Source of the DNA: Roseinatronobacter domitianus
GTDB lineage: Bacteria > Pseudomonadota > Alphaproteobacteria > Rhodobacterales > Rhodobacteraceae
Assembly (NCBI RefSeq): GCF_023336755.1
Contig: NZ_JALZWP010000016.1
Coordinates: forward strand, 1-64,000
Length of the DNA: 64,000 nt
Direction of reading: 5' to 3'
Part shown: positions 1 through 64,000 of the stretch, piece after piece
Layout of the letters: each line of letters starts with the position of its first letter
How positions within the stretch are numbered: the stretch's first letter is position 1
Program-made: the position numbers and the translations under genes
Notes under the pieces: model-generated
The model's input: the letters and a program-made list of their open reading frames with translations, nothing else
What the model was told of the DNA's origin: nothing
The model's database searches: none

Positions 1-36
1 CAACGCCCACTTCCGAATAATCCTCAAAAATCCCAT
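1..36 (-). CDS. istA: IS21-type transposase IstA, N-terminal fragment (continues outside window)
   Basis: Only the first 12 codons are inside the window. The minus-strand ATG at 36-34 is preceded by an AGGAG ribosome binding site and reads MGFLRIIRKWAL, which resembles the beginning of IS21 IstA proteins, where an arginine-rich start leads into a helix-turn-helix. The position just inside the terminal repeats fits IstA. In this family IstA is the DDE transposase that acts with the ATPase IstB. The call rests on the context and a short peptide, so the family is likely but the intactness of the gene cannot be judged here. Confidence 0.55.
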   Translation of the reverse strand, partial: MGFLRIIRKWAL

Positions 37-149
37 GTCTATCACTCCTGACGCCCCCGACTGCTTTGCGCAGGGGCAAGGTTGCACATGGGTCAATTCT
101 CAATGACAATTTCTGCTGTTGCCGGGTCAGTTCTCAGTGACAATCAACA
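1..149 (-). mobile_element. Terminal end of an IS21-family insertion sequence (rest lies left of the window)
   Basis: Two imperfect 22-bp direct repeats lie at 90-111 and 124-145; they share the core ggtca(a/g)ttctca(a/g)tgacaat and differ at three positions, with starts 34 bp apart. Read on the minus strand the end begins TGTTGATTGTCACTGAG. Multiple subterminal repeats of about 20 bp and a TG start are typical of IS21-family ends, and the start of a transposase gene follows at the right distance. The element would extend leftward out of the window. The exact boundary is uncertain by a few bases because TTGATTG occurs twice in a row at the junction (about 145-157). Confidence 0.68.
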
Positions 150-150
150 A

Positions 151-924
151 TCAAGGCATCAAGAAGCCGCCGCACGCACGCGCGACAATGTGCGCGAAGA
201 CGTCCCGAACGATCCAGTCGAACCAGAACTCGTCATGGCTGCCCCAGCTCAGAGAGGGCAGGGCTTCGCCGATCAATTGTTCAAGGTGGAAGGACTTAAT
301 CGACACGTTGCAGTGTCGTTTCCACTGCTTGAAGATCCTCACCAGCTTGCGGTGGTTTCCCCGCAACTTGCTGTCCGACTGATCGAGAAGGTTGATCTCG
401 GCCAGTGGATCGACCTGCTTCCAACGACCGCCGTTGTTCGTATCGCATATTATGAGGCCGCGGTCCGCTGCCAAGAACGAAGGGACGACCTCGAGCGTGA
501 TACTGTTGAAGCCCACTATCACGACCTGTCCATCCTGTCGAATGGCGGTCTGCGAATAAGTCGTCCCCGGAACATCTTTAACATGATTCAGAAGCTGCGA
601 CTGTTTGTTGCCGCTGTATTCGTTGAAGCGGTGATAGACATCGACGGGAAGGATGAAACACAGATCGATGTCTGTTGGAGGATTAATGGCCGTGTTCTTA
701 CCCCACGACCCCGCCACGACATAATGGTCAAGAATACTCTCATCCCTGAAGTAACGGTTCAACGATTTGATGACTCCCCGCGCCTTGGTGTTCGCATCCT
801 CAATAGTTCCCGCCTGAAGGGCGAGATTGGTCTGAAGCTCCTTGAAGCGTCGCGTGACATACTGCCATCGCAGCGGCTCAGCGCTGTTGCTTATGAGCGA
901 GGGGGCGAAGCCAAGAGCGTTCAT
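151..924 (-). pseudogene. CD-NTase-like nucleotidyltransferase, apparently 3'-truncated by IS21 insertion
   Basis: The 257-residue product has a polymerase-beta-type nucleotidyltransferase core: GSWGKNT at about 72-78, the metal-binding pair D85/D87 (TDIDLC) and a third acidic residue E145 (TLEVVP). This pattern is shared by CD-NTases, which make cyclic oligonucleotide signals in CBASS anti-phage systems, and by related enzymes. The ATG at 924 follows an AAAGG site. The reading frame stops right at the terminal repeats of the IS21-type element, shortly after a helical segment rich in aromatic residues. Relatives are normally about 290-310 residues with a further C-terminal helix, so the last 40-50 residues are probably lost. 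Any partner effector would have been downstream, beyond the element, and is not visible. The product nucleotide cannot be predicted. A genuine short protein is the alternative. Confidence 0.62.
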
Positions 925-961
925 CTGATCCTTTTCTGATTTATACCCCGGAGAAATTTTG

Positions 962-994
962 CCCCGAATGGGAGGATTTATCCCCCCATTCGGG
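962..994 (-). terminator. Hairpin downstream of nrdJ (weak terminator candidate)
   Basis: CCCGAATGGG (963-972) and CCCATTCGGG (985-994) form a perfect 10-bp stem with a 12-nt loop. It lies between the end of nrdJ and the start of the nucleotidyltransferase, both on the minus strand. The sequence after the stem on that strand is GCAAAATTT, not a clean U-run, so it may be a transcript-end stabiliser rather than an intrinsic terminator. Confidence 0.4.
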
Positions 995-1032
995 AGAAAC
1001 TATCCCCCCAGGGACACATGAGGCTCTCACCC

Positions 1033-4000
1033 TCAGCTACACCCGCTCGTCCCGCCGCAGGTGTTGCATTTCATGCAGGTGCCGTTGCGGACCAGCGTGT
1101 AATTGCCGCACTCGCCGCAGGGGTCGCCCTCGTAGCCTTGCATCTTGGCCTTGGTGCGGGCGTCCAGCGGTGCGACCGACACGCTTTCCACCGAACGTGT
1201 CTGGTAAGCCACGGCGGCAGACCCATCAGAGGCAAACCCCGTCGCCTGACCGCCTTGCAGCACTGTCAGTTCCTGCGGCAGGCGCTTGCGCAGATACCCG
1301 GTCGAGGAAATCTGGCGCAGCACTTCCAACGACCGCGAGGCGGCATCATCCGACGGTTCTGCCACGTTGCGCTGGCCTTCTTTCTCGCCCGCGCCCAGAT
1401 CGTCAAAGGCGGTGCCCGACGGCTTCACATGCGCCAGATCGGTGCGGTCCAGATAGCTGACCGCCAGTTCGCGGAAGATGTAGTCCAGAATGGAGGTCGC
1501 GTTCTTGATGCTGTCATTGCCCTGCACCATGCCCGCCGGTTCAAACCGGGTGAAGGTGAAGGCATCGACGAACTCTTCCAGCGGCACACCGTATTGCAGG
1601 CCGACCGACACGGCGATGGCGAAATTGTTCATCATTGCGCGGAAGCCAGCGCCTTCCTTGTGCATGTCGATGAAGATTTCGCCCAGCTTTCCGTCCTGGT
1701 ATTCGCCGGTGCGCAGGTAAACCTTGTGCCCGCCGACAACCGCTTTCTGGGTATACCCCTTGCGGCGCTCCGGCAGCTTTTCACGGTTCGAGCGGACGAT
1801 CTCTTTGACGATGATCTTCTCGACGATCTTTTCTGCCAGCACCTTGGCTTTTTCGTGCTGTGTGCCGGATTCAAGGATTTCTTCGGCTTCTTCGTCATCC
1901 TCGATCAGCGCGGCGGCCAGAGGCTGCGACAGTTTGGACCCGTCACGATAGAGCGCGTTGGCCTTGATACCCAGCGACCATGACAACTCATAGGCCGCCA
2001 GCGTTTCCTCGATGCTCGCCGAATTCGGCATGTTGATCGTCTTGGAAATCGCGCCAGAGATGAAGCTCTGCGCTGCCGCCATCATATGGATGTGGCTGTC
2101 CACCGACAGGTAGCGCTTGCCGGTCTTGCCGCAGGGGTTCGCGCAGTCGAACACGCCGTAATGCTCAGTTTTCAGATGCGGTGCATTTTCCAGCGTCATC
2201 GTGCCGCAGACATGGTCATTGGCGGCCTCAACCTGCGCCTTGGTAAAGCCCAAGTGCCGCAGCAGGTCGAAGCTGGGGTTGTTCAGCTCTGCCGCCGGAA
2301 TGCCGAGTGTTTCGCGGCAGAATTCTTCGCCCAGCGTCCACTGGTTGAACACGAAGCGGATATCGAAGGCAGAGGGCAGGGCCGCTTCGACCTTCTTGAT
2401 CTCTTCGGGGCCAAAGCCGTGGCCGATCAGGCTGGTGTGGTTGATGCCGGGCGCCTGACCAAGGCTACCGTGACCGACTGCATGGGCGATGATCTCACCA
2501 ATCTGCGCTTCCCCATAGCCCAACTTGCGCAGAGCGGCGGGAACCGACTGGTTGATGATCTTGAAATACCCGCCACCGGCCAGCTTCTTGAACTTCACCA
2601 GCGCGAAGTCCGGTTCAATGCCGGTGGTGTCGCAATCCATGACCAGACCGATCGTGCCGGTGGGCGCGATGACGGTGGCTTGGGCGTTGCGGTAGCCATG
2701 GGCCTCGCCCAGTTGCAGCGCCTCATCCCACGCCGCGCGGGCCAGATCGACCAAGCGGCTGTCGGGGCAACCAGCGGCATCCAGCGCCACCGGGGCGACA
2801 TTCACGCCCTCATAGTCGGTGGCGGCATAGGCGGCGCGGCGGTGGTTGCGGATCACGCGCAGCATGTGGTCGGCGTTCTTCTTGTAGCCGGGGAAAGCGC
2901 CCAGTTCGGCGGCCATTTCGGCGGATGTCGCGTAGCTGACACCGGTCATGATCGCGGTCAGTGCGCCAGCCAAGGCGCGGCCCTCAACGCTGTCATAGCC
3001 GTAGCCCATGTTCATCAGCAAGCCGCCAATGTTGGCATAGCCCAGCCCCAAAGTGCGGAACTCGTAGGACCGCTGCGCGATTTCCTTGGACGGGAACTGC
3101 GCCATCATCACGCTGATTTCCAGCGTGATCGTCCACAAACGAGAGGCGTGCATATAGGCTTCGGCATCGAACCGAGTGCCGTCGTAGAATTTCAGCAGGT
3201 TCATGGAGGCCAAGTTACAGGCCGTGTCATCCAGGAACATGTATTCCGAGCAGGGGTTGGACCCACGGATCGCGCCATCTGCGGGGCAGGTGTGCCATGC
3301 GTTCACGGTGTCATGGAACTGGATGCCGGGATCGGCGCAGGCCCAGGCCGCATGCCCGACTTGGTCCCAAAGTTCGCGTGCGCGGACGGTCTTGGCAACC
3401 GTGCCATCGGTGCGGCGCAGCAATTCCCAATCGGAATCGTCCTTCACGGCCTTCAGGAAAGCATCTGTCACGCGGACCGAGTTGTTCGAATTCTGGCCCG
3501 ACACGGAAATATACGCTTCCGAATCCCAGTCCGTATCATAGGTCGGGAACTCGATGCTGTCATACCCCTGCTTTGCATATTGCAAAATGCGGGCGGTGTA
3601 GGTTTCCGGGATCATCGCCTGTTTCGCGGCCTTGATCGCGGCTTTCAGGCTGGGGTTTTTTGCCGGGTCAACGGCATCCTCTGTGCTGCCATCCCATGCC
3701 CGGATCGCGCCGAAAATATCGTTCAGGCGCGCTGAGTGCAGTTTGGAGCCGGCAACAAGAGAGGCGACCTTCTGTTCTTCGATCACCTTCCAGTTGATGA
3801 ATTCCTCGACATCGGGATGGTCCATGTCGCAGATGACCATCTTGGCCGCGCGGCGCGTGGTCCCGCCCGACTTGATCGCGCCAGCGGCCCGATCACCAAT
3901 TTTCAAGAAACCCATCAACCCAGAGGATTTACCGCCGCCCGACAGTTTCTCGCCTTCTCCACGCAGCGAGCTGAAATTGGTCCCGGTGCCGGAACCATAT

Positions 4001-4677
4001 TTGAACAGGCGCGCTTCGCGCACCCAAAGATCCATAATGCCGCCATCGTTGACCAGGTCATCCGAGACAGACTGGATGAAACAGGCATGCGGCTGCGGGT
4101 GTTCGTAGCTGGATTTTGACTTCACCAGCTTGTGGGTGAACGGGTCGACGTAGAAGTGACCTTGGCTTGGCCCGTCGATGCCGTAAGCCCAATGCAGCCC
4201 GGTGTTGAACCATTGGGGGCTGTTCGGCGCGGCCATCTGTGCGGCCAGCATGAAGCGCATTTCGTCGAAATAGGCGCGGGCGTCTTCCTCGGTGGCGAAA
4301 TACTGACCTTTCCAGCCCCAGTAGCACCATGCACCGGCCAGACGGTCAAACACCTGCTTCGCGCTCGATTCGCCGATGTAGCGCTCATCCTCTGGCAGGT
4401 CCTTCAGCGCATCCAGATCTGCGGTCGAGCGCCACAGAAATTCCGGCACGCCCTTTTCGGCCACAGGCTTCAAGCGCGCGGGAACGCCTGCCTTGCGAAA
4501 GTATTTCTGGGCGATCACGTCAGATGCGACCTGGCTCCAGCTTTTGGGCACTTCGACCGCGTCATTGCGGAACACAACCGTGCCATCCGGGTTGCGAATC
4601 TCGGAAACCGTGGTCGTGAACTCCAGCGCCGCATAAGCGTCTGCGGATGCCGTGGTGAAATGCCGTTCGATTTTCAT
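1033..4677 (-). CDS. nrdJ: Vitamin B12-dependent (class II) ribonucleoside-diphosphate reductase NrdJ
   Basis: The 1214-residue protein reduces ribonucleotides to deoxyribonucleotides using adenosylcobalamin to generate the active-site thiyl radical, so it works with or without oxygen. Visible are the barrel segment with [18 protein letters not shown], a second cysteine region ([13 protein letters not shown]), and a cysteine-rich C-terminal tail with CGECGNY and CMKCNTCGG, which shuttles reducing equivalents and may bind metal. The length fits the long NrdJ form of alphaproteobacteria. The ATG at 4677 has a GGGG-type site 10-15 nt upstream. The gene is divergent from the ligase cassette, and its 440-bp upstream region holds candidate NrdR boxes and a structured leader. 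No class I (nrdAB) genes are in the window. Confidence 0.97.
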
Positions 4678-4707
4678 GTGCCTGTTGCCCCTGACTGCGT
4701 TGGTTGT

Positions 4708-4831
4708 GCGCCGGTGTGGCGCGGTCGGTCATCTGCTGAACAGGGCATGCATCATCGGCTGCGCAATGCAGGCGTCCGGCGTTTTCACACCGGGCGTTTT
4801 CCAATATGCTGTTTCCCCTGTCCCAACGCCC
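4708..4831 (-). promoter_or_regulatory. Structured 5' leader of nrdJ with mutually exclusive helices (possible cis-regulatory RNA)
   Basis: On the minus-strand transcript several helices can form: a 7-bp pairing of 4825-4831 with 4792-4798 (GGGCGTT/AACGCCC); a hairpin 4790-4796 with 4773-4779 (one mismatch) that reuses the same bases; a small stem 4768-4771/4759-4762; and a start-proximal stem 4718-4722/4708-4712 (GCGCC/GGCGC). The first two cannot coexist, which is switch-like. I looked for the conserved cobalamin riboswitch B12 box and do not find a convincing match. It could be an nrdJ-specific leader motif or chance pairing in GC-rich DNA. Confidence 0.35.
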
Positions 4832-4849
4832 ACCCGCGCTTCATGTCGC

Positions 4850-4897
4850 TTACTAGATGTAGTGGGCATCGTGCTGACTGAACACAAAGTGACGTAT
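4850..4897. promoter_or_regulatory. Tandem NrdR-box candidates in the nrdJ promoter
   Basis: Two 16-bp sites, TTACTAGATGTAGTGG (4850-4865) and ACACAAAGTGACGTAT (4882-4897), match 11 and 10 positions of the NrdR consensus ACACWATATATWGTGT. Their starts are 32 bp apart, about three helical turns, the usual spacing for NrdR pairs. A minus-strand TTGACG (-35 like, 4910-4915) lies just upstream. NrdR is the ATP/dATP-sensing repressor of ribonucleotide reductase genes. The second site is the weaker half. The rest of the 4678-5118 intergenic region holds the leader RNA and the divergent ligase-cassette promoter. Confidence 0.45.
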
Positions 4898-5118
4898 TTT
4901 GCCGGGTCGCGTCAACGGAAAAATTACGCTTTTGTGAGTGTATTTTTGCTTGACTGTCCCAAGCCGTTGCAGGGCTTTGGAAAGACTCGGAAAAACCCCA
5001 AATCGCGCTGTTGCACGGGTGCAACCAATGCTGATCCGTTCGGTGTATTGCGCAACATCTGGGCGTGGCGGTCATCTGTGCTACACTCCGTGGTGCAACC
5101 ACGACTCGCGCAACACAC

Positions 5119-6120
5119 ATGACCGTCACACCGCTTATCACCCGCCCAGAGGGGCTGTATTGCCCGGCGGGCGACTTCCACATCGACCCCGTGCGCCCGG
5201 TGGCGCGGGCGCTGATTACGCATGGCCACGCTGACCATGCCCGTGCGGGGCATGGCGCGGTGCTGGCCACCGCGCAGACACTGGATATCATGGCGCTGCG
5301 CTATGGAGAGGGGTTCACGCAATCGCGGCAGGTGGCTGATGGACAGGTCCGAATCGGGGATGTGACGGTCAGTTTCCATCCGGCGGGGCATGTGCTGGGG
5401 TCCGCCCAGATCAAAGTCGCAGGCGTGGGGCCAAGCGTGGTTGTGACCGGCGACTACGCGCGCCAGCCGAATGCCGCCTGTGCGCCTTGGGAACCCGTGC
5501 CTTGCGACATCTTCGTGACCGAGGCGACCTTCGCGCTGCCGGTCTTTCGCCACCCTGATCCGTTGGCGGAAATCGGAAAATTGCTGGCCTCTGTCGCAGC
5601 CTTTCCCGACCGCGCGCATCTGGTGGGCGCCTATGCCTTGGGCAAGGCGCAGCGGGTCATCATGCTATTGCGTCAGGCGGGCTATGACGCGCCGATCTAC
5701 ATTCATGGCGCGCTGCAAAAGCTGTGCGACTACCACCTGTCCCAAGGCGTGCCCTTGGGCGATTTGCGCCCCGCCACCGTCGCACGCGGCAAAAAAGGCG
5801 ATTTCGCGGGCGCGATCATTATTGCCCCGCCCTCTGCCTTTGCCGCGACATGGGCGCAGCGATTCCCCGACCCGGTGATCTGCTTTGCCAGTGGCTGGAT
5901 GATGGTGCGGGCGCGTGCGCGCCAACGCGGCGTGGAACTGCCGCTGGTCATCTCGGACCATGTGGACTGGCCGGAACTGACCGCGACAATCACCGAATTG
6001 AACCCGTCGGAAACATGGGTCACGCATGGCCGCGAGGATGCGATCCTGCGTTGGTGCGCGCTCCAAGGTCGGGTTGCCCGGCCCTTGCGGCTGGTCGGAT
6101 ACGAGGATGAACCCGAATGA
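5119..6120 (+). CDS. Ligase-associated DNA damage response exonuclease (metallo-beta-lactamase fold)
   Basis: The 333-residue protein has the MBL metal-binding signature THGHADHAR at about residues 32-40 (HxHxDH) and a further region with GDYARQP. It belongs to the DNA-ligase-associated MBL/beta-CASP-like exonuclease family (related in fold to the SNM1/CPSF73 nucleases), which is found with an ATP-dependent ligase, a DEXH helicase and the phosphoesterase PdeM. The frame opens earlier (ATG at 5065), but the conserved start MTVTPLITRPEGLYCPAG is at 5119. There is no clear Shine-Dalgarno; a TACACT -10-like box at 5082-5087 would give a very short leader. The stop overlaps the ligase start (ATGA at 6117-6120), showing translational coupling. 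Confidence 0.9.
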   Translation: MTVTPLITRPEGLYCPAGDFHIDPVRPVARALITHGHADHARAGHGAVLATAQTLDIMALRYGEGFTQSRQVADGQVRIGDVTVSFHPAGHVLGSAQIKVAGVGPSVVVTGDYARQPNAACAPWEPVPCDIFVTEATFALPVFRHPDPLAEIGKLLASVAAFPDRAHLVGAYALGKAQRVIMLLRQAGYDAPIYIHGALQKLCDYHLSQGVPLGDLRPATVARGKKGDFAGAIIIAPPSAFAATWAQRFPDPVICFASGWMMVRARARQRGVELPLVISDHVDWPELTATITELNPSETWVTHGREDAILRWCALQGRVARPLRLVGYEDEPE

Positions 6121-7682
6121 TCGGCGCGTTTGCAGAGCTGTTGGAACGGCTGGCCTTTACCCCGCAGCGCAACCGCAAGCTGGACCACCTGCGCCAGTTT
6201 TTCGCGGCACAGCCTGACCCTGAACGCGGGCTGGCACTGGCCGCGCTGACCGGTGATCTGGGGTTGCGCGCGGTCACGCCATCACTGTTGCGCGGGTTGG
6301 CGAGCGACCGGTTGGACCCAGAGCTATTCGCCATCAGCTACGATTTTGTGGGCGATCTGGCGGAAACCATCGCGCTCGCGTGGCCCGATGCCGTGCCGGG
6401 GCCGGAGGTGCCCTTGTCCGAACTGGTGGCGGAATTGCAAGACACGCCAAAGGCGCGCTTGCCCGGCGCGATCGCCGGGCGGTTGGACGCGCTTGGCCCC
6501 TCGCAGCGCTACGCCTATTTGAAGCTGGCCACGGGCGGCTTGCGTGTGGGTGTCTCGGCGCGTCTAGCGCGGCAGGCGGTGGCCGATTTCGGCGCGCTGG
6601 CCTTGGCCGAGGTCGAAGAGCTTTGGCACGGGCTGACCCCGCCTTATGCCGCGTTATTCGCATGGGCTGAAGGTGCGCCAAAACCAATCTCCGCCGCGCG
6701 CGCACCGTTCCGGCCTGTCATGCTGTCGACGGCGATTGATTTGGAGGGTTTGCAGGCGCTGGACCCCGCCGATCACGTCGCCGAATGGAAATGGGACGGT
6801 ATCCGCGTGCAGGCGGTGGCGGATCAAGGCGCGCGCAGGCTTTATTCCCGCACGGGTGATGATATCTCGGGCGCGTTCCCCGACTTGCTGGCGGCGCTGG
6901 ATTTCGAGGGCGTCATCGACGGTGAATTGCTGGTGCGCCGCGGCGATGTGGTCGCACCCTTCAACGAATTGCAAACCCGGCTGGGCCGCAAATCCCCCAG
7001 CGCCAAGCTGCAAGCCAGCCATCCGGCCGCCTTGCGCGCCTATGACCTGCTGTTATGGGGCGAGCGCGATTTGCGGGGCGAAAGCTTCGCCACCCGCCGC
7101 GCGGCACTGGAACAGGCTGTGGTGGGACTGGACACGGCGCGCGTGGACCTGTCGGCGCTGCTGCCCTTCAGCACATGGGATGACTTGGCGCAGTTGCGCG
7201 CCGACCCGCCTGACGCGGTCATTGAAGGGGTGATGATTAAGCACCGTGCCAGCCCCTATCTAGGCGGGCGGATCAAGGGCCATTGGTTCAAATGGAAGCG
7301 CGACCCGATGCGGGTGGATGCAGTGTTGCTTTATGCGCAAAGGGGCCATGGCAAACGGTCGGGGTATTATTCCGATTTCACCTTCGGGGTATGGGATGGG
7401 GGCGCCCTGGTGCCGGTGGGCAAGGCCTATTTCGGCTTTACCGATGCCGAGTTGAAAGAGCTGGACCGCTTCGTGCGCAATAACACGGTGGAGCGTTTCG
7501 GGCCTGTGCGCGCGGTTGCGCCCAAGATGGTGGTGGAAGTCGCGTTCGAGGGGCTGAATCGCTCGCCGCGCCACAAATCCGGGGTGGCGATGCGGTTCCC
7601 GCGTATCGCGCGCATACGGGCGGACAAGCCTGCGGGTGAGGCGGATACGCTTGAGAGTTTGCGCGCGTTTTTGTCCAACTGA
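6117..7682 (+). CDS. ATP-dependent DNA ligase (cisplatin/ligase-cassette type)
   Basis: The 521-residue enzyme seals nicks in DNA through a lysine-AMP intermediate. Motif I is EWKWDGIRV, with the adenylated lysine at about residue 225; motif III/IV regions follow (FEGVIDGELLV, EGVMIKHR), as does the OB-fold segment with WFKWKRDPM (motif V) and a C-terminal FEGLNRSPRHKSG (motif VI like). A 200-residue N-terminal DNA-binding domain precedes the core. This is a second ligase distinct from NAD-dependent LigA and is the hub of the four-gene DNA damage cassette found here. It is coupled to the upstream exonuclease and converges with pdeM and the helicase. Confidence 0.95.
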   Translation: MIGAFAELLERLAFTPQRNRKLDHLRQFFAAQPDPERGLALAALTGDLGLRAVTPSLLRGLASDRLDPELFAISYDFVGDLAETIALAWPDAVPGPEVPLSELVAELQDTPKARLPGAIAGRLDALGPSQRYAYLKLATGGLRVGVSARLARQAVADFGALALAEVEELWHGLTPPYAALFAWAEGAPKPISAARAPFRPVMLSTAIDLEGLQALDPADHVAEWKWDGIRVQAVADQGARRLYSRTGDDISGAFPDLLAALDFEGVIDGELLVRRGDVVAPFNELQTRLGRKSPSAKLQASHPAALRAYDLLLWGERDLRGESFATRRAALEQAVVGLDTARVDLSALLPFSTWDDLAQLRADPPDAVIEGVMIKHRASPYLGGRIKGHWFKWKRDPMRVDAVLLYAQRGHGKRSGYYSDFTFGVWDGGALVPVGKAYFGFTDAELKELDRFVRNNTVERFGPVRAVAPKMVVEVAFEGLNRSPRHKSGVAMRFPRIARIRADKPAGEADTLESLRAFLSN

Positions 7683-7691
7683 TCCAGCGGA

Positions 7692-7789
7692 GCGCGCGTT
7701 CCGCGCGCACGTCATGTTCTGGTTATTGGGGGGCGTTGCCCCCCGAGCGCTGGCGCGCTCTCCCCCCAGGATATTTGTGCAAGGATGAA
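7692..7789. repeat. Dispersed 3'-end element, copy A: hairpins plus CCCCCCAGGATATTTGTGCAAGGATGAA tail motif
   Basis: Three adjacent hairpins (7692-7708, 7728-7744 with GGGGGGC/GCCCCCC arms, and 7745-7760 with GAGCGC/GCGCTC arms) are followed by a conserved tail at 7762-7789 centred on ATATTTGTGCAAGGATG. The same two-hairpin-plus-tail layout recurs at 59061-59119 and, inverted, at 39513-39573; a diverged tail without the hairpins is at 52613-52645. Here the element lies between the convergent ligase and pdeM genes and runs into the pdeM 3' end. It probably serves as a bidirectional transcript end. Confidence 0.65.
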
Positions 7790-8415
7790 CCCAGCGGCAG
7801 TGGAACCATTCGTGTTCGTTTGCCGGTGGTGATAGCGCAGCCGTCGGGGATGAGGGTTGCCAGCGCCGGATGATCGGCATCGAGCCCGCCGGTATAAGCG
7901 CCGTAAGCAGGCAGAATCAGATGTGCTGTCCCAATCAGGAAAGCGGGCAGGCGGCGACCAGCCAGTGTTATCTTGGGGTGGTAGTGGCCCGAGATGTCGG
8001 GGCCGTTGCCTGCGATGTGGCGCAGGGTCAGGCCGTTTAGGGTCAGGGCGGTTTGGCCCGGTGCCTGCGGGTCGTGGTTGCCGGTGATCCAGATGCAGTC
8101 ATGCCGGGCCGTGATCTGGTCGAGCGTCGCGCGTGCCAAAGGGCCAAGCGCGTCTTGGGCAGCGTCATCATCGAACGTGTCGCCCAAGGCGATAAGGCGG
8201 CGCGTGCTGGTGATGCGCAGGTCGGTGGTCAGTCGGGCAAGCGTGGCTTGCGATTCGTAGGGCGGCAGTAGCGCACCGCCGCGCCGGGCCATACGCTCGG
8301 ATTTGCCCAAGTGCAGATCGGCCACAAGAAGGGCGTCTTGCGCGGGCCAGTGCAGCGCACCGGTGGGAAGTGCGACGAGATGCTGGCCGTGGAAGGTGAA
8401 GCTGGTGGCGGTCAT
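7723..8415 (-). CDS. pdeM: Ligase-associated DNA damage response endonuclease PdeM (calcineurin-like phosphoesterase)
   Basis: The 230-residue protein has the metallophosphoesterase motifs DLHLGK (about 33-38), GDTFDD (about 78-83), GNHD (about 111-114) and a histidine pair in GHYHP (about 142-146), which bind a dinuclear metal centre. Family members travel with an ATP-dependent ligase, an MBL exonuclease and a DEXH helicase. The start at 8415 overlaps the helicase stop by 4 nt. The last 20 or so residues (from about GSSLHKY onward) are encoded by the dispersed hairpin/tail repeat and are rich in Gly, Arg and Gln. The conserved domain appears to end before that, so the natural C-terminus has probably been replaced or extended. 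Confidence 0.9.
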   Translation of the reverse strand: MTATSFTFHGQHLVALPTGALHWPAQDALLVADLHLGKSERMARRGGALLPPYESQATLARLTTDLRITSTRRLIALGDTFDDDAAQDALGPLARATLDQITARHDCIWITGNHDPQAPGQTALTLNGLTLRHIAGNGPDISGHYHPKITLAGRRLPAFLIGTAHLILPAYGAYTGGLDADHPALATLIPDGCAITTGKRTRMVPLPLGSSLHKYPGGRARQRSGGNAPQ

Positions 8416-10832
8416 GCGCCGGTTTTGGCGCGGCTGTCATCAAGCTGCAAGCCCGCTTCGGCCATCATACGCGCGGCCTCTTCATCCAGAAGGCGTTCCG
8501 TGCCTGCGCCGCGAATGGGGATGCGGCCCGCTTCCAGCATAAGAGGTGCTGCGAAAGGTGTGACATGCGGGGGCAGGGAATGCACGATATGGGGCCGGGC
8601 GCGGAGCATTTCCTCTATCCGGCCGAAATCGGCCAGCCCGCGCAGCGATTCCTGCTTGGTGATACGCAGCAGCAGGTGATCGGGGTCGAATTTGCGCAGC
8701 GTATCATACAGGATATCGCTGGAGAACGTGGCCTGTTTGCCGGATTTGCGTTGCCCCGGCAGGTTGCGTTGCAACAGGCCCGAAATGGTGGCGACGGCGC
8801 GAAAGGTGCGTTTCATCACGGCGTTCTCGGCCAGCCATGTTTCAATTCCATCGCGCAGGCCGTGTGGGTCCAGCAGGGGGGCTGGGTCGCGCACCGGGTC
8901 AAGCGACCAGATCAGCAGCGCGTAATCCGTGGCGACAAAGCCCAGCGGCGCGAGGTTTGATTGTTCCATCCGGTGCGTCAGCAGCAGGCCGAGCGTCTGG
9001 TTGGCGTTGCGCCCTGCGAAAGAATAGAGTGCGAAATACCACCGCCCGCCGCGCAGGAATGACTCGCAGGTCATCGTGCCGGGGGTGGGCAGGGTCGCGA
9101 CCTCTGCCTGAAGCGCCAGCCATTCGGCGGTGTGGTCGGGGAGGTTTGTCCATGCGCTGCGGTCGCCGATCAGGGCCAGAACGCGGGCCGAGAGTTCGGT
9201 CGAGGTCGCCATCTTCAGCCCGTTGAACACGGCGATCTTTGGCTCGCGCGTGGGCTGGGGGGTCACTTCGACCACCATGTCGCGCAACCTGTCATAGCGC
9301 ACGGTCTGGCCGCCGATCAGGAAGGTGTCGCCGGGCGACAGGCTTGCGGCGAAGCTTTCTTCGATTTCGCCCAACGGGGCGCCGCCGCGCGGGCCACGGC
9401 GCACGGACAGCAGTTCAGGCGCAACGATGGTGCCGATATTCATGCGGATGTCGCGCGCGGCGCGTGGGTCGCGAAGCTGCCACATGCCGTTTCGCTGCAT
9501 CAGTCTTTGCCAGCGGTCATAGGCGCGCAAAGCATAACCGCCGGTGGCGACGAAATCCAGACAATCGTCAAATTGCGCGCGGGTCAGCGCCGCATAGGGA
9601 CCGGCGCGGCGGATTTCAGGGAACAGCGCCTCGGCGTCGAACGGCCCGGCACAGGCAAGTGTCAGGATATGTTGGCAGAGCACATCCAGCCCCCCAACCG
9701 GCGGAAGGCCGTCGCCGTCCAACTCGCCCGCTTGCACGGCTTGCAGGGCGGCGGTGCATTCCAGCACCTCGAACCGGTTGGCGGGCACGATGCGCGCGCG
9801 TGAGGGCGTGTCGAAGCGGTGGTTGGCGCGGCCAATGCGCTGCACCAGCCGTTTGATGTTCTTGGGCGCGCCGATCTGGATAACCAGATCGACATCGCCC
9901 CAGTCGAGACCCAGATCGAGCGACCCGGTCGCCACCACGGCGCGGAGCGCGCCTTGCGCCATCGCGCTTTCGACCTTGTGGCGCGCATCGCGCGACAGGC
10001 TGCCATGGTGCAGGCCGATGGGCAGGTTTTCGTCATTGACCGCCCAGAGCGCTTGGAAAAAGAGTTCAGCCTGCGCGCGGGTATTGATGAACACAAGCGT
10101 CAGGCGGGCATCGCGGATTGCCGCCAGCACATCGCGCGCGGCATAGGCCCCACCTGCGCCCGACCAAGGTGGGGTCGCGGTCGTGGGCAGGATGGCAATG
10201 TCGGGGGGCGGTCCGGGATCGGCCAGAACCACGTCGGCCTCGCCCATGAATTGCGCAAGCGCGCTTGGATTTTCCACCGTGGCAGACAGCCCCGCCATAC
10301 GCAAACCGGGGGCGAGGGTCATCAGCCGCGACAGGCCAAGCGCCAACTGGTCGCCGCGCTTGCTATCGGCCAGTGCGTGGATTTCGTCGATCACCACGCG
10401 CTTCAAGCCCGCGAAGATGCGTGGCGCTTCGGGGTAGGACAGCATCAGCGCAAGACTTTCGGGCGTCGTCAGCAGCACATGTGGCGGGTCCACACGTTGG
10501 CGGGCGCGCTTCGCAGCAGAGGTGTCGCCGGTGCGGTCCTCTATCCGCAGCGCCAGCCCCAGATCGGCTACGGGCCGCGACAGGTTGCGCGCAATGTCGT
10601 GTGTCAGGGCCTTCAGCGGCGAGACATAGAGCGTATGCATACCCTCGCCCAGTGCCCCGGTGCAGGCATCGGCCAGCGTGGGCAGAAACCCGGCAAGCGT
10701 TTTGCCGCCGCCCGTGGGTGCGATCAGCAGAGCATGACCTGGGGCATGCAGCATTTGTATCTGGTGCCGATGAGGCTGCCAGCCTTGCGCGGTGAACCAG
10801 TTCGCCAATGGGATAGGTAGGGGATGTGTCAT
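8412..10832 (-). CDS. Ligase-associated DNA damage response DEXH-box helicase (Lhr-like)
   Basis: The 806-residue superfamily 2 helicase has Walker A APTGGGKT at about residue 39, a DEIH Walker B box (VVIDEIHALADSKRG) and motif III SATVENP. Its second RecA domain contains VATGSLDLGLDWGDVD and QRIGRANHR (motif VI). The C-terminal part carries the Lhr-family winged-helix and accessory region. It belongs to the helicase family of the ligase cassette and probably unwinds damaged DNA for the exonuclease, PdeM and ligase to process. It is the first gene of a two-gene minus-strand operon, with pdeM coupled by ATGA. No strong ribosome binding site is visible upstream of 10832. Confidence 0.93.
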   Translation of the reverse strand: MTHPLPIPLANWFTAQGWQPHRHQIQMLHAPGHALLIAPTGGGKTLAGFLPTLADACTGALGEGMHTLYVSPLKALTHDIARNLSRPVADLGLALRIEDRTGDTSAAKRARQRVDPPHVLLTTPESLALMLSYPEAPRIFAGLKRVVIDEIHALADSKRGDQLALGLSRLMTLAPGLRMAGLSATVENPSALAQFMGEADVVLADPGPPPDIAILPTTATPPWSGAGGAYAARDVLAAIRDARLTLVFINTRAQAELFFQALWAVNDENLPIGLHHGSLSRDARHKVESAMAQGALRAVVATGSLDLGLDWGDVDLVIQIGAPKNIKRLVQRIGRANHRFDTPSRARIVPANRFEVLECTAALQAVQAGELDGDGLPPVGGLDVLCQHILTLACAGPFDAEALFPEIRRAGPYAALTRAQFDDCLDFVATGGYALRAYDRWQRLMQRNGMWQLRDPRAARDIRMNIGTIVAPELLSVRRGPRGGAPLGEIEESFAASLSPGDTFLIGGQTVRYDRLRDMVVEVTPQPTREPKIAVFNGLKMATSTELSARVLALIGDRSAWTNLPDHTAEWLALQAEVATLPTPGTMTCESFLRGGRWYFALYSFAGRNANQTLGLLLTHRMEQSNLAPLGFVATDYALLIWSLDPVRDPAPLLDPHGLRDGIETWLAENAVMKRTFRAVATISGLLQRNLPGQRKSGKQATFSSDILYDTLRKFDPDHLLLRITKQESLRGLADFGRIEEMLRARPHIVHSLPPHVTPFAAPLMLEAGRIPIRGAGTERLLDEEAARMMAEAGLQLDDSRAKTGA

Positions 10833-10882
10833 GTCGAAGCGAAAGCTAGGGCGCGCGGTGGGCAGGGGAAGTGGCCGAATTT

Positions 10883-10906
10883 ATGTATAAACTTTATAGT
10901 ATACAT
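10883..10906. promoter_or_regulatory. Palindromic operator candidate upstream of the TTT transporter operon
   Basis: The arms ATGTATA (10883-10889) and TATACAT (10900-10906) form a 7-bp inverted repeat with a 10-bp spacer in an AT-rich 40-bp patch directly upstream of tctC. An inner GTATAC (10899-10904) resembles half-sites bound by GntR-family repressors. No regulator gene is adjacent, so the factor is unknown. Confidence 0.35.
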
Positions 10907-10956
10907 GTGTAATTGGCCCTGCTAGGCTTTGCCCACATCACTAGGGAGGATGGACT

Positions 10957-11907
10957 ATGACAAAGACAAAGAACACAAGTTTTGCCACTTTGCTGGGTGC
11001 CGTTGCCGGGTTGGCTCTTGCCGCGCCGGCCTACGCGCAAGATTTCCCCGAACGTGCGATAGAGTATATCATTCCGTTCAATCCGGGCGGTGAATCTGAC
11101 ATCACCGCACGGATGCAGGAACCCATGATGGAAGAGGCGCTGGGCGTTGGTGTCAATGTGCGCCACCAGCCCGGCGGTGGCGGCGCGGTCGCTTGGGCAG
11201 AATTTCAGGGCAATGCCGAACCTGACGGGCATGAGATAATCGGCATCAACCTGCCGCATATCGTGGGTCAGCCCATTCAGCGGGCCGATTCCGGGTATAC
11301 GACCGAAGGTTTCGACGTCATCACATGGTTCCACTTCACGCCGCATGTTCTGGTGGTGCGCGCCGACAGTCCGTTCCAGACGCTGGATGACCTGGTGAAT
11401 TTCGCCAAGGAAAACCCGCAATCGCTGACCGTGGGCGGGTCGGGCACCTTTTCCGGCAACCATCTGGAAACCCTGCGGATGGAGCAGCTGACCGAAGCGG
11501 ATGTGACCTACATTCCCTTTACCGGGACCGGGCCTTTGCCCGCGGCTATTCTTGGCGGGCATGTCGGTGCTGTGATCTCGAATTCCACGCTGGCGGTGCA
11601 GATGGTCGACGATGTGCGCACGCTTGCCGTCGCGTCGGAAGAACGGCTGGATGTGCTGCCCGATACGCCCACGTTCCGAGAACTGGGCTATGACATTGTC
11701 GGCGGCACCTATCGCGGTGTGGCCGCGCCCAAGGGCACGCCTGCCGACCGGGTCGAGATGCTGGCCAACCTGTTCACCGAGATGAACACCACCATGGCAG
11801 AACGTCAGGTGCCGATGGGCTTCCAGATGACCGATATTCGCGGCCAGGCTGCGGTCGATCTGCTGGTGCGGATGCGTGAACAGTATGGCGATTTCCTGAC
11901 GCAATAA
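10957..11907 (+). CDS. tctC: TTT transporter periplasmic substrate-binding protein (TctC/Bug family)
   Basis: The 316-residue protein starts with a clear Sec signal peptide: positively charged MTKTKNTS, a hydrophobic stretch, and a likely cleavage after AYAQ near residue 28. It then follows the Bug fold, with an early PERAIEYIIPFNPGGESD segment and the repeated GG loop typical of the family. It captures a carboxylate in the periplasm and hands it to TctAB. An AGGGAGGA site precedes the ATG. A strong hairpin separates it from tctA, which would let the binding protein be made in excess. The substrate is not decidable from sequence; the linked hydroxyacid dehydrogenase suggests a hydroxy acid. 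Confidence 0.92.
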   Translation: MTKTKNTSFATLLGAVAGLALAAPAYAQDFPERAIEYIIPFNPGGESDITARMQEPMMEEALGVGVNVRHQPGGGGAVAWAEFQGNAEPDGHEIIGINLPHIVGQPIQRADSGYTTEGFDVITWFHFTPHVLVVRADSPFQTLDDLVNFAKENPQSLTVGGSGTFSGNHLETLRMEQLTEADVTYIPFTGTGPLPAAILGGHVGAVISNSTLAVQMVDDVRTLAVASEERLDVLPDTPTFRELGYDIVGGTYRGVAAPKGTPADRVEMLANLFTEMNTTMAERQVPMGFQMTDIRGQAAVDLLVRMREQYGDFLTQ

Positions 11908-11916
11908 TCGTTGCTG

Positions 11917-11945
11917 CCCCGGCGGGATTACCCGCCGGGGTTATC
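11917..11945 (+). terminator. Intercistronic hairpin between tctC and tctA
   Basis: CCCCGGCGGG (11917-11926) and CCCGCCGGGG (11931-11940) form a perfect 10-bp stem with an ATTA loop, followed by TTATCATTT. It is likely a partial terminator or mRNA stabiliser that favours tctC expression over the membrane genes, a common arrangement in binding-protein operons. Confidence 0.7.
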
Positions 11946-11971
11946 ATTTCTCGAACTTGTAAAGGCCGATC

Positions 11972-13471
11972 ATGGAAGTCCTGATCGCGGCGGCTCTGGC
12001 TGTCTTGCAACCACATATGCTGCTGATCGTATTGCTGGGGGTCACGGCGGGTCTGTTCGTTGGTGCATTGCCGGGTCTGACGGCGACAATGGCGCTGGCC
12101 CTGATGCTGCCCTTCACCTTCGCCATGGAGGCTTTGGAAGGGCTGGTCGCGCTGGGCGCGGTCTATATGGGCACGATCTATGGCGGGGCGTTCACGGCCA
12201 TTTTGATAAACACGCCGGGCACGCCGTCATCCATTGCGACCACGTTTGACGGGCACCCTATGGCCAAGCAAGGCCGCGCTTTGGAGGCGATCAGCATTGC
12301 CACAATCGCGTCTGTCGTGGGCGGCGTGGTGGGCGTGGTCTTCTTGCTTCTGGCCGCTCCGCCGCTGGCGCAGCTGGCGCTGAAATTCGGCCCGTCCGAA
12401 ATGTTCTGGGTCGCCATTCTGGGGCTGACGCTGATCGGTTCACTGGCCACCGGGTCGGTGCTGAAAGGGCTGCTGGGTGGCGCGATCGGCTTGATAATTG
12501 GCACGATTGGCATTTCGCCCATTGGCGGCGAGTCGCGATTCACCTTTGGCTGGCCACCGCTACAGGCCGGTGTTTCGCTGATCGTGGCGCTGATCGGCCT
12601 GTTCGTGATCCCCGAACTGCTCAGCATGATGCGGCAGGGCCGCGCCGCTATCGATTCTGCGGCGGGCTTGGGCGATGGCGGCTTTCGCTTTGGCTCTGCG
12701 ATGACCACGGTGTTTAGTAAGCCGGTGAACCTGATCCGCTCTTGTGTGATCGGGCAGATCATTGCGATCATTCCGGGCGCGGGCGGGTCTATCACCTCGC
12801 TTGTTGCCTATAACGAGGCCAAGCGCGGGTCCGACGACCCCGACAGCTTCGGCAAGGGCAACCCGGAAGGGCTTGTCGCGTCGGAATCCAGTAATAACGT
12901 GATGGTCGCAGGTTCCATGGTGCCGCTGCTGACGCTGGGCATTCCCGGCGCGCCGCCCGATGCGGTTATTCTTGGCGTGATGCTGCTGCACGGGCTGCGA
13001 CCGGGGCTGGAGCTGTTTTCCGAAACCGGCGTTCTGGCAAATGGCTTTATTATCTCTATGGGTCTGGCCGCGCTGATGCTGATCCCCGTGGGCCTGCTGG
13101 GGGGGCGGCTGATTTATCAGGTCATCCGGCGCACTCCGCATTACTTCCTTGTGCCGACAATCCTTGTCATCACCATTCTGGGCACCTACGCGCTGCGCAA
13201 CAATCTGGTCGATGTGGCGCTGATGCTGGGCCTTGGCATCGTGGGTTTCGCTATCCGCGGGCTGGGTCTGGATGCAGCACCCATCGTGTTGGGGCTGATC
13301 CTGGGCACGATTGCCGAACAAGGCTATGTGCAGACCATTCTTGGTGGTATGGCGATGGATATTCCACAACTGCGGCTTTTGGAAAACACCCTCAGCCAGA
13401 TTCTGATTGTGCTGACTGTCGCGGTCATTGGCTGGACGGCATGGCCCAGAAAACGCAGGCAAAAGGACTAG
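11972..13471 (+). CDS. tctA: TTT transporter large permease TctA
   Basis: The 499-residue polytopic membrane protein has the family glycine-rich motif GVTAGLFVGALPGLTATMALAL near residues 24-45 and a second related loop (GQIIAIIPGAGGSITSLVAYNEAKR, about 267-291). About 10-12 membrane segments are expected. It forms the main translocation pathway of the sodium- or proton-driven tripartite tricarboxylate transporter, with TctB and the binding protein TctC. It lies 3 nt upstream of tctB. The gene order C-A-B differs from the more common C-B-A. Confidence 0.95.
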   Translation: MEVLIAAALAVLQPHMLLIVLLGVTAGLFVGALPGLTATMALALMLPFTFAMEALEGLVALGAVYMGTIYGGAFTAILINTPGTPSSIATTFDGHPMAKQGRALEAISIATIASVVGGVVGVVFLLLAAPPLAQLALKFGPSEMFWVAILGLTLIGSLATGSVLKGLLGGAIGLIIGTIGISPIGGESRFTFGWPPLQAGVSLIVALIGLFVIPELLSMMRQGRAAIDSAAGLGDGGFRFGSAMTTVFSKPVNLIRSCVIGQIIAIIPGAGGSITSLVAYNEAKRGSDDPDSFGKGNPEGLVASESSNNVMVAGSMVPLLTLGIPGAPPDAVILGVMLLHGLRPGLELFSETGVLANGFIISMGLAALMLIPVGLLGGRLIYQVIRRTPHYFLVPTILVITILGTYALRNNLVDVALMLGLGIVGFAIRGLGLDAAPIVLGLILGTIAEQGYVQTILGGMAMDIPQLRLLENTLSQILIVLTVAVIGWTAWPRKRRQKD

Positions 13472-13474
13472 GTC

Positions 13475-13927
13475 ATGCGTATAAGACTTAACACCGAACT
13501 GCTAAGCGGCCTGTTCGGGCTGGCGCTTGCGGCGCTGTTCTTCTTCAACCGGGGCAATGTCGGCTTTCTAAGCTCGGTGTTCCCCGATACGGTGCTGGTT
13601 ATCCTTGCAGTTCTGTCGGTGGTGTTGGTGCTGCGCGGGGCAATCGCGGGGGAACCAACCACGCTGGCGCTTGACGGTGCGGGGTCGGTCCTGGTCGGAA
13701 TTGGGGTTATGGTCGCGTGGTGGCTGGGCATCAAATATGTTGGCTTTGTTACCACATCGGTGCCACTCTTCGCGGGCTTGGCATTGGTGATGAAACGTCG
13801 CGCCGGTCCGCTTGCGCCGCGTGATTACCTGATCGCGCTGGCCATAGCTTTGGTCGTGGTCGGGGGATTTTTCTGGGTGTTTTCCGAGGTTCTGGGCATT
13901 CGCCCCTTCCGCGCACCCTTGCTGTGA
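13475..13927 (+). CDS. tctB: TTT transporter small permease TctB
   Basis: The 150-residue protein has four predicted membrane helices (about 10-28, 38-54, 75-100 and 118-140), the size and topology of the TctB subunit. The start ATG at 13475 follows AAAAGGACTAG, which spans the tctA stop, so translation is coupled. It assembles with TctA in the inner membrane. Sequence conservation is low in this family, so the assignment leans on topology and position. Confidence 0.85.
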   Translation: MRIRLNTELLSGLFGLALAALFFFNRGNVGFLSSVFPDTVLVILAVLSVVLVLRGAIAGEPTTLALDGAGSVLVGIGVMVAWWLGIKYVGFVTTSVPLFAGLALVMKRRAGPLAPRDYLIALAIALVVVGGFFWVFSEVLGIRPFRAPLL

Positions 13928-13947
13928 TAACCAAAAAAGGACCCTGA

Positions 13948-14871
13948 ATGGCCCGCGTCGTCATATCCGAATTCATGGACGAACCCGCTATCGACTGGCT
14001 GCGCGCGCGCCATGACGTGACCTATGACCCTGCGTTGGTCGATGACCCCGCCGCCCTGCGTGCGGCCTGTGCCAAGGCCAGCGCACTTATCGTGCGCAAC
14101 CGCACGCAGGTTGATGCTGCGCTTATGGACGCGGCCCCGGGCCTGCGCGCGATCGGCCGCCTGGGCGTGGGGCTGGATAATATCGACACCGCTACGGCCA
14201 AGGCGCGCTGCGTTGCTGTGTTCCCGGCCACGGGCGGGAATGTCACCTCGGTTGCGGAATATGTCATCACGGCCCTTATGGTGCTGCGCCGGGGCGCGTG
14301 GCTGGGCAGCGCCGACGTGCTGTCGGGCGCATGGCCGCGCCAGCGCATGATGGGGCTGGAGGTGGCGGGCGCGACCTTGGGCCTTGTGGGCTTTGGCGCG
14401 ATTGCGCAGGCCACGGCAGAGCGCGCGCGCGCCCTTGGCATGTCGGTCGCGGCCTATGACCCGTTTTTGCCCGCCGATGCCCCGGCTTGGGACAGTGCCG
14501 CCCGGTTCGATGATCTGGATGCACTGGTCGGTCATGCCGATGCGCTCAGCCTGCATGTGCCGCTGACCGACGCCACGCGCGGGCTGTTCGGGGCAGACCG
14601 GCTGGCGGCGATGAGACCGGGGGCCGTGCTGATCAACACCGCGCGCGGGCAGATCGTGGATGAAAGCGCTTTGGCGGACGCCCTGCGCGCGGGCCATCTG
14701 GGCGGCGCGGCAATGGATGTGTTCGCGTCTGAGCCCTTGGGCGCGGGCAGCCCGCTTGCAGGCGCGCCCAACCTGATCGCCACCCCACATATCGCGGGCG
14801 TCACGGTCGAATCCAACACGCGGATAAGCTGGATCACGGCGCGCAACGTGGACGGGGTTTTGGGCAAGTAG
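13948..14871 (+). CDS. D-isomer-specific 2-hydroxyacid dehydrogenase, NAD-binding
   Basis: The 307-residue enzyme carries the Rossmann motif GLVGFGAIAQA at about residues 145-155 and the family catalytic set: Arg in INTARGQIVDES (about 230), a Glu near 260, and His in TPHIAGVT (about 278). It oxidises a 2-hydroxy acid to the 2-oxo acid with NAD(P), or does the reverse. It sits 20 nt behind tctB with its own AAAGGA site, so it probably acts on what the TTT system imports. An (S)-sulfolactate dehydrogenase (SlcC) role is possible because that enzyme belongs to this family and is linked to a TTT transporter in some bacteria, but no suyAB sulfo-lyase genes are in the window. Confidence 0.88.
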   Translation: MARVVISEFMDEPAIDWLRARHDVTYDPALVDDPAALRAACAKASALIVRNRTQVDAALMDAAPGLRAIGRLGVGLDNIDTATAKARCVAVFPATGGNVTSVAEYVITALMVLRRGAWLGSADVLSGAWPRQRMMGLEVAGATLGLVGFGAIAQATAERARALGMSVAAYDPFLPADAPAWDSAARFDDLDALVGHADALSLHVPLTDATRGLFGADRLAAMRPGAVLINTARGQIVDESALADALRAGHLGGAAMDVFASEPLGAGSPLAGAPNLIATPHIAGVTVESNTRISWITARNVDGVLGK

Positions 14872-14994
14872 TCGAGCCCCATATACAAAAGTGCGGCGGG
14901 TGCAGAAGCTTTTCGAACCTTGCGGAAGACGAGAGAAGTGTTGGGATTAGATTTTGCTTCCAAGCAACATCAAACAACCGTAAAAATCCAATGG

Positions 14995-15582
14995 ATGAAC
15001 AGAAGAAAAAATCGATCTTTTTTCCCTGGATTTGTAATGATCCCGCTGGCATGGCTCGGTTTGGCTGGCATGAGCGATGCGATTGTGACTTGGCAGGCTT
15101 GGTTTGATCAGGGAGTAATGCAGCATTGGCGCTCGGTGAAGGAATGGTTGATCGCTATTTTGCTTTGGTGGGTGCCTTTTCAAATTCCATCTTGGATACT
15201 TGATTATTTTGTAATCGGAGCAATAGTGCTAAGGACTTCTAATGCGCCAAGGTGGAACGAAAACTGGCGTGTTGGACCGGAGCAAGTGCAGAAGATGTAT
15301 GGCTACATTCCTCTTACGTGGAAGCTTGAGTGGATCATGAGTCACACAGTTACGCTTCACCGATTGCCAGCCATTGTCCTCAATTTCATTTTTTGGCCAA
15401 TTACCATTCTTGGGCTGTCCATAGAGGCTATTAGAGGGGAAGCTTTTGCGCAGGAAATTAAAGTACCTGCTAGCGTTAGAAGACGAGAAATGATTGCTTG
15501 GCAATCCCGCATAGCGTGGTGCTTCCTCAGCTTTATTCCCTTTTTGTTCCTATTTTCCACTGTCCTGTATGAGCATGGGTAG
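14995..15582 (+). CDS. Orphan integral membrane protein of unknown function, AT-rich
   Basis: The frame is open from a TTG at 14920, but the first in-frame ATG is at 14995 (MNRRKNRSFFPG), giving about 195 residues. No start has a good Shine-Dalgarno. The protein has a basic N-terminus, hydrophobic segments near residues 12-30, 48-75, 125-150 and 170-190, and many tryptophans. I recognise no family. The DNA is visibly richer in A and T than all neighbours (runs such as gaagaaaaaatcgatctttttt), and codon use is mixed, which suggests recent acquisition. It lies between the TTT operon and a convergent thioesterase gene and has no obvious partner. Confidence 0.6.
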   Translation: MNRRKNRSFFPGFVMIPLAWLGLAGMSDAIVTWQAWFDQGVMQHWRSVKEWLIAILLWWVPFQIPSWILDYFVIGAIVLRTSNAPRWNENWRVGPEQVQKMYGYIPLTWKLEWIMSHTVTLHRLPAIVLNFIFWPITILGLSIEAIRGEAFAQEIKVPASVRRREMIAWQSRIAWCFLSFIPFLFLFSTVLYEHG

Positions 15583-15615
15583 GGAGGCAGTCCTCTAACC
15601 GCTCATTCCTACCCC

Positions 15616-16032
15616 TCACCCCTCCGGCGGAATCGAATAGGTCATCGACGCCCGCGCCACGGGGCGCTGGTTTCCCTCGGCGTAGATCAAGGCATCCCCC
15701 ACCGCCAGCACCCGGCCCAGTTTCAGCAGCCGCGTTTCGCACAGCAAATCCACCCCCGCAGGCGGTTTGCGCATGAAATCCATGCCTGCATTGGTGGTCA
15801 CGGTCAGCGCCTTGGGGCCGATCATGCTTAAGATCGTCAGATAGACCGCCACATCGGCCAGCGCGAATAGCGTTGGGCCAGACACCGTGCCACCGGGGCG
15901 CAAATGCGCGGGGCTGGGCAGCAGACGCAGGGTCAGGGCGTTGTCCTGCGCGGCATCCACCCGGAACATCTGTGCTACCTCGGCAAAATCGCTGTCCAGA
16001 AAGGCGTTCAGCGCATTGCGGTCCATTATCAT
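15616..16032 (-). CDS. PaaI-type hotdog-fold thioesterase
   Basis: The 138-residue protein matches the hotdog acyl-CoA thioesterase family: the segment LRPGGTVSGPTLFALADVAVYLTI corresponds to the hot-dog helix with the catalytic Asp/Glu region, followed by TNAGMDFMRKPPAG. It would hydrolyse aromatic or short-chain acyl-CoA thioesters in the cytoplasm. The frame opens upstream at 16071, but the ATG at 16032 has AAGGAG seven bases before it and starts the conserved region. It is divergent from the enoyl-CoA hydratase gene, and the two share a 67-bp control region. Confidence 0.85.
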   Translation of the reverse strand: MIMDRNALNAFLDSDFAEVAQMFRVDAAQDNALTLRLLPSPAHLRPGGTVSGPTLFALADVAVYLTILSMIGPKALTVTTNAGMDFMRKPPAGVDLLCETRLLKLGRVLAVGDALIYAEGNQRPVARASMTYSIPPEG

Positions 16033-16099
16033 CGCAGCTCCTTTGCGGGGTGTTGCCCGCATGCTAGTCAAGGCCAGTTACACGCCAAAGGGGGACAGA

Positions 16100-16888
16100 A
16101 TGGAAGACGAAATCCTGACATGTGACGTAAGCGAGGGCGTGGCCCGGCTGGTGATGAACCGGCCCGGCAAGCTGAATGCGCTGTCGGATGCCATGCTGGC
16201 CGCCTTGACCGACCGGCTGACCGCCTTGGGTGCCGATCCCGATATTCGCGTCATCATTCTGGCCGGTGCCGGAAAGGCGTTTTGCGCGGGCCATGACCTA
16301 AAGGAAATGCAGGCCGGTCGTGCCACGCTTGATGGGGGTGCGGCCTATTTCAACGACCTGTTTGCGCGCTGTGGCGCGCTGATGCAGCTTATCCCGTCTT
16401 TGCCGCAGCCGGTGATCGCCGAAGTTCACGGCATTGCCACCGCCGCCGGGTGCCAGTTGGTCGCGACCTGCGACATGGCCGTTGCCGCAGAGGGCACACG
16501 CTTTGGCGTGAATGGTGTCAATATCGGGTTGTTCTGTTCGACCCCCATGGTCGCGCTGACCCGCAACATCGGGCGCAAAGCCGCCTTCGAATTGCTGACC
16601 ACAGGGCAGTTCGTCGATGCTGCGCGCGCAACGGAGCTGGGGCTGATAAACCGTGCGGTGCCGCATGACAGGCTGCAAGCCGAAACCCGCGCGCTTGCCC
16701 AGACCATCGCCGGCAAACTGACCGCCGCCGTGCGGATCGGCAAGGCCGCGTTCTACGAGCAGGCGCAGATGGACCTCGCCGAAGCCTATTCCCACACGGG
16801 CCGTGTCATGGCAGACAACATGCTGCTGCGCGACACGGATGAAGGGATTACCGCTTTCCTGGAAAAACGCAGCCCCGATTGGGCCTGA
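16100..16888 (+). CDS. Enoyl-CoA hydratase/isomerase family protein (ECHDC3-like)
   Basis: The 262-residue crotonase-fold protein has the oxyanion-hole segments GAGKAFCAGHDLKEM (about 55-69) and HGIATAAGCQLVATCDMAVA (about 109-128). The two glutamates of classical enoyl-CoA hydratases are not both obvious, so the exact reaction (hydration, isomerisation or hydrolysis) is open. The ATG at 16100 follows AAGGGGGAC; the open frame to 15887 is non-coding overlap with the thioesterase. A role in fatty or branched acyl-CoA metabolism fits the adjacent thioesterase and etfBA. Confidence 0.88.
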   Translation: MEDEILTCDVSEGVARLVMNRPGKLNALSDAMLAALTDRLTALGADPDIRVIILAGAGKAFCAGHDLKEMQAGRATLDGGAAYFNDLFARCGALMQLIPSLPQPVIAEVHGIATAAGCQLVATCDMAVAAEGTRFGVNGVNIGLFCSTPMVALTRNIGRKAAFELLTTGQFVDAARATELGLINRAVPHDRLQAETRALAQTIAGKLTAAVRIGKAAFYEQAQMDLAEAYSHTGRVMADNMLLRDTDEGITAFLEKRSPDWA

Positions 16889-16995
16889 ACCGTGGGCGTG
16901 CCGTCCGTGGCTGGGGATGCGTCGATTTTACACTATGTCTCATGCGACGATGCCGCTAAACCTGTCGCGGTAATAGATGAGGGAGAGATACGCTT

Positions 16996-17757
16996 ATGAA
17001 GGTTCTTGTGCCTGTAAAGCGCGTGATCGACTATAACGTGAAGGTCCGCGTCAAGGCGGATGGCAGCGGTGTCGATCTGGCAAACGTCAAGATGTCGATG
17101 AACCCGTTTGACGAAATCGCTGTCGAAGAGGCGATTCGCTTGAAGGAAAAAGGCGTTGTGACCGAAGTTGTCGCTGTGTCCATCGGCGTTAAACAGTCGC
17201 AGGAAACGCTGCGCACGGCGCTGGCGATGGGCGCGGATCGCGCGATCCTGATCGTCGCCGCCGACGATGTTCACACAGATATCGAGCCGCTGGCCGTGGC
17301 CAAACTGCTCAAGGGCGTGATCGACGCGGAAGAACCGGGCCTTGTTCTGTGTGGCAAGCAGGCGATCGACAATGACATGAACGCCACCGGGCAGATGCTG
17401 GGCGCGTTGACCGGCTGGGCACAGGCGACCTTCGCGTCGGAAGTGGCTGTTGATGGCGATCATGCCACTGTCACCCGCGAGGTTGATGGCGGCTTGCAGA
17501 CCATCAAGGTCAAGCTGCCCGCGATCATCAGCGTTGATCTGCGCCTGAACGAGCCGCGCTACGCGTCGCTTCCGAACATCATGAAGGCCAAGAAAAAGCC
17601 TTTGGACGAAAAGACGCCCGCAGATTACGGCGTCGATGTCAGCCCGCGCCTGAGCGTGGTCAAGACCTCGGAACCCGCCGCGCGGGCTGCGGGCGTGAAG
17701 GTCGGCTCTGTTGATGAGCTGATGGCGAAACTCAAGGATGAAGCGGGGGTTATCTGA
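16996..17757 (+). CDS. etfB: Electron transfer flavoprotein subunit beta
   Basis: The 253-residue protein begins [19 protein letters not shown] and contains the ETF-beta signature region [19 protein letters not shown] near 178-196. It binds AMP and pairs with EtfA to carry electrons from acyl-CoA and other dehydrogenases to ETF:ubiquinone oxidoreductase. A GGGAGAGA site precedes the start. The stop overlaps the etfA start (TGATG at 17755-17759), giving equal stoichiometry. Confidence 0.97.
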
Positions 17758-18683
17758 TGGCTGTTCTACTTCTTGCCGAAATCACCGATGGCGCGCTGAA
17801 CATGGACGCCACGTCCAAGGCCGCGACCGCCGCCAAGAAACTGGGCGATGTGACGGTGCTCTGCGCCGGTGCGCAAGCTGCTGATGCTGGCGCGCAAGCG
17901 GCAACCATCGACGGCGTGGCAAAAGTGCTGGTTGCAGAGGATGCCAGCCTTGGTCATCGACTGGCCGAACCCACCGCAGCGCTGATCGTCTCTTTGGCCG
18001 GTGACTACAGCCATATCGTGGCACCCTCGACCACCGATGCCAAGAACATCCTTCCGCGCGTCGCCGCGCTGTTGGACGTGATGGTGCTGTCGGATGTGAC
18101 CGCCGTGGTCGATGCCGACACGTTCGAGCGCCCGATCTACGCGGGCAACGCGATCCAGACCGTCAAATCTTCCGATGCGACCAAGGTCATGACCATCCGC
18201 ACCTCGACCTTCGAGGCGGCAGGGCAGGGCGGGTCCGCCCCGGTGGAAACTATCGGCGCCGCTGCAAACCCCGGCCTGTCAGAATGGGTCGAGGATAAGG
18301 TCGCAGAATCTGACCGTCCCGAACTGACCAGCGCCAAGGTGGTTGTGTCCGGTGGGCGCGGTGTCGGCTCTGAAGATGATTTCAAGATCATCGAAGGGCT
18401 GGCCGACAAACTGGGTGCCGCCGTAGGTGCGTCGCGCGCGGCTGTCGATTCGGGCTATGCGCCGAACGATTGGCAAGTGGGCCAGACCGGCAAAGTGGTG
18501 GCACCGGACCTGTATATCGCGGTCGGTATTTCGGGGGCAATCCAGCACCTTGCAGGCATGAAAGACAGCAAGATCATCGTTGCCATCAACAAGGATGAAG
18601 AAGCGCCGATTTTCCAGGTCGCCGATTACGGGCTGGTGGGCGATTTGTTCACGCTGGTGCCGGAATTGACTGGGAAGCTTTGA
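17757..18683 (+). CDS. etfA: Electron transfer flavoprotein subunit alpha
   Basis: The 308-residue subunit has an N-terminal alpha/beta domain and the C-terminal FAD-binding domain with [14 protein letters not shown] (about 200-213), [22 protein letters not shown] (about 225-246) and [12 protein letters not shown] (about 260-271). It forms the FAD-containing half of the ETF dimer. It is translationally coupled to etfB and followed by a strong terminator. Confidence 0.97.
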
Positions 18684-18703
18684 CAGCTTTGCGTAGCACA
18701 TGC

Positions 18704-18733
18704 GAAAGGGCGCCCGTTTTGGCGCCCTTTTTC
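18704..18733. terminator. Intrinsic terminator between convergent etfA and the exonuclease gene
   Basis: GAAAGGGCGCC (18704-18714) pairs with GGCGCCCTTTTTC (18721-18733) around a CGTTTT loop, and the right arm runs into a T stretch on the plus strand. The A-rich left flank also gives a short T-run on the minus strand, so it may stop transcription from both sides. Confidence 0.85.
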
Positions 18734-18750
18734 GTGGCCCAACACGCCCG

Positions 18751-20847
18751 CTACATCTGCGTGTTCAGGTCTTTCAACAACCGACCATGCCGCCGCACTT
18801 CGGCCAACACATCGCCAAACGTGTCCAACCCCTTGGCCTGCAACATTGGCAGCAGTTTCAGGAATGCATCCGCCGTGGCCACCGTGTCACCAATGGCGGT
18901 GTGGCGGGCCTCTTCGGGGATGGTGATGCCCAGCCGCGCGGTCAGCGCATCCAGTGAATGCTGGTCCAACTGGCCATAAATCACCGCCGACAACAGCACC
19001 GTATCCAGCACCGGATGGTCGAACTGCACGCCGATATCTTTTTCGTGGCGGCGCAGAAATTCCATATCAAACGGCGCGTTATGTGCGATCAGCACCGCGC
19101 CACGGGCGAAGTCGTGGAACCGCTTGCCGGCCTCTGCCATGGAAGGCGCGCCTTTTACCATGTCTTCGGTTATGCCGTGCACATCGGTAGAGCTTTGCGG
19201 GATCGGCCTGCCCGGATCAACCAAAGTGTCGAACACCTCGCGCTGGACGCGGCGGCCATTGACCACGCGCACGGCGGCGATCTGCACGATCTCGTCAACC
19301 GATGGGGTGAGGCCCGTGGTTTCGGTGTCAAAAACCACATAGGTCAGGTCTACCAGCCGGCTTTCCAGCACGCCCGCATTGCGTTCTTTCGACAACAGGT
19401 CAAAATCATACACCACCTGACGTTCCAGCGGTGGCGGGCGGCGTGTGGCGCGGCGCGCTTGCGGGATGGGCAGGCGCACGGCGGCATGGCCATTCTGGCG
19501 CAGTTCTGTCCAGGCTTCGGTCATATGCGCCGACAGGACGGAGCGTGCGGTGACATCCGGCAAATCGGGGTCTATGCTGTCGGTCAGCCAACTGTCGAAT
19601 TCACCGACCGGCAGGGGCGGGCCTTGCCAGATCAGATCCAGGATCGCGCCGGGGCCGTCCTCTTCACTCAGGACCAGACGGAAGGTCTTGGCGCGCTTGG
19701 TCTTGGCCAGCTTGTGCCCCAACCAGCGGAAGAACAGGGCCAGTTCGAACCCGTCACAGGTCAGCACAAGTTCCGGGCCTTCCGTGCTCAGGAACAAACC
19801 TTCGGCGGTGAATTGCGCTTCGATCCCGTCCAGCAGGTCGTTCGAGAGGGTGCGGGTCTGCGGGGACCACTCGCCGCGCGTGGCGTCATGGCGCGCACCC
19901 AGTTCGGTGATTGCGCTGGTCAGAGTTTGCACTTCGGCTTGCATCGCGTCTGTCAGGTCGGTTTCATGCGCCAGATCGGGGCTTTCGCTTAGAACGCCGA
20001 TCACGGTTTGCAGGTTCGCGGCGGGGCGACGCACGCGGTCGAACACCTCTTGCAGCAGCGCTTCGCGCGCGGCATGTGCGGACAGGTCGGCGGTCACATC
20101 CCGCAAGGTCAGCACGAAACCGGGGCGGCGCGTGTTGTCGGTGCGGCGCAGCACGCGCATACGGCCCGACAACAGCCGCCCACTGGCGGTGGTGGCGCAC
20201 ATCAGGTCCGATACGGCGTCGGGGTCGTCCAGCTGCGACAGCCGGTCATAGGCGTGGCGCACTGGCCCTTCGCGCAGATAATCCAGCAGATTGCGGTCCA
20301 GACCGGGGGCCGCGCCGGCTTCCAGAATGGTCACCGCCTGCCCGTTGTAAAACGCGACCTGGTAATCGGCATTGCACAGCAACACGGCGACCGGCACATC
20401 GGCCAGCAGCTTTTCCAGCCGCGACTTTTCTGCCGAGAGACGCGCGGTTTCACGCGCAACGGATTCGGCCAGCGCCGAGCGTGTCTGTGCCAACGATGCG
20501 GTAATCGCCTCTGCCGCCGGGGCAAGGTCGCCCAGATAGCGCGCCTGCGCCGCTTCGCGTGCGAGGGGGCTTGCCACATCGGCATGGGCACGGCTGCGGA
20601 TTGCAGTGGACAGACCGTCAATGGCGCGGGCCACGTTGGCATCGAACAGATACCAGATTCCGGTCACGATAAATAGGATCAGAAACCCTGCGATCAGACC
20701 TGCCTGCACCAACGGCTCTTCCAGACCGGGTTGCGGATTTCGTGACAAGGTCAGCCAACCACCCGCCACGATCGCGGCAATTCCGCCAATGGCGATCAGC
20801 GCGAAAAACAGCAGGACTCGCAACCGCAGCGACATCCGATCAAGCAT
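18751..20847 (-). CDS. Membrane-anchored, degenerate histidine-kinase-like region fused to a DEDDh 3'-5' exonuclease
   Basis: The 698-residue protein has two membrane helices (about 9-32 and 46-66), a HAMP-like linker and a PAS-like segment (about 150-245). A helix resembling a kinase dimerisation domain (FDRVRRPAANLQTVIGVL, about 267-284) follows, in which the phospho-accepting His is replaced, and then a region resembling a diverged ATPase domain (about 330-450). The C-terminal 190 residues are a DnaQ-type exonuclease with FDTETTGL (about 504), HNAPFDMEF (about 586) and HTAIGDTVATADA (about 646), so all DEDDh residues are present. It is the last gene of the run symporter-DUF294-membrane protein-response regulator-exonuclease and overlaps the response regulator by 8 nt. 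The substrate may be DNA, RNA or a nucleotide signal. Confidence 0.85.
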   Translation of the reverse strand: MLDRMSLRLRVLLFFALIAIGGIAAIVAGGWLTLSRNPQPGLEEPLVQAGLIAGFLILFIVTGIWYLFDANVARAIDGLSTAIRSRAHADVASPLAREAAQARYLGDLAPAAEAITASLAQTRSALAESVARETARLSAEKSRLEKLLADVPVAVLLCNADYQVAFYNGQAVTILEAGAAPGLDRNLLDYLREGPVRHAYDRLSQLDDPDAVSDLMCATTASGRLLSGRMRVLRRTDNTRRPGFVLTLRDVTADLSAHAAREALLQEVFDRVRRPAANLQTVIGVLSESPDLAHETDLTDAMQAEVQTLTSAITELGARHDATRGEWSPQTRTLSNDLLDGIEAQFTAEGLFLSTEGPELVLTCDGFELALFFRWLGHKLAKTKRAKTFRLVLSEEDGPGAILDLIWQGPPLPVGEFDSWLTDSIDPDLPDVTARSVLSAHMTEAWTELRQNGHAAVRLPIPQARRATRRPPPLERQVVYDFDLLSKERNAGVLESRLVDLTYVVFDTETTGLTPSVDEIVQIAAVRVVNGRRVQREVFDTLVDPGRPIPQSSTDVHGITEDMVKGAPSMAEAGKRFHDFARGAVLIAHNAPFDMEFLRRHEKDIGVQFDHPVLDTVLLSAVIYGQLDQHSLDALTARLGITIPEEARHTAIGDTVATADAFLKLLPMLQAKGLDTFGDVLAEVRRHGRLLKDLNTQM

Positions 20848-21268
20848 CTTGCGCGCCCGCCGCGCCGGGTGCCATGGCCATCCGGTCGCTGCCGAGCATC
20901 CGCCGCACCTCGTCGCGCAGCACTTTCAACTCAAACGGTTTAGAGATGAACCCATCCGCGCCCATCGCCAGTCCCTTGCGCCGTTCCACAGCAGAGCCGC
21001 GTGCGGTCATCATCAGAATACGGACCCCATCGCAATCGGGGCGTGCCCGCACCCTCTGGCAGATTTCGTAGCCAGAGACCTCTGGAAGCATGACATCCAA
21101 CAACACAAGGTCTGGTCTGCGTTTGCAGATCATGTCCACCGCGCCTGCGCCGGTGGCAAGGCGTGTTTGCGAATAGCCTTCGCGGGTCAGCAGGTAGTCA
21201 AGAGCAATGGCGATATTGTCCTCATCCTCGATCACCAATATCTCAGCCCTGCGCGCTTGATCCTCCAT
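20840..21268 (-). CDS. Single-domain response regulator (receiver only)
   Basis: The 142-residue protein is a CheY-like receiver: acidic pair in VIEDEDN (about 12-17), phospho-acceptor Asp in LVLLDVMLPEVSG (about 55), Thr in MMTARG and Lys in SKPFEL. There is no output domain; a short Ala/Gly-rich tail follows. The ATG at 21268 follows GAGGAGAGGACA; the frame opens six codons earlier. It overlaps both neighbours (26 nt with the upstream gene, 8 nt with the exonuclease gene), so it is co-translated with them. The expected phosphodonor is unclear because the adjacent kinase-like protein lacks the His. Confidence 0.92.
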   Translation of the reverse strand: MEDQARRAEILVIEDEDNIAIALDYLLTREGYSQTRLATGAGAVDMICKRRPDLVLLDVMLPEVSGYEICQRVRARPDCDGVRILMMTARGSAVERRKGLAMGADGFISKPFELKVLRDEVRRMLGSDRMAMAPGAAGAQDA

Positions 21269-21794
21269 TGTCCTCTCCTCCTCCACAAGCGGTCGTCAGA
21301 AACGGGTCATCAGGCGCCATTCTGAACCAGTCCACGTCTTGCGGGATGCCCTCTTCATCCAGCACCGTGTTTTGGGTCAGGTCTGCGCGGCGCCCTCCCG
21401 CACAATCGAACATGGACTGGAACCCGAAGGTCAGCGCCCAGCGTTCTTTCAGGATAACCCCGGTCACGATGTAATCGGGGGTATTCGCGTTGGTCTGGCG
21501 AATGCGGTTATCAATCGCGATAATCCGCGTGGTCAAGGGCACAGCAAAGGTCCAAGGCCGATACCAGACGCGGTGTTCGTTGCGGCTGACGACTGTTACA
21601 TCTTCGGGCAGCCCGGCCTCGAACCGGCCCGCCCAGCTATATTCCAGATAGATCACCATCAGCACCATGGCCGCGGCCGCGCCGAATGGCGCGGTCCAGT
21701 CGGGCAGGCGGCGCAGGGTCAGACGGTGCGCGATCAGGGCAATGCCAAAGCCTGCCACCCCCGCTACGACCACCGCGAAAAATTCTATAAACAT
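21243..21794 (-). CDS. Conserved-context membrane protein of unknown function
   Basis: The 183-residue protein starts at 21794 (AAAGGG site) with a hydrophobic helix MFIEFFAVVVAGVAGFGIAL, then a second helix (APFGAAAAMVLMVIYLEYSW). A soluble C-terminal domain with RVWYRPWTFAVPLT and a conserved-looking FQSMFDCAGGRRADL segment follows. I do not recognise the family. It lies 13 nt after the DUF294 gene and overlaps the response regulator, so it belongs to the acetate-linked signalling run. Two cysteines (one in the FDCAGG loop and one in the terminal ACGGG) could be redox or disulfide residues if that part is periplasmic. Confidence 0.75.
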   Translation of the reverse strand: MFIEFFAVVVAGVAGFGIALIAHRLTLRRLPDWTAPFGAAAAMVLMVIYLEYSWAGRFEAGLPEDVTVVSRNEHRVWYRPWTFAVPLTTRIIAIDNRIRQTNANTPDYIVTGVILKERWALTFGFQSMFDCAGGRRADLTQNTVLDEEGIPQDVDWFRMAPDDPFLTTACGGGEDNGGSSAQG

Positions 21795-21807
21795 GGATTG
21801 CGCCCTT

Positions 21808-23637
21808 TCAGCCCAATGTGCCTGCAAGCTGCCCCGCGGCAGATTGCATGGTGCGCACGACGACGAAGGCGTCGCGCAGGTGGCTGCGCTCGAAATCGGA
21901 CAGGTCCGATGGCGCGAGGAAGTTGTCGGGTTTGCGACCCATACGCACCAGCGTAGCCTGGTTTTCCAGTCGCAGGTCGGCGATCAGATCGTAAGCCTCG
22001 ATCAGATCACGCGCGCCAGAGACGGATATGATCCCGAGCTCTTCGGCGGCCAGCAGCCGCGCGCGGGTGTTTACCGCCGGGATTCGCCCGCGCAGCGCAT
22101 AGACGCGCGCAAGATCGGTGATCGGCACAACGCCGCCCAGTTTCATATCGACATGGTTCTTGTGTTCGCCAGAGCGGATGGTGGCAAAGCCGCGCAGCAG
22201 CCCAAGGGGCGGCGCGTGCTTGATGGAGTTCGACACCATATGCGCCACGAAAATCGAGTTCTTGCTGGCGGCTTCCAGCGTTTCCGCCTGCAAGTCACGA
22301 AACAGGCTGACTTGCCCGCCGATAGGGCGCAGGTCGAACATGACAGAGGCCAGCATCTGCGCTTCGGTCGAGGGCGTGTTGATCCAGCCTTGGAAATAGC
22401 GCCGCCAGACAGAGACGGGTTGGCACCAGCGCGGGTTCGTGGCCATCATATCGCCGGGGCAATAGAAATAACCCGCCGCATCCAGCCCGTCGCTGACATA
22501 GCGCGCCAGCTTGGTGAAATAGGCCATATCCTCGGGCGTGGCGCTATCGTCGATAATCAGGCAGTTATCCTGATCGCTGACGCCGGTTTGTTCTTGCCGT
22601 CCCTGACTGCCGCATGCGGCCCACAGATAGGGCACGGGCGCGGGGCCGAATTCGTCTTCGGCCATGCGCAACAGGCGGCGGGTGACGGTGTCGGCAATAT
22701 CGGTAATCAGCCGTGTCACCACATCATGTGCATTATGCGCGCCGACAAGCTGCGTCAGCAGTTGCGGTATACGGGCGGTTACGTCGGCAAGGCCCGCGTA
22801 GTCTTTCGCATTTGCCGCGTCGCGCACCAGTTGGGCCGAGCTGATCGCCTGAAAGCGTGTCAGGTCGGTTTGGGTAATCATGCCCACCAGCTTGCCGCCG
22901 CGCGTGACCGGCACATGGCCGATGCGGTGTTCCAGCATCATGTGCAGAATGTCGGACCCCAGCGCGCTGGGGTCGAGCGCCATGGGATCGCGGGTCATGA
23001 ATTCGGACAGTGGTGTGTCGGGGCTACGCCCTTCGGCCAGAACTTTGCCCGACAGGTCGCGCGTGGTGACAATACCCACCAACCGCTCGCCCTCGACCAC
23101 AGGAAGGCAGGAAATGCGATACTCGCGCAACAGCTTGGCGGCGTCTTGCGCGGTGGTGTCGGGGCTGGCGCTGCGCGGGTTACGCACCATCAGATCGGCC
23201 ACTTTCAACGTGGCAAGGTCATTCTGGCGGCCCAGTTTGTTTTGGCCCTGACCGCGGCTGAAAAACCGTTCAAACGCCGGGAAATTGGCGATCAGGTGGC
23301 GCAATTCGCCGCCGGGCAGTTGCAGCAAAACCGTGTCGGATGTGGTGGTTGCGGTGGTGGCCGCGCGCCCGTCGCGCAGCAGCCCGCGCTCGCCAAAGGA
23401 ATTGCGCGGGTTCAGGATGGACACAAGCGCGCCATGGGTGTCCGTCACTTCCACAGTGCCAGACTTGACCAGCCAGACGCCGCCAATGGGTTCACCTTCG
23501 GTATAGATGACGGTGCCGGTGGGGTATTCGATGCGGCTGAAGGAATTGGCGACGCGCGTCAATTCGTCAAGCGGCAACGTGTCATACGGGTGCACCGATT
23601 GCAGGAAGTCCAGAACCTTGGGGCTGAGATCGGGCAT
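21808..23637 (-). CDS. Cyclic-nucleotide-binding / CBS / DUF294 nucleotidyltransferase-like protein
   Basis: The 609-residue protein has, in order, a CAP-ED cyclic-nucleotide-binding domain (about 20-140, with SFGERGLLRDGRAATTAT as the phosphate-binding cassette), two CBS motifs (about 155-275), a DUF294 nucleotidyltransferase core with GSQGRQEQTGVSDQDN (about 342-357), and the DUF294 C-terminal helical domain. The GS...DxD layout resembles GlnD-type enzymes. Family members are commonly next to VC_2705-type symporters and an exonuclease. It is 69 nt downstream of the symporter gene. It probably senses adenine nucleotides and modifies a target, but neither ligand nor product is established by sequence. 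Confidence 0.9.
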   Translation of the reverse strand: MPDLSPKVLDFLQSVHPYDTLPLDELTRVANSFSRIEYPTGTVIYTEGEPIGGVWLVKSGTVEVTDTHGALVSILNPRNSFGERGLLRDGRAATTATTTSDTVLLQLPGGELRHLIANFPAFERFFSRGQGQNKLGRQNDLATLKVADLMVRNPRSASPDTTAQDAAKLLREYRISCLPVVEGERLVGIVTTRDLSGKVLAEGRSPDTPLSEFMTRDPMALDPSALGSDILHMMLEHRIGHVPVTRGGKLVGMITQTDLTRFQAISSAQLVRDAANAKDYAGLADVTARIPQLLTQLVGAHNAHDVVTRLITDIADTVTRRLLRMAEDEFGPAPVPYLWAACGSQGRQEQTGVSDQDNCLIIDDSATPEDMAYFTKLARYVSDGLDAAGYFYCPGDMMATNPRWCQPVSVWRRYFQGWINTPSTEAQMLASVMFDLRPIGGQVSLFRDLQAETLEAASKNSIFVAHMVSNSIKHAPPLGLLRGFATIRSGEHKNHVDMKLGGVVPITDLARVYALRGRIPAVNTRARLLAAEELGIISVSGARDLIEAYDLIADLRLENQATLVRMGRKPDNFLAPSDLSDFERSHLRDAFVVVRTMQSAAGQLAGTLG

Positions 23638-23706
23638 ATGATGTTTCCGGGGTTTGGGGTGGCCTGCCCCCGTAACACGGGGACAGGCCGGTGTCTTTGC
23701 GCCAGA

Positions 23707-25473
23707 TCAGTGAGCGACAGCGCCGCCAGCACCTTTCGGAACGCGGATGCCTTCGACCATTTCCTGAATCTCTGCCGGTGCATCGCCCGTCATCTTGTTG
23801 ACGATGAAAGCAGCGGTGAAGTTCAGGGCAGCGCCTACAGCACCGAAGCTCAGCGGCGAGATGCCGAAGATCCAGTTGTCAGGCGTGTTGGCCAGCATGT
23901 TGGTGCCGGGGATGAAGAACCAGCCCAGGTAGGTGAAGATGTAGAGCACGGTCGAGCCGAGACCCACGATCATCCCTGCAACAGCGCCCGCCGAGTTCAT
24001 CTTCTTGCTGAAGATACCCATCATGATGGCCGGGAACAGCGAGCTTGCTGCCAGACCGAAGGCCAGTGCCACGGTTTGCGCCGCAAACCCCGGAGGATTC
24101 AAGCCCAGATAGGTTGCCAGCGCAATGGCGAAGGCCATCGAGATGCGGGCGGCCATCAGCTCTCCCTTTTCCGAGATGGAGGGGTTGAGCATGGACTTGA
24201 TCAGGTCATGGCTGATGGCGGACGAGATTGCCAGCAACAGACCTGCTGCCGTGGACAATGCCGCTGCCAGACCGCCAGCCGCGATCAGACCAATCACCCA
24301 GCCCGGAAGCTGTGCAATTTCCGGGTTGGCAAGCACCAGGATGTCACGGTTGAAGGTGACCATCTCGTTGCCGGCCCAGCCCAGACCTTCAGCGAAGGCA
24401 GGTGCGTTGGCGTCGTTGTAATACTGGATGAAGCCGTCGCCGTTCTTGTCTTCGAACGCCAGAAGACCAGTGTTCTCCCAGTTTATCATCCAGTCCGGCT
24501 TGTCAGCATAGGCCAGCGGCTGTTCCTGCACACCGTTCGGGAAGATGGTGGTGATGATGTTCAGGCGTGCCATGGCACCAACAGCAGGTGCAACGGTATA
24601 CAGCAGCGCGATGAAAACCAGCGCCCAACCTGCCGATTTACGCGCATCCGACACTTTCGGAACGGTAAAGAAGCGGATGATGACGTGCGGCAGACCCGCG
24701 GTGCCGATCATCAGCGACAGGGTGAACAGCACCATGTTGAAGGTCGAGCCATGGTTGCCGGTGTAGTCGTTGAAGCCCAGTTCGACGAGAACCTCGTTCA
24801 AGGTTGTCAACAGCGGCTGGCCCGACCCGGTATGGGTTGCGAACAGGCCCAACTGCGGCAGAGGGTTGCCGGTCAGTTGCAGCGAGATGAAGATCGCCGG
24901 GATGGTGTAGGCGATAATCAGCACGACATACTGCGCAAGCTGCGTGTAGGTGATGCCCTTCATGCCGCCCAGAACCGAATAGGCAAACACAACTGCGGCT
25001 GCGATCAGCAGGCCGGTCGTGTTGTCCACTTCCAGAAAGCGCGAGAAGGCCACGCCTGCACCGGTCATCTGGCCGATAACATAGGTGATCGAGGCGACCA
25101 GAAGCGAGATGATGGCCAGCGTGCGTGCGGTTTGGCTGTAGTAGCGGTCGCCGATGAAATCAGGCACGGTGAAACGGCCGAACTTGCGCAGATAAGGCGC
25201 CAGCAGCATGGCCAGAAGCACATAACCGCCCGTCCAACCCATCAGGAAGGTCGAGTTGCCGTAGCCCACGAAGGCGATCAGGCCCGCCATCGAGATGAAC
25301 GAAGCCGCCGACATCCAGTCAGCGGCCGTGGCAGCCCCGTTGACGATGGGATTTACCCCACGCGAAGCGGCATAGAAGTCAGAGGTCGACCCGGCGCGCG
25401 CCCAGATCGCGATCCCGATATAGAGCGCGAATGACGCGCCCACGAAGATAAGGTTGATTAGAAATTGATCCAT
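23707..25473 (-). CDS. Sodium:solute symporter large subunit, VC_2705 subfamily (acetate/monocarboxylate uptake)
   Basis: The 588-residue SSS-family carrier has about 13 membrane helices and typical segments GGMKGITYTQLAQYVVLIIAY and GGLAAALSTAAGLLLAISSAI. The VC_2705 subfamily works with a small DUF4212 subunit, encoded 14 nt upstream. Related to ActP, it is expected to import acetate or similar short acids with Na+. A 60-residue insertion rich in Asp and Asn (DKNGDGFIQYYNDANAPAF) interrupts the membrane part and resembles an EF-hand-like calcium loop. The position downstream of acs-adk supports acetate as substrate. Confidence 0.92.
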   Translation of the reverse strand: MDQFLINLIFVGASFALYIGIAIWARAGSTSDFYAASRGVNPIVNGAATAADWMSAASFISMAGLIAFVGYGNSTFLMGWTGGYVLLAMLLAPYLRKFGRFTVPDFIGDRYYSQTARTLAIISLLVASITYVIGQMTGAGVAFSRFLEVDNTTGLLIAAAVVFAYSVLGGMKGITYTQLAQYVVLIIAYTIPAIFISLQLTGNPLPQLGLFATHTGSGQPLLTTLNEVLVELGFNDYTGNHGSTFNMVLFTLSLMIGTAGLPHVIIRFFTVPKVSDARKSAGWALVFIALLYTVAPAVGAMARLNIITTIFPNGVQEQPLAYADKPDWMINWENTGLLAFEDKNGDGFIQYYNDANAPAFAEGLGWAGNEMVTFNRDILVLANPEIAQLPGWVIGLIAAGGLAAALSTAAGLLLAISSAISHDLIKSMLNPSISEKGELMAARISMAFAIALATYLGLNPPGFAAQTVALAFGLAASSLFPAIMMGIFSKKMNSAGAVAGMIVGLGSTVLYIFTYLGWFFIPGTNMLANTPDNWIFGISPLSFGAVGAALNFTAAFIVNKMTGDAPAEIQEMVEGIRVPKGAGGAVAH

Positions 25474-25487
25474 TGCTCAGGTATCCC

Positions 25488-25742
25488 TTATTCTTCCACG
25501 TCAAACTCTTTATCGAGCTTGTTCATGTAAGAGGTGTAGTAAAAAATGAGCACGATAAAGGTCAGGATCGAGCCTTGCTGCGCGAACCAGAACCCAAGAT
25601 CGGTGCCCCCGACCGGAATACCCGACAGAAGCGGGCGTAGAATGATAGCGAACCCAAAGGACACCAACGCCCAGATTACCAAGCTGATGCTGATAATTCT
25701 GAGGTTGGCGGACCAATAGGCGCCTCTCGACTTGTCTGACAT
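25488..25742 (-). CDS. DUF4212 small subunit of sodium/substrate symporter
   Basis: The 84-residue protein has two membrane helices (about 12-34 and 50-70) and the family ending KLDKEFDVEE. Members pair with VC_2705-type symporters. The ATG at 25742 follows GGGAG at a good distance; the frame opens 16 codons earlier but without conservation. It starts the symporter/signalling run, 173 nt after adk. Confidence 0.9.
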   Translation of the reverse strand: MSDKSRGAYWSANLRIISISLVIWALVSFGFAIILRPLLSGIPVGGTDLGFWFAQQGSILTFIVLIFYYTSYMNKLDKEFDVEE

Positions 25743-25915
25743 TGTGACGTCTCCCAGTTTCCTCCTGCGCCTGCCCCATGATTGAGGCAAGCATCCTCAC
25801 TTTGTCCGGCTCTGCCGCGCAGTGGCGGCAGGGGACCGGCGGCAAGTCCGACCTCTCCTTGATCGTCTTGCACTTTTCGGCACCCGAAAGTGCCAAGCCC
25901 GGTTGCCCGGAACCC

Positions 25916-26530
25916 TTAATCCGCGACCGATGACACGATGGCGGACATTTCTTTCGCGATCCCGTCGATCTCGCCCATGGCGTCGACATGGCGCAGAGCG
26001 CCTTTCGCGTGGTAATACCCAATCAACGGCGAGGTTTTCTTGTAATATTCCATCAAGCGCAGCTTGAGGCTGTCTTCGTTATCGTCGGCGCGCACGGGCT
26101 GGCCTGCGGCTTTCGCTTCTTCGGCGCGGTTCAGGATGCGCTTGACCAGAACCTCGTCATCCACCTCCATCGCGACGACGGCATCAAGGCGCTGACCCGA
26201 CTTTTCCAACAATGCGCCCAGCGCATCGGCCTGCGCCAAGGTGCGTGGGAACCCGTCGAAAATGAACCCATCGGCCTTGACGGTGGTCAGTTGTTCTTCG
26301 ATCAGGCCGATTACGATGTCATCGGTGACAAGCTCACCCTTGTCCATGACATCTGCCACGCGCTTGCCCATTTCGGTCCCAGAGGTCCGGGCCGCGCGCA
26401 GCATGTCGCCAGTCGACAGTTGAACCATGTTGCGCGACGTCGCCAGACGTTGCGCTTGCGTGCCTTTGCCAGCCCCCGGAGGGCCAAGCAAAATGACGTT
26501 CACGGGACGGGTTTGTGTTTCAGTCGTCAT
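25916..26530 (-). CDS. adk: Adenylate kinase, short-LID form
   Basis: The 204-residue enzyme interconverts AMP + ATP and 2 ADP. Walker [11 protein letters not shown] is at about 16-25, the AMP-binding region STGDMLRAA at about 39-47, and [10 protein letters not shown] at about 89-98. The LID domain is short: the segment after [13 protein letters not shown] goes directly to [14 protein letters not shown], without the zinc or hydrogen-bond LID of the long form. It lies 4 nt after acs, so it is positioned to remove the AMP that acetyl-CoA synthetase makes. In many bacteria adk is in the ribosomal protein locus; here it may be a second copy. Confidence 0.95.
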
Positions 26531-26534
26531 AGAC

Positions 26535-28481
26535 TCAGCCTCGGTTCATGCGGTTTTCGATCAGGTCATCGACCACCGACGGGTCGGCCAGTGTCGAGGT
26601 GTCACCCAAAGCGCCATAGTCGTTCTCTGCGATTTTGCGCAGAATGCGGCGCATAATCTTACCCGAACGGGTTTTCGGCAGGCCGGGCGCCCATTGAATC
26701 AGATCAGGGCTGGCGATAGGGCCGATTTCGGTGCGGACCCATTTGACCAGCTCTTTGCGCAGCTCATCCGTGGGCTCTACATTGTTCATCAGGGTGACAT
26801 AGGCGTAGATGCCCTGACCCTTGATGTCATGCGGGTAGCCCACCACAGCGGCTTCGGCCACGGTTTCATGCGCCACCAGCGCCGATTCCACTTCTGCCGT
26901 GCCCATGCGGTGCCCGGACACGTTGATTACGTCATCGACGCGGCCTGTGATCCAGTAATCACCATCGGCATCACGGCGGCAGCCGTCGCCGGTGAAATAG
27001 TAACCCCTATACTGGCTGAAATAGGTTTCCATGAAGCGTTCATGGTCGCCCCAGACGGTGCGCATCTGCCCCGGCCAGCTATCTTTCACGCACAGAACAC
27101 CTTCGGCGGCGGTGTCGGTCTGCACCTCGGCGGTGGCCGGGTCCAGCACTTCCAGTTGCACGCCAAAGAACGGCTTGGTGGCAGCCCCTGGCTTGGCGGG
27201 TGTCGCGCCGGGCAGGGCGGTGACCATGTGGCCGCCGGTTTCGGTCTGCCAGAACGTATCGACAATCGGGCATTTGCCCTTGCCGACATGAGTGTTGTAC
27301 CAGTTCCACGCTTCGGGGTTAATGGGTTCGCCCACCGACCCTAGCAGCTTGAGCGACGACAGATCGTGCTTTTCAACCCATTCCGGCCCTTGCCCCATCA
27401 GCGCGCGGATGGCGGTGGGGGCGGTGTAGAATTGGTTGACCTTGTGCTTGGCGCAAACTTCCCAGAACCGGCCCGCATCGGGGTAGGTCGGCACCCCCTC
27501 GAACATGATCGTGGTCGCGCCATTGGCCAGCGGACCATACACGATGTAGCTATGGCCCGTGACCCAACCCACATCGGCGGTGCACCAGAAGATGTCGCCA
27601 TCGTGGTAATCGAAGGTCAGTTCCTGCGTCATCGCGGCATAAACCAAGTAGCCGCCCGATGTATGCACCACACCTTTGGGCCGCCCGGTGGAGCCGGAAG
27701 TGTATAGGATGAACAGCGGATCTTCTGCGCCAACCTCTTCGGGCGGGCAATCGGTGCTGGCGTCGGCCATCATGGCTTTCACGTCCAGATCGCGCCCCTC
27801 GATCCATGTGGTCTGGTCGCCCGTGTGCTTGACGACAAAACACTTCACCTTGTCCGAGCAATCGAACAGCGCCTTGTCGGTGTTCGACTTCAGCGCGGTG
27901 CGACGCCCGCCGCGTGGGGCGGTGTCGGCGGTGATGACGGCCACTGCGCCACAATCGTTGATGCGGTTGGCCAATGCGTCGGGCGAGAACCCGGCGAAAA
28001 CGATGGAATGGATCGCGCCAATGCGCGCGCAAGCCAGCATGGCATAGGCCGCTTCGGGGATCATCGGCAGGTAGATGATGACGCGGTCGCCTTTGCCGAT
28101 ACCCTGCGCCTTGAAGACGTTGGCCATACGGCTGACTTCGTCTTTCAGTTCCGCGTAGCTGATATGGCGGGCAGGCGTCTTGGGATCATCGGGCTCCCAG
28201 ATGATCGCGGTCTGGTCGCCGCGCGTGGCAACGTGGCGGTCAACGCAATTGGCAGCAACATTCAGCGTGCCATCTTCAAACCATTTAATGTCTACCTTGC
28301 CGAACTCGAAATTGGTGTTCTTCACTTTGGTGAACGGCTTGATCCAGTCGATGCGTTTGCCATGCTCGGCCCAGAATGCGTCCGGGTCGGATACGGATGC
28401 GGCATACATTTCTTCGTATTGCGCCGCGTTCACATGCGCATTGGCAATGAATTCGTCGGATGCCGGGTAGGTCTGTGACAT
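26535..28481 (-). CDS. acs: Acetyl-CoA synthetase (AMP-forming)
   Basis: The 648-residue enzyme activates acetate through acetyl-AMP to acetyl-CoA. Adenylate-forming motifs are [14 protein letters not shown] (about 269-282), [11 protein letters not shown] (about 415-425), the TGD of YFTGDG, and the C-terminal [10 protein letters not shown] with the acetylation-regulated Lys. The start at 28481 has GGAGGAGC before it; the frame extends nine codons upstream without need. It is the first gene of the acetate block, with a 380-bp upstream region. Co-transcription with adk is likely. Confidence 0.97.
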
Positions 28482-28587
28482 GAATGCTCCTCCAGTCGTG
28501 GGGAGCATGGTTGCGCATCATCGCGCCTGTGCCCCCCTGTCGTGGTGATGCGACGCAAAGCTGCGGCACCACCTTTCCCCGTGGCTG

Positions 28588-28616
28588 GTATAACGCATTC
28601 GTCAACAAAAGTGTAA
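28588..28616 (-). promoter_or_regulatory. Sigma-70-like promoter for acs
   Basis: On the minus strand TTACAC (28611-28616) and TTATAC (28588-28593) are spaced by exactly 17 bp, placing transcription start near 28581 and a leader of about 100 nt. The leader includes an inverted repeat (28514-28520 with 28546-28552, CGCATCA/TGATGCG). Confidence 0.5.
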
Positions 28617-28846
28617 CTTTTTTTGAAATAAGGATTTTTTTGTAAAAAAATTCACAAATTATCGGTCAAAAATGTAAATAAATTTGCGCTGCGGTGCAGA
28701 GACCTCAAGAAAACAAGGCTTTTTCAAGGCAGCGTTAAATGGCACGATCCCGGTGATTGCGCTACCGGAAAACGATCTGCCCGGTAGATGCGCCCGGCAG
28801 GGTGAGCGAAATAATCGTAAAGCCAGCGGGTAAATTGCGCAGGAAA
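28617..28846. other. AT-rich tract upstream of the acs promoter; no gene seen
   Basis: Bases 28617-28685 are strongly AT-rich with several A5-A7 and T6-T7 runs, unlike the surroundings; this could be an UP-like element, a curved-DNA segment or a binding region for a nucleoid protein. From 28686 to 28846 I see no open frame with a ribosome binding site, no tRNA and no repeat. Confidence 0.45.
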
Positions 28847-28869
28847 CTGATTCGCGCGTTTCGAATCAG
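28847..28869 (-). terminator. Hairpin at the end of the AhpD-like gene
   Basis: CTGATTCG (28847-28854) and CGAATCAG (28862-28869) form an 8-bp stem with a 7-nt loop overlapping the stop codon of the gene that ends at 28866. On the minus strand it is followed by TTTCC, a weak U-run. Confidence 0.45.
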
Positions 28870-29459
28870 ACGTGCTTGCCGACGGTCCAGCCGGTTTCGC
28901 CCAGCCGTTCCTCGCCCTTTGCGCGGGGTAGGTCTTCCAGCGCAGAGCCCATCGAGTCGTTCCACCGGTTCAGGAACCCGAACAGGGCGATAACGCCCAT
29001 GATCTCGACAAGCTCTCCTTCGGGCCAATGCGCGCGCAAGGCGGCATGGTGGTCGTCAGTGACGGCATTGGGCACCTGCGTCGCGGCATGGGCAAAGGCC
29101 AGCGCGGCTTTTTCAGCGTCGGAAAAATGCGGGCTGTCGGCAAAGTTCCACACATCGTTCAACCTTGCCTCGGATGCGCCGAAGCGTTCGGACGCCAAGA
29201 TCATATGTGCCTGACAATACATGCAGCCCGATGCGAACGAACTGACATAGCCCAGAAGCCGCTTGAATTCCGGGGTAACGCCCGCGTTGCTGGTCATCAC
29301 CGCCATGTTCAAAGCGGTAAAGGCACGGGCGATGTCGGGGCGGTGCGCCATGGTGCGCACCGAATTGGGGATCACGCCCAGCGGCCCTTTGAAGAACTGC
29401 ACTTCGGCGCGCAGAGCAGGGTCCATCTGGTCTTCGGTCAGCGGCGGAACAAGTGGCAT
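28866..29459 (-). CDS. AhpD-like peroxidase-related enzyme (carboxymuconolactone decarboxylase fold)
   Basis: The 197-residue all-helical protein has the AhpD-type redox motif SGCMYCQAH at about 82-90 (CxxC followed by His three residues later) and the family ending with FLNRWNDSMG. Members reduce peroxides with thiols or serve as disulfide reductants. The long C-terminal part with GVIALFGF matches the peroxidase-related subfamily rather than true carboxymuconolactone decarboxylase. It stands alone; its neighbours are unrelated. Confidence 0.88.
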   Translation of the reverse strand: MPLVPPLTEDQMDPALRAEVQFFKGPLGVIPNSVRTMAHRPDIARAFTALNMAVMTSNAGVTPEFKRLLGYVSSFASGCMYCQAHMILASERFGASEARLNDVWNFADSPHFSDAEKAALAFAHAATQVPNAVTDDHHAALRAHWPEGELVEIMGVIALFGFLNRWNDSMGSALEDLPRAKGEERLGETGWTVGKHV

Positions 29460-29521
29460 GGGCGGACTCCGGTTGTAAGTGTCCGCCCAATAGGCGCGAT
29501 GCCGCCGTGCTTTTCAAGCTT

Positions 29522-31810
29522 TTACAGCGGGCGGTCTACCCGCACCGTGACCACAGCGCGTCCGCGCGTGGCCGCGGGCCAGCGCAGGTTCACCCTGTCA
29601 CTGTTCGGGCCTTGCGTGATCTCGACATAAGGCATCTCATAGCGCGTTGCGTTGGATGCGTCTTGCGCGCGCCCCTCCATCACCACGGACGACACCGTGC
29701 GCGCCCAACCGCCGAAGGGCAGCTTGTCGCCGGTATCGACAACCCATGTCGTTGCATCGGTGTTCTGGTCATGCAGGACCACGCAGGGGCTTTCGGTTGG
29801 ATAATCGACACCGTTATAGGCATTGTTGTCGAAAATCACGTTGCGGAACCGGGTATAATCCAGCGAGCCGAAGGTGGTATCCACCGCATCTACCCGGTCA
29901 ATCCGGTTGCCCACGGTGCGAAACACGTTGCCCGATACATGTAGCCCTTGCACGAATTGGCCAGACCCAAGCGGGCGCAGCACGATCCAGTTGAACCAGG
30001 GCGCGACGCCGCTGGCAATGAAGATATTGCCGGTTACAGTCAGCCCGCCGAACGAAAACCCGCCGCTGAAATTCGGTTCTGGTGCGTATTCGTTCGACAG
30101 TTCGATAAAGCAGTTGTCGATATAGTTGCCGGTGATCGTGGTTTTCAGGTTCACATCGGTCAACACGAGCCCGGCTTGGCGGATGCCCTGCGCTTCGTCA
30201 TCGCCCGCAAAGAAATGATTGCCGGTGATGATATGGCCGGTCCCGCCCATGACACCGAAATGCGCCCAAAGCACCGCCCGGTTGTTGCGGATCTTGGCAT
30301 CGTTATTGTTGGTGTTGAACGCAATCACGGTGCGGTCCTGCGCCCGCAGGGGCATCTGCGAACTGGCGAACTGGCAGCGATCCACCGTCAAGCCCTGACA
30401 CCCGCGCCCGATAGACGTGATGCCCCGGTCCTTGGGCCGGTCGAAATCGCAATCTGTGAAGCGCGTGATGCTGCCACCCTCGGGCAACATGACAGCAGAG
30501 GCACGGCCCCGGCACAGAAACTCGATATCGCGGCATTCGAAATTCGACAGGTTCGAGAAGCCTGAACAGTCCAGCAGATACTGGTAGCGTTCGAAGGTAA
30601 AATTCTGCGTGCCCGCGCCGCCATGTAAAGGCTGGGACAGGGTCAGTGTGCCCGCAGCGGTGTTGCGCGCTCGGACATAGATCTCGCGCCCCACACCCAC
30701 ACCGGACAGGCGAGCACCGACCGGAATGCCCGCGACATTGCTGATTCCGCTCAGCAAGAATGGGTTGGCCGGGTTATAGGTTGCGACGCGCGTGGTGGTT
30801 ACAGTGTCCCAGTTGCCCACATCGGCGGCGCGCAACTGGCCGTTCTGAAGCACAAGATGCACATTGGCGTTGTCGAAGCCGACCAAGCTGCGCAGGTCGA
30901 TGGGCGCGGTCAGGTTGACACGACCGCCCATCATGTCGAAGGCGATATGCTGGTTGGTGTAAAAGAGCGCCTGCAAGCCTTTGCGAAACCCGGCCACATC
31001 ATTGCCAAGCGCCGCTTCATACGCGGGCAGGGTGAAGTCGTGATGCAGGATCAGCAACGCGCTGTCGGGCATGACCAATGTGCCGCGAAAGGTGACGGGG
31101 CCGGGGATGGTCAGGTCGCTGTCGATGCGGAACGTCCCTTCGGGCACCAGCAGTCGGCGCGTACCCGCCGCCGAAATGGCGGCAAGGAAGGCTGCGTGGT
31201 CATCTGTCGTGCCATCGCCCTTGGCGCCGTAATCCAGCACATCGACCACCCCCAGAAGGTCGGCGCTGTAGGCATTCGTGACATCTTCGATGATGATGTC
31301 GTCAATGCGGATAATGCCACCGGTTGGCCCCGTCAGGTTCAGCCCGAAATGCGCACGCCGCGCGTCGGTGTTCCAGACCATATCCACGCCCGCGCGTGCG
31401 CCTGTGCCGATTATGGCAGAGATCTCGACGATCTCGCCATAGCTGGTCAGCGCGGTCGCAGGGCCGGTCGCCGGCAGCGCCGTCAGTTCCGTGCCGCCCT
31501 GGTTGCCGACCCATGCGGCTACCGCCACATCCGGGAAGACCCCCGCCATGCCCTTGACCCGCGCCCGCACCCGCAGATAGGCACCTGGTGTAATGGGCAA
31601 TTCCACCATCCAGCGCAGGCGGGTTGTGGCGCTGACCTTTTGCACCTCAAGGCAGCCGTCGAAATCCGGGTCGGACGGAACGAAAGCCGCGAAGGCTGCG
31701 CTGTCATAGGTCGGTGTGCCCGGCCTGCCGGTGGTCTGGGACCAGACATCCAGCCCGGCAGCGAAAGGGGAGGGCATCAGGTCCAGCCCTTGGGTAACGG
31801 CCATGTTCAT
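29522..31810 (-). CDS. Right-handed beta-helix protein with pectate-lyase-3-like domain
   Basis: The 762-residue protein starts at 31810 (AAGGA site). Residues 1-165 look like a beta-sandwich module rich in Thr, Ala and Val. The segment VVDVLDYGAKGDGTTDDHAAFLAA (about 185-208) is the hallmark start of the pectate lyase 3/GH28-like beta helix, and the rest shows repeated beta-helix rungs with stacked Asn/Val/Ile (such as NRAVLWAHFGVMGGTGHIITGNHFF). No signal peptide is seen. It could be a polysaccharide depolymerase, a surface adhesin or a tail-spike-like protein; no phage genes are nearby. The substrate is unknown. Confidence 0.75.
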   Translation of the reverse strand: MNMAVTQGLDLMPSPFAAGLDVWSQTTGRPGTPTYDSAAFAAFVPSDPDFDGCLEVQKVSATTRLRWMVELPITPGAYLRVRARVKGMAGVFPDVAVAAWVGNQGGTELTALPATGPATALTSYGEIVEISAIIGTGARAGVDMVWNTDARRAHFGLNLTGPTGGIIRIDDIIIEDVTNAYSADLLGVVDVLDYGAKGDGTTDDHAAFLAAISAAGTRRLLVPEGTFRIDSDLTIPGPVTFRGTLVMPDSALLILHHDFTLPAYEAALGNDVAGFRKGLQALFYTNQHIAFDMMGGRVNLTAPIDLRSLVGFDNANVHLVLQNGQLRAADVGNWDTVTTTRVATYNPANPFLLSGISNVAGIPVGARLSGVGVGREIYVRARNTAAGTLTLSQPLHGGAGTQNFTFERYQYLLDCSGFSNLSNFECRDIEFLCRGRASAVMLPEGGSITRFTDCDFDRPKDRGITSIGRGCQGLTVDRCQFASSQMPLRAQDRTVIAFNTNNNDAKIRNNRAVLWAHFGVMGGTGHIITGNHFFAGDDEAQGIRQAGLVLTDVNLKTTITGNYIDNCFIELSNEYAPEPNFSGGFSFGGLTVTGNIFIASGVAPWFNWIVLRPLGSGQFVQGLHVSGNVFRTVGNRIDRVDAVDTTFGSLDYTRFRNVIFDNNAYNGVDYPTESPCVVLHDQNTDATTWVVDTGDKLPFGGWARTVSSVVMEGRAQDASNATRYEMPYVEITQGPNSDRVNLRWPAATRGRAVVTVRVDRPL

Positions 31811-31938
31811 GCGGACGATCCTTCTTGGTTGTTCCACGCAAGGGCACAAGCGCACGCGACGGGCGGCAACTCGGCCAGATGGAACAGGGATAATCCAAAG
31901 CCATTAAACTCGGGTCAGGGCAGCGTGCGCTGCGCGCC

Positions 31939-32532
31939 TTAGCGAAACACCATCAGCGCCGACAGGGCCAGCAATGCGGCCATGAACCGCATGAATATTT
32001 TCCACCGCAGCGGAGAGGACAAAAGCGTGGTCAGAAGCGCGCCCGCGCTTGTCCAGAACAGGCAGACAAAAAGGTTAACGCTGCTGAAGGCCGTTGCCAG
32101 TCGTGCCGATTCCAGCACCGGACCCATCCCCGCGCCATAGCCCGCAGAGGCCGCGAAAGCGACCGCCCAAACCTTGGGGTTGATCCATTGGAACAGCACC
32201 GCTTGCCACAAGGTCATGGGTTGCCCGTCATCCTTGGTTTCGGTGGCAGGGCGGCGGGTGGCGTTGAAATAGTTCCACGCCATATACAGGATCCATGCGG
32301 CGGCAAGTGACCGAAGCACCAGCCCCAGTGCCGGGTTGGCAAGGATCAGCGCGCCGACACCAAGGCCCGTTACCGCGCCGATCACGCCCACGCCCAATAC
32401 CACGCCGAACAAATGGGGCAGACTGCGCCGGAACCCGAAGCGCGCGCCGGACGCGGTCAGCATGATGACATTCGGCCCCGGCGAGAACAGGCCAATGAAC
32501 ATGAAGCTATAGAGCAGCGGGTCGAAGAACAT
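31939..32532 (-). CDS. LysE/RhtB-family amino acid exporter
   Basis: The 197-residue inner-membrane protein has the family start MFFDPLLYSFMFIGLFSPGPN with the PGPN motif, about six membrane helices, and the conserved FQWINPKVWAVAF segment (about 112-124). It exports amino acids or homologues. An AAGG site precedes the start. It is separated from the TRAP operon by a terminator, so it is probably a single-gene unit. Confidence 0.92.
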   Translation of the reverse strand: MFFDPLLYSFMFIGLFSPGPNVIMLTASGARFGFRRSLPHLFGVVLGVGVIGAVTGLGVGALILANPALGLVLRSLAAAWILYMAWNYFNATRRPATETKDDGQPMTLWQAVLFQWINPKVWAVAFAASAGYGAGMGPVLESARLATAFSSVNLFVCLFWTSAGALLTTLLSSPLRWKIFMRFMAALLALSALMVFR

Positions 32533-32547
32533 CTGTGTGCCTTGTCA

Positions 32548-32578
32548 TAAAAAGCCCCGGCACGTTGCTGCGCCGGGG
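32548..32578 (-). terminator. Intrinsic terminator of the TRAP operon
   Basis: On the minus strand CCCCGGC (32572-32578) pairs with GCCGGGG (32555-32561) around a 10-nt loop and runs into CTTTTTAT. It lies about 30 bp after the dctM stop. Confidence 0.85.
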
Positions 32579-32608
32579 ATCATAGTTAATACGTTAAGGA
32601 AGCGGCTT

Positions 32609-33997
32609 CTAGCCTCCGCCAAGCATGAAGCTTGGAAACCACAGCACGATGGACGGGAAGGCCACACACAGCATCAACCCGAAAGCCTGTAGGCCCACGA
32701 AGGGAACGATGCCCTTGTAGATGTCCTGAATGCGCACCTCGGGCGGGGCAACCCCCTTCATGTAGAACAGCGCAAATCCGAAGGGCGGTGTCAGGAAGCT
32801 GGTTTGCAAGTTCACCGCGACCAATATCAGGAACCAGATGATGATCGGCTGGCTGACCCCATCCCATGCGCCCACATGGTCGCCGAAATCCAGCAGACCC
32901 ACGATGGGGGCGAAGATCGGCAGCACGATCAGCGTGATCTCGATCCAGTCGAAGAAGAAGCCTAGCAAGAACACCATCAGCAGCAGCACGATGAGGATGG
33001 ACCATGGTCCAGCGCTGGTTGCGTTGATGAAGTCAACGATGAGCGCCTCGCCGCCGAGGGATTTGAACACAAAGGCAAAAGCCGTCGCACCGACGAAGAT
33101 GCCGAACAGCATGGCCACCGTCAGGGCAGAGCGTTTGCAGACCTCGACGAAGTTTGCCCATGTCAGTTGCCGGTTGAAAGCGGCGAGCAAGATCGACCCA
33201 AACGCGCCGACGCCTGCGGCTTCGGTCGGCGTGGCGAACCCGAGGAAGATGGACCCCAGCACACACAGGATCAGGAAGATTGGCGGTAGGAAGCTGCGGA
33301 ACATCATCGCCCAGAATTCGGTCCGTGTGGACGGGCCCATATCGTCATCCATAGGGGGCGCAAGCTGTGGCTTGAACCGGCACAGCACCAGAAGGTAGAC
33401 GAAATATAAAGCTGCCAACAGCAGACCCGGCATCAGCGCTGCGATGAACACCGTTCCCACTGGCACCGACAACAGGTCAGACATAATGACCAGCATGATC
33501 GAGGGCGGGATCAGAATACCCAATGTGCCAGAGGATGCGATCGTCCCTGTGGCAAGCGGCATCGAATAGCCCGCTTTCATCATGACCGGCAGCGCCATCA
33601 GTGTAATCATCACCACGGACGCGCCGATGATACCGGTGGTGGCCGCCATGATCGTGCCCATCAGCGTGACCGACAAGGCCAGACCGCCGGGCACACGGCG
33701 CAGCATGACCTGCAAGGCAAACAGCAGGTCGCGCGCGGCGCCGGATTTTTCCAGCATGGTGCCCATGAAGGTAAACATGGGTATGGCCACAAGGACCAGA
33801 CTTTCCATTGTCCCGCCATAGATACGCAGCGGGATCAGCGTCAGTTGTTGCAGCCGGAATGTGCCCGCCAAGTCGCCCAGAACAGCGAACAGAAGTGCGA
33901 TGCCGCCAAGAATGAAGGCCACCGGGTACCCGCTGAACAGCAGCATCGCCAGTGCCGCGAACATCACAAGCGGCAAGTATTCGATCAGGAATTCCAT
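32609..33997 (-). CDS. dctM: TRAP transporter large permease DctM (TakM-like)
   Basis: The 462-residue protein has about 12 membrane helices and DctM-type segments: GGTMESLVLVAIPMFTFMGTMLEKSG, TVAMLFGIFVGATAFAFVF and SQPIIIWFLILVAVNLQTSFLTPPFGFALFYMKG. It is the sodium-coupled translocation subunit. The length exceeds the common 425 residues, as in the 2-oxoacid (TakM) type. It lies 17 nt downstream of the small permease. Confidence 0.95.
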   Translation of the reverse strand: MEFLIEYLPLVMFAALAMLLFSGYPVAFILGGIALLFAVLGDLAGTFRLQQLTLIPLRIYGGTMESLVLVAIPMFTFMGTMLEKSGAARDLLFALQVMLRRVPGGLALSVTLMGTIMAATTGIIGASVVMITLMALPVMMKAGYSMPLATGTIASSGTLGILIPPSIMLVIMSDLLSVPVGTVFIAALMPGLLLAALYFVYLLVLCRFKPQLAPPMDDDMGPSTRTEFWAMMFRSFLPPIFLILCVLGSIFLGFATPTEAAGVGAFGSILLAAFNRQLTWANFVEVCKRSALTVAMLFGIFVGATAFAFVFKSLGGEALIVDFINATSAGPWSILIVLLLMVFLLGFFFDWIEITLIVLPIFAPIVGLLDFGDHVGAWDGVSQPIIIWFLILVAVNLQTSFLTPPFGFALFYMKGVAPPEVRIQDIYKGIVPFVGLQAFGLMLCVAFPSIVLWFPSFMLGGG

Positions 33998-34014
33998 TTT
34001 CTCTGTTTCTCCGC

Positions 34015-35061
34015 TCAGGCGTGTTTCGCGTCGGCAGGGGTGTCATCATCCTCTGCGGGGGCGGGGTTCTGGTGACTATGGGCATAGTAGTTGCTGCGCG
34101 CGCGCAGGCTGGGAGGGCCGAACAGGTAGACCGCACATTTCAGCGCCACGGACATGCCCGCCAGCGCGATCAACGCAAAGCCGAACGGCAGCATCCCCTT
34201 GATGATAAAGCGGTTCGGCAAACCCGTGGTCGCAGCAGAGCTTTCTCCGATAGTCCAAGACCGCATCGCGTTTTCAATGCCGAATTTCATGACCACATAG
34301 CAATATGGAACCATGAACAGGATACAGCCCAGAAATTCTATCCAGACACGGGTGCGCGGTTTCATCGTATCGCGGACCAGCTCGATGCGCACATGCCCAT
34401 CCTGAATATACCCATAACCCAGCACCATCAGAAACAGCGTGGCGTGCAAGTGCCATTCCATTTCCTGCACGCGGGTAGAGCTGAAGAATTTATACCATTC
34501 AGTATTCGTCAAGCTTGAGTCGTAGCCAAGATACTGGCGCTGTGTCACGTCATACATGATTGCGAAAATCAATGCGCTGAACAGCACCACGGCAGAGGTA
34601 ACGCCAACACGATTCAAGAACTTGGCCAACCCGTCGCTGGCGGCCAGCATGTTTTGGAAAAACAAAAGCCGACCGCGGGCCATACCGAATATCAAAATGG
34701 CCAGCAGCAGCGCAGTCAGGGCAAACATCAGGTAAATCGCATAGGGCGAGAACGCCTCATAATATGCGAGTAATTCTGCTGCTTCTTGATCGTCGCGTCG
34801 TGCCAGGCGGCTTAACCCGTTGAATTCGCGTGTGCTCAGCGAGAAGGGCTGCGCGAACATAACCGCAAACCAGCCTAGCACGGTCGCTCCGGCAATGGTG
34901 CCGGGGTTGCCTTGCAAAATGACTGCCCCGATGAGCGCGCCAATCAGAACCGCCAGCGTGGGTAGGATGTCAGTAGAGCTAGCGGGCAGAACGCTTAGCC
35001 AGAACGCTGCGGCAAGCGCCAGCATGGCCAACGCGGTTCCGGTCAGTTCCCTGAGTGCCAT
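34015..35061 (-). CDS. dctQ: TRAP transporter small permease with long N-terminal extension (TakQ-like)
   Basis: The 348-residue protein is twice the usual DctQ size. The C-terminal half (about 165-320) is a DctQ domain with EMEWHLHATLFLMVLGYGYIQDGHVRIELVRD and four helices. The N-terminal half adds four or more hydrophobic helices of unknown role and a polar loop with LSRLARRDDQEAAELLAYYE. The soluble tail is rich in Ala, Asp and Pro. A GGAGAAG site precedes the ATG at 35061. Extended DctQ proteins are known with TakP-type binding proteins. Confidence 0.88.
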   Translation of the reverse strand: MALRELTGTALAMLALAAAFWLSVLPASSTDILPTLAVLIGALIGAVILQGNPGTIAGATVLGWFAVMFAQPFSLSTREFNGLSRLARRDDQEAAELLAYYEAFSPYAIYLMFALTALLLAILIFGMARGRLLFFQNMLAASDGLAKFLNRVGVTSAVVLFSALIFAIMYDVTQRQYLGYDSSLTNTEWYKFFSSTRVQEMEWHLHATLFLMVLGYGYIQDGHVRIELVRDTMKPRTRVWIEFLGCILFMVPYCYVVMKFGIENAMRSWTIGESSAATTGLPNRFIIKGMLPFGFALIALAGMSVALKCAVYLFGPPSLRARSNYYAHSHQNPAPAEDDDTPADAKHA

Positions 35062-35084
35062 CGGACTTCTCCGTCAATAGTGTG

Positions 35085-35119
35085 AAAAAGCCGCGCATCC
35101 CGTGACGGGTATGCGCGGC
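35085..35119 (-). terminator. Attenuator/terminator between dctP and dctQ
   Basis: On the minus strand GCCGCGCAT pairs with ATGCGCGGC (35111-35119 with 35090-35098) and is followed by TTTTTCAC. A second 9-bp hairpin (35123-35131/35137-35145, GGGCTGGCC/GGCCAGCCC) sits just before it. These probably limit read-through so that the binding protein is made in excess. Confidence 0.8.
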
Positions 35120-35154
35120 AGTGGGCTGGCCTTTATGGCCAGCCCGAAGCTGGC

Positions 35155-36180
35155 TTATTTCAGGAAGCCCAAGTCACCCCAGATCGCGTAATCTTCGCGG
35201 AACTGTGAGTAGCTTTCATAGACACGGGCGAAATCCGGGTCGGCCGCAGATTCTTCTGCAACGACCTCTTCCCAAGCGGCTTCCAGAGCGGCAAGCAACT
35301 CGTCAGAGAGTGTGTTCAGGCTGACGCCGTTTTCGACCAGTTGCTGCAGGGCGCTGAACTGAAGGTATTCACCTTCCGCAAGACCATACGCAAGGTTCGC
35401 GTCGCACACGGTTTCGATCTTGAACTGCGTGCTTTCGTCCAGGCCTTCCCACAGATCGAGGTTGATGAGAAGGTCATAGAAGGTCGACTGCTGGTGCCAG
35501 CCCGGGAAGTAATACTGGCTGGCAACCTGATAGAAGCCAGAGCTGAGGTCCACGGCAGGCATAGAGAACTCTGTCGCGTCAATGGTGCCCAGTTCCAGCG
35601 CCGGGAAGATGTCGCCACCGGCCAGAAGCTGTGTGGACACGCCCATCTTTTCCATGACCTTCGCGCCCAGACCGAAGAAACGCATGGTCAAGCCTTGCAG
35701 GTCTTCGGGGCTGTTGATCGGCTCACGGAACCAGCCAGCCGCCTCTGGTGCGGTCACAGCACAGGGAAGCGATTTAATGTTGTGGCGCTCATAAAGCTCG
35801 GTGAGGAACTCCTGACCACCGCCAAACTTCATCCATGCCAGGTATTCACCAGCCTGCGGGCCGAAGGGCACTGCGGCCAGAAGCTGAAGCGCGGGCACAC
35901 GGCCAGCCCAGTAGCCAGGGTTCGACCAGCCAGCCTCGACAGCGCCGGTGCCGACAGCGTCAAAGGCTTCAAAGGCGGGAACGATCGCGCCCGGCTCTTG
36001 AAACGCCACTTCGATCTCGCCATCAGTGATTTTCGTTATCTGTTCTGCGACGCGTTTGCCCATCGTCCCCAGCTGGGTCAACGAACCCGGAAAGGTCGAT
36101 TGCATGTTCCAGGTTTCCGCCTGCGCAGTTCCGGCGATCAGACCAGCGCAAAGCGCGGTCGTGGTCAAAAATCTTTTCAT
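35155..36180 (-). CDS. dctP: TRAP transporter periplasmic binding protein DctP, 2-oxoacid (TakP) type
   Basis: The 341-residue protein has a signal peptide (MKRFLTTTALCAGLIAGTAQA, cut near residue 21) and the DctP fold, with the family arginine in GLTMRFFGLGAKVMEKMG (about 164-181) that binds the substrate carboxylate. The conserved segment DIFPALELGTIDATEFSMP (about 190-208) matches the TakP subgroup of 2-oxo acid receptors. It is the first gene of the minus-strand operon and has a candidate operator upstream. The exact ligand is unproven. Confidence 0.93.
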   Translation of the reverse strand: MKRFLTTTALCAGLIAGTAQAETWNMQSTFPGSLTQLGTMGKRVAEQITKITDGEIEVAFQEPGAIVPAFEAFDAVGTGAVEAGWSNPGYWAGRVPALQLLAAVPFGPQAGEYLAWMKFGGGQEFLTELYERHNIKSLPCAVTAPEAAGWFREPINSPEDLQGLTMRFFGLGAKVMEKMGVSTQLLAGGDIFPALELGTIDATEFSMPAVDLSSGFYQVASQYYFPGWHQQSTFYDLLINLDLWEGLDESTQFKIETVCDANLAYGLAEGEYLQFSALQQLVENGVSLNTLSDELLAALEAAWEEVVAEESAADPDFARVYESYSQFREDYAIWGDLGFLK

Positions 36181-36324
36181 TTATGGTTCTCCTCCACCGT
36201 TGGTTTTTTTGTGTCTCTATCCAGTCCCGGACGGCACACAAGGTCAAGCAGAGAGTGCTTTGGCGGGTAATTTTCTTGCGCAAATGACCGCAAGTCTATG
36301 CCTCACCATGTCTCCCCCACTTAC

Positions 36325-36345
36325 TTGGTAAAATGAATTTACCAA
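36325..36345. promoter_or_regulatory. Palindromic operator upstream of the TRAP operon (GntR/FadR-type candidate)
   Basis: TTGGTAAA (36325-36332) and TTTACCAA (36338-36345) are perfect 8-bp inverted arms with a 5-bp spacer, 145 bp upstream of dctP. GntR (FCD) regulators of organic-acid genes often bind TGGT...ACCA palindromes of this geometry. It lies between divergent dctP and glnE. No such regulator is encoded nearby. The rest of 36181-36475 holds only AT-rich promoter-like sequence. Confidence 0.55.
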
Positions 36346-36475
36346 TTTAAGCAAGAAAAAAATCCCTGTCGTGGCATGTCGCGGAAATGTTAGCGCCCAC
36401 GCCCGGAACATTCTGTATCTTGCGGAATGACTTGGATGAATTGACGTGACCCGCGTCGCGCGGCATGGTCAGCCC

Positions 36476-39265
36476 ATGAATTTTGGCTCTATTACCCGTT
36501 CGCCCATCCCCTATGACCCCGAATCGGGGCGCGAAGCTGTTGCGGCCTTGCCGGGGTTGCCTGCGGATATGGCTGGCTTGATTGCGGGTGCCGCCGGGTG
36601 CAGCCCTTATCTGAAGGCACTTATGTTGCGCGAACGCGACTGGCTGAAAGGTGCGCTGACCCGCGATCCTGCGGTGGCGTGCGCAGAAGAGCTTGACAGT
36701 TTGTCGGATTGCAAATTGCCCGACCTATCGGCCCGCCTGCGCCGCGCCAAACGGCGCATAGCCCTGCTATCGGCGCTGGCCGATCTGGGCGGTGTATGGT
36801 CGCTGGAACAAGTGACCGGCGCCCTCACCGATCTGGCCGACCGTGCCACGCATACCGCGCTGATAGCCCTTGTGGCCGACGAAATTCGCCGCCGCAAATT
36901 GCCCGGAAAATCCGATGCAGATGCGGCCAGCGGCGCGGGCATGGTGGTGCTGGCCATGGGCAAGATGGGCGCGCGCGAGCTGAATTATTCCTCTGATATT
37001 GACCTGATCTGCCTGTTCGATGAAACCGGCTTTGCCCCCGATGACTATCATGACGCCCGCGCGTCTTTCATCCGCGTGACCCGCAAGATGTATGGCCTAT
37101 TGTCGGACCTGACCGCCGATGGCTATGTCTTTCGCACCGATCTGCGCCTGCGACCCGATCCGTCCGTCACGCCCGTCTGCCTGTCGATGGATGCCGCCGA
37201 GCGCTATTACGAAAGCCTTGGCCGCACCTGGGAACGCGCCGCTTATATCAAGGCGCGCCCCTGCGCCGGTGATCTGGCGGCTGGCGCGCGGTTTCTGGAC
37301 ACGTTGCGCCCCTTCGTCTGGCGTCGTCATCTGGATTTCGCAGCGATTCAGGACGCGCATGACATGCGTTTGCGGATCAAGGCGCATAAGGGTCTTGGTG
37401 GCGCGCTGTGTCTGGATGGGCACGACCTGAAACTGGGGCAAGGCGGCATCCGCGAGATCGAGTTCTTTACCCAGACCCGCCAGCTTATTGCAGGCGGCCG
37501 TGACCCGGACTTGCGCAGCCCGCGCACGGTCGAAGGGTTGGCCGCACTTGCCGCAAAGGGGTGGATTCCGCCGGACGTGGCCGAAAAGCTGACCGCGCAT
37601 TACACAGAACACCGCGAAATCGAACATCGCTTGCAAATGGTGCAGGACGCCCAGACCCAGACCCTGCCCACCCGGCCAGAGGAAATGGACCGGATCGCCC
37701 GCTTTTGCGGATTGGAAGATACCGGGGCGTTCCGCGATCGCTTGCTGACGCGGTTGCAAGATGTGTCCTCGCTGACCGAAGGCTTCTTCGCGCCAGACAC
37801 CAGTGCTTGCGCTGAGCCAGAGCTGTCTGACCATGCCGCCGATATCGTTGCAGGCTGGCTGGCCTATCCGGCGTTGCGCTCTGACCGTGCCAAAGAGATA
37901 TTCAAACGTATGCGGCCCAAGCTGTTGACCCAGCTTTACAAGGCCGCCGATCCCGAAGCGGCCTTGGCCCAGTTCGACCGCTTTCTGGGCGGGCTTCCGG
38001 CGGGGGTGCAGGTATTTTCCCTGTTCGACGCCAACCCTCAGCTTATCGACCTGATCGTCGATATCTGCACCACGTCGCCCCGGCTGGCCGCGTACCTGTC
38101 CCGCAATGCAGCGGTGTTCGACGCCGTCATCGGCGGTGATTTCTTCGCGCCATGGCCCGGCACAGCGGCGCTGCGCGCCGATCTTGCCACACGGCTGGAT
38201 CAGAGCGACGATTACGAACGTCAGTTGGACGCTGCCCGCATCTGGGCGCGCGAATGGCATTTCCGCGTGGGTGTGCATCATCTGCGCGGGTTGATCGACG
38301 CGTTTCAGGCCGGTGCGGAATACGCCTCGCTGGCAGAGGCCGTGCTGAGCGCGCTCTGGCCAGTGGTGCAGGCCGAATTCGCCCGCAAACATGGGGTGGT
38401 TGCGGGGCGCGGCGCGGTTGTGCTGGGTATGGGGTCTCTTGGGGCGGGGCGGCTGAATGCGGCCTCTGACCTGGACCTGATCGTGATTTATGACGCCGAC
38501 ACCGATGCGCAATCCGATGGTCGCCGACCGCTTGATGCGCGCAGCTATTATGCCCGCCTGACCAAGGCGTTCCTGACCGCCATCAGCGCGCCCACCGCCG
38601 AAGGGCGGCTTTACGAGGTCGATATGCGGCTGCGGCCGTCGGGGCGGCAAGGCCCGGTTGCGACCAGCTTGCCAGCATTCGAAGCTTACCAGCAGACAGA
38701 GGCCTGGACATGGGAACATCTGGCCCTCACCCGCGCGCGGCATGTTGCGGGCAGTCCAGAGGTCGCCGCTGCCGTGGAACAGGTGCGCCGCATAATTCTG
38801 GCCGCGAAATCGACCGGCGCGACCCTCCAGCAGGACGTAAGCGACATGCGCGCGCGGCTGGCACAGGCCAAGCCCGCCCATGGGCTGTGGGATGCCAAAT
38901 CCGGGCCGGGCAGACTGATGGATATCGAACTAGCAGCGCAATTCTGCGCGCTTGCCGCAGGTCATCACACCCGCCGGGTAGAGGCACAATTTCAGGCCGG
39001 CCAACGTGCCGGTATCATCGACAAGGCAACAGAAGCGTCTTTCCTGGACGCCTACCGCTTATGCTGGAACATGCAGGCGACCGGACGGCTGTTGGCTGAC
39101 AGTATTCCGGACCTTGCGGCGATTGGCGAAACCGGTCAGAACCTGATTTTACGCGCGGCCGGGGCCCCCAGCGTCAACGAGCTGACCGAAATGCTCCACA
39201 GCCGCGCCGACGCCGCCGCCACGCAATTCGACCTCCTTCTCTCGCAACCGGAACCACAACCATGA
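36476..39265 (+). CDS. glnE: Glutamine synthetase adenylyltransferase / adenylyl-removing enzyme GlnE
   Basis: The protein of about 929 residues has the two nucleotidyltransferase domains of GlnE: GKMGARELNYSSDIDLICLF (about 161-180, adenylyl-removing) and GMGSLGAGRLNAASDLDLIVIYD (about 651-673, adenylylating). It switches glutamine synthetase off or on by AMP transfer under PII control. I take the ATG at 36476 (MNFGSITRSPIPYD); a GTG 10 codons earlier is also possible, and neither has a strong site. It overlaps the next small gene by 4 nt. Confidence 0.95.
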   Translation: MNFGSITRSPIPYDPESGREAVAALPGLPADMAGLIAGAAGCSPYLKALMLRERDWLKGALTRDPAVACAEELDSLSDCKLPDLSARLRRAKRRIALLSALADLGGVWSLEQVTGALTDLADRATHTALIALVADEIRRRKLPGKSDADAASGAGMVVLAMGKMGARELNYSSDIDLICLFDETGFAPDDYHDARASFIRVTRKMYGLLSDLTADGYVFRTDLRLRPDPSVTPVCLSMDAAERYYESLGRTWERAAYIKARPCAGDLAAGARFLDTLRPFVWRRHLDFAAIQDAHDMRLRIKAHKGLGGALCLDGHDLKLGQGGIREIEFFTQTRQLIAGGRDPDLRSPRTVEGLAALAAKGWIPPDVAEKLTAHYTEHREIEHRLQMVQDAQTQTLPTRPEEMDRIARFCGLEDTGAFRDRLLTRLQDVSSLTEGFFAPDTSACAEPELSDHAADIVAGWLAYPALRSDRAKEIFKRMRPKLLTQLYKAADPEAALAQFDRFLGGLPAGVQVFSLFDANPQLIDLIVDICTTSPRLAAYLSRNAAVFDAVIGGDFFAPWPGTAALRADLATRLDQSDDYERQLDAARIWAREWHFRVGVHHLRGLIDAFQAGAEYASLAEAVLSALWPVVQAEFARKHGVVAGRGAVVLGMGSLGAGRLNAASDLDLIVIYDADTDAQSDGRRPLDARSYYARLTKAFLTAISAPTAEGRLYEVDMRLRPSGRQGPVATSLPAFEAYQQTEAWTWEHLALTRARHVAGSPEVAAAVEQVRRIILAAKSTGATLQQDVSDMRARLAQAKPAHGLWDAKSGPGRLMDIELAAQFCALAAGHHTRRVEAQFQAGQRAGIIDKATEASFLDAYRLCWNMQATGRLLADSIPDLAAIGETGQNLILRAAGAPSVNELTEMLHSRADAAATQFDLLLSQPEPQP

Positions 39266-39504
39266 CCGACCCCAAGGGCCTGATCCGCGAAAGCTACCGC
39301 ATCGACGGGATCACCGATGCCGAGTGCCGTTCCATCCTGATCGACTGGGCGCTTAGCCTGCCCGACGGGCAGGATCAGAAAACGGCGCTCTCCGACCAGC
39401 TTGCGCTGAACGCGGCACAAAATCCCGACCACCCAATGACCGCGCTCCTGCGCGAGGGGCTGGAAACCGCGCCCAAACGGTCAGGCCGTCGCAAGCGCGG
39501 CTGA
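39262..39504 (+). CDS. Small hypothetical protein coupled to glnE
   Basis: The 80-residue protein (MTDPKGLIRESYRIDGITD...) has no membrane segment or signal. It contains a short acidic helical region (ECRSILIDWALSLPDG) and a basic tail (KRSGRRKRG). The start overlaps the glnE stop (ATGA), so it is translated together with GlnE. I do not recognise a named domain. A role linked to nitrogen regulation would be inference from coupling only. Confidence 0.8.
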   Translation: MTDPKGLIRESYRIDGITDAECRSILIDWALSLPDGQDQKTALSDQLALNAAQNPDHPMTALLREGLETAPKRSGRRKRG

Positions 39505-39512
39505 AGTCATCC

Positions 39513-39573
39513 TTGCTAAAATATCCTGGGGTGAAACCAGCCCCGGCAGGGGGCTGGTGAGGGGCAAAGCCCC
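39513..39573. repeat. Dispersed 3'-end element, copy C (inverted)
   Basis: In inverse order relative to copies A and B: the tail (TCCTTGCTAAAATATCCTGG around 39519-39530), then a stem CCAGCCCC/GGGGGCTGG (39538-39556) and a small stem GGGGC/GCCCC (39561-39573). It lies between the glnE operon and the convergent DUF1638 gene, so like the other copies it marks convergent 3' ends. Confidence 0.6.
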
Positions 39574-40209
39574 TTATGCCTGCGCCGCCAGCGCGCGCGC
39601 CAAATCGCCATACCCCGTGAAGCGCCGCTCATAGGCCAACCCCAGACGGTCTGCGCAGTCGCGGGCCTTGGCGTCCAGTCCCGCGTCCTCGGTCTGCGCT
39701 TGGTAGATCAGCTTGGTGTAATTTCCAAACATCATCCCAATCAGTTCTGGATGGCGGTCAAAGCCCATGGGGTGCCAGACAAAGGCATCAAATTGGCGCA
39801 CCAGAAAATCGGTCAGGTAGAAGGCCGTAATCTCATCTTCGGCCTTGGCGGCAAAAGCATCGACCCCTTCAAAAAAAGCATAGCAATGCGGCCCTGCGAC
39901 CATCTCGACACCCAGCGCGTCACACCGTGCCTGCAATAGCCCACCTGTGCCGCAATCGGCGTAAACCACGAAAATCCTGTCGTAATGCGCCTGGTTTTCC
40001 CGCACGGATTTTTCCACGGCATCGGGGATGCGGTCGGGCCACAGGTGCAGGTTGGCGGGCAGGCAGTGCAGGTCCATATGGTCCCATCCATTGGCCGCCT
40101 TCAGTGCCAGAATTTCGCGTGCCAAAGCGCCGCAGGCCAACAGCAGGATGCGCCCGTGCCCTTTGGCGCGCAGCCCGTCTTTGGTCAGAACGCTGTCATC
40201 CAGCCGCAT
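39574..40209 (-). CDS. DUF1638 family protein
   Basis: The 211-residue protein matches the DUF1638 pattern: ILLLACGALAREILAL near the start, the DLHCLPANLHLWPDRIP segment, DCGTGG with a cysteine, and GPHCYAF. The cysteines and histidines could bind a metal; members are often found near corrinoid or methyltransferase genes elsewhere, but none is here. The ATG at 40209 follows GAGAAGGGCA and overlaps the mazG stop by 14 nt; the open frame extends 16 codons further upstream without conservation. Confidence 0.88.
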   Translation of the reverse strand: MRLDDSVLTKDGLRAKGHGRILLLACGALAREILALKAANGWDHMDLHCLPANLHLWPDRIPDAVEKSVRENQAHYDRIFVVYADCGTGGLLQARCDALGVEMVAGPHCYAFFEGVDAFAAKAEDEITAFYLTDFLVRQFDAFVWHPMGFDRHPELIGMMFGNYTKLIYQAQTEDAGLDAKARDCADRLGLAYERRFTGYGDLARALAAQA

Positions 40210-41023
40210 TGCCCTTCTCCACCGCTTTTGCCGCGTTCCAAAGTACATCCATCTCAATCAGATCGCTATCCTCTGGCCGACGGTTTTCAGCCGCGAGCGC
40301 CGCCTCTATGGCGCGAAAGCGGCGGGTAAACTTGGCATTCGCGGCGCGCAGCGCCTCTTCGGGGTCGACGTTCAGATGTCGGGCAAGGTTCGCCATTACG
40401 AATAGCAGATCACCCATTTCCTCGGTGACTTGCGCTTGCGTCAGCGTGTCGCGCGCCTCGACCAGTTCGGCGCTTTCCTCTGCGATCTTGTCCAGCACCT
40501 GCGCGGTATCGGGCCAGTCGAAACCCACGCGGGCCGCGCGTTTTTGCAGCTTCACCGCGCGCATGAGCGCCGGCAAGCCCAAGGCGACATCGTCCAGCAC
40601 CCCACCCTGCGCGCGCGCCGCGCGCTCTGCGGCTTTTACCTTTTCCCAGTCGTTTACCTGTTGCTCGGCCGATTTCTCGCGGCTCTCATCCCCGAATACA
40701 TGCGGGTGGCGGGCCACCATCTTGTCGCTGATTGCGCGCGCAACATCGGCAAAGCTGAAATGCCCGGCCTCATCGGCCATCTGTGCGTGATAGACCACCT
40801 GCAACAGCAGGTCGCCCAATTCACCTTGAAGGGCGGGCCAGTCCTGCTGCTCGATCGCGTCGGCGACCTCGTAGGCTTCTTCGATCGTGTAGGGCGCAAT
40901 GCTTGTGAAATCTTGTTCTATGTCCCATGGGCAGCCGCTGTCCGGGTCGCGCAATGCGGCCATGATTGCGCGCAAGCGGGCAACACTTCCATCCCGCGCA
41001 AAGACAATCGGGTCATGCGGCAT
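40196..41023 (-). CDS. mazG: Nucleoside triphosphate pyrophosphohydrolase MazG
   Basis: The 275-residue enzyme has two MazG domains, with metal-binding EExxE patterns (YTIEEAYEVADAIEQ at about 48-62 and EIAEES... further on) and EMGDLLFVMANLARH (about 202-216). It hydrolyses NTPs and dNTPs to monophosphates, clearing aberrant nucleotides and lowering ppGpp precursors. It overlaps the TspO-like gene by 11 nt upstream and the DUF1638 gene downstream, which suggests one operon. Confidence 0.95.
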   Translation of the reverse strand: MPHDPIVFARDGSVARLRAIMAALRDPDSGCPWDIEQDFTSIAPYTIEEAYEVADAIEQQDWPALQGELGDLLLQVVYHAQMADEAGHFSFADVARAISDKMVARHPHVFGDESREKSAEQQVNDWEKVKAAERAARAQGGVLDDVALGLPALMRAVKLQKRAARVGFDWPDTAQVLDKIAEESAELVEARDTLTQAQVTEEMGDLLFVMANLARHLNVDPEEALRAANAKFTRRFRAIEAALAAENRRPEDSDLIEMDVLWNAAKAVEKGNAAG

Positions 41024-41726
41024 GGCTTGGGTCTTTCAATGCGCCGCGCGTGGCAATGGCGGCGACCACGGCCAGACCGACAAGGGCAAGGGTCATTACC
41101 GTGGTATTCGCGCCTGCATTATCCACCGCAATCCCGATCAGCGCCCAGCCGACCGCGGCACCGTATTCGGGCGCCTGCGGTTTGCGCCACAGCACGACCA
41201 CCGCCACGCCAAGCGCCAGCAGGATGCACAGCACCGCCGCGCCCGTGCCGCTCAGCCAGCCATAGCCGCCCAGCACCACACCCAACGAGACATGCGCCGC
41301 CGCTGTCAGCCAGCCTGCGTACAGAGCGACCGGCGCTTGCAGCCACCAACGGTCTGTCGCCGGGGCGCGCAGTAGCGCCAGAATGGCAAAGCCCATCATC
41401 CAGAAGATCAGCACAGTCGCGGTGAGTGGCGCAAATCCCGCCACCCACAGCCATGCTGCCCCCGGCCCAAGGCTTAGGGCCAGCGGAACTGCTGTGCTTT
41501 GCCATCCGGCTTCGCCCTTGCGGCGCAAGACAGCATAGGCGGCCATTACGCCCAGCCAGATGTAAATGACGCCCCATATTGCAAAGGCATAGCCCGCAGG
41601 TTGCACGGGTGGGTCAATTTGCTCCACTGGAAAGCTGCCGGGCGCGTAGCCGGTGAAGGGGTCCGTCAGCGACGGTGACAGCAGAAACGCAAGAGTGGCG
41701 GCGGCAAGAAGGTAAATTTGTATCAT
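41013..41726 (-). CDS. TspO/MBR-related tryptophan-rich membrane protein
   Basis: The 237-residue protein has about seven hydrophobic segments, with PPVQPAGYAFAIWGVIYIWLGVMA (about 39-62) as the WPxYAFxIWG-like motif and many Trp residues. This subgroup is related to TspO and often labelled tryptophan-rich sensory protein, but it is longer than the five-helix TspO of about 160 residues. Its function in tetrapyrrole or stress signalling is uncertain. No strong ribosome binding site is visible before 41726. Confidence 0.72.
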   Translation of the reverse strand: MIQIYLLAAATLAFLLSPSLTDPFTGYAPGSFPVEQIDPPVQPAGYAFAIWGVIYIWLGVMAAYAVLRRKGEAGWQSTAVPLALSLGPGAAWLWVAGFAPLTATVLIFWMMGFAILALLRAPATDRWWLQAPVALYAGWLTAAAHVSLGVVLGGYGWLSGTGAAVLCILLALGVAVVVLWRKPQAPEYGAAVGWALIGIAVDNAGANTTVMTLALVGLAVVAAIATRGALKDPSHAA

Positions 41727-41796
41727 ACGCTACAGATAACAGGCAGAGGGCGAAATCCAAGGGCCAAGAGCAGGGGCAAAGCCAGCACGGGCAAAG

Positions 41797-41821
41797 CAAA
41801 ACGCCGCCCCTTGGGGCGGCG
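41797..41821 (-). terminator. Intrinsic terminator of gltA
   Basis: On the minus strand GCCGCCCC (41813-41820) pairs with GGGGCGGC (41803-41810) with only AA in the loop as drawn, followed by GTTTTGCTTTG. It lies immediately after the gltA stop at 41829. Confidence 0.82.
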
Positions 41822-41828
41822 CTGCGGA

Positions 41829-43121
41829 TCAACGATCCTCTATCTCTGTATATTCGCGGCGCGGCGCGCCTATGTAACGCTGGCGGGGACGGCCGATCCT
41901 TTGTTCCGGATCGGTAATCATTTCTTTCCACTGCGAAATCCAGCCCACGGTGCGCGACAGCGCGAAAATGGGCGTGAACATCGACGTGGGGAAACCCATC
42001 GCTTCCAGAATGATGCCCGAGTAGAAATCGACGTTCGGATACAGTTTCTTGTCGACGAAATACGGGTCTTCCAGAGCGATCTTTTCCAGTTCCTTGGCGA
42101 CCTTCAGGGTTTCGTTATTATCGATCCCCAGCAGCCCCAGAACCTCGTCCGCCGATTGCTTCATGACCTTCGCGCGCGGGTCAAAGTTTTTGTACACGCG
42201 GTGGCCAAAGCCCATCAAGCGGAACGGATCGTCCTTGTCCTTGGCGCGTGCAATATATTCGGGAATACGGTCAACCGTGCCGATTTCCTGCAACATTTCA
42301 AGACAGGCCTGATTCGCACCGCCATGCGCAGGGCCCCAGAGGCAAGCAATCCCGGCGGCAATCGAGGCGAACGGGTTCGCACCAGAGGACGACGCCAGAC
42401 GCACCGTCGAGGTTGAGGCGTTCTGTTCGTGATCCGCATGCAGCATCATGATGCGGTCCATCGCGCGGCTCAGGATCGGGTCGACGACATAATCTTCTGC
42501 GGGAACCGAGAAGCACATGTGCAGGAAATTACCCGAGTAATCCAAGCTGTTTTTCGGATATACGAACGGCTGGCCGATGGAATATTTGAACGCCCAAGCG
42601 GCAATCGTCGGCATCTTCGCGATCATGCGGATCGACGCAACCTCACGCTGCCACGGATCGCCAATATCGGTCGAATCGTGGTAGAATGCCGACATTGCGC
42701 CAACCACACCAACCATGATCGCCATCGGGTGCGCGTCACGCCGGAACCCGCGGAAGAAATACTGCATCTGTTCGTGCAGCATGGTGTGACGCGTGACGCG
42801 CGCCTCGAAATCTTCCAATTCTGCGGCGCTGGGCAGTTCGCCGTAAAGCAGAAGGTAGCAGCACTCCAGGAAGTGCGACTTGTCGGCCAGTTCTTCGATA
42901 GGGTAGCCGCGATACAGCAATTCGCCCTTGTCACCGTCAATATAGGTGATGGTCGAAGAACATGACGCGGTAGAGGTGAAACCGGGATCATAGGTGAACA
43001 CGTCACCCTGTGCATAGAGCTTGCGAATGTCGATCACATCCGGCCCCACTGAAGGTTTCATGATCGGCAGATCGATAACCTTGTCGCCGAATGTCAGCTT
43101 TGCCGTTTCTATGTCCGCCAT
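41829..43121 (-). CDS. gltA: Citrate synthase (type II)
   Basis: The 430-residue enzyme condenses acetyl-CoA and oxaloacetate at the entry of the TCA cycle. Catalytic regions include [19 protein letters not shown] (His near 258), [10 protein letters not shown] (His near 295) and [14 protein letters not shown]. The length matches the hexameric, NADH-sensitive bacterial form. The start at 43121 has GAAGGAAG before it; ten extra upstream codons in the frame are not conserved. It is probably a single gene with its own terminator. Confidence 0.96.
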
Positions 43122-43196
43122 TGCGCTTCCTTCATGTCTGCCTGCCGGCACATTGGCCGGGCAGATGGGCTACGGTCACGGCACAGATGCGCCGGA

Positions 43197-44600
43197 TTAT
43201 TCTGTCGCGTCCAGTATCCGCGCAAGTGTTTCTGCGCGGCCAAGGACAAGCATCATATCGAATACGCTGGGGCTTGCCATTCTGCCGGCAAGGGCGGCGC
43301 GCAAAGGTTGCGCCAGCTTGCCAAGACCAAGGCCATGCTCTTGTGCCAACGCGCCGACACTCTCCTCCAGTTCAGGTCGGGTCCACGTAGCAGTTTGCAA
43401 GCGCGGCGTCAATTCTCTCAGTATACCGCGGGATACATCATCTAGGGCCTTGGCCGCTTTCTCGTCCGGCTGAATGGGCCTTTCTGTTAGAATAAAATAA
43501 GCCTTTTCAAGTATTTGATCGAAGCTCTTGGCCTTTTCCTTTACAGTTGGCATAGCTGCCAAAAGCCCTTCTGTTTTGTCATTATCAAAGCCGGGCAGTC
43601 CTTTTGCACTCCGATATTGTTCCAATTCATGCAGCAGTGCAGCATCGTTGGCAACGCTCATGTGCTGGCCGGTCAAATGATCCAGTTTCTTGAAATCCAG
43701 CCGAGCGGGCGATTTGCCGATTCCTTTAAGGTCGAACCACTCTTGTGCCTGCAAATCAGTGAAGAATTCGTCATCGCCATGGCTCCAGCCCAAGCGGGCC
43801 AGATAGTTGCGCATCGCGGCGGCCGGGTAGCCCATAAGCTGGTATTCCTCGACCCCCAGCGCACCGTGGCGCTTGGACAGCTTTTTGCCATCCGGCCCGT
43901 GAATCAGCGGGATATGCGCCCAGATTGGCACGCCCCACCCCATGGCCGTATAAACCAGCATTTGCCTTGCGGCGTTGTTCAGATGGTCATCACCGCGAAT
44001 GACATGTGTTATGCCCATGTCATGGTCATCGACCACCACCGCGAGCATATAGGTGGGCGTGCCGTCTGAGCGTAGCAACACCATATCGTCCAACTGGTCG
44101 TTGCGAATGCGCACATCGCCTTGCACCTGGTCGCGGATCGTCATCTCGCCCTCCAGCGGAGCTTTCACGCGCACCACATAGGGCGCATCGGGATGGCTGG
44201 CCGCATCCGCGTCACGCCAAGGCGAGCGGTAGAGCGTCGAGCGCCCGTCGGCGCGTGCGGCCTCGCGAAAGGTTTCGATCTCATCTTGGGTGGCAAAGCA
44301 CTTATAGGCTTTGCCTTCTGACAAAAGCTGATGCGCCACCTCTGCATGACGGTCGGCGCGGGCGGCTTGGCTGACGGGGTCGCCATCCCAATCCAGCCCC
44401 AGCCACGTCAGGCCTTTCAGAATCGCCTCTGTCGCCTCTGGGGTAGAGCGTTCGCGGTCGGTATCCTCTATTCGAAGCAGGAATTTGCCGCCACGCCCCC
44501 GCGCATATAGCCAGTTGAACAGCGCCGTCCGCGCGCCCCCGATATGCAGGAACCCGGTGGGCGAGGGCGCGAAACGGGTAACGACAGGCGTATCGGACAT
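43197..44600 (-). CDS. gltX: Glutamyl-tRNA synthetase
   Basis: The 467-residue class I synthetase has the HIGH-type motif [17 protein letters not shown] (about 12-28) and the KMSKS-type motif KKLSKRHGA (about 240-248). It charges tRNA-Glu (and possibly tRNA-Gln, if this copy is the non-discriminating one; many alphaproteobacteria carry two gltX genes). The part for residues about 315-375 is visibly richer in A and T than the rest. It is divergent from the comEC gene. Confidence 0.96.
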
Positions 44601-44679
44601 GGGTTTATTAACCTTTTGGAAACCATCGAAGGGGCATTCTTTGTCAGGGTTCTAGGCAAGCACAAGGGATAGGGCAAGG

Positions 44680-46755
44680 GTGGCTGTGACCGGCAGGGAA
44701 GGTGGCTTGGCCGGTATCGGGGAAGGCCCGGTCGCGCTGGCACTGGCCGCGCAACGCGGGCGGTTGTTCCTGTTCGTGCCGGTCGGCCTTGGGATCGGGA
44801 TTGGGCTTTATTTTGGCCTGCCCGCGGAACCCGCGCCAGAAAATTGGGCTTGGCTTGGCGCGGCGATGGCCTGTCTGGGCGCTTTGGCGGTGGCATTGCC
44901 TGTTAATCTGCGGCCGCTGGCTACAGCGTGCCTGATAATCGGACTGGGCGTCGCGCTAGCGGGGTGGCGCACGCATATGGTGGCCGCCCCGGTGCTGGAC
45001 TATCGCTATTACGGCCCGATCGAAGGACGCATTGTCAAGGTTGACCGCTCTGCCAGCGGCGCGTTGCGGCTGACATTGGACCGCCCCCGCCTTGAGCGCC
45101 TGTCGCCCAGCCGCACCCCGGCGCTTGTGCGGATTTCGTTGCATGGGGAGCAAGGGTTCATCACCCCTCGGCCCGGTCTGAGGGTGATGACAACGGGGCA
45201 TCTGTCGCCGCCGCCGGGGCCGTCGGAACCCGGCGGGTTCGACTTTCGCCGCCACGCATGGTTCGAAAGTCTGGGGGCGGTTGGGTATACGCGCCTGCCG
45301 GTGCTAAAGCTGCGTGACGAAGGTGGCGCGCCTTTGGGAGCGCTGCGTGCGCGCCTGTCGAAAGCCATTCAGGACCAAATGCCGGGGGCAGCGGGCGGTT
45401 TTGCTGCCGCCATCCTGACCGGCGACCGCTCTGGCGTGGATGTCGCGCATCTGGAGGATTTGCGCAATTCCAACCTTGCGCATCTGCTGGCGATATCGGG
45501 TCTGCATATGGGGTTGCTGACCGGCTTTGTCTTTGCGGCGCTACGCTTGGTGATGGCGCTATGGCCCGGCTTTGCTTTGCGCATGCCCACCCGGAAACTG
45601 GCCGCTCTGGGCGCTCTGGCGGCCGGTGCGCTCTATTTGGCGCTGTCGGGCGGGAACGTGGCCACGCAGCGCGCCTATATCATGGTGGCGGTCATGTTTG
45701 TGGCGGTGCTGCTGGATCGTCGCGCCATTTCATTGCGCAGCGTGGCGATGGCTGCCGTGATCGTTCTTCTTTTGCGGCCAGAGGCGCTGGTGCAGGCTGG
45801 CTTCCAGATGAGCTTTGCTGCCACAGTGGCCCTTGTCGCCATTTTCCGCGCGCTGAATGATGACGGCACATGGCGGGGCCGCGTGCCGCGCTGGGCCATG
45901 CCGGTGGTGTCGATTGTGCTGTGCTCGGTCGTCGCAGGCGTGGCGACCGCGCCAATCGCGGCGGCAAGTTTCAACCGTCTGGTGGAATACGGGCTGCTGG
46001 CCAATCTGGCTGCTGTGCCGCTGATGGGGCTGGTCATCATGCCCGCAGGCGTGGTCGCGGCGGTGCTTGCCCCCTTCGGGCTGGAGGGGCTGGCGCTGGC
46101 TGTCATGGCCCCGGCGATTGACTGGATATTGCTGGTCGCAAGATTTGTCGCAGGGTTGGATGGCGCGGTCACAGGCGTTGTGCAACCGCCCGGTTGGGTG
46201 ATTCCGACCATGGCGCTGGGGGCACTGTGGTTGATTATCTGGGCTGCGCCCGCGCGCTGGTTGGGCGTGCCGGTTGTGGCTGTTGCGGTGCTGGGCTGGG
46301 CGCTGGCCGAACGGCCTGTGTTGTTTATCGCGGATGACGGCGCAGTCGTGGGGCTGATGGGGCCAGAGGGCCGCATCCTCAGCCGTGCACGGTCCGGTGC
46401 TTTTGCCGCCGAAAGCTGGTTGCAGGGCGATGGTGATCTGGCCAGCCAAGAACAAGCGCAAATGCGTGGCACGCATGGCCCAAGCGATGCTGTGGTGCTG
46501 CTGAAAGGGCGTGGGCTGGATGTCGTCCACTTGTCAGGCAAAGGCGCGCTGATGGGCGTGGATGCGCTATGCCTGCCGGGGCGCATACTGGTCACAAATA
46601 CCGAGCCAGCGGCCGCAATCGCGGGGCCATGCCGCGTCCTGACCCCACGTAATCTGGGCGCTTCAGGGGCGGTTGCCTTTGTGGCAGGGCCAAATGGCCC
46701 AATCCAGCGAAGCGCGCGCGACGCCGAGGGCGCGCGGCCATGGACCGCGCGCTGA
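44680..46755 (+). CDS. ComEC/Rec2-family DNA-uptake channel protein
   Basis: The 691-residue membrane protein begins with two or three helices and an OB-like domain (about 105-165). It then has the Competence domain with LAHLLAISGLHMGLLTGFVF (about 265-284), SGGNVATQRAYIMVAVMF (about 322-339) and QAGFQMSFAATVALVA, the usual ComEC signatures. The C-terminal soluble region lacks the HxHxDH metal site of the MBL nuclease domain. I use the GTG at 44680 with AGGGCAAG upstream. It carries single-stranded DNA across the inner membrane in naturally competent bacteria; competence here is unproven. Confidence 0.9.
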   Translation: MAVTGREGGLAGIGEGPVALALAAQRGRLFLFVPVGLGIGIGLYFGLPAEPAPENWAWLGAAMACLGALAVALPVNLRPLATACLIIGLGVALAGWRTHMVAAPVLDYRYYGPIEGRIVKVDRSASGALRLTLDRPRLERLSPSRTPALVRISLHGEQGFITPRPGLRVMTTGHLSPPPGPSEPGGFDFRRHAWFESLGAVGYTRLPVLKLRDEGGAPLGALRARLSKAIQDQMPGAAGGFAAAILTGDRSGVDVAHLEDLRNSNLAHLLAISGLHMGLLTGFVFAALRLVMALWPGFALRMPTRKLAALGALAAGALYLALSGGNVATQRAYIMVAVMFVAVLLDRRAISLRSVAMAAVIVLLLRPEALVQAGFQMSFAATVALVAIFRALNDDGTWRGRVPRWAMPVVSIVLCSVVAGVATAPIAAASFNRLVEYGLLANLAAVPLMGLVIMPAGVVAAVLAPFGLEGLALAVMAPAIDWILLVARFVAGLDGAVTGVVQPPGWVIPTMALGALWLIIWAAPARWLGVPVVAVAVLGWALAERPVLFIADDGAVVGLMGPEGRILSRARSGAFAAESWLQGDGDLASQEQAQMRGTHGPSDAVVLLKGRGLDVVHLSGKGALMGVDALCLPGRILVTNTEPAAAIAGPCRVLTPRNLGASGAVAFVAGPNGPIQRSARDAEGARPWTAR

Positions 46756-46760
46756 TTGTC

Positions 46761-47120
46761 TCAGGCGTTGGCTTCGCGGATCTTCTCGGCGGCATCCTTG
46801 TCGAAGCCGACATTCTTTGCCGTGAAAAGCTGGTCCAACTCGCCCGACAGCGTCATCTCGGTCACGATATCACAACCGCCGACGAACTCACCCTTGACGT
46901 AAAGCTGCGGGATGGTCGGCCAGTCGGAATATTCCTTGATGCCCTGGCGCACATCTTCATCTGCCAGCACGTTCACATCGGCATATTCGACACCCATGAA
47001 ATTCAGCACCCCGGCCACACGGCTGGAGAAGCCGCATTGTGGCATGGTCTTGGTGCCTTTCATGAACAGCACCACGTCATTGTCGGTGACGGTTTTCTTG
47101 ATCGTCTCTTGGGCGCTCAT
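46761..47120 (-). CDS. grxD: Monothiol glutaredoxin, Grx4 family
   Basis: The 119-residue protein has the monothiol active site CGFSS (about 28-32) and the GSH-binding segments [19 protein letters not shown] (about 68-86). Grx4-type proteins bind a bridging [2Fe-2S] cluster with glutathione and partner with BolA in iron sensing and cluster delivery. The bolA gene is only about 40 bp upstream in the same direction, which supports the pairing. Confidence 0.95.
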
Positions 47121-47163
47121 GGCAATCCTCTTTCGGTTCAGTCGGGCGGTTCAGTCGGGCTAT

Positions 47164-47406
47164 TCAGTCTGGGGCTTTGGTGGTCAGGGCCAGCGCGTGC
47201 AATTCGCCATGGCTGCCGTCCATCTTGCCTTTCAGCGCGGCATAGACGGCGCGTTGCTGCTGCACGCGGTTCAACCCGCGAAAACTCTCATCGATCACTT
47301 CCGCCGCGTAGTGGTTTCCGTCACCAGCAAGGTCGGTGATGGTAACAGTCCCCTTGGGAAAGCTCTCTTTCAGAAGTGTCTCTAGCTCTTCAGCGGAAAT
47401 GGCCAT
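47164..47406 (-). CDS. BolA family protein (Grx4 partner)
   Basis: The 80-residue protein has the BolA fold: MAISAEELETLLKESFP, then VTITDLAGDGNHYAAEVIDESF and the helix RVQQQRAVYAALKGKM. The conserved His near the C-terminus (GELHAL) is a likely cluster ligand. The ATG at 47406 follows AGGGA. It forms a small operon with grxD and may modulate Fe-S supply. Confidence 0.92.
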   Translation of the reverse strand: MAISAEELETLLKESFPKGTVTITDLAGDGNHYAAEVIDESFRGLNRVQQQRAVYAALKGKMDGSHGELHALALTTKAPD

Positions 47407-47458
47407 GTTATGGTCCCTGTCTGGTCTTGGGGTTAGGTAATCCCCGAGTTTTACTGAA

Positions 47459-49624
<2,166 letters not shown>

Positions 49625-49708
49625 CGGGCGCATCCTTTCAGGCAAGCTTGCTGCCTCTTAGGGTATCATCCGCACAAGAAAAAGGGGGCAAACGCCGGTC
49701 TTGGGCCA

Positions 49709-50332
49709 TCAGCGACGCGCCAGCGCCCATTGACCACCCGGTCCGGCCGCCACGATCTGCCATGGCTCATGGCGGGTATAGTCCTGCACTGCATGGAACA
49801 CACCGTGATGTTGATGGGCTGGGTTGATCTGCCAGTCATCCCCAAGAATGATCCCGTCCGGTGCCATCTGCGGCGAGAGCGCGGAAAGTTCCTTTAGCGT
49901 CGCTGCGTAATCATGCGATGCGTCAAGATACGCGAAATCCAGCTTTTCTGCCAGACTGCCCCGACAGGCGGGGAAGTGGTCTTCTACCAGAACCGTCTCG
50001 ACATTTTCAAAAGTCGCAACCCGCGCCTGCGCCTCATCGCGCGCCTGTGCAGTGGGCAAGGTATCATTGGCGGTATAGGCTTTACCCCATCCGAATCTTT
50101 CGCCAAGCTTGGTCCATGGGTCAATCAAATAGAGTTTTCGAGGGGAAACCGTCTGGCAAATGATTTCGCTGAAATGCCCCCGAAACACTCCGATTTCCGC
50201 ACCGACACTGCCGTTGCGCGCATAGCGCAATATCCAGCGGCGCTGTGCAAGGCGATCCAGTTCTCGCTGCGGCATGGGAAAGGCGGCATCGGCGCGTTTC
50301 AGGAAATCTGCATTGGAATCGTCATGAGGCAT
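49709..50332 (-). CDS. Class I SAM-dependent methyltransferase
   Basis: The 207-residue protein has VGAEIGVFRGHFSEII (about 43-58) as SAM motif I and DFAYLDASHDYAATLKELSAL (about 135-155), typical of the Methyltransf_24-like group acting on sugars or small molecules. The ATG at 50332 is preceded by GGAGGTGCGA; in-frame extension to 50548 is not supported. The substrate is not evident. It sits alone downstream of the LysR gene region. Confidence 0.82.
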   Translation of the reverse strand: MPHDDSNADFLKRADAAFPMPQRELDRLAQRRWILRYARNGSVGAEIGVFRGHFSEIICQTVSPRKLYLIDPWTKLGERFGWGKAYTANDTLPTAQARDEAQARVATFENVETVLVEDHFPACRGSLAEKLDFAYLDASHDYAATLKELSALSPQMAPDGIILGDDWQINPAHQHHGVFHAVQDYTRHEPWQIVAAGPGGQWALARR

Positions 50333-50476
50333 TCGCACCTCCATAAAAGAAATTCCTTTGTGCAAAAACGCTATCGCGCGCGGCGGCCAGGGTAAAGCAG
50401 AGCTTGGGAGTCGTAATCGGTTTGCCGCACCGGTCGCCCGCATCCGGAACATGCCAACCAAGCCAGCAAATTGCGC

Positions 50477-50505
50477 AAAAAAAGGCCGAGCAAAAAAGCT
50501 CGGCC
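50477..50505 (-). terminator. Intrinsic terminator downstream of the LysR gene
   Basis: GGCCGAGC (50484-50491) and GCTCGGCC (50498-50505) form an 8-bp stem. On the minus strand it is followed by a run of seven T (50483-50477). It lies 150 bp after the LysR gene stop. Confidence 0.75.
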
Positions 50506-50656
50506 GAAGTCCAACAGGGAGGTTAAGACATGAATGGATTACACTCACGCCTTAGCTGCCTATTAAATGACCAAACACTTGCTGCGCAAGTTAAATGCCT
50601 CTGCAGCGCGAACAACTCGGCTATGCGTTGCATACATGCCTCAGAAAACTTGCTCG

Positions 50657-51556
50657 CTAGGGTTGAATTTGACGGGCCCGCCGATAGGCCTGAATTTCCT
50701 GCACCACGAAATCCCGAAATGCTGCGATCCGCCGTGAATGCCGCAGTTCTTCGGGAAAGGCCAAGAAAACCGGAATGTCACCGCTCGAGACTTCGGGCAG
50801 GACATGCACCAGTTCGGGGAAATCCTCTGCCACGTAATCCGGCAGCACGCCAATGCCCAGATGGTTCAGCACCGCCTGCAAGACCCCGAAATAGTTGTTC
50901 ACGGTGAAGGTGGATCGCAGGGTGCGCGCATTTAGTTCGCGAATAAGTTGCGCGCCAACGCTGACCTGCGCAGAGGTTACGTTCTGCGAGATCAGTCGGT
51001 AATCCGACAAGTCCTCTACAATCGCTGGTGTGCCATTGGCGCGCAAATATTCAGACGTTGCGAACAGCCGCATATTCACATTCATCAGCCGTTTGCGGAT
51101 CAGGTCGGCTTGGCTGGGTTCCTTCATCCGAATCGCGACATCAGCCTCGCGCATGGGCAGGTCGAGAACGCGCTCTTCCAGCATAAGGTCGATTTTCAAT
51201 TCCGGGTATTGGGCGTAAAGCGCGGGCAGGCGGGGGGCCAGAAAAAGCGTGCCGAACCCCGTTGTCGTGGTCACGCGCAATTCGCCGAAAACCTCGTCCT
51301 CGCTGTCGCGGATGCGCGCCGAGGCGGTTTCCAACTCACGCGACATGGCCTTGGTGGCGTTGAACAGCAACTCGCCCTGCTCGGTCAGGATAAGCCCACG
51401 CGCATGGCGGTGGAACAGGCTTGCGTCCAGGGTTTCTTCCAACGCGCGGATCTGTCGGCTGACTGCCGATTGCGATAATTGCAGCACGTCGCCCGCATGC
51501 GTCAGGCTGCCTGCATCGGCAACTGCGTGAAATATGCGCAATTTGTCCCAGTCCAT
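50657..51556 (-). CDS. LysR-family transcriptional regulator
   Basis: The 299-residue protein starts MDWDKLRIFHAVADAGSLTHAGD, the winged helix-turn-helix, with the recognition helix around LSQSAVSRQIRALE (about 28-41). The effector domain (about 95-295) contains GELRVTTTTGFGTLFLAPRLPA. The start at 51556 follows AAAGAAG; the open frame extends further but is not conserved. It diverges from murI across 245 bp. Its target genes are not evident. Confidence 0.92.
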   Translation of the reverse strand: MDWDKLRIFHAVADAGSLTHAGDVLQLSQSAVSRQIRALEETLDASLFHRHARGLILTEQGELLFNATKAMSRELETASARIRDSEDEVFGELRVTTTTGFGTLFLAPRLPALYAQYPELKIDLMLEERVLDLPMREADVAIRMKEPSQADLIRKRLMNVNMRLFATSEYLRANGTPAIVEDLSDYRLISQNVTSAQVSVGAQLIRELNARTLRSTFTVNNYFGVLQAVLNHLGIGVLPDYVAEDFPELVHVLPEVSSGDIPVFLAFPEELRHSRRIAAFRDFVVQEIQAYRRARQIQP

Positions 51557-51800
51557 CGCTTCTTTTACTTCATTGTTTCCGCAACCATTCCCCGCGTAAT
51601 ATGCTGAAAACGGCGCTGTGCAAAGCATGACCTGCGGAATACAGGGCATTCCTTAATTTCTCATGACAGATGTCCGTTTGCTGAGCAGGCATGCCCGATC
51701 AAAGAACAGGATGGATTTTCGCGCCCGCGCGGCCTAATCATGCAGCGATTGCCCAAGGCGGATTTGCCGCGTTCGGGCGTTGTGACCAAGGATAAGGCAA

Positions 51801-52613
51801 ATGGCAGTCGGCGTGTTCGATTCTGGCTTGGGTGGTTTGACGGTGCTGGGCGCATTGGCGGATAAGCTGCCGGATGTGCCCTTCGTCTATTTCGGCGACA
51901 ATGCGCACACCCCTTACGGCACGCGCAACGCCGATGAAATCTTCGATCTGACCTGCGCCGGGGTCGAACGGCTTTGGGCCGAAGGGTGCGACCTGGTGAT
52001 TCTGGCCTGCAACACGGCGTCAGCCGCCGCGCTGAAACGCATGCAGGAAACATGGGTGCCCGAAAACAAGCGCGTGCTGGGCGTGTTCGTACCTCTGATA
52101 GAGGCGATGACCGAACGCCAGTGGGGCGACAACTCGCCGCCGCGCGAAGTTGAGGTCAAGCATGTGGCGCTGTTCGCCACGCCTGCCACCGTGTCCAGCC
52201 GAGCGTTCCAGCGCGAACTGGCTTTCCGCGCCATTGGGGTCGATGTCGAGGCGCAGCCCTGCGGCGGCGTGGTCGATGCGATCGAACTGGGCGACATGAT
52301 CCTTGCCGAAGCCCTCGTGCATAGCCATGTCGAATCGCTCAAGCGCCGTATGCCGCACCCGCAAGCTGCCGTTCTGGGCTGCACGCATTACCCGCTGCTG
52401 GAAGACGCGTTTCGCGCCGCCCTTGGTCCCGATGTGGCGGTCTATTCGCAACCGAACCTTGTCGCCGACAGCTTGTCTGACTATCTCAAACGCCGTCCAG
52501 ACATGATCGGGTCGGGCCACCAGTCGCTGTTTCTGACCACGGGCGACCCGGCCAATGTCTCTCGCAAGGCCACGCAATTTTTGCGCCGCCAGATCAGCTT
52601 TCAACCGGCTTGA
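51801..52613 (+). CDS. murI: Glutamate racemase
   Basis: The 270-residue enzyme supplies D-glutamate for peptidoglycan. The two catalytic cysteines are in [11 protein letters not shown] (about residue 73) and GCTHYPLLE (about 193), next to the start [16 protein letters not shown]. An AAGGATAAGG site precedes the ATG. It is followed by a short gap with the diverged dispersed tail motif and then argC. Confidence 0.94.
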
Positions 52614-52645
52614 TCTTCATCTTGCCAAAAATACTCACGGCACGC
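52613..52645. repeat. Diverged tail of the dispersed 3'-end element (copy D)
   Basis: The stretch ATCTTCATCTTGCCAAAAAT followed by ACTCACGGC is the reverse complement of GAGTATTTTTGGCAAGATGAAG, a variant of the tail in copies A-C, but without the flanking hairpins. It follows the murI stop. Confidence 0.45.
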
Positions 52646-52683
52646 GGTTTGCCACTCCGCGCTGTCGCAAGGGGAACGTCACC

Positions 52684-53712
52684 ATGACCAAACGTATCGC
52701 AATCCTCGGCGCCTCTGGCTATACCGGCGCGGAACTTGTGCGCCTGATCGCCACACATCCGGAGTTCCGGATCGTGGCGCTCACCGGCGAACGCAAGGCG
52801 GGTCAGCCCATGGGCGCGGTCTTTCCCTTTCTGCGGCATCTGGACCTGCCGGACCTGTGCCGCATAGAGGAGGTGGATTTCGCCCAAGTCGATCTGGCCT
52901 TTTGCGCGCTGCCGCACGCGACCAGTCAGGCGGTCATCAAGGATTTGCCGCGCGACTTGAAAATCGTGGACCTGTCCGCCGATTTCCGCCTGCGCGATCC
53001 GGCAGCTTATGCGCATTGGTATGGCCAACCCCATGCCGCGCCAGAGTTGCAGGCAGAGGCCGTCTATGGCCTGACCGAGTTTTACCGCGATGATATCCGC
53101 ACCGCGCGTCTGGTTGCAGGGACCGGCTGCAATGCGGCGACCGGGCAATATATCCTGCGTCCGTTGATCGAAGCCGGGTGCATCGACCTTGACCGCATCA
53201 TCCTTGACCTGAAATGCGGGGTCTCCGGGGCAGGGCGGTCGCTGAAAGAAAACCTCCTCCATGCCGAACTGTCCGAGGGCACGCAGGCCTATGCGGTTGG
53301 CGGCACGCATCGCCACCTGGGCGAGTTCGACCAGGAATTTTCGGCCATTGCGGGGCGTGACGTGCATATCCAGTTCACGCCGCATTTGTTGCCAATGAAC
53401 CGCGGTATTCTGGCGACCGCGTGGCTTGATGGCGACGCGCGGCGCATTCATGCGGTCTTGAAGGACCGATATTGCGCTGAATCATTTCTTCATGTGCTAC
53501 CTTTTGGCACAACACCGTCGACTCATGATGTGCGTGGATCGAATTTCGTGCATATTGGGGTTGTGGGCGACCGTATACCGGGGCGCGCGCTGGTCGTGGG
53601 CGTGCTGGACAACCTTTGCAAAGGCTCCAGCGGGCAGGCGGTCCAGAACGCGAACCTTATGCTTGGTTTGCCTGAAACGACCGGTCTGATGGGCGCACCC
53701 GTCTTTCCATAA
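52684..53712 (+). CDS. argC: N-acetyl-gamma-glutamyl-phosphate reductase
   Basis: The 342-residue enzyme makes N-acetylglutamate semialdehyde in arginine synthesis. It has the NAD(P)-binding [14 protein letters not shown] at about 9-22 and the active-site cysteine in [12 protein letters not shown] (about 149), with the family histidine in GTHRHLGEF. The ATG at 52684 follows AAGGGGAAC. The in-frame sequence before it back to 52555 overlaps the murI end and is not part of the protein. Confidence 0.95.
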
Positions 53713-53724
53713 GGTGAGGATGAC

Positions 53725-54186
53725 ATGAAGAGTTTGAAGAAAACCCGCCGTATCCAAGTCATTGCCGTTGCGGCGGTGGCGCTGACGCTATCGACCGCGC
53801 TGATCGGCTATGCCATGCGCGACGGGATCAATTTCTTCCGTTCGCCCAGCCAGGTGGTCGAATCGCCACCACCTGCAACAGAAGTGTTCCGCATCGGTGG
53901 CTTGGTGGAAGCAGGCTCCATCGTGCGCGGCCAATCCGACACGGTGCGCTTTCGGGTCACAGATGGCCCGGCCTCGGTAGAAGTCACCTATCGCGGTATT
54001 CTGCCTGACCTGTTCACGGAAAACGAGGGTATGGTCGGCACCGGTCGGCTGGTCAATGGCGTGTTTGAAGCAAGTGAAATTCTTGCCAAGCATGATGAGA
54101 CTTACATGCCGCGAGAGGTGATGGAAGCGCTGAAAGAGCAGGGCGAATGGCACGGGCCGGACCCGCAGACAGAGCCGCAGACCTAA
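53725..54186 (+). CDS. ccmE: Cytochrome c maturation protein CcmE (heme chaperone)
   Basis: The 153-residue protein has a single N-terminal membrane anchor (about 9-28), an OB-fold domain facing the periplasm, and the heme-binding histidine in KHDETYMP (about 122). It carries heme to the CcmFHI ligation complex. It lies 12 nt after argC. The rest of the ccm genes are not in the window. Confidence 0.93.
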   Translation: MKSLKKTRRIQVIAVAAVALTLSTALIGYAMRDGINFFRSPSQVVESPPPATEVFRIGGLVEAGSIVRGQSDTVRFRVTDGPASVEVTYRGILPDLFTENEGMVGTGRLVNGVFEASEILAKHDETYMPREVMEALKEQGEWHGPDPQTEPQT

Positions 54187-54314
54187 CGTCCCATCATCGG
54201 GTAAGCTGCCCATATCTTGTAGGCGGGGCACATTTTGCCACTGTATGCTGTCTGGCCGCTTGACTCTGTGCCAGACTCATTGCCAGTCTGGAAGGGTTCA
54301 ACCAGCGGACCCAG

Positions 54315-57300
54315 ATGCAGTTCACACGCCTGCGCCTTAATGGCTTCAAAAGCTTTGTTGACCCGACGGATCTGATAATCCATCGGGGGCTGACCGGCGT
54401 GGTTGGCCCGAATGGCTGCGGCAAGTCGAACCTGCTGGAAGCCCTGCGCTGGGTCATGGGCGAGCACCGCGCCAGCGCCATGCGCGGATCGGGCATGGAA
54501 GACGTGATCTTTGCAGGCACCGACAGCCGCAGCGCGCGCCATTTTGCTGAAGTTACCTTGCAGGTGGACAATTCCGACCGTCTTGCGCCTGCCTCGTTCA
54601 ACGACAGTGACACGCTGGAAATCGTGCGGCGCATCACCCGCGATGCTGGCAGCGCCTACCGGATCAACGGCAAGGATGTGCGCGCGCGCGATGTCCAGAT
54701 GCTGTTCGCCGATGCGTCGACCGGTGCGCATAGCCCGGCTTTGGTGCGGCAGGGCCAAATTTCAGAGCTGATATCGGCCAAGCCGAAGGCACGCCGCCGC
54801 ATCCTGGAGGAAGCGGCGGGGATTTCCGGCCTATATGCCCGCCGTCATGATGCCGAATTGCGCCTGCGGGCGACAGAAACCAATCTGGAACGCTTGTCCG
54901 ATGTGATAGAGCAGCTTGCGGCGCAGCTTGCCAGCCTTGCGCGACAGGCGCGGCAGGCGGAACGCTACCGCAAGATCGGGGCAGAGCTGCGCCGGACCGA
55001 AGGGATGTTGCTGTTCGCCCGCTGGCGCGAGGCGGATGTGGCGCGCGCAGATGCCGAAAGCGCCCTGCGTGCGGCTTTGAGCGGCGTGGCTCAGGCCGAG
55101 AGCGCGGCGCATCAGGCAGGCCGCGCGCGCGAGGATGCCGAAGCCAAACTCGACCCGCTGCGCGAAGAATCGGCGGTGGCGGGCGCGGTGTTGCAGCGTC
55201 TTGCGGTTCAGCGCCAAAGCCTTGATGCTGATATGGACCGCGCACAGGCGCAGTTGCGCAGCCTGCGTGCGCGGATCGCGCAATTGGATCAGGATATCGC
55301 CCGCGAAGATGCCCTGAATACCGATGCCGATGACACGATCGCCCAGTTGGAGACCGAGCAGGCAGAGTTGATCGCCGCAGGCGAGGGCGCGGATGATCGC
55401 CAGCACGAGGCCGACCAGCGCACGGAAGCTTTGGCCGAAGAACTGACAAAGCTTGAAGCCTTGTATAGTGCTGCTACGCAAGAAACGGCGCGCCTATCTG
55501 CCGAAGCCGAAAGCGCAGCCGCCGCCATTGCAGAGGGCACGCGCAAGCTGGAAACGGCGCAAGCGGCGGCAGAGCAGGCCGAGGCCGCACAGTCTGCCGC
55601 AATCGCCGATCTGGATCGCTTGGCGCAGGTTATGGCGCAAGCCAAGACCGAAACGCAACATGCCGAGGAACTGACCGCAAACGCCGAAGACACGCTTGCC
55701 CAGACCGAAGCCGCCCGCGCCGAGGCGCAGGCCGCCGAGGTCGCTGCACGCGCCGAGCGGTCAGATGCAGAAGGCACATTGCGCAGCCTGCGGTCGGAAC
55801 ATGCCGCGCTTGCGAAACTGGTCGCGCGCGATGCCGGACCTGCGGCGCAGCTTCTGGACAGCCTGACCGTGGCCCCCGGATATGAGCAGGCGCTGGGCGC
55901 GGCTCTTGCCGATGATCTGCGCGCGCCTCTGGCAGATGGCGGGTCTGGCTGGGTCGGTTTGCCTGACTATGCCGCGCCTGCTGCGTTGCCGGAGCAGGCA
56001 GCCCCTTTGGCCCCGCATGTCACCGGAAGCGCTGTGCTGGCGCGTAGGTTGTCGCAGGTCGGGATTGTCTTGCCCGAAGACGGTGCTGCCTTGCAAACAC
56101 GGCTTGCCGTCGGTCAACGTCTGGTCAGCCTTACGGGCGATTTATGGCGCTGGGACGGGCTGCACCTTGCCGCACGCGATGCCACCAGCACCACCGCGCT
56201 GCGGCTGGAACAGCGGAATCGGCTGGCGGCCCTGCGCCACGATCTGGCACAAGCCGAACAGCTCGAGCAGGCGTGCATAACGGCGCATGAGTCGCGTAAA
56301 GCCCGGCTCGACGCGCTGGCAGGTGCCGAAGCGCAAGCCCGAAGCGCGCGCAAATCCGCCGAAGCGCAACTGAGCGATGCGGCGCGCGCCATGTCACGCG
56401 CCCAAGCCGCGTATGACTCGGCGCAATCCAACCGCGATGCGGCACAAGACCGGTCTGCCCGCGCGCGCGCCGAGTTGGCAGAGTTGAAAGCGCACAGGGA
56501 TGCGTTGCTTTTGGCACAAGCCGACTTGCCCGACCTGACACAGGTCCGCACAAAAGCAGATGCGCTTGCAGCGCAAGTGACAGACCTTCGCAACGACTGG
56601 CTGAGCGCGCGCACGCAGGCCGACGGATTGCGCCGCGATAGCACCGCCCGCACGCGCCGTGCCCAAGAGGTTGCCAAATCGCTGGACGGGTGGCGCGTGC
56701 GCCTCAGCACCGCGTCAGCGCGTGTGGCCGACCTGACCGACCGCCGCGACGAGGCCGAAAGACGCTTGGCGAATGCGAAAGATGCGCCCTCGTTGCTGGC
56801 CGAGAAGCGCACGGCGTTGCAACACGAGATCAGCCGCGCCGAGGCCCGCGCCGCCGCTGCCGAAGACGCCTTGAAGGCCAGTGAAGCTGCCGCCCGCGCT
56901 GCCGCCGATGCAGATCGCGCGGCCGAGCGCGCGCGCGCCGATGCGCGCGAGGCCCGCGCCCGTGCCGAGGCACAGCGCGAGGCTGCGCAGGGTGTGGCCG
57001 ACAGCGCGACAGCGCGCATTTCAGAGGCGCTCGACTGCACGCCGCAAGCCCTGTTGGCAGAGCTTGCGCTGGACCCCGCCGATGTAGCCGAGCCCGCGCG
57101 GCTTGATGCGGACCTGACACGCTTGCGCCGCGCGCGCGACGCTTTGGGCGCGGTCAATCTGCGCGCCGAGGAAGATGCCCGCGCGGTGCAGACCGAACAT
57201 GATACCCTTGTGCAGGAAAAGGCCGATCTGGAAGCGGCTATCGCCAAGCTGCGCTCTGGAATTGCGGCGCTCAACCGCGAAGGGCGCGAACGCTTGCTGG

Positions 57301-57764
57301 CTGCTTTTGACAAGGTGAATGCAAGTTTTTCAAACCTGTTCAAACACTTGTTCGCCGGTGGCGAGGCGCGGCTGGTGCTGGTGGAAAGCGACGACCCGCT
57401 GGATGCCGGGCTGGAGATTATGTGCCAGCCACCGGGCAAAAAGCTGTCCACGCTGTCGCTGCTGTCGGGGGGCGAGCAGACGCTGACGGCGCTGGCGCTG
57501 ATCTTCGCGGTGTTCCTTGCAAACCCCGCCCCGATTTGCGTGCTGGACGAGGTGGACGCGCCGCTGGATGATGCCAATGTTGCCCGGTTCTGTGACCTGC
57601 TGGACGAGATGACGCGCCGCGCCGACACGCGTTATCTGGTCATCACGCATAACGCGCTGTCCATGGCGCGTATGGACCGGCTGTTCGGCGTGACGATGGG
57701 CGAGCGCGGGGTGAGCCAATTGGTCAGTGTGGACTTGTCGCAGGCCGAGGGCATGGTGGCTTGA
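54315..57764 (+). CDS. smc: Chromosome segregation ATPase SMC
   Basis: The 1149-residue protein has the N-terminal ATPase half with Walker A GPNGCGKS (31-38), coiled-coil arms rich in Ala, Glu, Arg and Gln (about 165-500 and 650-930), a hinge near 510-620, and the C-terminal half with the ABC signature LLSGGEQTLTALAL (about 1048) and Walker B ICVLDEVDAPLDD (about 1073). SMC dimers with ScpAB organise and segregate the chromosome. The 128-bp gap upstream has a 7-bp hairpin (54271-54277/54285-54291). Confidence 0.96.
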   Translation: MQFTRLRLNGFKSFVDPTDLIIHRGLTGVVGPNGCGKSNLLEALRWVMGEHRASAMRGSGMEDVIFAGTDSRSARHFAEVTLQVDNSDRLAPASFNDSDTLEIVRRITRDAGSAYRINGKDVRARDVQMLFADASTGAHSPALVRQGQISELISAKPKARRRILEEAAGISGLYARRHDAELRLRATETNLERLSDVIEQLAAQLASLARQARQAERYRKIGAELRRTEGMLLFARWREADVARADAESALRAALSGVAQAESAAHQAGRAREDAEAKLDPLREESAVAGAVLQRLAVQRQSLDADMDRAQAQLRSLRARIAQLDQDIAREDALNTDADDTIAQLETEQAELIAAGEGADDRQHEADQRTEALAEELTKLEALYSAATQETARLSAEAESAAAAIAEGTRKLETAQAAAEQAEAAQSAAIADLDRLAQVMAQAKTETQHAEELTANAEDTLAQTEAARAEAQAAEVAARAERSDAEGTLRSLRSEHAALAKLVARDAGPAAQLLDSLTVAPGYEQALGAALADDLRAPLADGGSGWVGLPDYAAPAALPEQAAPLAPHVTGSAVLARRLSQVGIVLPEDGAALQTRLAVGQRLVSLTGDLWRWDGLHLAARDATSTTALRLEQRNRLAALRHDLAQAEQLEQACITAHESRKARLDALAGAEAQARSARKSAEAQLSDAARAMSRAQAAYDSAQSNRDAAQDRSARARAELAELKAHRDALLLAQADLPDLTQVRTKADALAAQVTDLRNDWLSARTQADGLRRDSTARTRRAQEVAKSLDGWRVRLSTASARVADLTDRRDEAERRLANAKDAPSLLAEKRTALQHEISRAEARAAAAEDALKASEAAARAAADADRAAERARADAREARARAEAQREAAQGVADSATARISEALDCTPQALLAELALDPADVAEPARLDADLTRLRRARDALGAVNLRAEEDARAVQTEHDTLVQEKADLEAAIAKLRSGIAALNREGRERLLAAFDKVNASFSNLFKHLFAGGEARLVLVESDDPLDAGLEIMCQPPGKKLSTLSLLSGGEQTLTALALIFAVFLANPAPICVLDEVDAPLDDANVARFCDLLDEMTRRADTRYLVITHNALSMARMDRLFGVTMGERGVSQLVSVDLSQAEGMVA

Positions 57765-57815
57765 CGCCCTGACAGGTTTTGAACATGTTAAACGCATCTT
57801 GTCGCAAGGTGCCCC

Positions 57816-59060
57816 ATGCCGGACCGTTCAGCCGCCCCTCTGATGACACCTGTCCTGCTTGGCGGCTGCATCATTATCATGATCGGCTTCGCCATTCGCG
57901 CCAGTTTCGGCGTGTTTCAGATTCCGATTGCCGAAGAATTCGGCTGGCTGCGGGCTGAATTTTCTCTGGCGATTGCCATTCAGAACCTTGCCTGGGGCAT
58001 TGGCCAGCCCTTGTTCGGCGCGTTTGCAGAACGCTTCGGCGACCGTCGCGCGATCCTGCTGGGTGCGTTGGTTTATGCCGCCGGGCTGGTGCTGTCATCT
58101 TTCGCGGTCACGCCAGAGGCGCATCAGTGGTTGGAAGTCTTGGTCGGATTCGGCGTGGCGGGAACCGGTTTCGGGGTTATCCTTGCGGTGGTCGGGCGCG
58201 CGGCGTCGGATGAGAATCGGTCACTGGCTTTGGGTATCGCTACCGCTGCGGGCAGTGCCGGGCAAGTGTTCGGGGCGCCAGTGGCAGAGATATTGCTGGG
58301 GTTTTATAGCTGGCAGACTGTCTTCGTCATCTTTGCCGCCGCGATCCTGCTGGCCATGGCCGCCCTGCCGATGATGCGCGCGCCCGCACCGGCAACCCGT
58401 GCGGAATTGGAACAAAGCATGGGCGCTGCGCTGAAACAGGCCGCGCGTGACCCCAGCTTTACGTTGATCTTTCTGGGGTTCTTTTCCTGTGGCTATCAAC
58501 TTGCCTTTGTCACCGCGCATTTTCCGGCGATGGTGACAGAGATGTGCGGCCCGATAGACCCGAATGGACTGCTGGCGGGGTTTGGGATTACCACCACGTC
58601 TGCGCTGGGCGCGATTGCGATTTCGTTGATCGGGCTGGCCAATATTGCAGGGACGATCTTTGCGGCATGGCTGGGCAAGCGCTATTCCAAGAAATACCTG
58701 CTGGCCAGCATCTACATGGCGCGAACGGTGGTCGCTGCGGCCTTCATCCTGTCGCCGATCACGCCGGGCTCTGTGTTGTTGTTTTCCCTTGTCATGGGGG
58801 CGTTGTGGCTGGCCACGGTGCCACTGACATCAGGATTGATCGCGCATATCTATGGGCTGCGTTACATGGGCACGCTTTACGGCATCGTGTTCTTCAGCCA
58901 TCAACTGGGCAGTTTTCTGGGCGTCTGGCTGGGCGGTCGGCTGTATGATTTGTATGGCGATTACACCTTGGTGTGGTGGATCGGTGTTGGCGTTGGGCTG
59001 TTTTCGGCCATTGTGCATTTGCCCGTGCGCGAACGGAGCCTGAATCTGCGCCCGGTTTAG
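57816..59060 (+). CDS. MFS transporter
   Basis: The 414-residue protein has 12 predicted helices and the major-facilitator loop motif near residues 70-80 (FAERFGDRRAILLGAL) between helices 2 and 3. The family pattern with RASFGVFQIPIAEEFGWLRAEFSLAIA resembles carboxylate (oxalate/formate or MCT-like) antiporters. The ATG at 57816 precedes MPDRSAAPLM. The substrate is unknown. It is followed by a dispersed 3'-end element. Confidence 0.9.
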   Translation: MPDRSAAPLMTPVLLGGCIIIMIGFAIRASFGVFQIPIAEEFGWLRAEFSLAIAIQNLAWGIGQPLFGAFAERFGDRRAILLGALVYAAGLVLSSFAVTPEAHQWLEVLVGFGVAGTGFGVILAVVGRAASDENRSLALGIATAAGSAGQVFGAPVAEILLGFYSWQTVFVIFAAAILLAMAALPMMRAPAPATRAELEQSMGAALKQAARDPSFTLIFLGFFSCGYQLAFVTAHFPAMVTEMCGPIDPNGLLAGFGITTTSALGAIAISLIGLANIAGTIFAAWLGKRYSKKYLLASIYMARTVVAAAFILSPITPGSVLLFSLVMGALWLATVPLTSGLIAHIYGLRYMGTLYGIVFFSHQLGSFLGVWLGGRLYDLYGDYTLVWWIGVGVGLFSAIVHLPVRERSLNLRPV

Positions 59061-59119
59061 GGGGCTTTGCCCCCATCGCCCTACGGGCGATTCCCCCAGG
59101 ATATTTTTGCAAGGATGAA
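59061..59119. repeat. Dispersed 3'-end element, copy B: two hairpins plus AGGATATTTTTGCAAGGATG tail
   Basis: GGGGGC/GCCCCC with a TTT loop (59061-59075), then TCGCCC/GGGCGA (59076-59090), then the tail at 59091-59119. The tail differs from copy A mainly at one base (ATATTTTT against ATATTTGT) and occupies the same position between two convergent genes. It probably terminates both transcripts. Confidence 0.68.
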
Positions 59120-60280
59120 TTAGCGATACAGCGCGGCGTGACGTCCGGCCCAATGCCCGGTGGCGAGGCAGGCGGTTAACAGGTAGCCGCCGGTGGGCGC
59201 TTCCCAGTCGAGCATCTCGCCTGCCGCGAAGGTGCCGGGCCATTTGCGCAGCATCAGGCCGGGGTCAAGTTCGGCGCGCGCGATACCGCCTGCGGTCGAG
59301 ATTGCCTCTGCGATGGGATGGGGCTGGCCCAGGGGCAGCAGCAGCGCCTTGAGGGTCGCGCCATCTGGATGGCGTTCAAGTTCATTGACAAGCGCAAGGC
59401 GCGCGCCGGTCAGGCCAAGCGCCTTGCGCAGACGGTTGGCGCGGCTTTCCTTGGTCGGGCGGCGTGCGAGCCGTGCATTGAGCGTGGCGGCGTCGAGGTC
59501 TGGAAACATGTCGAGCGTCAGCTTGGCGCCGTCGCGCAGCGGGCGCGAGAGGGCGTAAATGCCGCCGCCTTCAACTCCGCGTTCGCTGAGCACGAATTCT
59601 GCGCGCAGGCTGTGCGGCCCTGCCGACAGGCGTGCGCCCTTGATGGGTTGGCCGAAATGAGGGCGCATATGGTCGGACCAAGCCACGGCAAAGCCCATAT
59701 TGGCGGGCTGAAACGATGTGCAGGCAATGCCGCGCGACATGAGCGTTGCGCGCCAGCCGCCATCTGACCCCAGCCGTGGCCAGCTTGCGCCGCCCATGGC
59801 CAGAACCGTGACCTGTGGGGTCAGTTGCCGCAGGCCGTCGGGCGTGGCGAAGTGGAACGCCCCGCCCGTCCAGCGCCAGCCACGCCGGAGGGACACGCCC
59901 ATGTCCTGAAGTCTTGCCAGCCACGCGCGCAGCAAGGGCGAGGCTTTCATGCTATGTGGAAAGATGCGCCCCGAAGAGCCGGTGAAGAGCGACTGGCCCA
60001 AGCCCTCGGCCCAGGAGTGTATCTGGGCGGGACCGAAATCGCCCAACATGGGCGCCAGCCAGTCGGAGGCCTCTGCATAGGTGGCGATCTGGTCGGGTAG
60101 GGGGGCCGCGTTCAGCAGGTTCAAGCCCGATTTTCCGGCCATCAGAAATTTGCGCGCGGGCGAGGGTTTTGCATCGCAGATGATAACCTGCCGGCCTGCG
60201 CTTGCCATGATTTCCGCCGCCATCAGCCCGGCGGGACCAGCGCCGATGACCAGCGCGTCGCAGTCTTCCGGATGCACCAT
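59120..60280 (-). CDS. Flavoprotein of the HI0933/BaiN type (TIGR03862-like)
   Basis: The 386-residue protein has the FAD-binding dinucleotide motif ALVIGAGPAGLMAAEIMA (about 8-25) and the family segments KFLMAGKSGLNLLN (about 48-61), LAMGGASWPRLGSDG and the C-terminal AAGEMLDWEAPTGGYLLTACLATG. The reaction is unestablished; members are NAD(P)/FAD-dependent oxidoreductases. The start at 60280 follows GAAAGGCAGG; the open frame to 60622 overlaps the divergent neighbour and is not used. Confidence 0.9.
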   Translation of the reverse strand: MVHPEDCDALVIGAGPAGLMAAEIMASAGRQVIICDAKPSPARKFLMAGKSGLNLLNAAPLPDQIATYAEASDWLAPMLGDFGPAQIHSWAEGLGQSLFTGSSGRIFPHSMKASPLLRAWLARLQDMGVSLRRGWRWTGGAFHFATPDGLRQLTPQVTVLAMGGASWPRLGSDGGWRATLMSRGIACTSFQPANMGFAVAWSDHMRPHFGQPIKGARLSAGPHSLRAEFVLSERGVEGGGIYALSRPLRDGAKLTLDMFPDLDAATLNARLARRPTKESRANRLRKALGLTGARLALVNELERHPDGATLKALLLPLGQPHPIAEAISTAGGIARAELDPGLMLRKWPGTFAAGEMLDWEAPTGGYLLTACLATGHWAGRHAALYR

Positions 60281-60382
60281 GAGCCTGCCTTTCGGTAACG
60301 GTTCTTTCATCTTTGCGCAGGAGTATAGACTTGTGCGCAACTTCGCATAGTTTGGAACAGGGAGAGTGCCAAGGCTGCATCT

Positions 60383-61114
60383 ATGACCATTGTTGGTTCT
60401 TACAATATTCACAAAGCGGTCGGAACCGATTTGCGCCGCGACCCATCGCGCGTGGTGCAGGTGATCGCCGAGATGGGTGCCGATATCGTTGGACTGCAAG
60501 AGGTGGACCGGCGTTTTGGCGACCGGCGGGGCGTATTGGACCCGACGCGCTTGGCTGCCGAAACGGGGCTGACCCCGGTTATGCTGACCGACCGTTTGGG
60601 CAAGGCCGCGCATGGATGGCACGGCAATCTGCTTCTGGTGCGCGGGGCGCTGGTAGAGCGGGCAGAGGCAATCAGCCTGCCCGGTCTGGAACCGCGCGGC
60701 GCGATCATGGCCGATATACGGCTACACGGCCAGCCCTTGCGGGTTATCACGGCACATCTGGGCCTTTTGCGCCAGTCGCGGCTGTTGCAGTCGCGGCTTT
60801 TGGCCCGGCATGTCGCGGCAACCGATGGCCGACCCACGCTTGTCATGGGCGATTTCAATGAATGGCGTTTGGGGGCCGATTGCGGGCTGATGCCACTGCG
60901 CCGCGAGTTGCGCGCGGTCAAGCGTTCGGCGCTGACCCGTCCAAGCTTCCCCGCGCGTATGCCAGTCCTGCCATTGGACCGGATCATGGCCTGTCCGCAA
61001 CTGGACCTGCATGACCTGCGCGCGCATGATAGCCCGCTGGCACGCCGCGCGTCCGACCATCTGCCCCTGCGCGCCGCGCTTCGCTTGCCCCAAGCGCAAA
61101 GCGCGGTTATGTGA
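60383..61114 (+). CDS. Endonuclease/exonuclease/phosphatase (EEP) superfamily protein
   Basis: The 243-residue protein has SYNIHKAVG (about 6-14), GLQEVDRRFGDRRG (about 37-50), VMGDFNEWR (about 154-162) and SDHLPLRAAL (about 226-235), which are the metal and catalytic motifs (Asn, Glu, DxN, DH) of the EEP fold. It may hydrolyse phosphodiesters of nucleic acids or lipids. It starts 103 bp from the divergent flavoprotein gene and is followed by miaB after 36 nt. Confidence 0.88.
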   Translation: MTIVGSYNIHKAVGTDLRRDPSRVVQVIAEMGADIVGLQEVDRRFGDRRGVLDPTRLAAETGLTPVMLTDRLGKAAHGWHGNLLLVRGALVERAEAISLPGLEPRGAIMADIRLHGQPLRVITAHLGLLRQSRLLQSRLLARHVAATDGRPTLVMGDFNEWRLGADCGLMPLRRELRAVKRSALTRPSFPARMPVLPLDRIMACPQLDLHDLRAHDSPLARRASDHLPLRAALRLPQAQSAVM

Positions 61115-61150
61115 GCCAATTGTGACCACCATAGCAGAAAGGGTCCGGGC

Positions 61151-62470
61151 ATGGCCGAGGCGAAGAAACTCTTCATCAAGACCTATGGCTGCCAGATGAA
61201 TGTCTATGACAGCGAGCGCATGGCAGACGCCTTGGGCGCATCGGGCTATGTAACAACGGCGCAGCCCGAAGACGCTGACATGATCTTGCTGAATACCTGC
61301 CATATCCGCGAAAAAGCAGCCGAAAAGGTCTATTCCGAACTGGGCCGCCTGAAGCCGCTGAAGGCCGCTAATCCCGACCTTAAAATCGGTGTGGCAGGCT
61401 GTGTCGCACAGGCCGAAGGCGAAGAGATCATGCGCCGCCAGCCGCTTGTTGATCTGGTTGTTGGCCCCCAGACCTATCATCGTCTGCCAGAGATGGAGGC
61501 GATCATTCGGAAGGGCGCGCGCGCCGTCGACACGGATTTCCCCGAGGAAGACAAGTTCGACCATTTGCCGCGCGGCCCGCGTGCGATGCGGGGTCCGACA
61601 GCGTTTCTGACCGTGCAGGAAGGCTGCGACAAATTCTGTGCTTTTTGCGTGGTGCCCTATACGCGGGGGGCAGAGGTCTCACGCCCGGTGGACCGCATCC
61701 TGACAGAGGCGCGCGATCTGGTGGAGCGTGGCGTGCGCGAGATTACGCTGTTAGGTCAGAATGTGAACGCCTATCATGGGATGGGCGACGGCGGTGCATG
61801 GACGCTGGCGCGCCTGATCCGCGCCTTGGCCAAGGTCGATGGGCTGGAGCGCATCCGCTTCACGACCTCGCACCCCAATGACATGGAAGACGACCTGATC
61901 GCCGCCCATGGGGACGAACCTAAACTGATGCCCTATCTGCACCTGCCCGTGCAATCGGGCAGCGACCGCATTCTGAAAGCGATGAACCGCAAGCACACGG
62001 CCGAAAGCTACTTGCGCCTTATCGAGCGTCTGCGCGCGGCGCGCCCCGATCTGTTGCTGTCGGGGGATTTCATCGTTGGCTTTCCGGGAGAGACCGAGGC
62101 TGATTTCGACGATACGATGGCCTTGGTGCGCGCGGTTCACTATGGCCAAGCCTATAGTTTCAAATATTCCGCACGTCCCGGCACCCCGGCGGCGGAACGC
62201 GCAAATGTCCCCGATGATGTGGCCAGCGACAGGCTGCACCGTTTGCAGGCGCTTCTGACCGAACAGCAACGCGCGACACAAGATGCCATGGTGGGGCGCG
62301 AAGTGTCGGTGTTGTTCGAAAAGCCGGGGCGCTTGCCGGGGCAGCTTATCGGGAAATCCGAATATCTGCACGCGGTGCATGTGCATGCGCCAGACGATCA
62401 GATTGGCAAGATCGCCCGCGTGCGTGTGACCGCAAGCGTGACCAATTCTCTGGCCGCCGACTTGCTGTAA
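61151..62470 (+). CDS. miaB: tRNA-2-methylthio-N6-dimethylallyladenosine synthase MiaB
   Basis: The 439-residue radical-SAM enzyme adds a methylthio group to i6A37 of tRNA. The N-terminal domain ligates a second cluster with cysteines in TYGCQMN (about 14), NTCHIREK (about 50) and AGCVAQ (about 84). The radical-SAM motif is CDKFCAFC (about 158-165). A C-terminal TRAM domain follows. It is next to the cidA/lrgB pair with a 1-nt gap. Confidence 0.96.
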
Positions 62471-62471
62471 C

Positions 62472-62828
62472 ATGATCCATGTCCTCGCCCTGATCCTGAT
62501 CTGTCAGTTGGCGGGAGAGGCTGTGGCGCGTGTCCTGGCTCTACCGGTGCCCGGCCCGGTGCTGGGCATGGCGGCGCTATTTGCAATCATGCTGGCCAGC
62601 CCGCGCGTGGCCCTTGCCGTGCGCCCGGTGGGCGAGGGCATCTTGCGCCATTTGTCGCTGTTGTTCGTGCCCGCAGGCGTGGGCGTGGTGGGGCATTTGC
62701 GGCTGCTGGGGGAAAACGCGCTGGCCATTGGAGTGGCCCTGATCGGGTCGACCGTGTTGGCGATTGCCGTGGGCGCGTTGGTGTTTCGTGCGGTCGCGCG
62801 CTTGACCGAAGGCAAGCCCGATGCGTGA
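62472..62828 (+). CDS. CidA/LrgA holin-like membrane protein
   Basis: The 118-residue protein has four predicted helices and the family start LALILICQLAGEAVARVLALPVPGPVLGMAALF. CidA/LrgA proteins form holin-like complexes with LrgB; in other bacteria they affect lysis and export of small acids such as pyruvate or glycolate. The stop overlaps the lrgB start by 8 nt. It begins immediately after miaB. Confidence 0.9.
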   Translation: MIHVLALILICQLAGEAVARVLALPVPGPVLGMAALFAIMLASPRVALAVRPVGEGILRHLSLLFVPAGVGVVGHLRLLGENALAIGVALIGSTVLAIAVGALVFRAVARLTEGKPDA

Positions 62829-63537
62829 TTTCACCGAAATCTGGTCCTATCTGGCCGCCGGGCCTCTGGTCTGGCTAACCGCCACATTGGTCGCGTATTT
62901 GCTGGCGGATGCTTTGGCCGCCCGGCTTGGGCGCCCCCCGCTTGCCAACCCGGTGGCGGGGGCTGTCGTTTTGCTGGCCCTGCTTTTGTGGGCCACCGGC
63001 ACCGGCTACGACACCTATTTCGAGGGTGCGCAATTTGTCCACTTCTTGCTTGGGCCAGCGACGGTCTGCCTTGCTGTGCCGCTTTGGGCGCATCGCGCGA
63101 CCGTGCGGCGCGCGGCCCTGCCGATTGTGGCGGCCTTGCTCGCCGGGTCGCTTACGGCCATTGCCGCAGCACTGGCCTTGGGCCACGCGCTGGGTCTGTC
63201 GCCTGACATGCTGGCCACGCTTGCGCCCAAAAGCACCACGGCCCCGGTGGCGCTTGGCATCAGCCAGTCCTTGGGCGGTTCTCCTACATTGACGGCGGTT
63301 CTGGTGGTGCTGACGGGGATGATCGGCGCTGTGGTCATCACGCCCCTGATGAACGCTTTGCGGATTACCGACTGGCGTGCGCGTGGCTTGGCGGTCGGGG
63401 TGGCCGCGCATGGCATTGGCACCGCGCGCGCCTTGCAGGTCAACCCGCAGGCCGGGGCTTTCGCGGGCATCGGCATGGCGCTGAACGCCATCGCAACAGC
63501 ATTGCTGGCGCCGTGGATGCTCGCGTTCTTCCTTTAA
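62821..63537 (+). CDS. lrgB: LrgB family protein (partner of CidA/LrgA)
   Basis: The 238-residue protein has about seven helices and the family signatures [23 protein letters not shown] (about 35-57), [20 protein letters not shown] (about 135-154) and [28 protein letters not shown] (about 198-225). It forms the conserved pair with the CidA-like protein. The stop codon overlaps that of the convergent smpB gene (63534-63537). Confidence 0.92.
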
Positions 63538-64000
63538 CCGTGTTCTTTCATCAGCCGGCGTTTTTGCTTGTCCCAGTCGCGCTTGGCCTCGGTGGCGCGT
63601 TTGTCGGCCAGTTTCTTACCCTTGGCAACACCGATCTTCAACTTTACCAGCCCGCGATGGTTAAAATACATCACCAGCGGCACCAGCGTCATGCCGTCTT
63701 TGGCGGTCGCGGCCCAAAGCCGCGCCAATTCCTTGCGGGATGCCAATAGCTTGCGCCGCCGTCGTTCGTCATGGCCAAAGGTTTTGGCTTGCAGGTAGGG
63801 GGCAATATAGCTGTTGACCAGCCATAGCTCGCCATTTTCCACTGTTGCATAGCTCTCGGCAATATTTGCCTTGCCCGAGCGCAGGGATTTCACCTCGGAC
63901 CCGGTCAGCATGATCCCGCATTCCAGGTCGCTTTCGATTGCGTAATCATACCGCGCGCGGCGGTTTTCTGCGATGATCTTGTAATTCGGGTCGGATATCT
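63534..64000 (-). CDS. smpB: SsrA-binding protein SmpB (5' end outside the window)
   Basis: The visible part covers the family sequence from [19 protein letters not shown] at the window edge through [20 protein letters not shown] to the C-terminal basic tail [15 protein letters not shown]. SmpB binds tmRNA and delivers it to stalled ribosomes. The frame is intact to position 64000; only the first few codons are missing. It is convergent with lrgB, and the stop codons overlap. Confidence 0.95.

Follow-up and report, generated by a model that had tools for sequence, protein, structure and literature searches.

A dead histidine-kinase core fused to a putative exonuclease in Roseinatronobacter domitianus, and its candidate receiver partner

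The output of a two-component system is usually a transcription factor or some other regulatory domain. The window studied here (the whole analyzed stretch of 64,000 nucleotides, contig NZ_JALZWP010000016.1 of Roseinatronobacter domitianus) contains a gene that raises a different question: what might a membrane-anchored kinase-like protein do, if its phospho-His is missing and a nuclease takes the place of the output? An earlier note, made from the sequence alone, described two membrane helices, a PAS-like region, a dimerization helix without the His, a diverged ATPase-like region, a complete DnaQ-type exonuclease, and an overlap with a stand-alone receiver gene. All these elements hold up in the analysis below, while the fusion, considered unusual at that time, is no rare oddity and constitutes a recurrent family in Pseudomonadota. 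The note also proposed a sensor-controlled nuclease that destroys RNA or a nucleotide signal; this is supported in part, namely for the kinase-like core and its link to the receiver, control of the nuclease and the suggested substrates being conjectural. Among the papers listed in the open-licence literature, we have found none on a fusion of a kinase core and an exonuclease, which is no proof of absence. Our best reading, which we consider probable, is that a DivL-like sensor of a receiver gates the exonuclease in an acetate/pyruvate circuit.

The features of the gene and its partner are as follows.

18751–20847, minus strand: pseudo-histidine-kinase/exonuclease gene (ORF, 698 aa; Pfam RNase_T)
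20644–20820, minus strand: two membrane helices, about residues 10–34 and 45–68 (hydrophobic stretches read from sequence)
20098–20412, minus strand: PAS domain, about residues 146–250 (PAS_4 and structure match)
19867–20097, minus strand: DHp-like two-helix hairpin, residues 251–327 (AF2 helices 251–288 and 296–327; profile matches)
20038–20040, minus strand: Asp270, phospho-His column (alignment of 139 homologues)
20029–20031, minus strand: Arg273 (His+3), by position equivalent to DivL Arg553 (alignment of 139 homologues)
19450–19857, minus strand: degenerate kinase ATPase (CA) domain, residues 331–466 (structure match to PrrB)
19627–19629, minus strand: Trp407 in the G1-box Asp column (alignment of 150 homologues)
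18790–19356, minus strand: DEDDh 3'-5' exonuclease domain, residues 498–686 (D507, E509, D594, H649, D654)
20840–21268, minus strand: stand-alone receiver, 142 aa (Response_reg, E 6.5e-26)

The kinase-like core

In the AF2 model of the whole 698-aa protein (mean pLDDT 80.2, pTM 0.39) both N-terminal hydrophobic stretches fall in helices, 7–36 and 43–89. The PAS domain of the window protein is matched by PAS_4 at residues 150–253 (E 7e-4), with 20.2 bits, below the curated cut-off of 23.1; PAS_4 is matched in 18 of 26 family members (E ≤ 1), and the predicted PAS structure aligns with that of PpsR (VIA Z 13.0, rmsd 3.0, 107 aligned residues).

In single-sequence Pfam searches, the window protein has neither a HisKA nor a HATPase_c match, and the 26 family members have a single HATPase_c match (E 0.15). 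As such searches are blind to the core, the kinase alignment made by eye needed profiles, and as VIA matches of the full model were filled by the exonuclease, the core was modelled separately. The profile of 28 rows covering about residues 256–478, that is, the hairpin and the ATPase part (A4), was searched against PDB and ranks the pseudokinase DivL first (E 2.4e-7); of its 27 rows with E ≤ 1, the top 17 are histidine kinases or kinase-domain chimeras, the remainder being mixed. For the profile of 19 rows covering residues 100–475 (A6), searched in the same database, all 20 rows at E ≤ 1e-3 come from histidine kinases, the best one being VicK (E 1.6e-17), and two being PAS-region fragments of WalK. 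The predicted CA domain matches the ATP-binding domain of PrrB (VIA Z 14.3, rmsd 2.6, 132 aligned). Hence, in the profile and structure check set beforehand by the earlier note, a kinase fold was found, and the refuting outcome, no such fold in residues 260–450, did not occur. Profiles and structure prediction both assign the core to the histidine-kinase fold, with DHp and CA.

The catalytic residues are a different matter. The phospho-His column contains His in none of 139 homologues and Asp or Glu in 126 of them; in the window protein the motif at this site is FDRVRRP, with Asp270 in the His column. The Arg at His+3 is retained in 138 of the 139. The G1-box Asp is found in 0 of 150 homologues, 143 of which have Trp instead, and the N-box Asn, in one of 150. 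At least five loci occur twice in the locus sets, so that these totals, as well as that of 135 receivers given below, are not fully independent. An active histidine kinase is ruled out by these counts. Judging by the alignments, the kinase catalytic residues are lost family-wide, making the core a predicted dead kinase, and the combination expected of a DivL-like protein, a dead kinase site with the docking Arg retained, is what we observe. DivL proper is ruled out, as the His site is occupied by Asp270 instead of Tyr.

The hairpin and the receiver

The receiver gene overlaps the start of the exonuclease gene by 8 nt; its own start was taken at the ATG behind a purine-rich stretch, while the ORF caller begins at 21286. 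Response_reg is the sole domain above the Pfam cut-off, that is, the product is a single-domain response regulator without an output domain. Among 135 aligned receivers (all matches within 700 nt, including L209 and L318, the latter sitting inside a 1668-residue ORF) the phospho-Asp and the Lys are conserved in all 135, and the Thr, in 131.

With the hairpin scored as present if at least 70 residues separate PAS and CA, 113 loci comprise 58 with both the hairpin and an adjacent receiver, 51 with neither, and four discordant (109 of 113 concordant). L305, having 69 residues between PAS and CA, was recoded as hairpin-present after its sequence was read, giving 59, 51, and three, respectively (110 of 113). 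In this table the L295 receiver, which a length filter had missed, was scored as present after inspection, and so was the weak match (35 bits) in L209. Excluded are L052 (split ORF), L091 (weak), L318 (PAS–CA stretch scrambled, no stand-alone receiver found) and L073, L077, L078, L080, L081, and L088 (little or no upstream sequence); five dropped loci re-entered with longer sequence as L327–L331, the short forms L332–L334 were added, and L324–L326 were never among the rows.

Moreover, 72 proteins keep the CA domain, and among these the receiver is present in 59 of 61 with the hairpin and absent in 10 of 11 without it; eight of these ten loci (not L316 and L317) retain the symporter, DUF294, and membrane-protein genes. 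On the tree, each of the two traits changes nine times, and five independent pairs lie on supported branches, with changes in the same direction 4.6 on average and in the opposite direction 0.0; the tree-aware sign test on these pairs yields the median p of 0.0625 (range 0.0625–0.25). The receiver is also found in 74 of 76 named long-form loci with upstream sequence, which were picked for the core and not for the receiver. In named plasmid loci, sampled as 13 of 35 records found, nine of 13 are concordant by the length rule, and 11 of 13, if two shorter-hairpin Paracoccus loci are counted by eye. The plasmid mismatches are Paracoccus denitrificans, P. yeei, Ciceribacter, and Neorhizobium; the first two, as well as L315, have a receiver and a shorter hairpin, and the length rule renders all three as mismatches.

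Several cases count against the association. Ciceribacter and Neorhizobium have the hairpin and no receiver within 5 kb upstream, L302 keeps the hairpin and the Arg with no receiver found to either side over a distance of about 10 kb, and L122 and L146 keep both without an adjacent receiver. L207 is scored as discordant, yet a receiver lies about 4.6 kb off, beside a transporter-kinase gene. Further, the ATPase domain is absent in 41 of 113 loci, hence the core is dispensable for the nuclease. Covariation at the DHp/receiver interface is weak, with p 0.027 and the alpha-1 window in rank 20 among 99; of the 25 strongest pairs, one lies in the interface. The two strongest covarying pairs join the His site to receiver T+2 and His+5 to receiver D+2, positions that we take to be close to the active sites and hence suggestive.

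Overall, the hairpin and the adjacent stand-alone receiver are mostly gained and lost together, a genetic association that is new here. This pairing of hairpin and receiver points to two-component signalling as a possible switch of the nuclease, next to acetate-type uptake genes. The alternative that fares best is a core serving only as a dimerization and membrane scaffold, with PAS as the sensor and the receiver acting on the DUF294 protein, the small membrane protein, or the symporter. It is in line with the occurrence, in the same operon, of short TM-PAS-exonuclease proteins that have neither core nor receiver, and with the weak covariation. However, the receiver tracks the hairpin and not the CA domain or the operon, as seen from the hairpin-less proteins that keep CA and lack the receiver and from their largely retained neighbouring genes, and the His+3 Arg is almost invariant; we therefore regard the scaffold as unlikely.

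The exonuclease and the neighbouring genes

RNase_T matches residues 504–662 of the window protein with E 2.8e-37 (129.2 bits, the gathering score being 24), and each of the catalytic D, E, D, H, and D is retained in 113 of 113 loci. The DEDDh domain is thus complete and intact-looking, and putatively active. Upstream of it and of the receiver gene we observe the following genes.

21243–21827, minus strand: small membrane-protein gene (no Pfam match at E ≤ 1; start codon uncertain)
21808–23637, minus strand: cNMP-binding/CBS/DUF294 putative nucleotidyltransferase (Pfam)
23707–25473, minus strand: VC_2705-family sodium/solute symporter (TIGR03648, E 1.6e-244)
25488–25790, minus strand: DUF4212 symporter small subunit (PF13937, TIGR03647)
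26538–28517, minus strand: acetyl-CoA synthetase (acs), upstream of the cluster (83% identity to the acs-like gene of L056)

The last gene has a counterpart named acs in the corresponding operon of Paracoccus, and the small membrane-protein gene is present in most related transporter-type operons. The receiver and the exonuclease of Paracoccus denitrificans PD1222 are PDEN_RS22690 and PDEN_RS22695, respectively. Of 105 loci scored, 92 have a DUF294 gene at a distance of up to 8 kb; moreover, in L349–L353 (five of seven loci fetched) RNase_T, CBS, DUF294, and DUF294_C are fused in one ORF. These fusions suggest a nucleotidyltransferase as a partner of the exonuclease.

This context bears on the possibility that the exonuclease serves DNA proofreading or repair in general and is located beside acetate genes by chance. 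The nearest structures are indeed polymerase exonucleases (DNA polymerase 9qpc, VIA Z 25.2; Pol III epsilon 2gui, Z 21.4), the broad epsilon-family model TIGR00573 is passed (113.3 bits vs. 71.5), and the best NCBIfam E-value for the domain is that of the PolC model (2.4e-45). On the other hand, a DnaQ orthologue is ruled out by the missed equivalog TIGR01406 (103.7 bits vs. 222.7), another related exonuclease gene (38%) exists elsewhere in the same genome, the link to DUF294 is recurrent up to gene fusion, and deletion of the Pseudomonas gene pp_0353 is described as delaying growth on pyruvate (PMC9927547), which together make proofreading improbable. The least credible alternative is a still enzymatic core, with unusual ATP use or receiver phosphatase activity and an acidic residue replacing His: the strong preference for Asp/Glu implies some constraint on this position, but with the N-box Asn and the G1 Asp lost, Trp in place of the latter, and DivL described as lacking kinase and phosphatase activity in vitro (PMC4211667), we give it very little credence.

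The likely source of phosphate in the preferred reading, the DivL-like receiver sensor gating the exonuclease, would be a transporter-kinase. Transporter-kinase genes are found within 1.5 kb in 26 of 59 loci with hairpin and receiver and in 0 of 43 scored loci with neither, neighbour counts close to contig ends being lower bounds. HisKA and HATPase_c are above the cut-off in six of six full-length transporter-kinases scanned (L203, L205, and L206 are partial pieces ending ahead of any kinase domain), and SSF, in only two of nine proteins or pieces (the L206 piece and L241). The transporter-kinase of the window genome (43% identity) is on another contig, and so its link to the window receiver is something we infer. 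Genome-wide presence does not discriminate, since 118 of 120 family genomes match the transporter-kinase query at E ≤ 1e-20, in some cases through the kinase part only; the K profile at E ≤ 1e-3 retains only four kinase ORFs among 21 own-genome HisKA loci and L056.

According to this DivL-like scheme, the stand-alone receiver would be phosphorylated by a genuine kinase, the likeliest candidate being an SLC5/CrbS-type transporter-kinase that responds to acetate- or pyruvate-like substrates. The membrane-anchored pseudo-histidine kinase would sense the receiver, which may dock on the DHp hairpin by analogy with DivK~P on DivL, and movement of the hairpin and PAS would alter the activity of the 3'-5' exonuclease, its output, or its accessibility at the membrane. 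The gated enzyme would sit near an acetate-type symporter and the DUF294 nucleotidyltransferase. Docking, its phospho-dependence, the sign of regulation, the kinase identity in the window genome, and the substrate are the conjectural parts of this scheme. More speculatively, and with only a modest chance of being correct, DUF294 could be a writer and the exonuclease an eraser, so that nucleotide addition to an RNA end or a protein (e.g., the symporter) is controlled by cNMP/CBS, the receiver sets the eraser via the pseudokinase, and the phosphorelay acts on a cycle of nucleotidylation rather than on transcription.

The family, recurrent across Pseudomonadota, appears to employ its dead kinase as the receptor of a receiver and its nuclease as the output. 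If true, the reversed information flow proposed for DivL would extend to an enzyme removing nucleic acids or nucleotides. Sensing of acetate/pyruvate could in this way act at the post-transcriptional or post-translational level, and the effect of an operon with a putative exonuclease on the growth of Pseudomonas on pyruvate, described in PMC9927547, might find an explanation.

Comparison with known systems

The exonuclease domains of Pol III epsilon (DnaQ) and PolC share the DEDDh fold and the catalytic residues with the window protein; unlike them, the window exonuclease is anchored in the membrane by predicted helices, fused to a kinase-like core, and below the DnaQ equivalog cut-off.

The system around the exonuclease is partly known, since pp_0353 of Pseudomonas putida is in a comparable operon and has a published growth phenotype. 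It is described as a putative exonuclease in an operon with the CBS-domain gene pp_0354 and as a target of MxtR/ErdR (CrbS/CrbR); the cause of the growth delay was left open by the authors, and its homologues adjoin actP in other Pseudomonas (PMC9927547). The RNase_T domain and the operon with a CBS-domain protein are common to both systems, whereas that description gives pp_0353 as RNase_T without a secretion signal and reports no kinase-like part or receiver.

SLC5/STAC kinases of the CrbS/CrbR type are similar by architecture to the transporter-kinases that flank the receiver and the pseudokinase-exonuclease in many relatives. CrbR is described as activating acs transcription (PMC5715377); unlike CrbR, the partner receiver in the window has no output domain.

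The closest parallel is DivL/DivK of Caulobacter, with the same PAS-DHp-CA core, replaced His, and retained His+3 Arg; a single-domain receiver is the candidate partner here, by genetic association. As described in PMC4211667, DivL has Tyr550 at the His site and acts on the CckA phosphorelay, and the R553A substitution weakens binding of DivK~P, Arg553 being a receiver-docking residue. Unlike DivL with its Tyr, the window family has mostly Asp or Glu at this site, an exonuclease covalently joined to the core, and an operon of the acetate type.

Gene, operon and domain architecture

The gene described in the earlier note, a putative membrane pseudo-histidine-kinase fused to a DEDDh exonuclease, is present as claimed and closes a tight minus-strand cluster in the order acs, adenylate-kinase-like gene, DUF4212, VC_2705-family symporter, cNMP/CBS/DUF294 gene, small membrane-protein gene, receiver, pseudokinase-exonuclease.

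26538-28517, minus strand: acs
25916-26530, minus strand: adenylate-kinase-like gene between acs and DUF4212, named by sequence and position
21243-21827, minus strand: small membrane-protein gene without Pfam match
18751-20847, minus strand: pseudokinase-exonuclease gene, 698 residues, last of the cluster

The described overlap with a stand-alone receiver gene is also seen, the end of the receiver gene and the beginning of the pseudokinase-exonuclease gene sharing 8 nt; the ATG at 21268, preceded by a purine-rich stretch, is the most likely receiver start. Of the named relatives found, Roseibaca sp. Y0-43 is the closest, at 92% across the query region and 91% across the protein. The DUF294 protein, with cNMP and CBS domains, is a putative nucleotidyltransferase. 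The small membrane-protein gene lies between DUF294 and the receiver/exonuclease genes in most transporter-type operons compared, and is missing from the Paracoccus yeei operon. The adenylate-kinase-like gene is found upstream of DUF4212 in most relatives too, with identity mostly 40–57% and in a few cases 72–90%, and hence two adk types may share this position.

In the window protein, Pfam identifies RNase_T (E = 2.8e-37), and a PAS match falls below the cut-off. Among 26 family members scanned singly at E ≤ 1, this one included, RNase_T was found in 26, PAS_4 in 18, and HATPase_c, weakly, in one. Single-sequence Pfam is thus nearly blind to the kinase core, and its identity was settled with profiles. 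Profile A4 of the core (28 rows, about residues 256–478), searched against PDB sequences, has Caulobacter DivL as its top match (E = 2.4e-7). In all, 27 rows reach E ≤ 1; the first 17 belong to histidine kinases or to chimeras carrying a kinase domain, and the weaker ones are mixed. With the longer profile A6 (19 rows, residues 100–475), all 20 rows at E ≤ 1e-3 come from histidine kinases, the best being VicK (E = 1.6e-17), covering nearly the whole profile. The AlphaFold2 model of residues 140–472 (mean pLDDT 86.0) agrees: WalK heads the first 50 Foldseek matches (E = 5.3e-17; DivL reaches 4.4e-9), which comprise histidine kinases and related structures of phytochrome, NifL and hybrid-regulator type, and VIA aligns the ATPase-like domain with PrrB (Z 14.3, rmsd 2.6, 132 residues) and the PAS domain with PpsR (Z 13.0, rmsd 3.0, 107 residues). 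The full-protein model (60-row alignment, mean pLDDT 80.2) has pTM 0.39, so its domain arrangement is unreliable. For the exonuclease, structural alignment gives Z 25.2 with a DNA polymerase (9qpc) and Z 21.4 with Pol III epsilon (2gui).

A dead kinase with a conserved nuclease and receiver

The kinase columns come from a single profile to which both the family and genuine kinases were aligned. The reference kinase ORFs at E ≤ 1e-3, only four, have His in the His column in 3/4 (L235 is out of register there), N-box Asn in 3/4 and G1 Asp in 3/3. Among 139 homologues with a residue in the His column (61 from the genome draw and 78 named, at least five loci being present in both sets) none has His, in line with the absence of a phospho-His reported earlier; 126 have Asp or Glu, and Arg at His+3 is retained in 138. 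The DivL counterpart of this Arg is Arg553, and there R553A lowers DivK~P binding (PMC4211667). The G1 Asp is found in 0/150, its position being occupied by Trp in 143/150, which probably prevents nucleotide binding; the N-box Asn is kept in one of the 150. Conversely, the exonuclease is complete, as had been proposed, with its five residues retained in 113/113, and the receiver phospho-Asp and Lys are retained in 135/135 aligned receivers. Judging from this conservation, constraint seems to act on docking and the nuclease rather than on kinase chemistry.

Co-occurrence of the hairpin and the receiver

In 120 Rhodobacteraceae genomes, 118 of them with some exonuclease match, most long proteins (about 690 residues) are accompanied by a receiver gene, which the short TM-PAS-exonuclease proteins (about 470) mostly lack. 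The survey was widened to 385 genomes of other Alphaproteobacteria and to 398 genomes from the phylum; in the latter, 63 matches reach E ≤ 1e-15, the weakest of which may be ordinary kinases. A DHp-like hairpin was scored when at least 70 residues separate PAS from the degenerate ATPase domain (CA). By this length rule, 58 of 113 loci combine a hairpin with an adjacent receiver, 51 lack the two, and four are discordant; with L305 (69 residues) recoded, the counts are 59, 51 and three (L207, L302, L315). When CA is kept and the hairpin lost, the receiver is absent in 10/11 cases; when both are kept, it is present in 59/61 (Fisher p = 1.3e-9, descent ignored). On a tree of 429 columns, trait columns excluded and bootstrap not fully settled, hairpin and receiver change nine times each; supported branches yield five independent pairs, the receiver going in the same direction in 4.6 on average and never in the opposite one (sign test, median p 0.0625, range 0.0625–0.25). 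The hairpin–receiver covariation test is only weakly positive.

The receiver is present in 74 of 76 named long-form loci with upstream sequence, which were chosen for presence of the core; the exceptions are L122 and L146. For named plasmid loci (13 of 35 records found) the length rule is correct in 9/13. The receiver accompanies a visibly shorter hairpin in Paracoccus denitrificans and P. yeei; in Ciceribacter and Neorhizobium the hairpin is retained, and the 5 kb upstream contain no receiver. In the latter two, Gly and Lys seem, by eye, to have taken the place of the docking Arg, which fits decay of the hairpin once the receiver is lost; against this expectation, the Arg is retained in L302, L122 and L146, which have no receiver next to them.

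The MAG CSSed162cmA_247 carries two pseudokinase-exonuclease copies, L132 with a receiver and L122, beside a different symporter, without one. L146 and L111, whose records bear the names Alkalisalibacterium limincola and Caenispirillum salinarum, closely resemble Rhodobacteraceae forms and may reflect transfer or a mislabelled contig. At L318, from a 74%-complete genome, the PAS–CA stretch looks out of frame (a degenerate gene or an assembly error), and a stand-alone receiver was looked for and not found.

Gene context and known systems

A transporter-kinase related to that of locus L056 lies within 1.5 kb of 26/59 hairpin-and-receiver loci and 0/43 scored loci with neither, the available flanks limiting the count. 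HisKA and HATPase_c pass their cut-offs in 6/6 of the full-length proteins scanned, and the N-terminal parts of these proteins are mutually similar (50–57% where first measured), with SSF above cut-off only in L241 and the L206 piece; they are labelled SLC5-type and CrbS-like by architecture. Paracoccus pantotrophus pPAN2 carries, with overlapping ends, a gene for a DUF294-type protein followed by a small gene, the transporter-kinase, the receiver and the exonuclease. The Betaproteobacteria are represented by two Cupriavidus necator plasmids. In the window genome a single transporter-kinase of this sort is present, at 43% identity and on another contig, so its pairing with the window receiver is presumptive.

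CrbS/CrbR are described as regulating acetate use (PMC5715377). Pseudomonas putida pp_0353, which we liken to the window exonuclease by its published description, has an RNase_T match and is an MxtR/ErdR target in an operon with CBS-domain pp_0354; its deletion delays growth on pyruvate and not acetate, deletion of pp_0354 delays neither, and mRNA decay is the authors' speculation (PMC9927547).

In five of seven further loci fetched from other Pseudomonadota (L349–L353), RNase_T, CBS, DUF294 and DUF294_C share one ORF (frames of 704–823 aa); in the remaining two, a separate exonuclease gene adjoins the DUF294 gene. These fusions, and the grouping of DUF294_C with GlnD/GlnE-type nucleotidyltransferases in a survey (PMC3710099), motivate the idea of the DUF294 nucleotidyltransferase as a writer and the exonuclease as an eraser. 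We consider this unlikely, and its simple version is somewhat disfavoured by the undelayed growth on pyruvate of the pp_0354 deletion.

For the pseudokinase-exonuclease, we infer from the DivL analogy that the phosphorylated receiver would dock on the pseudokinase hairpin and, once docked, would gate the exonuclease. The model is DivL, which has neither kinase nor phosphatase activity and senses DivK~P (PMC4211667). A search of open-licence PMC literature, with part of its results covered, found no described fusion of a pseudokinase with an exonuclease. The separate parts are of known kinds; what is new is the way they are paired, with an exonuclease as the proposed output of a pseudokinase that would sense a receiver.
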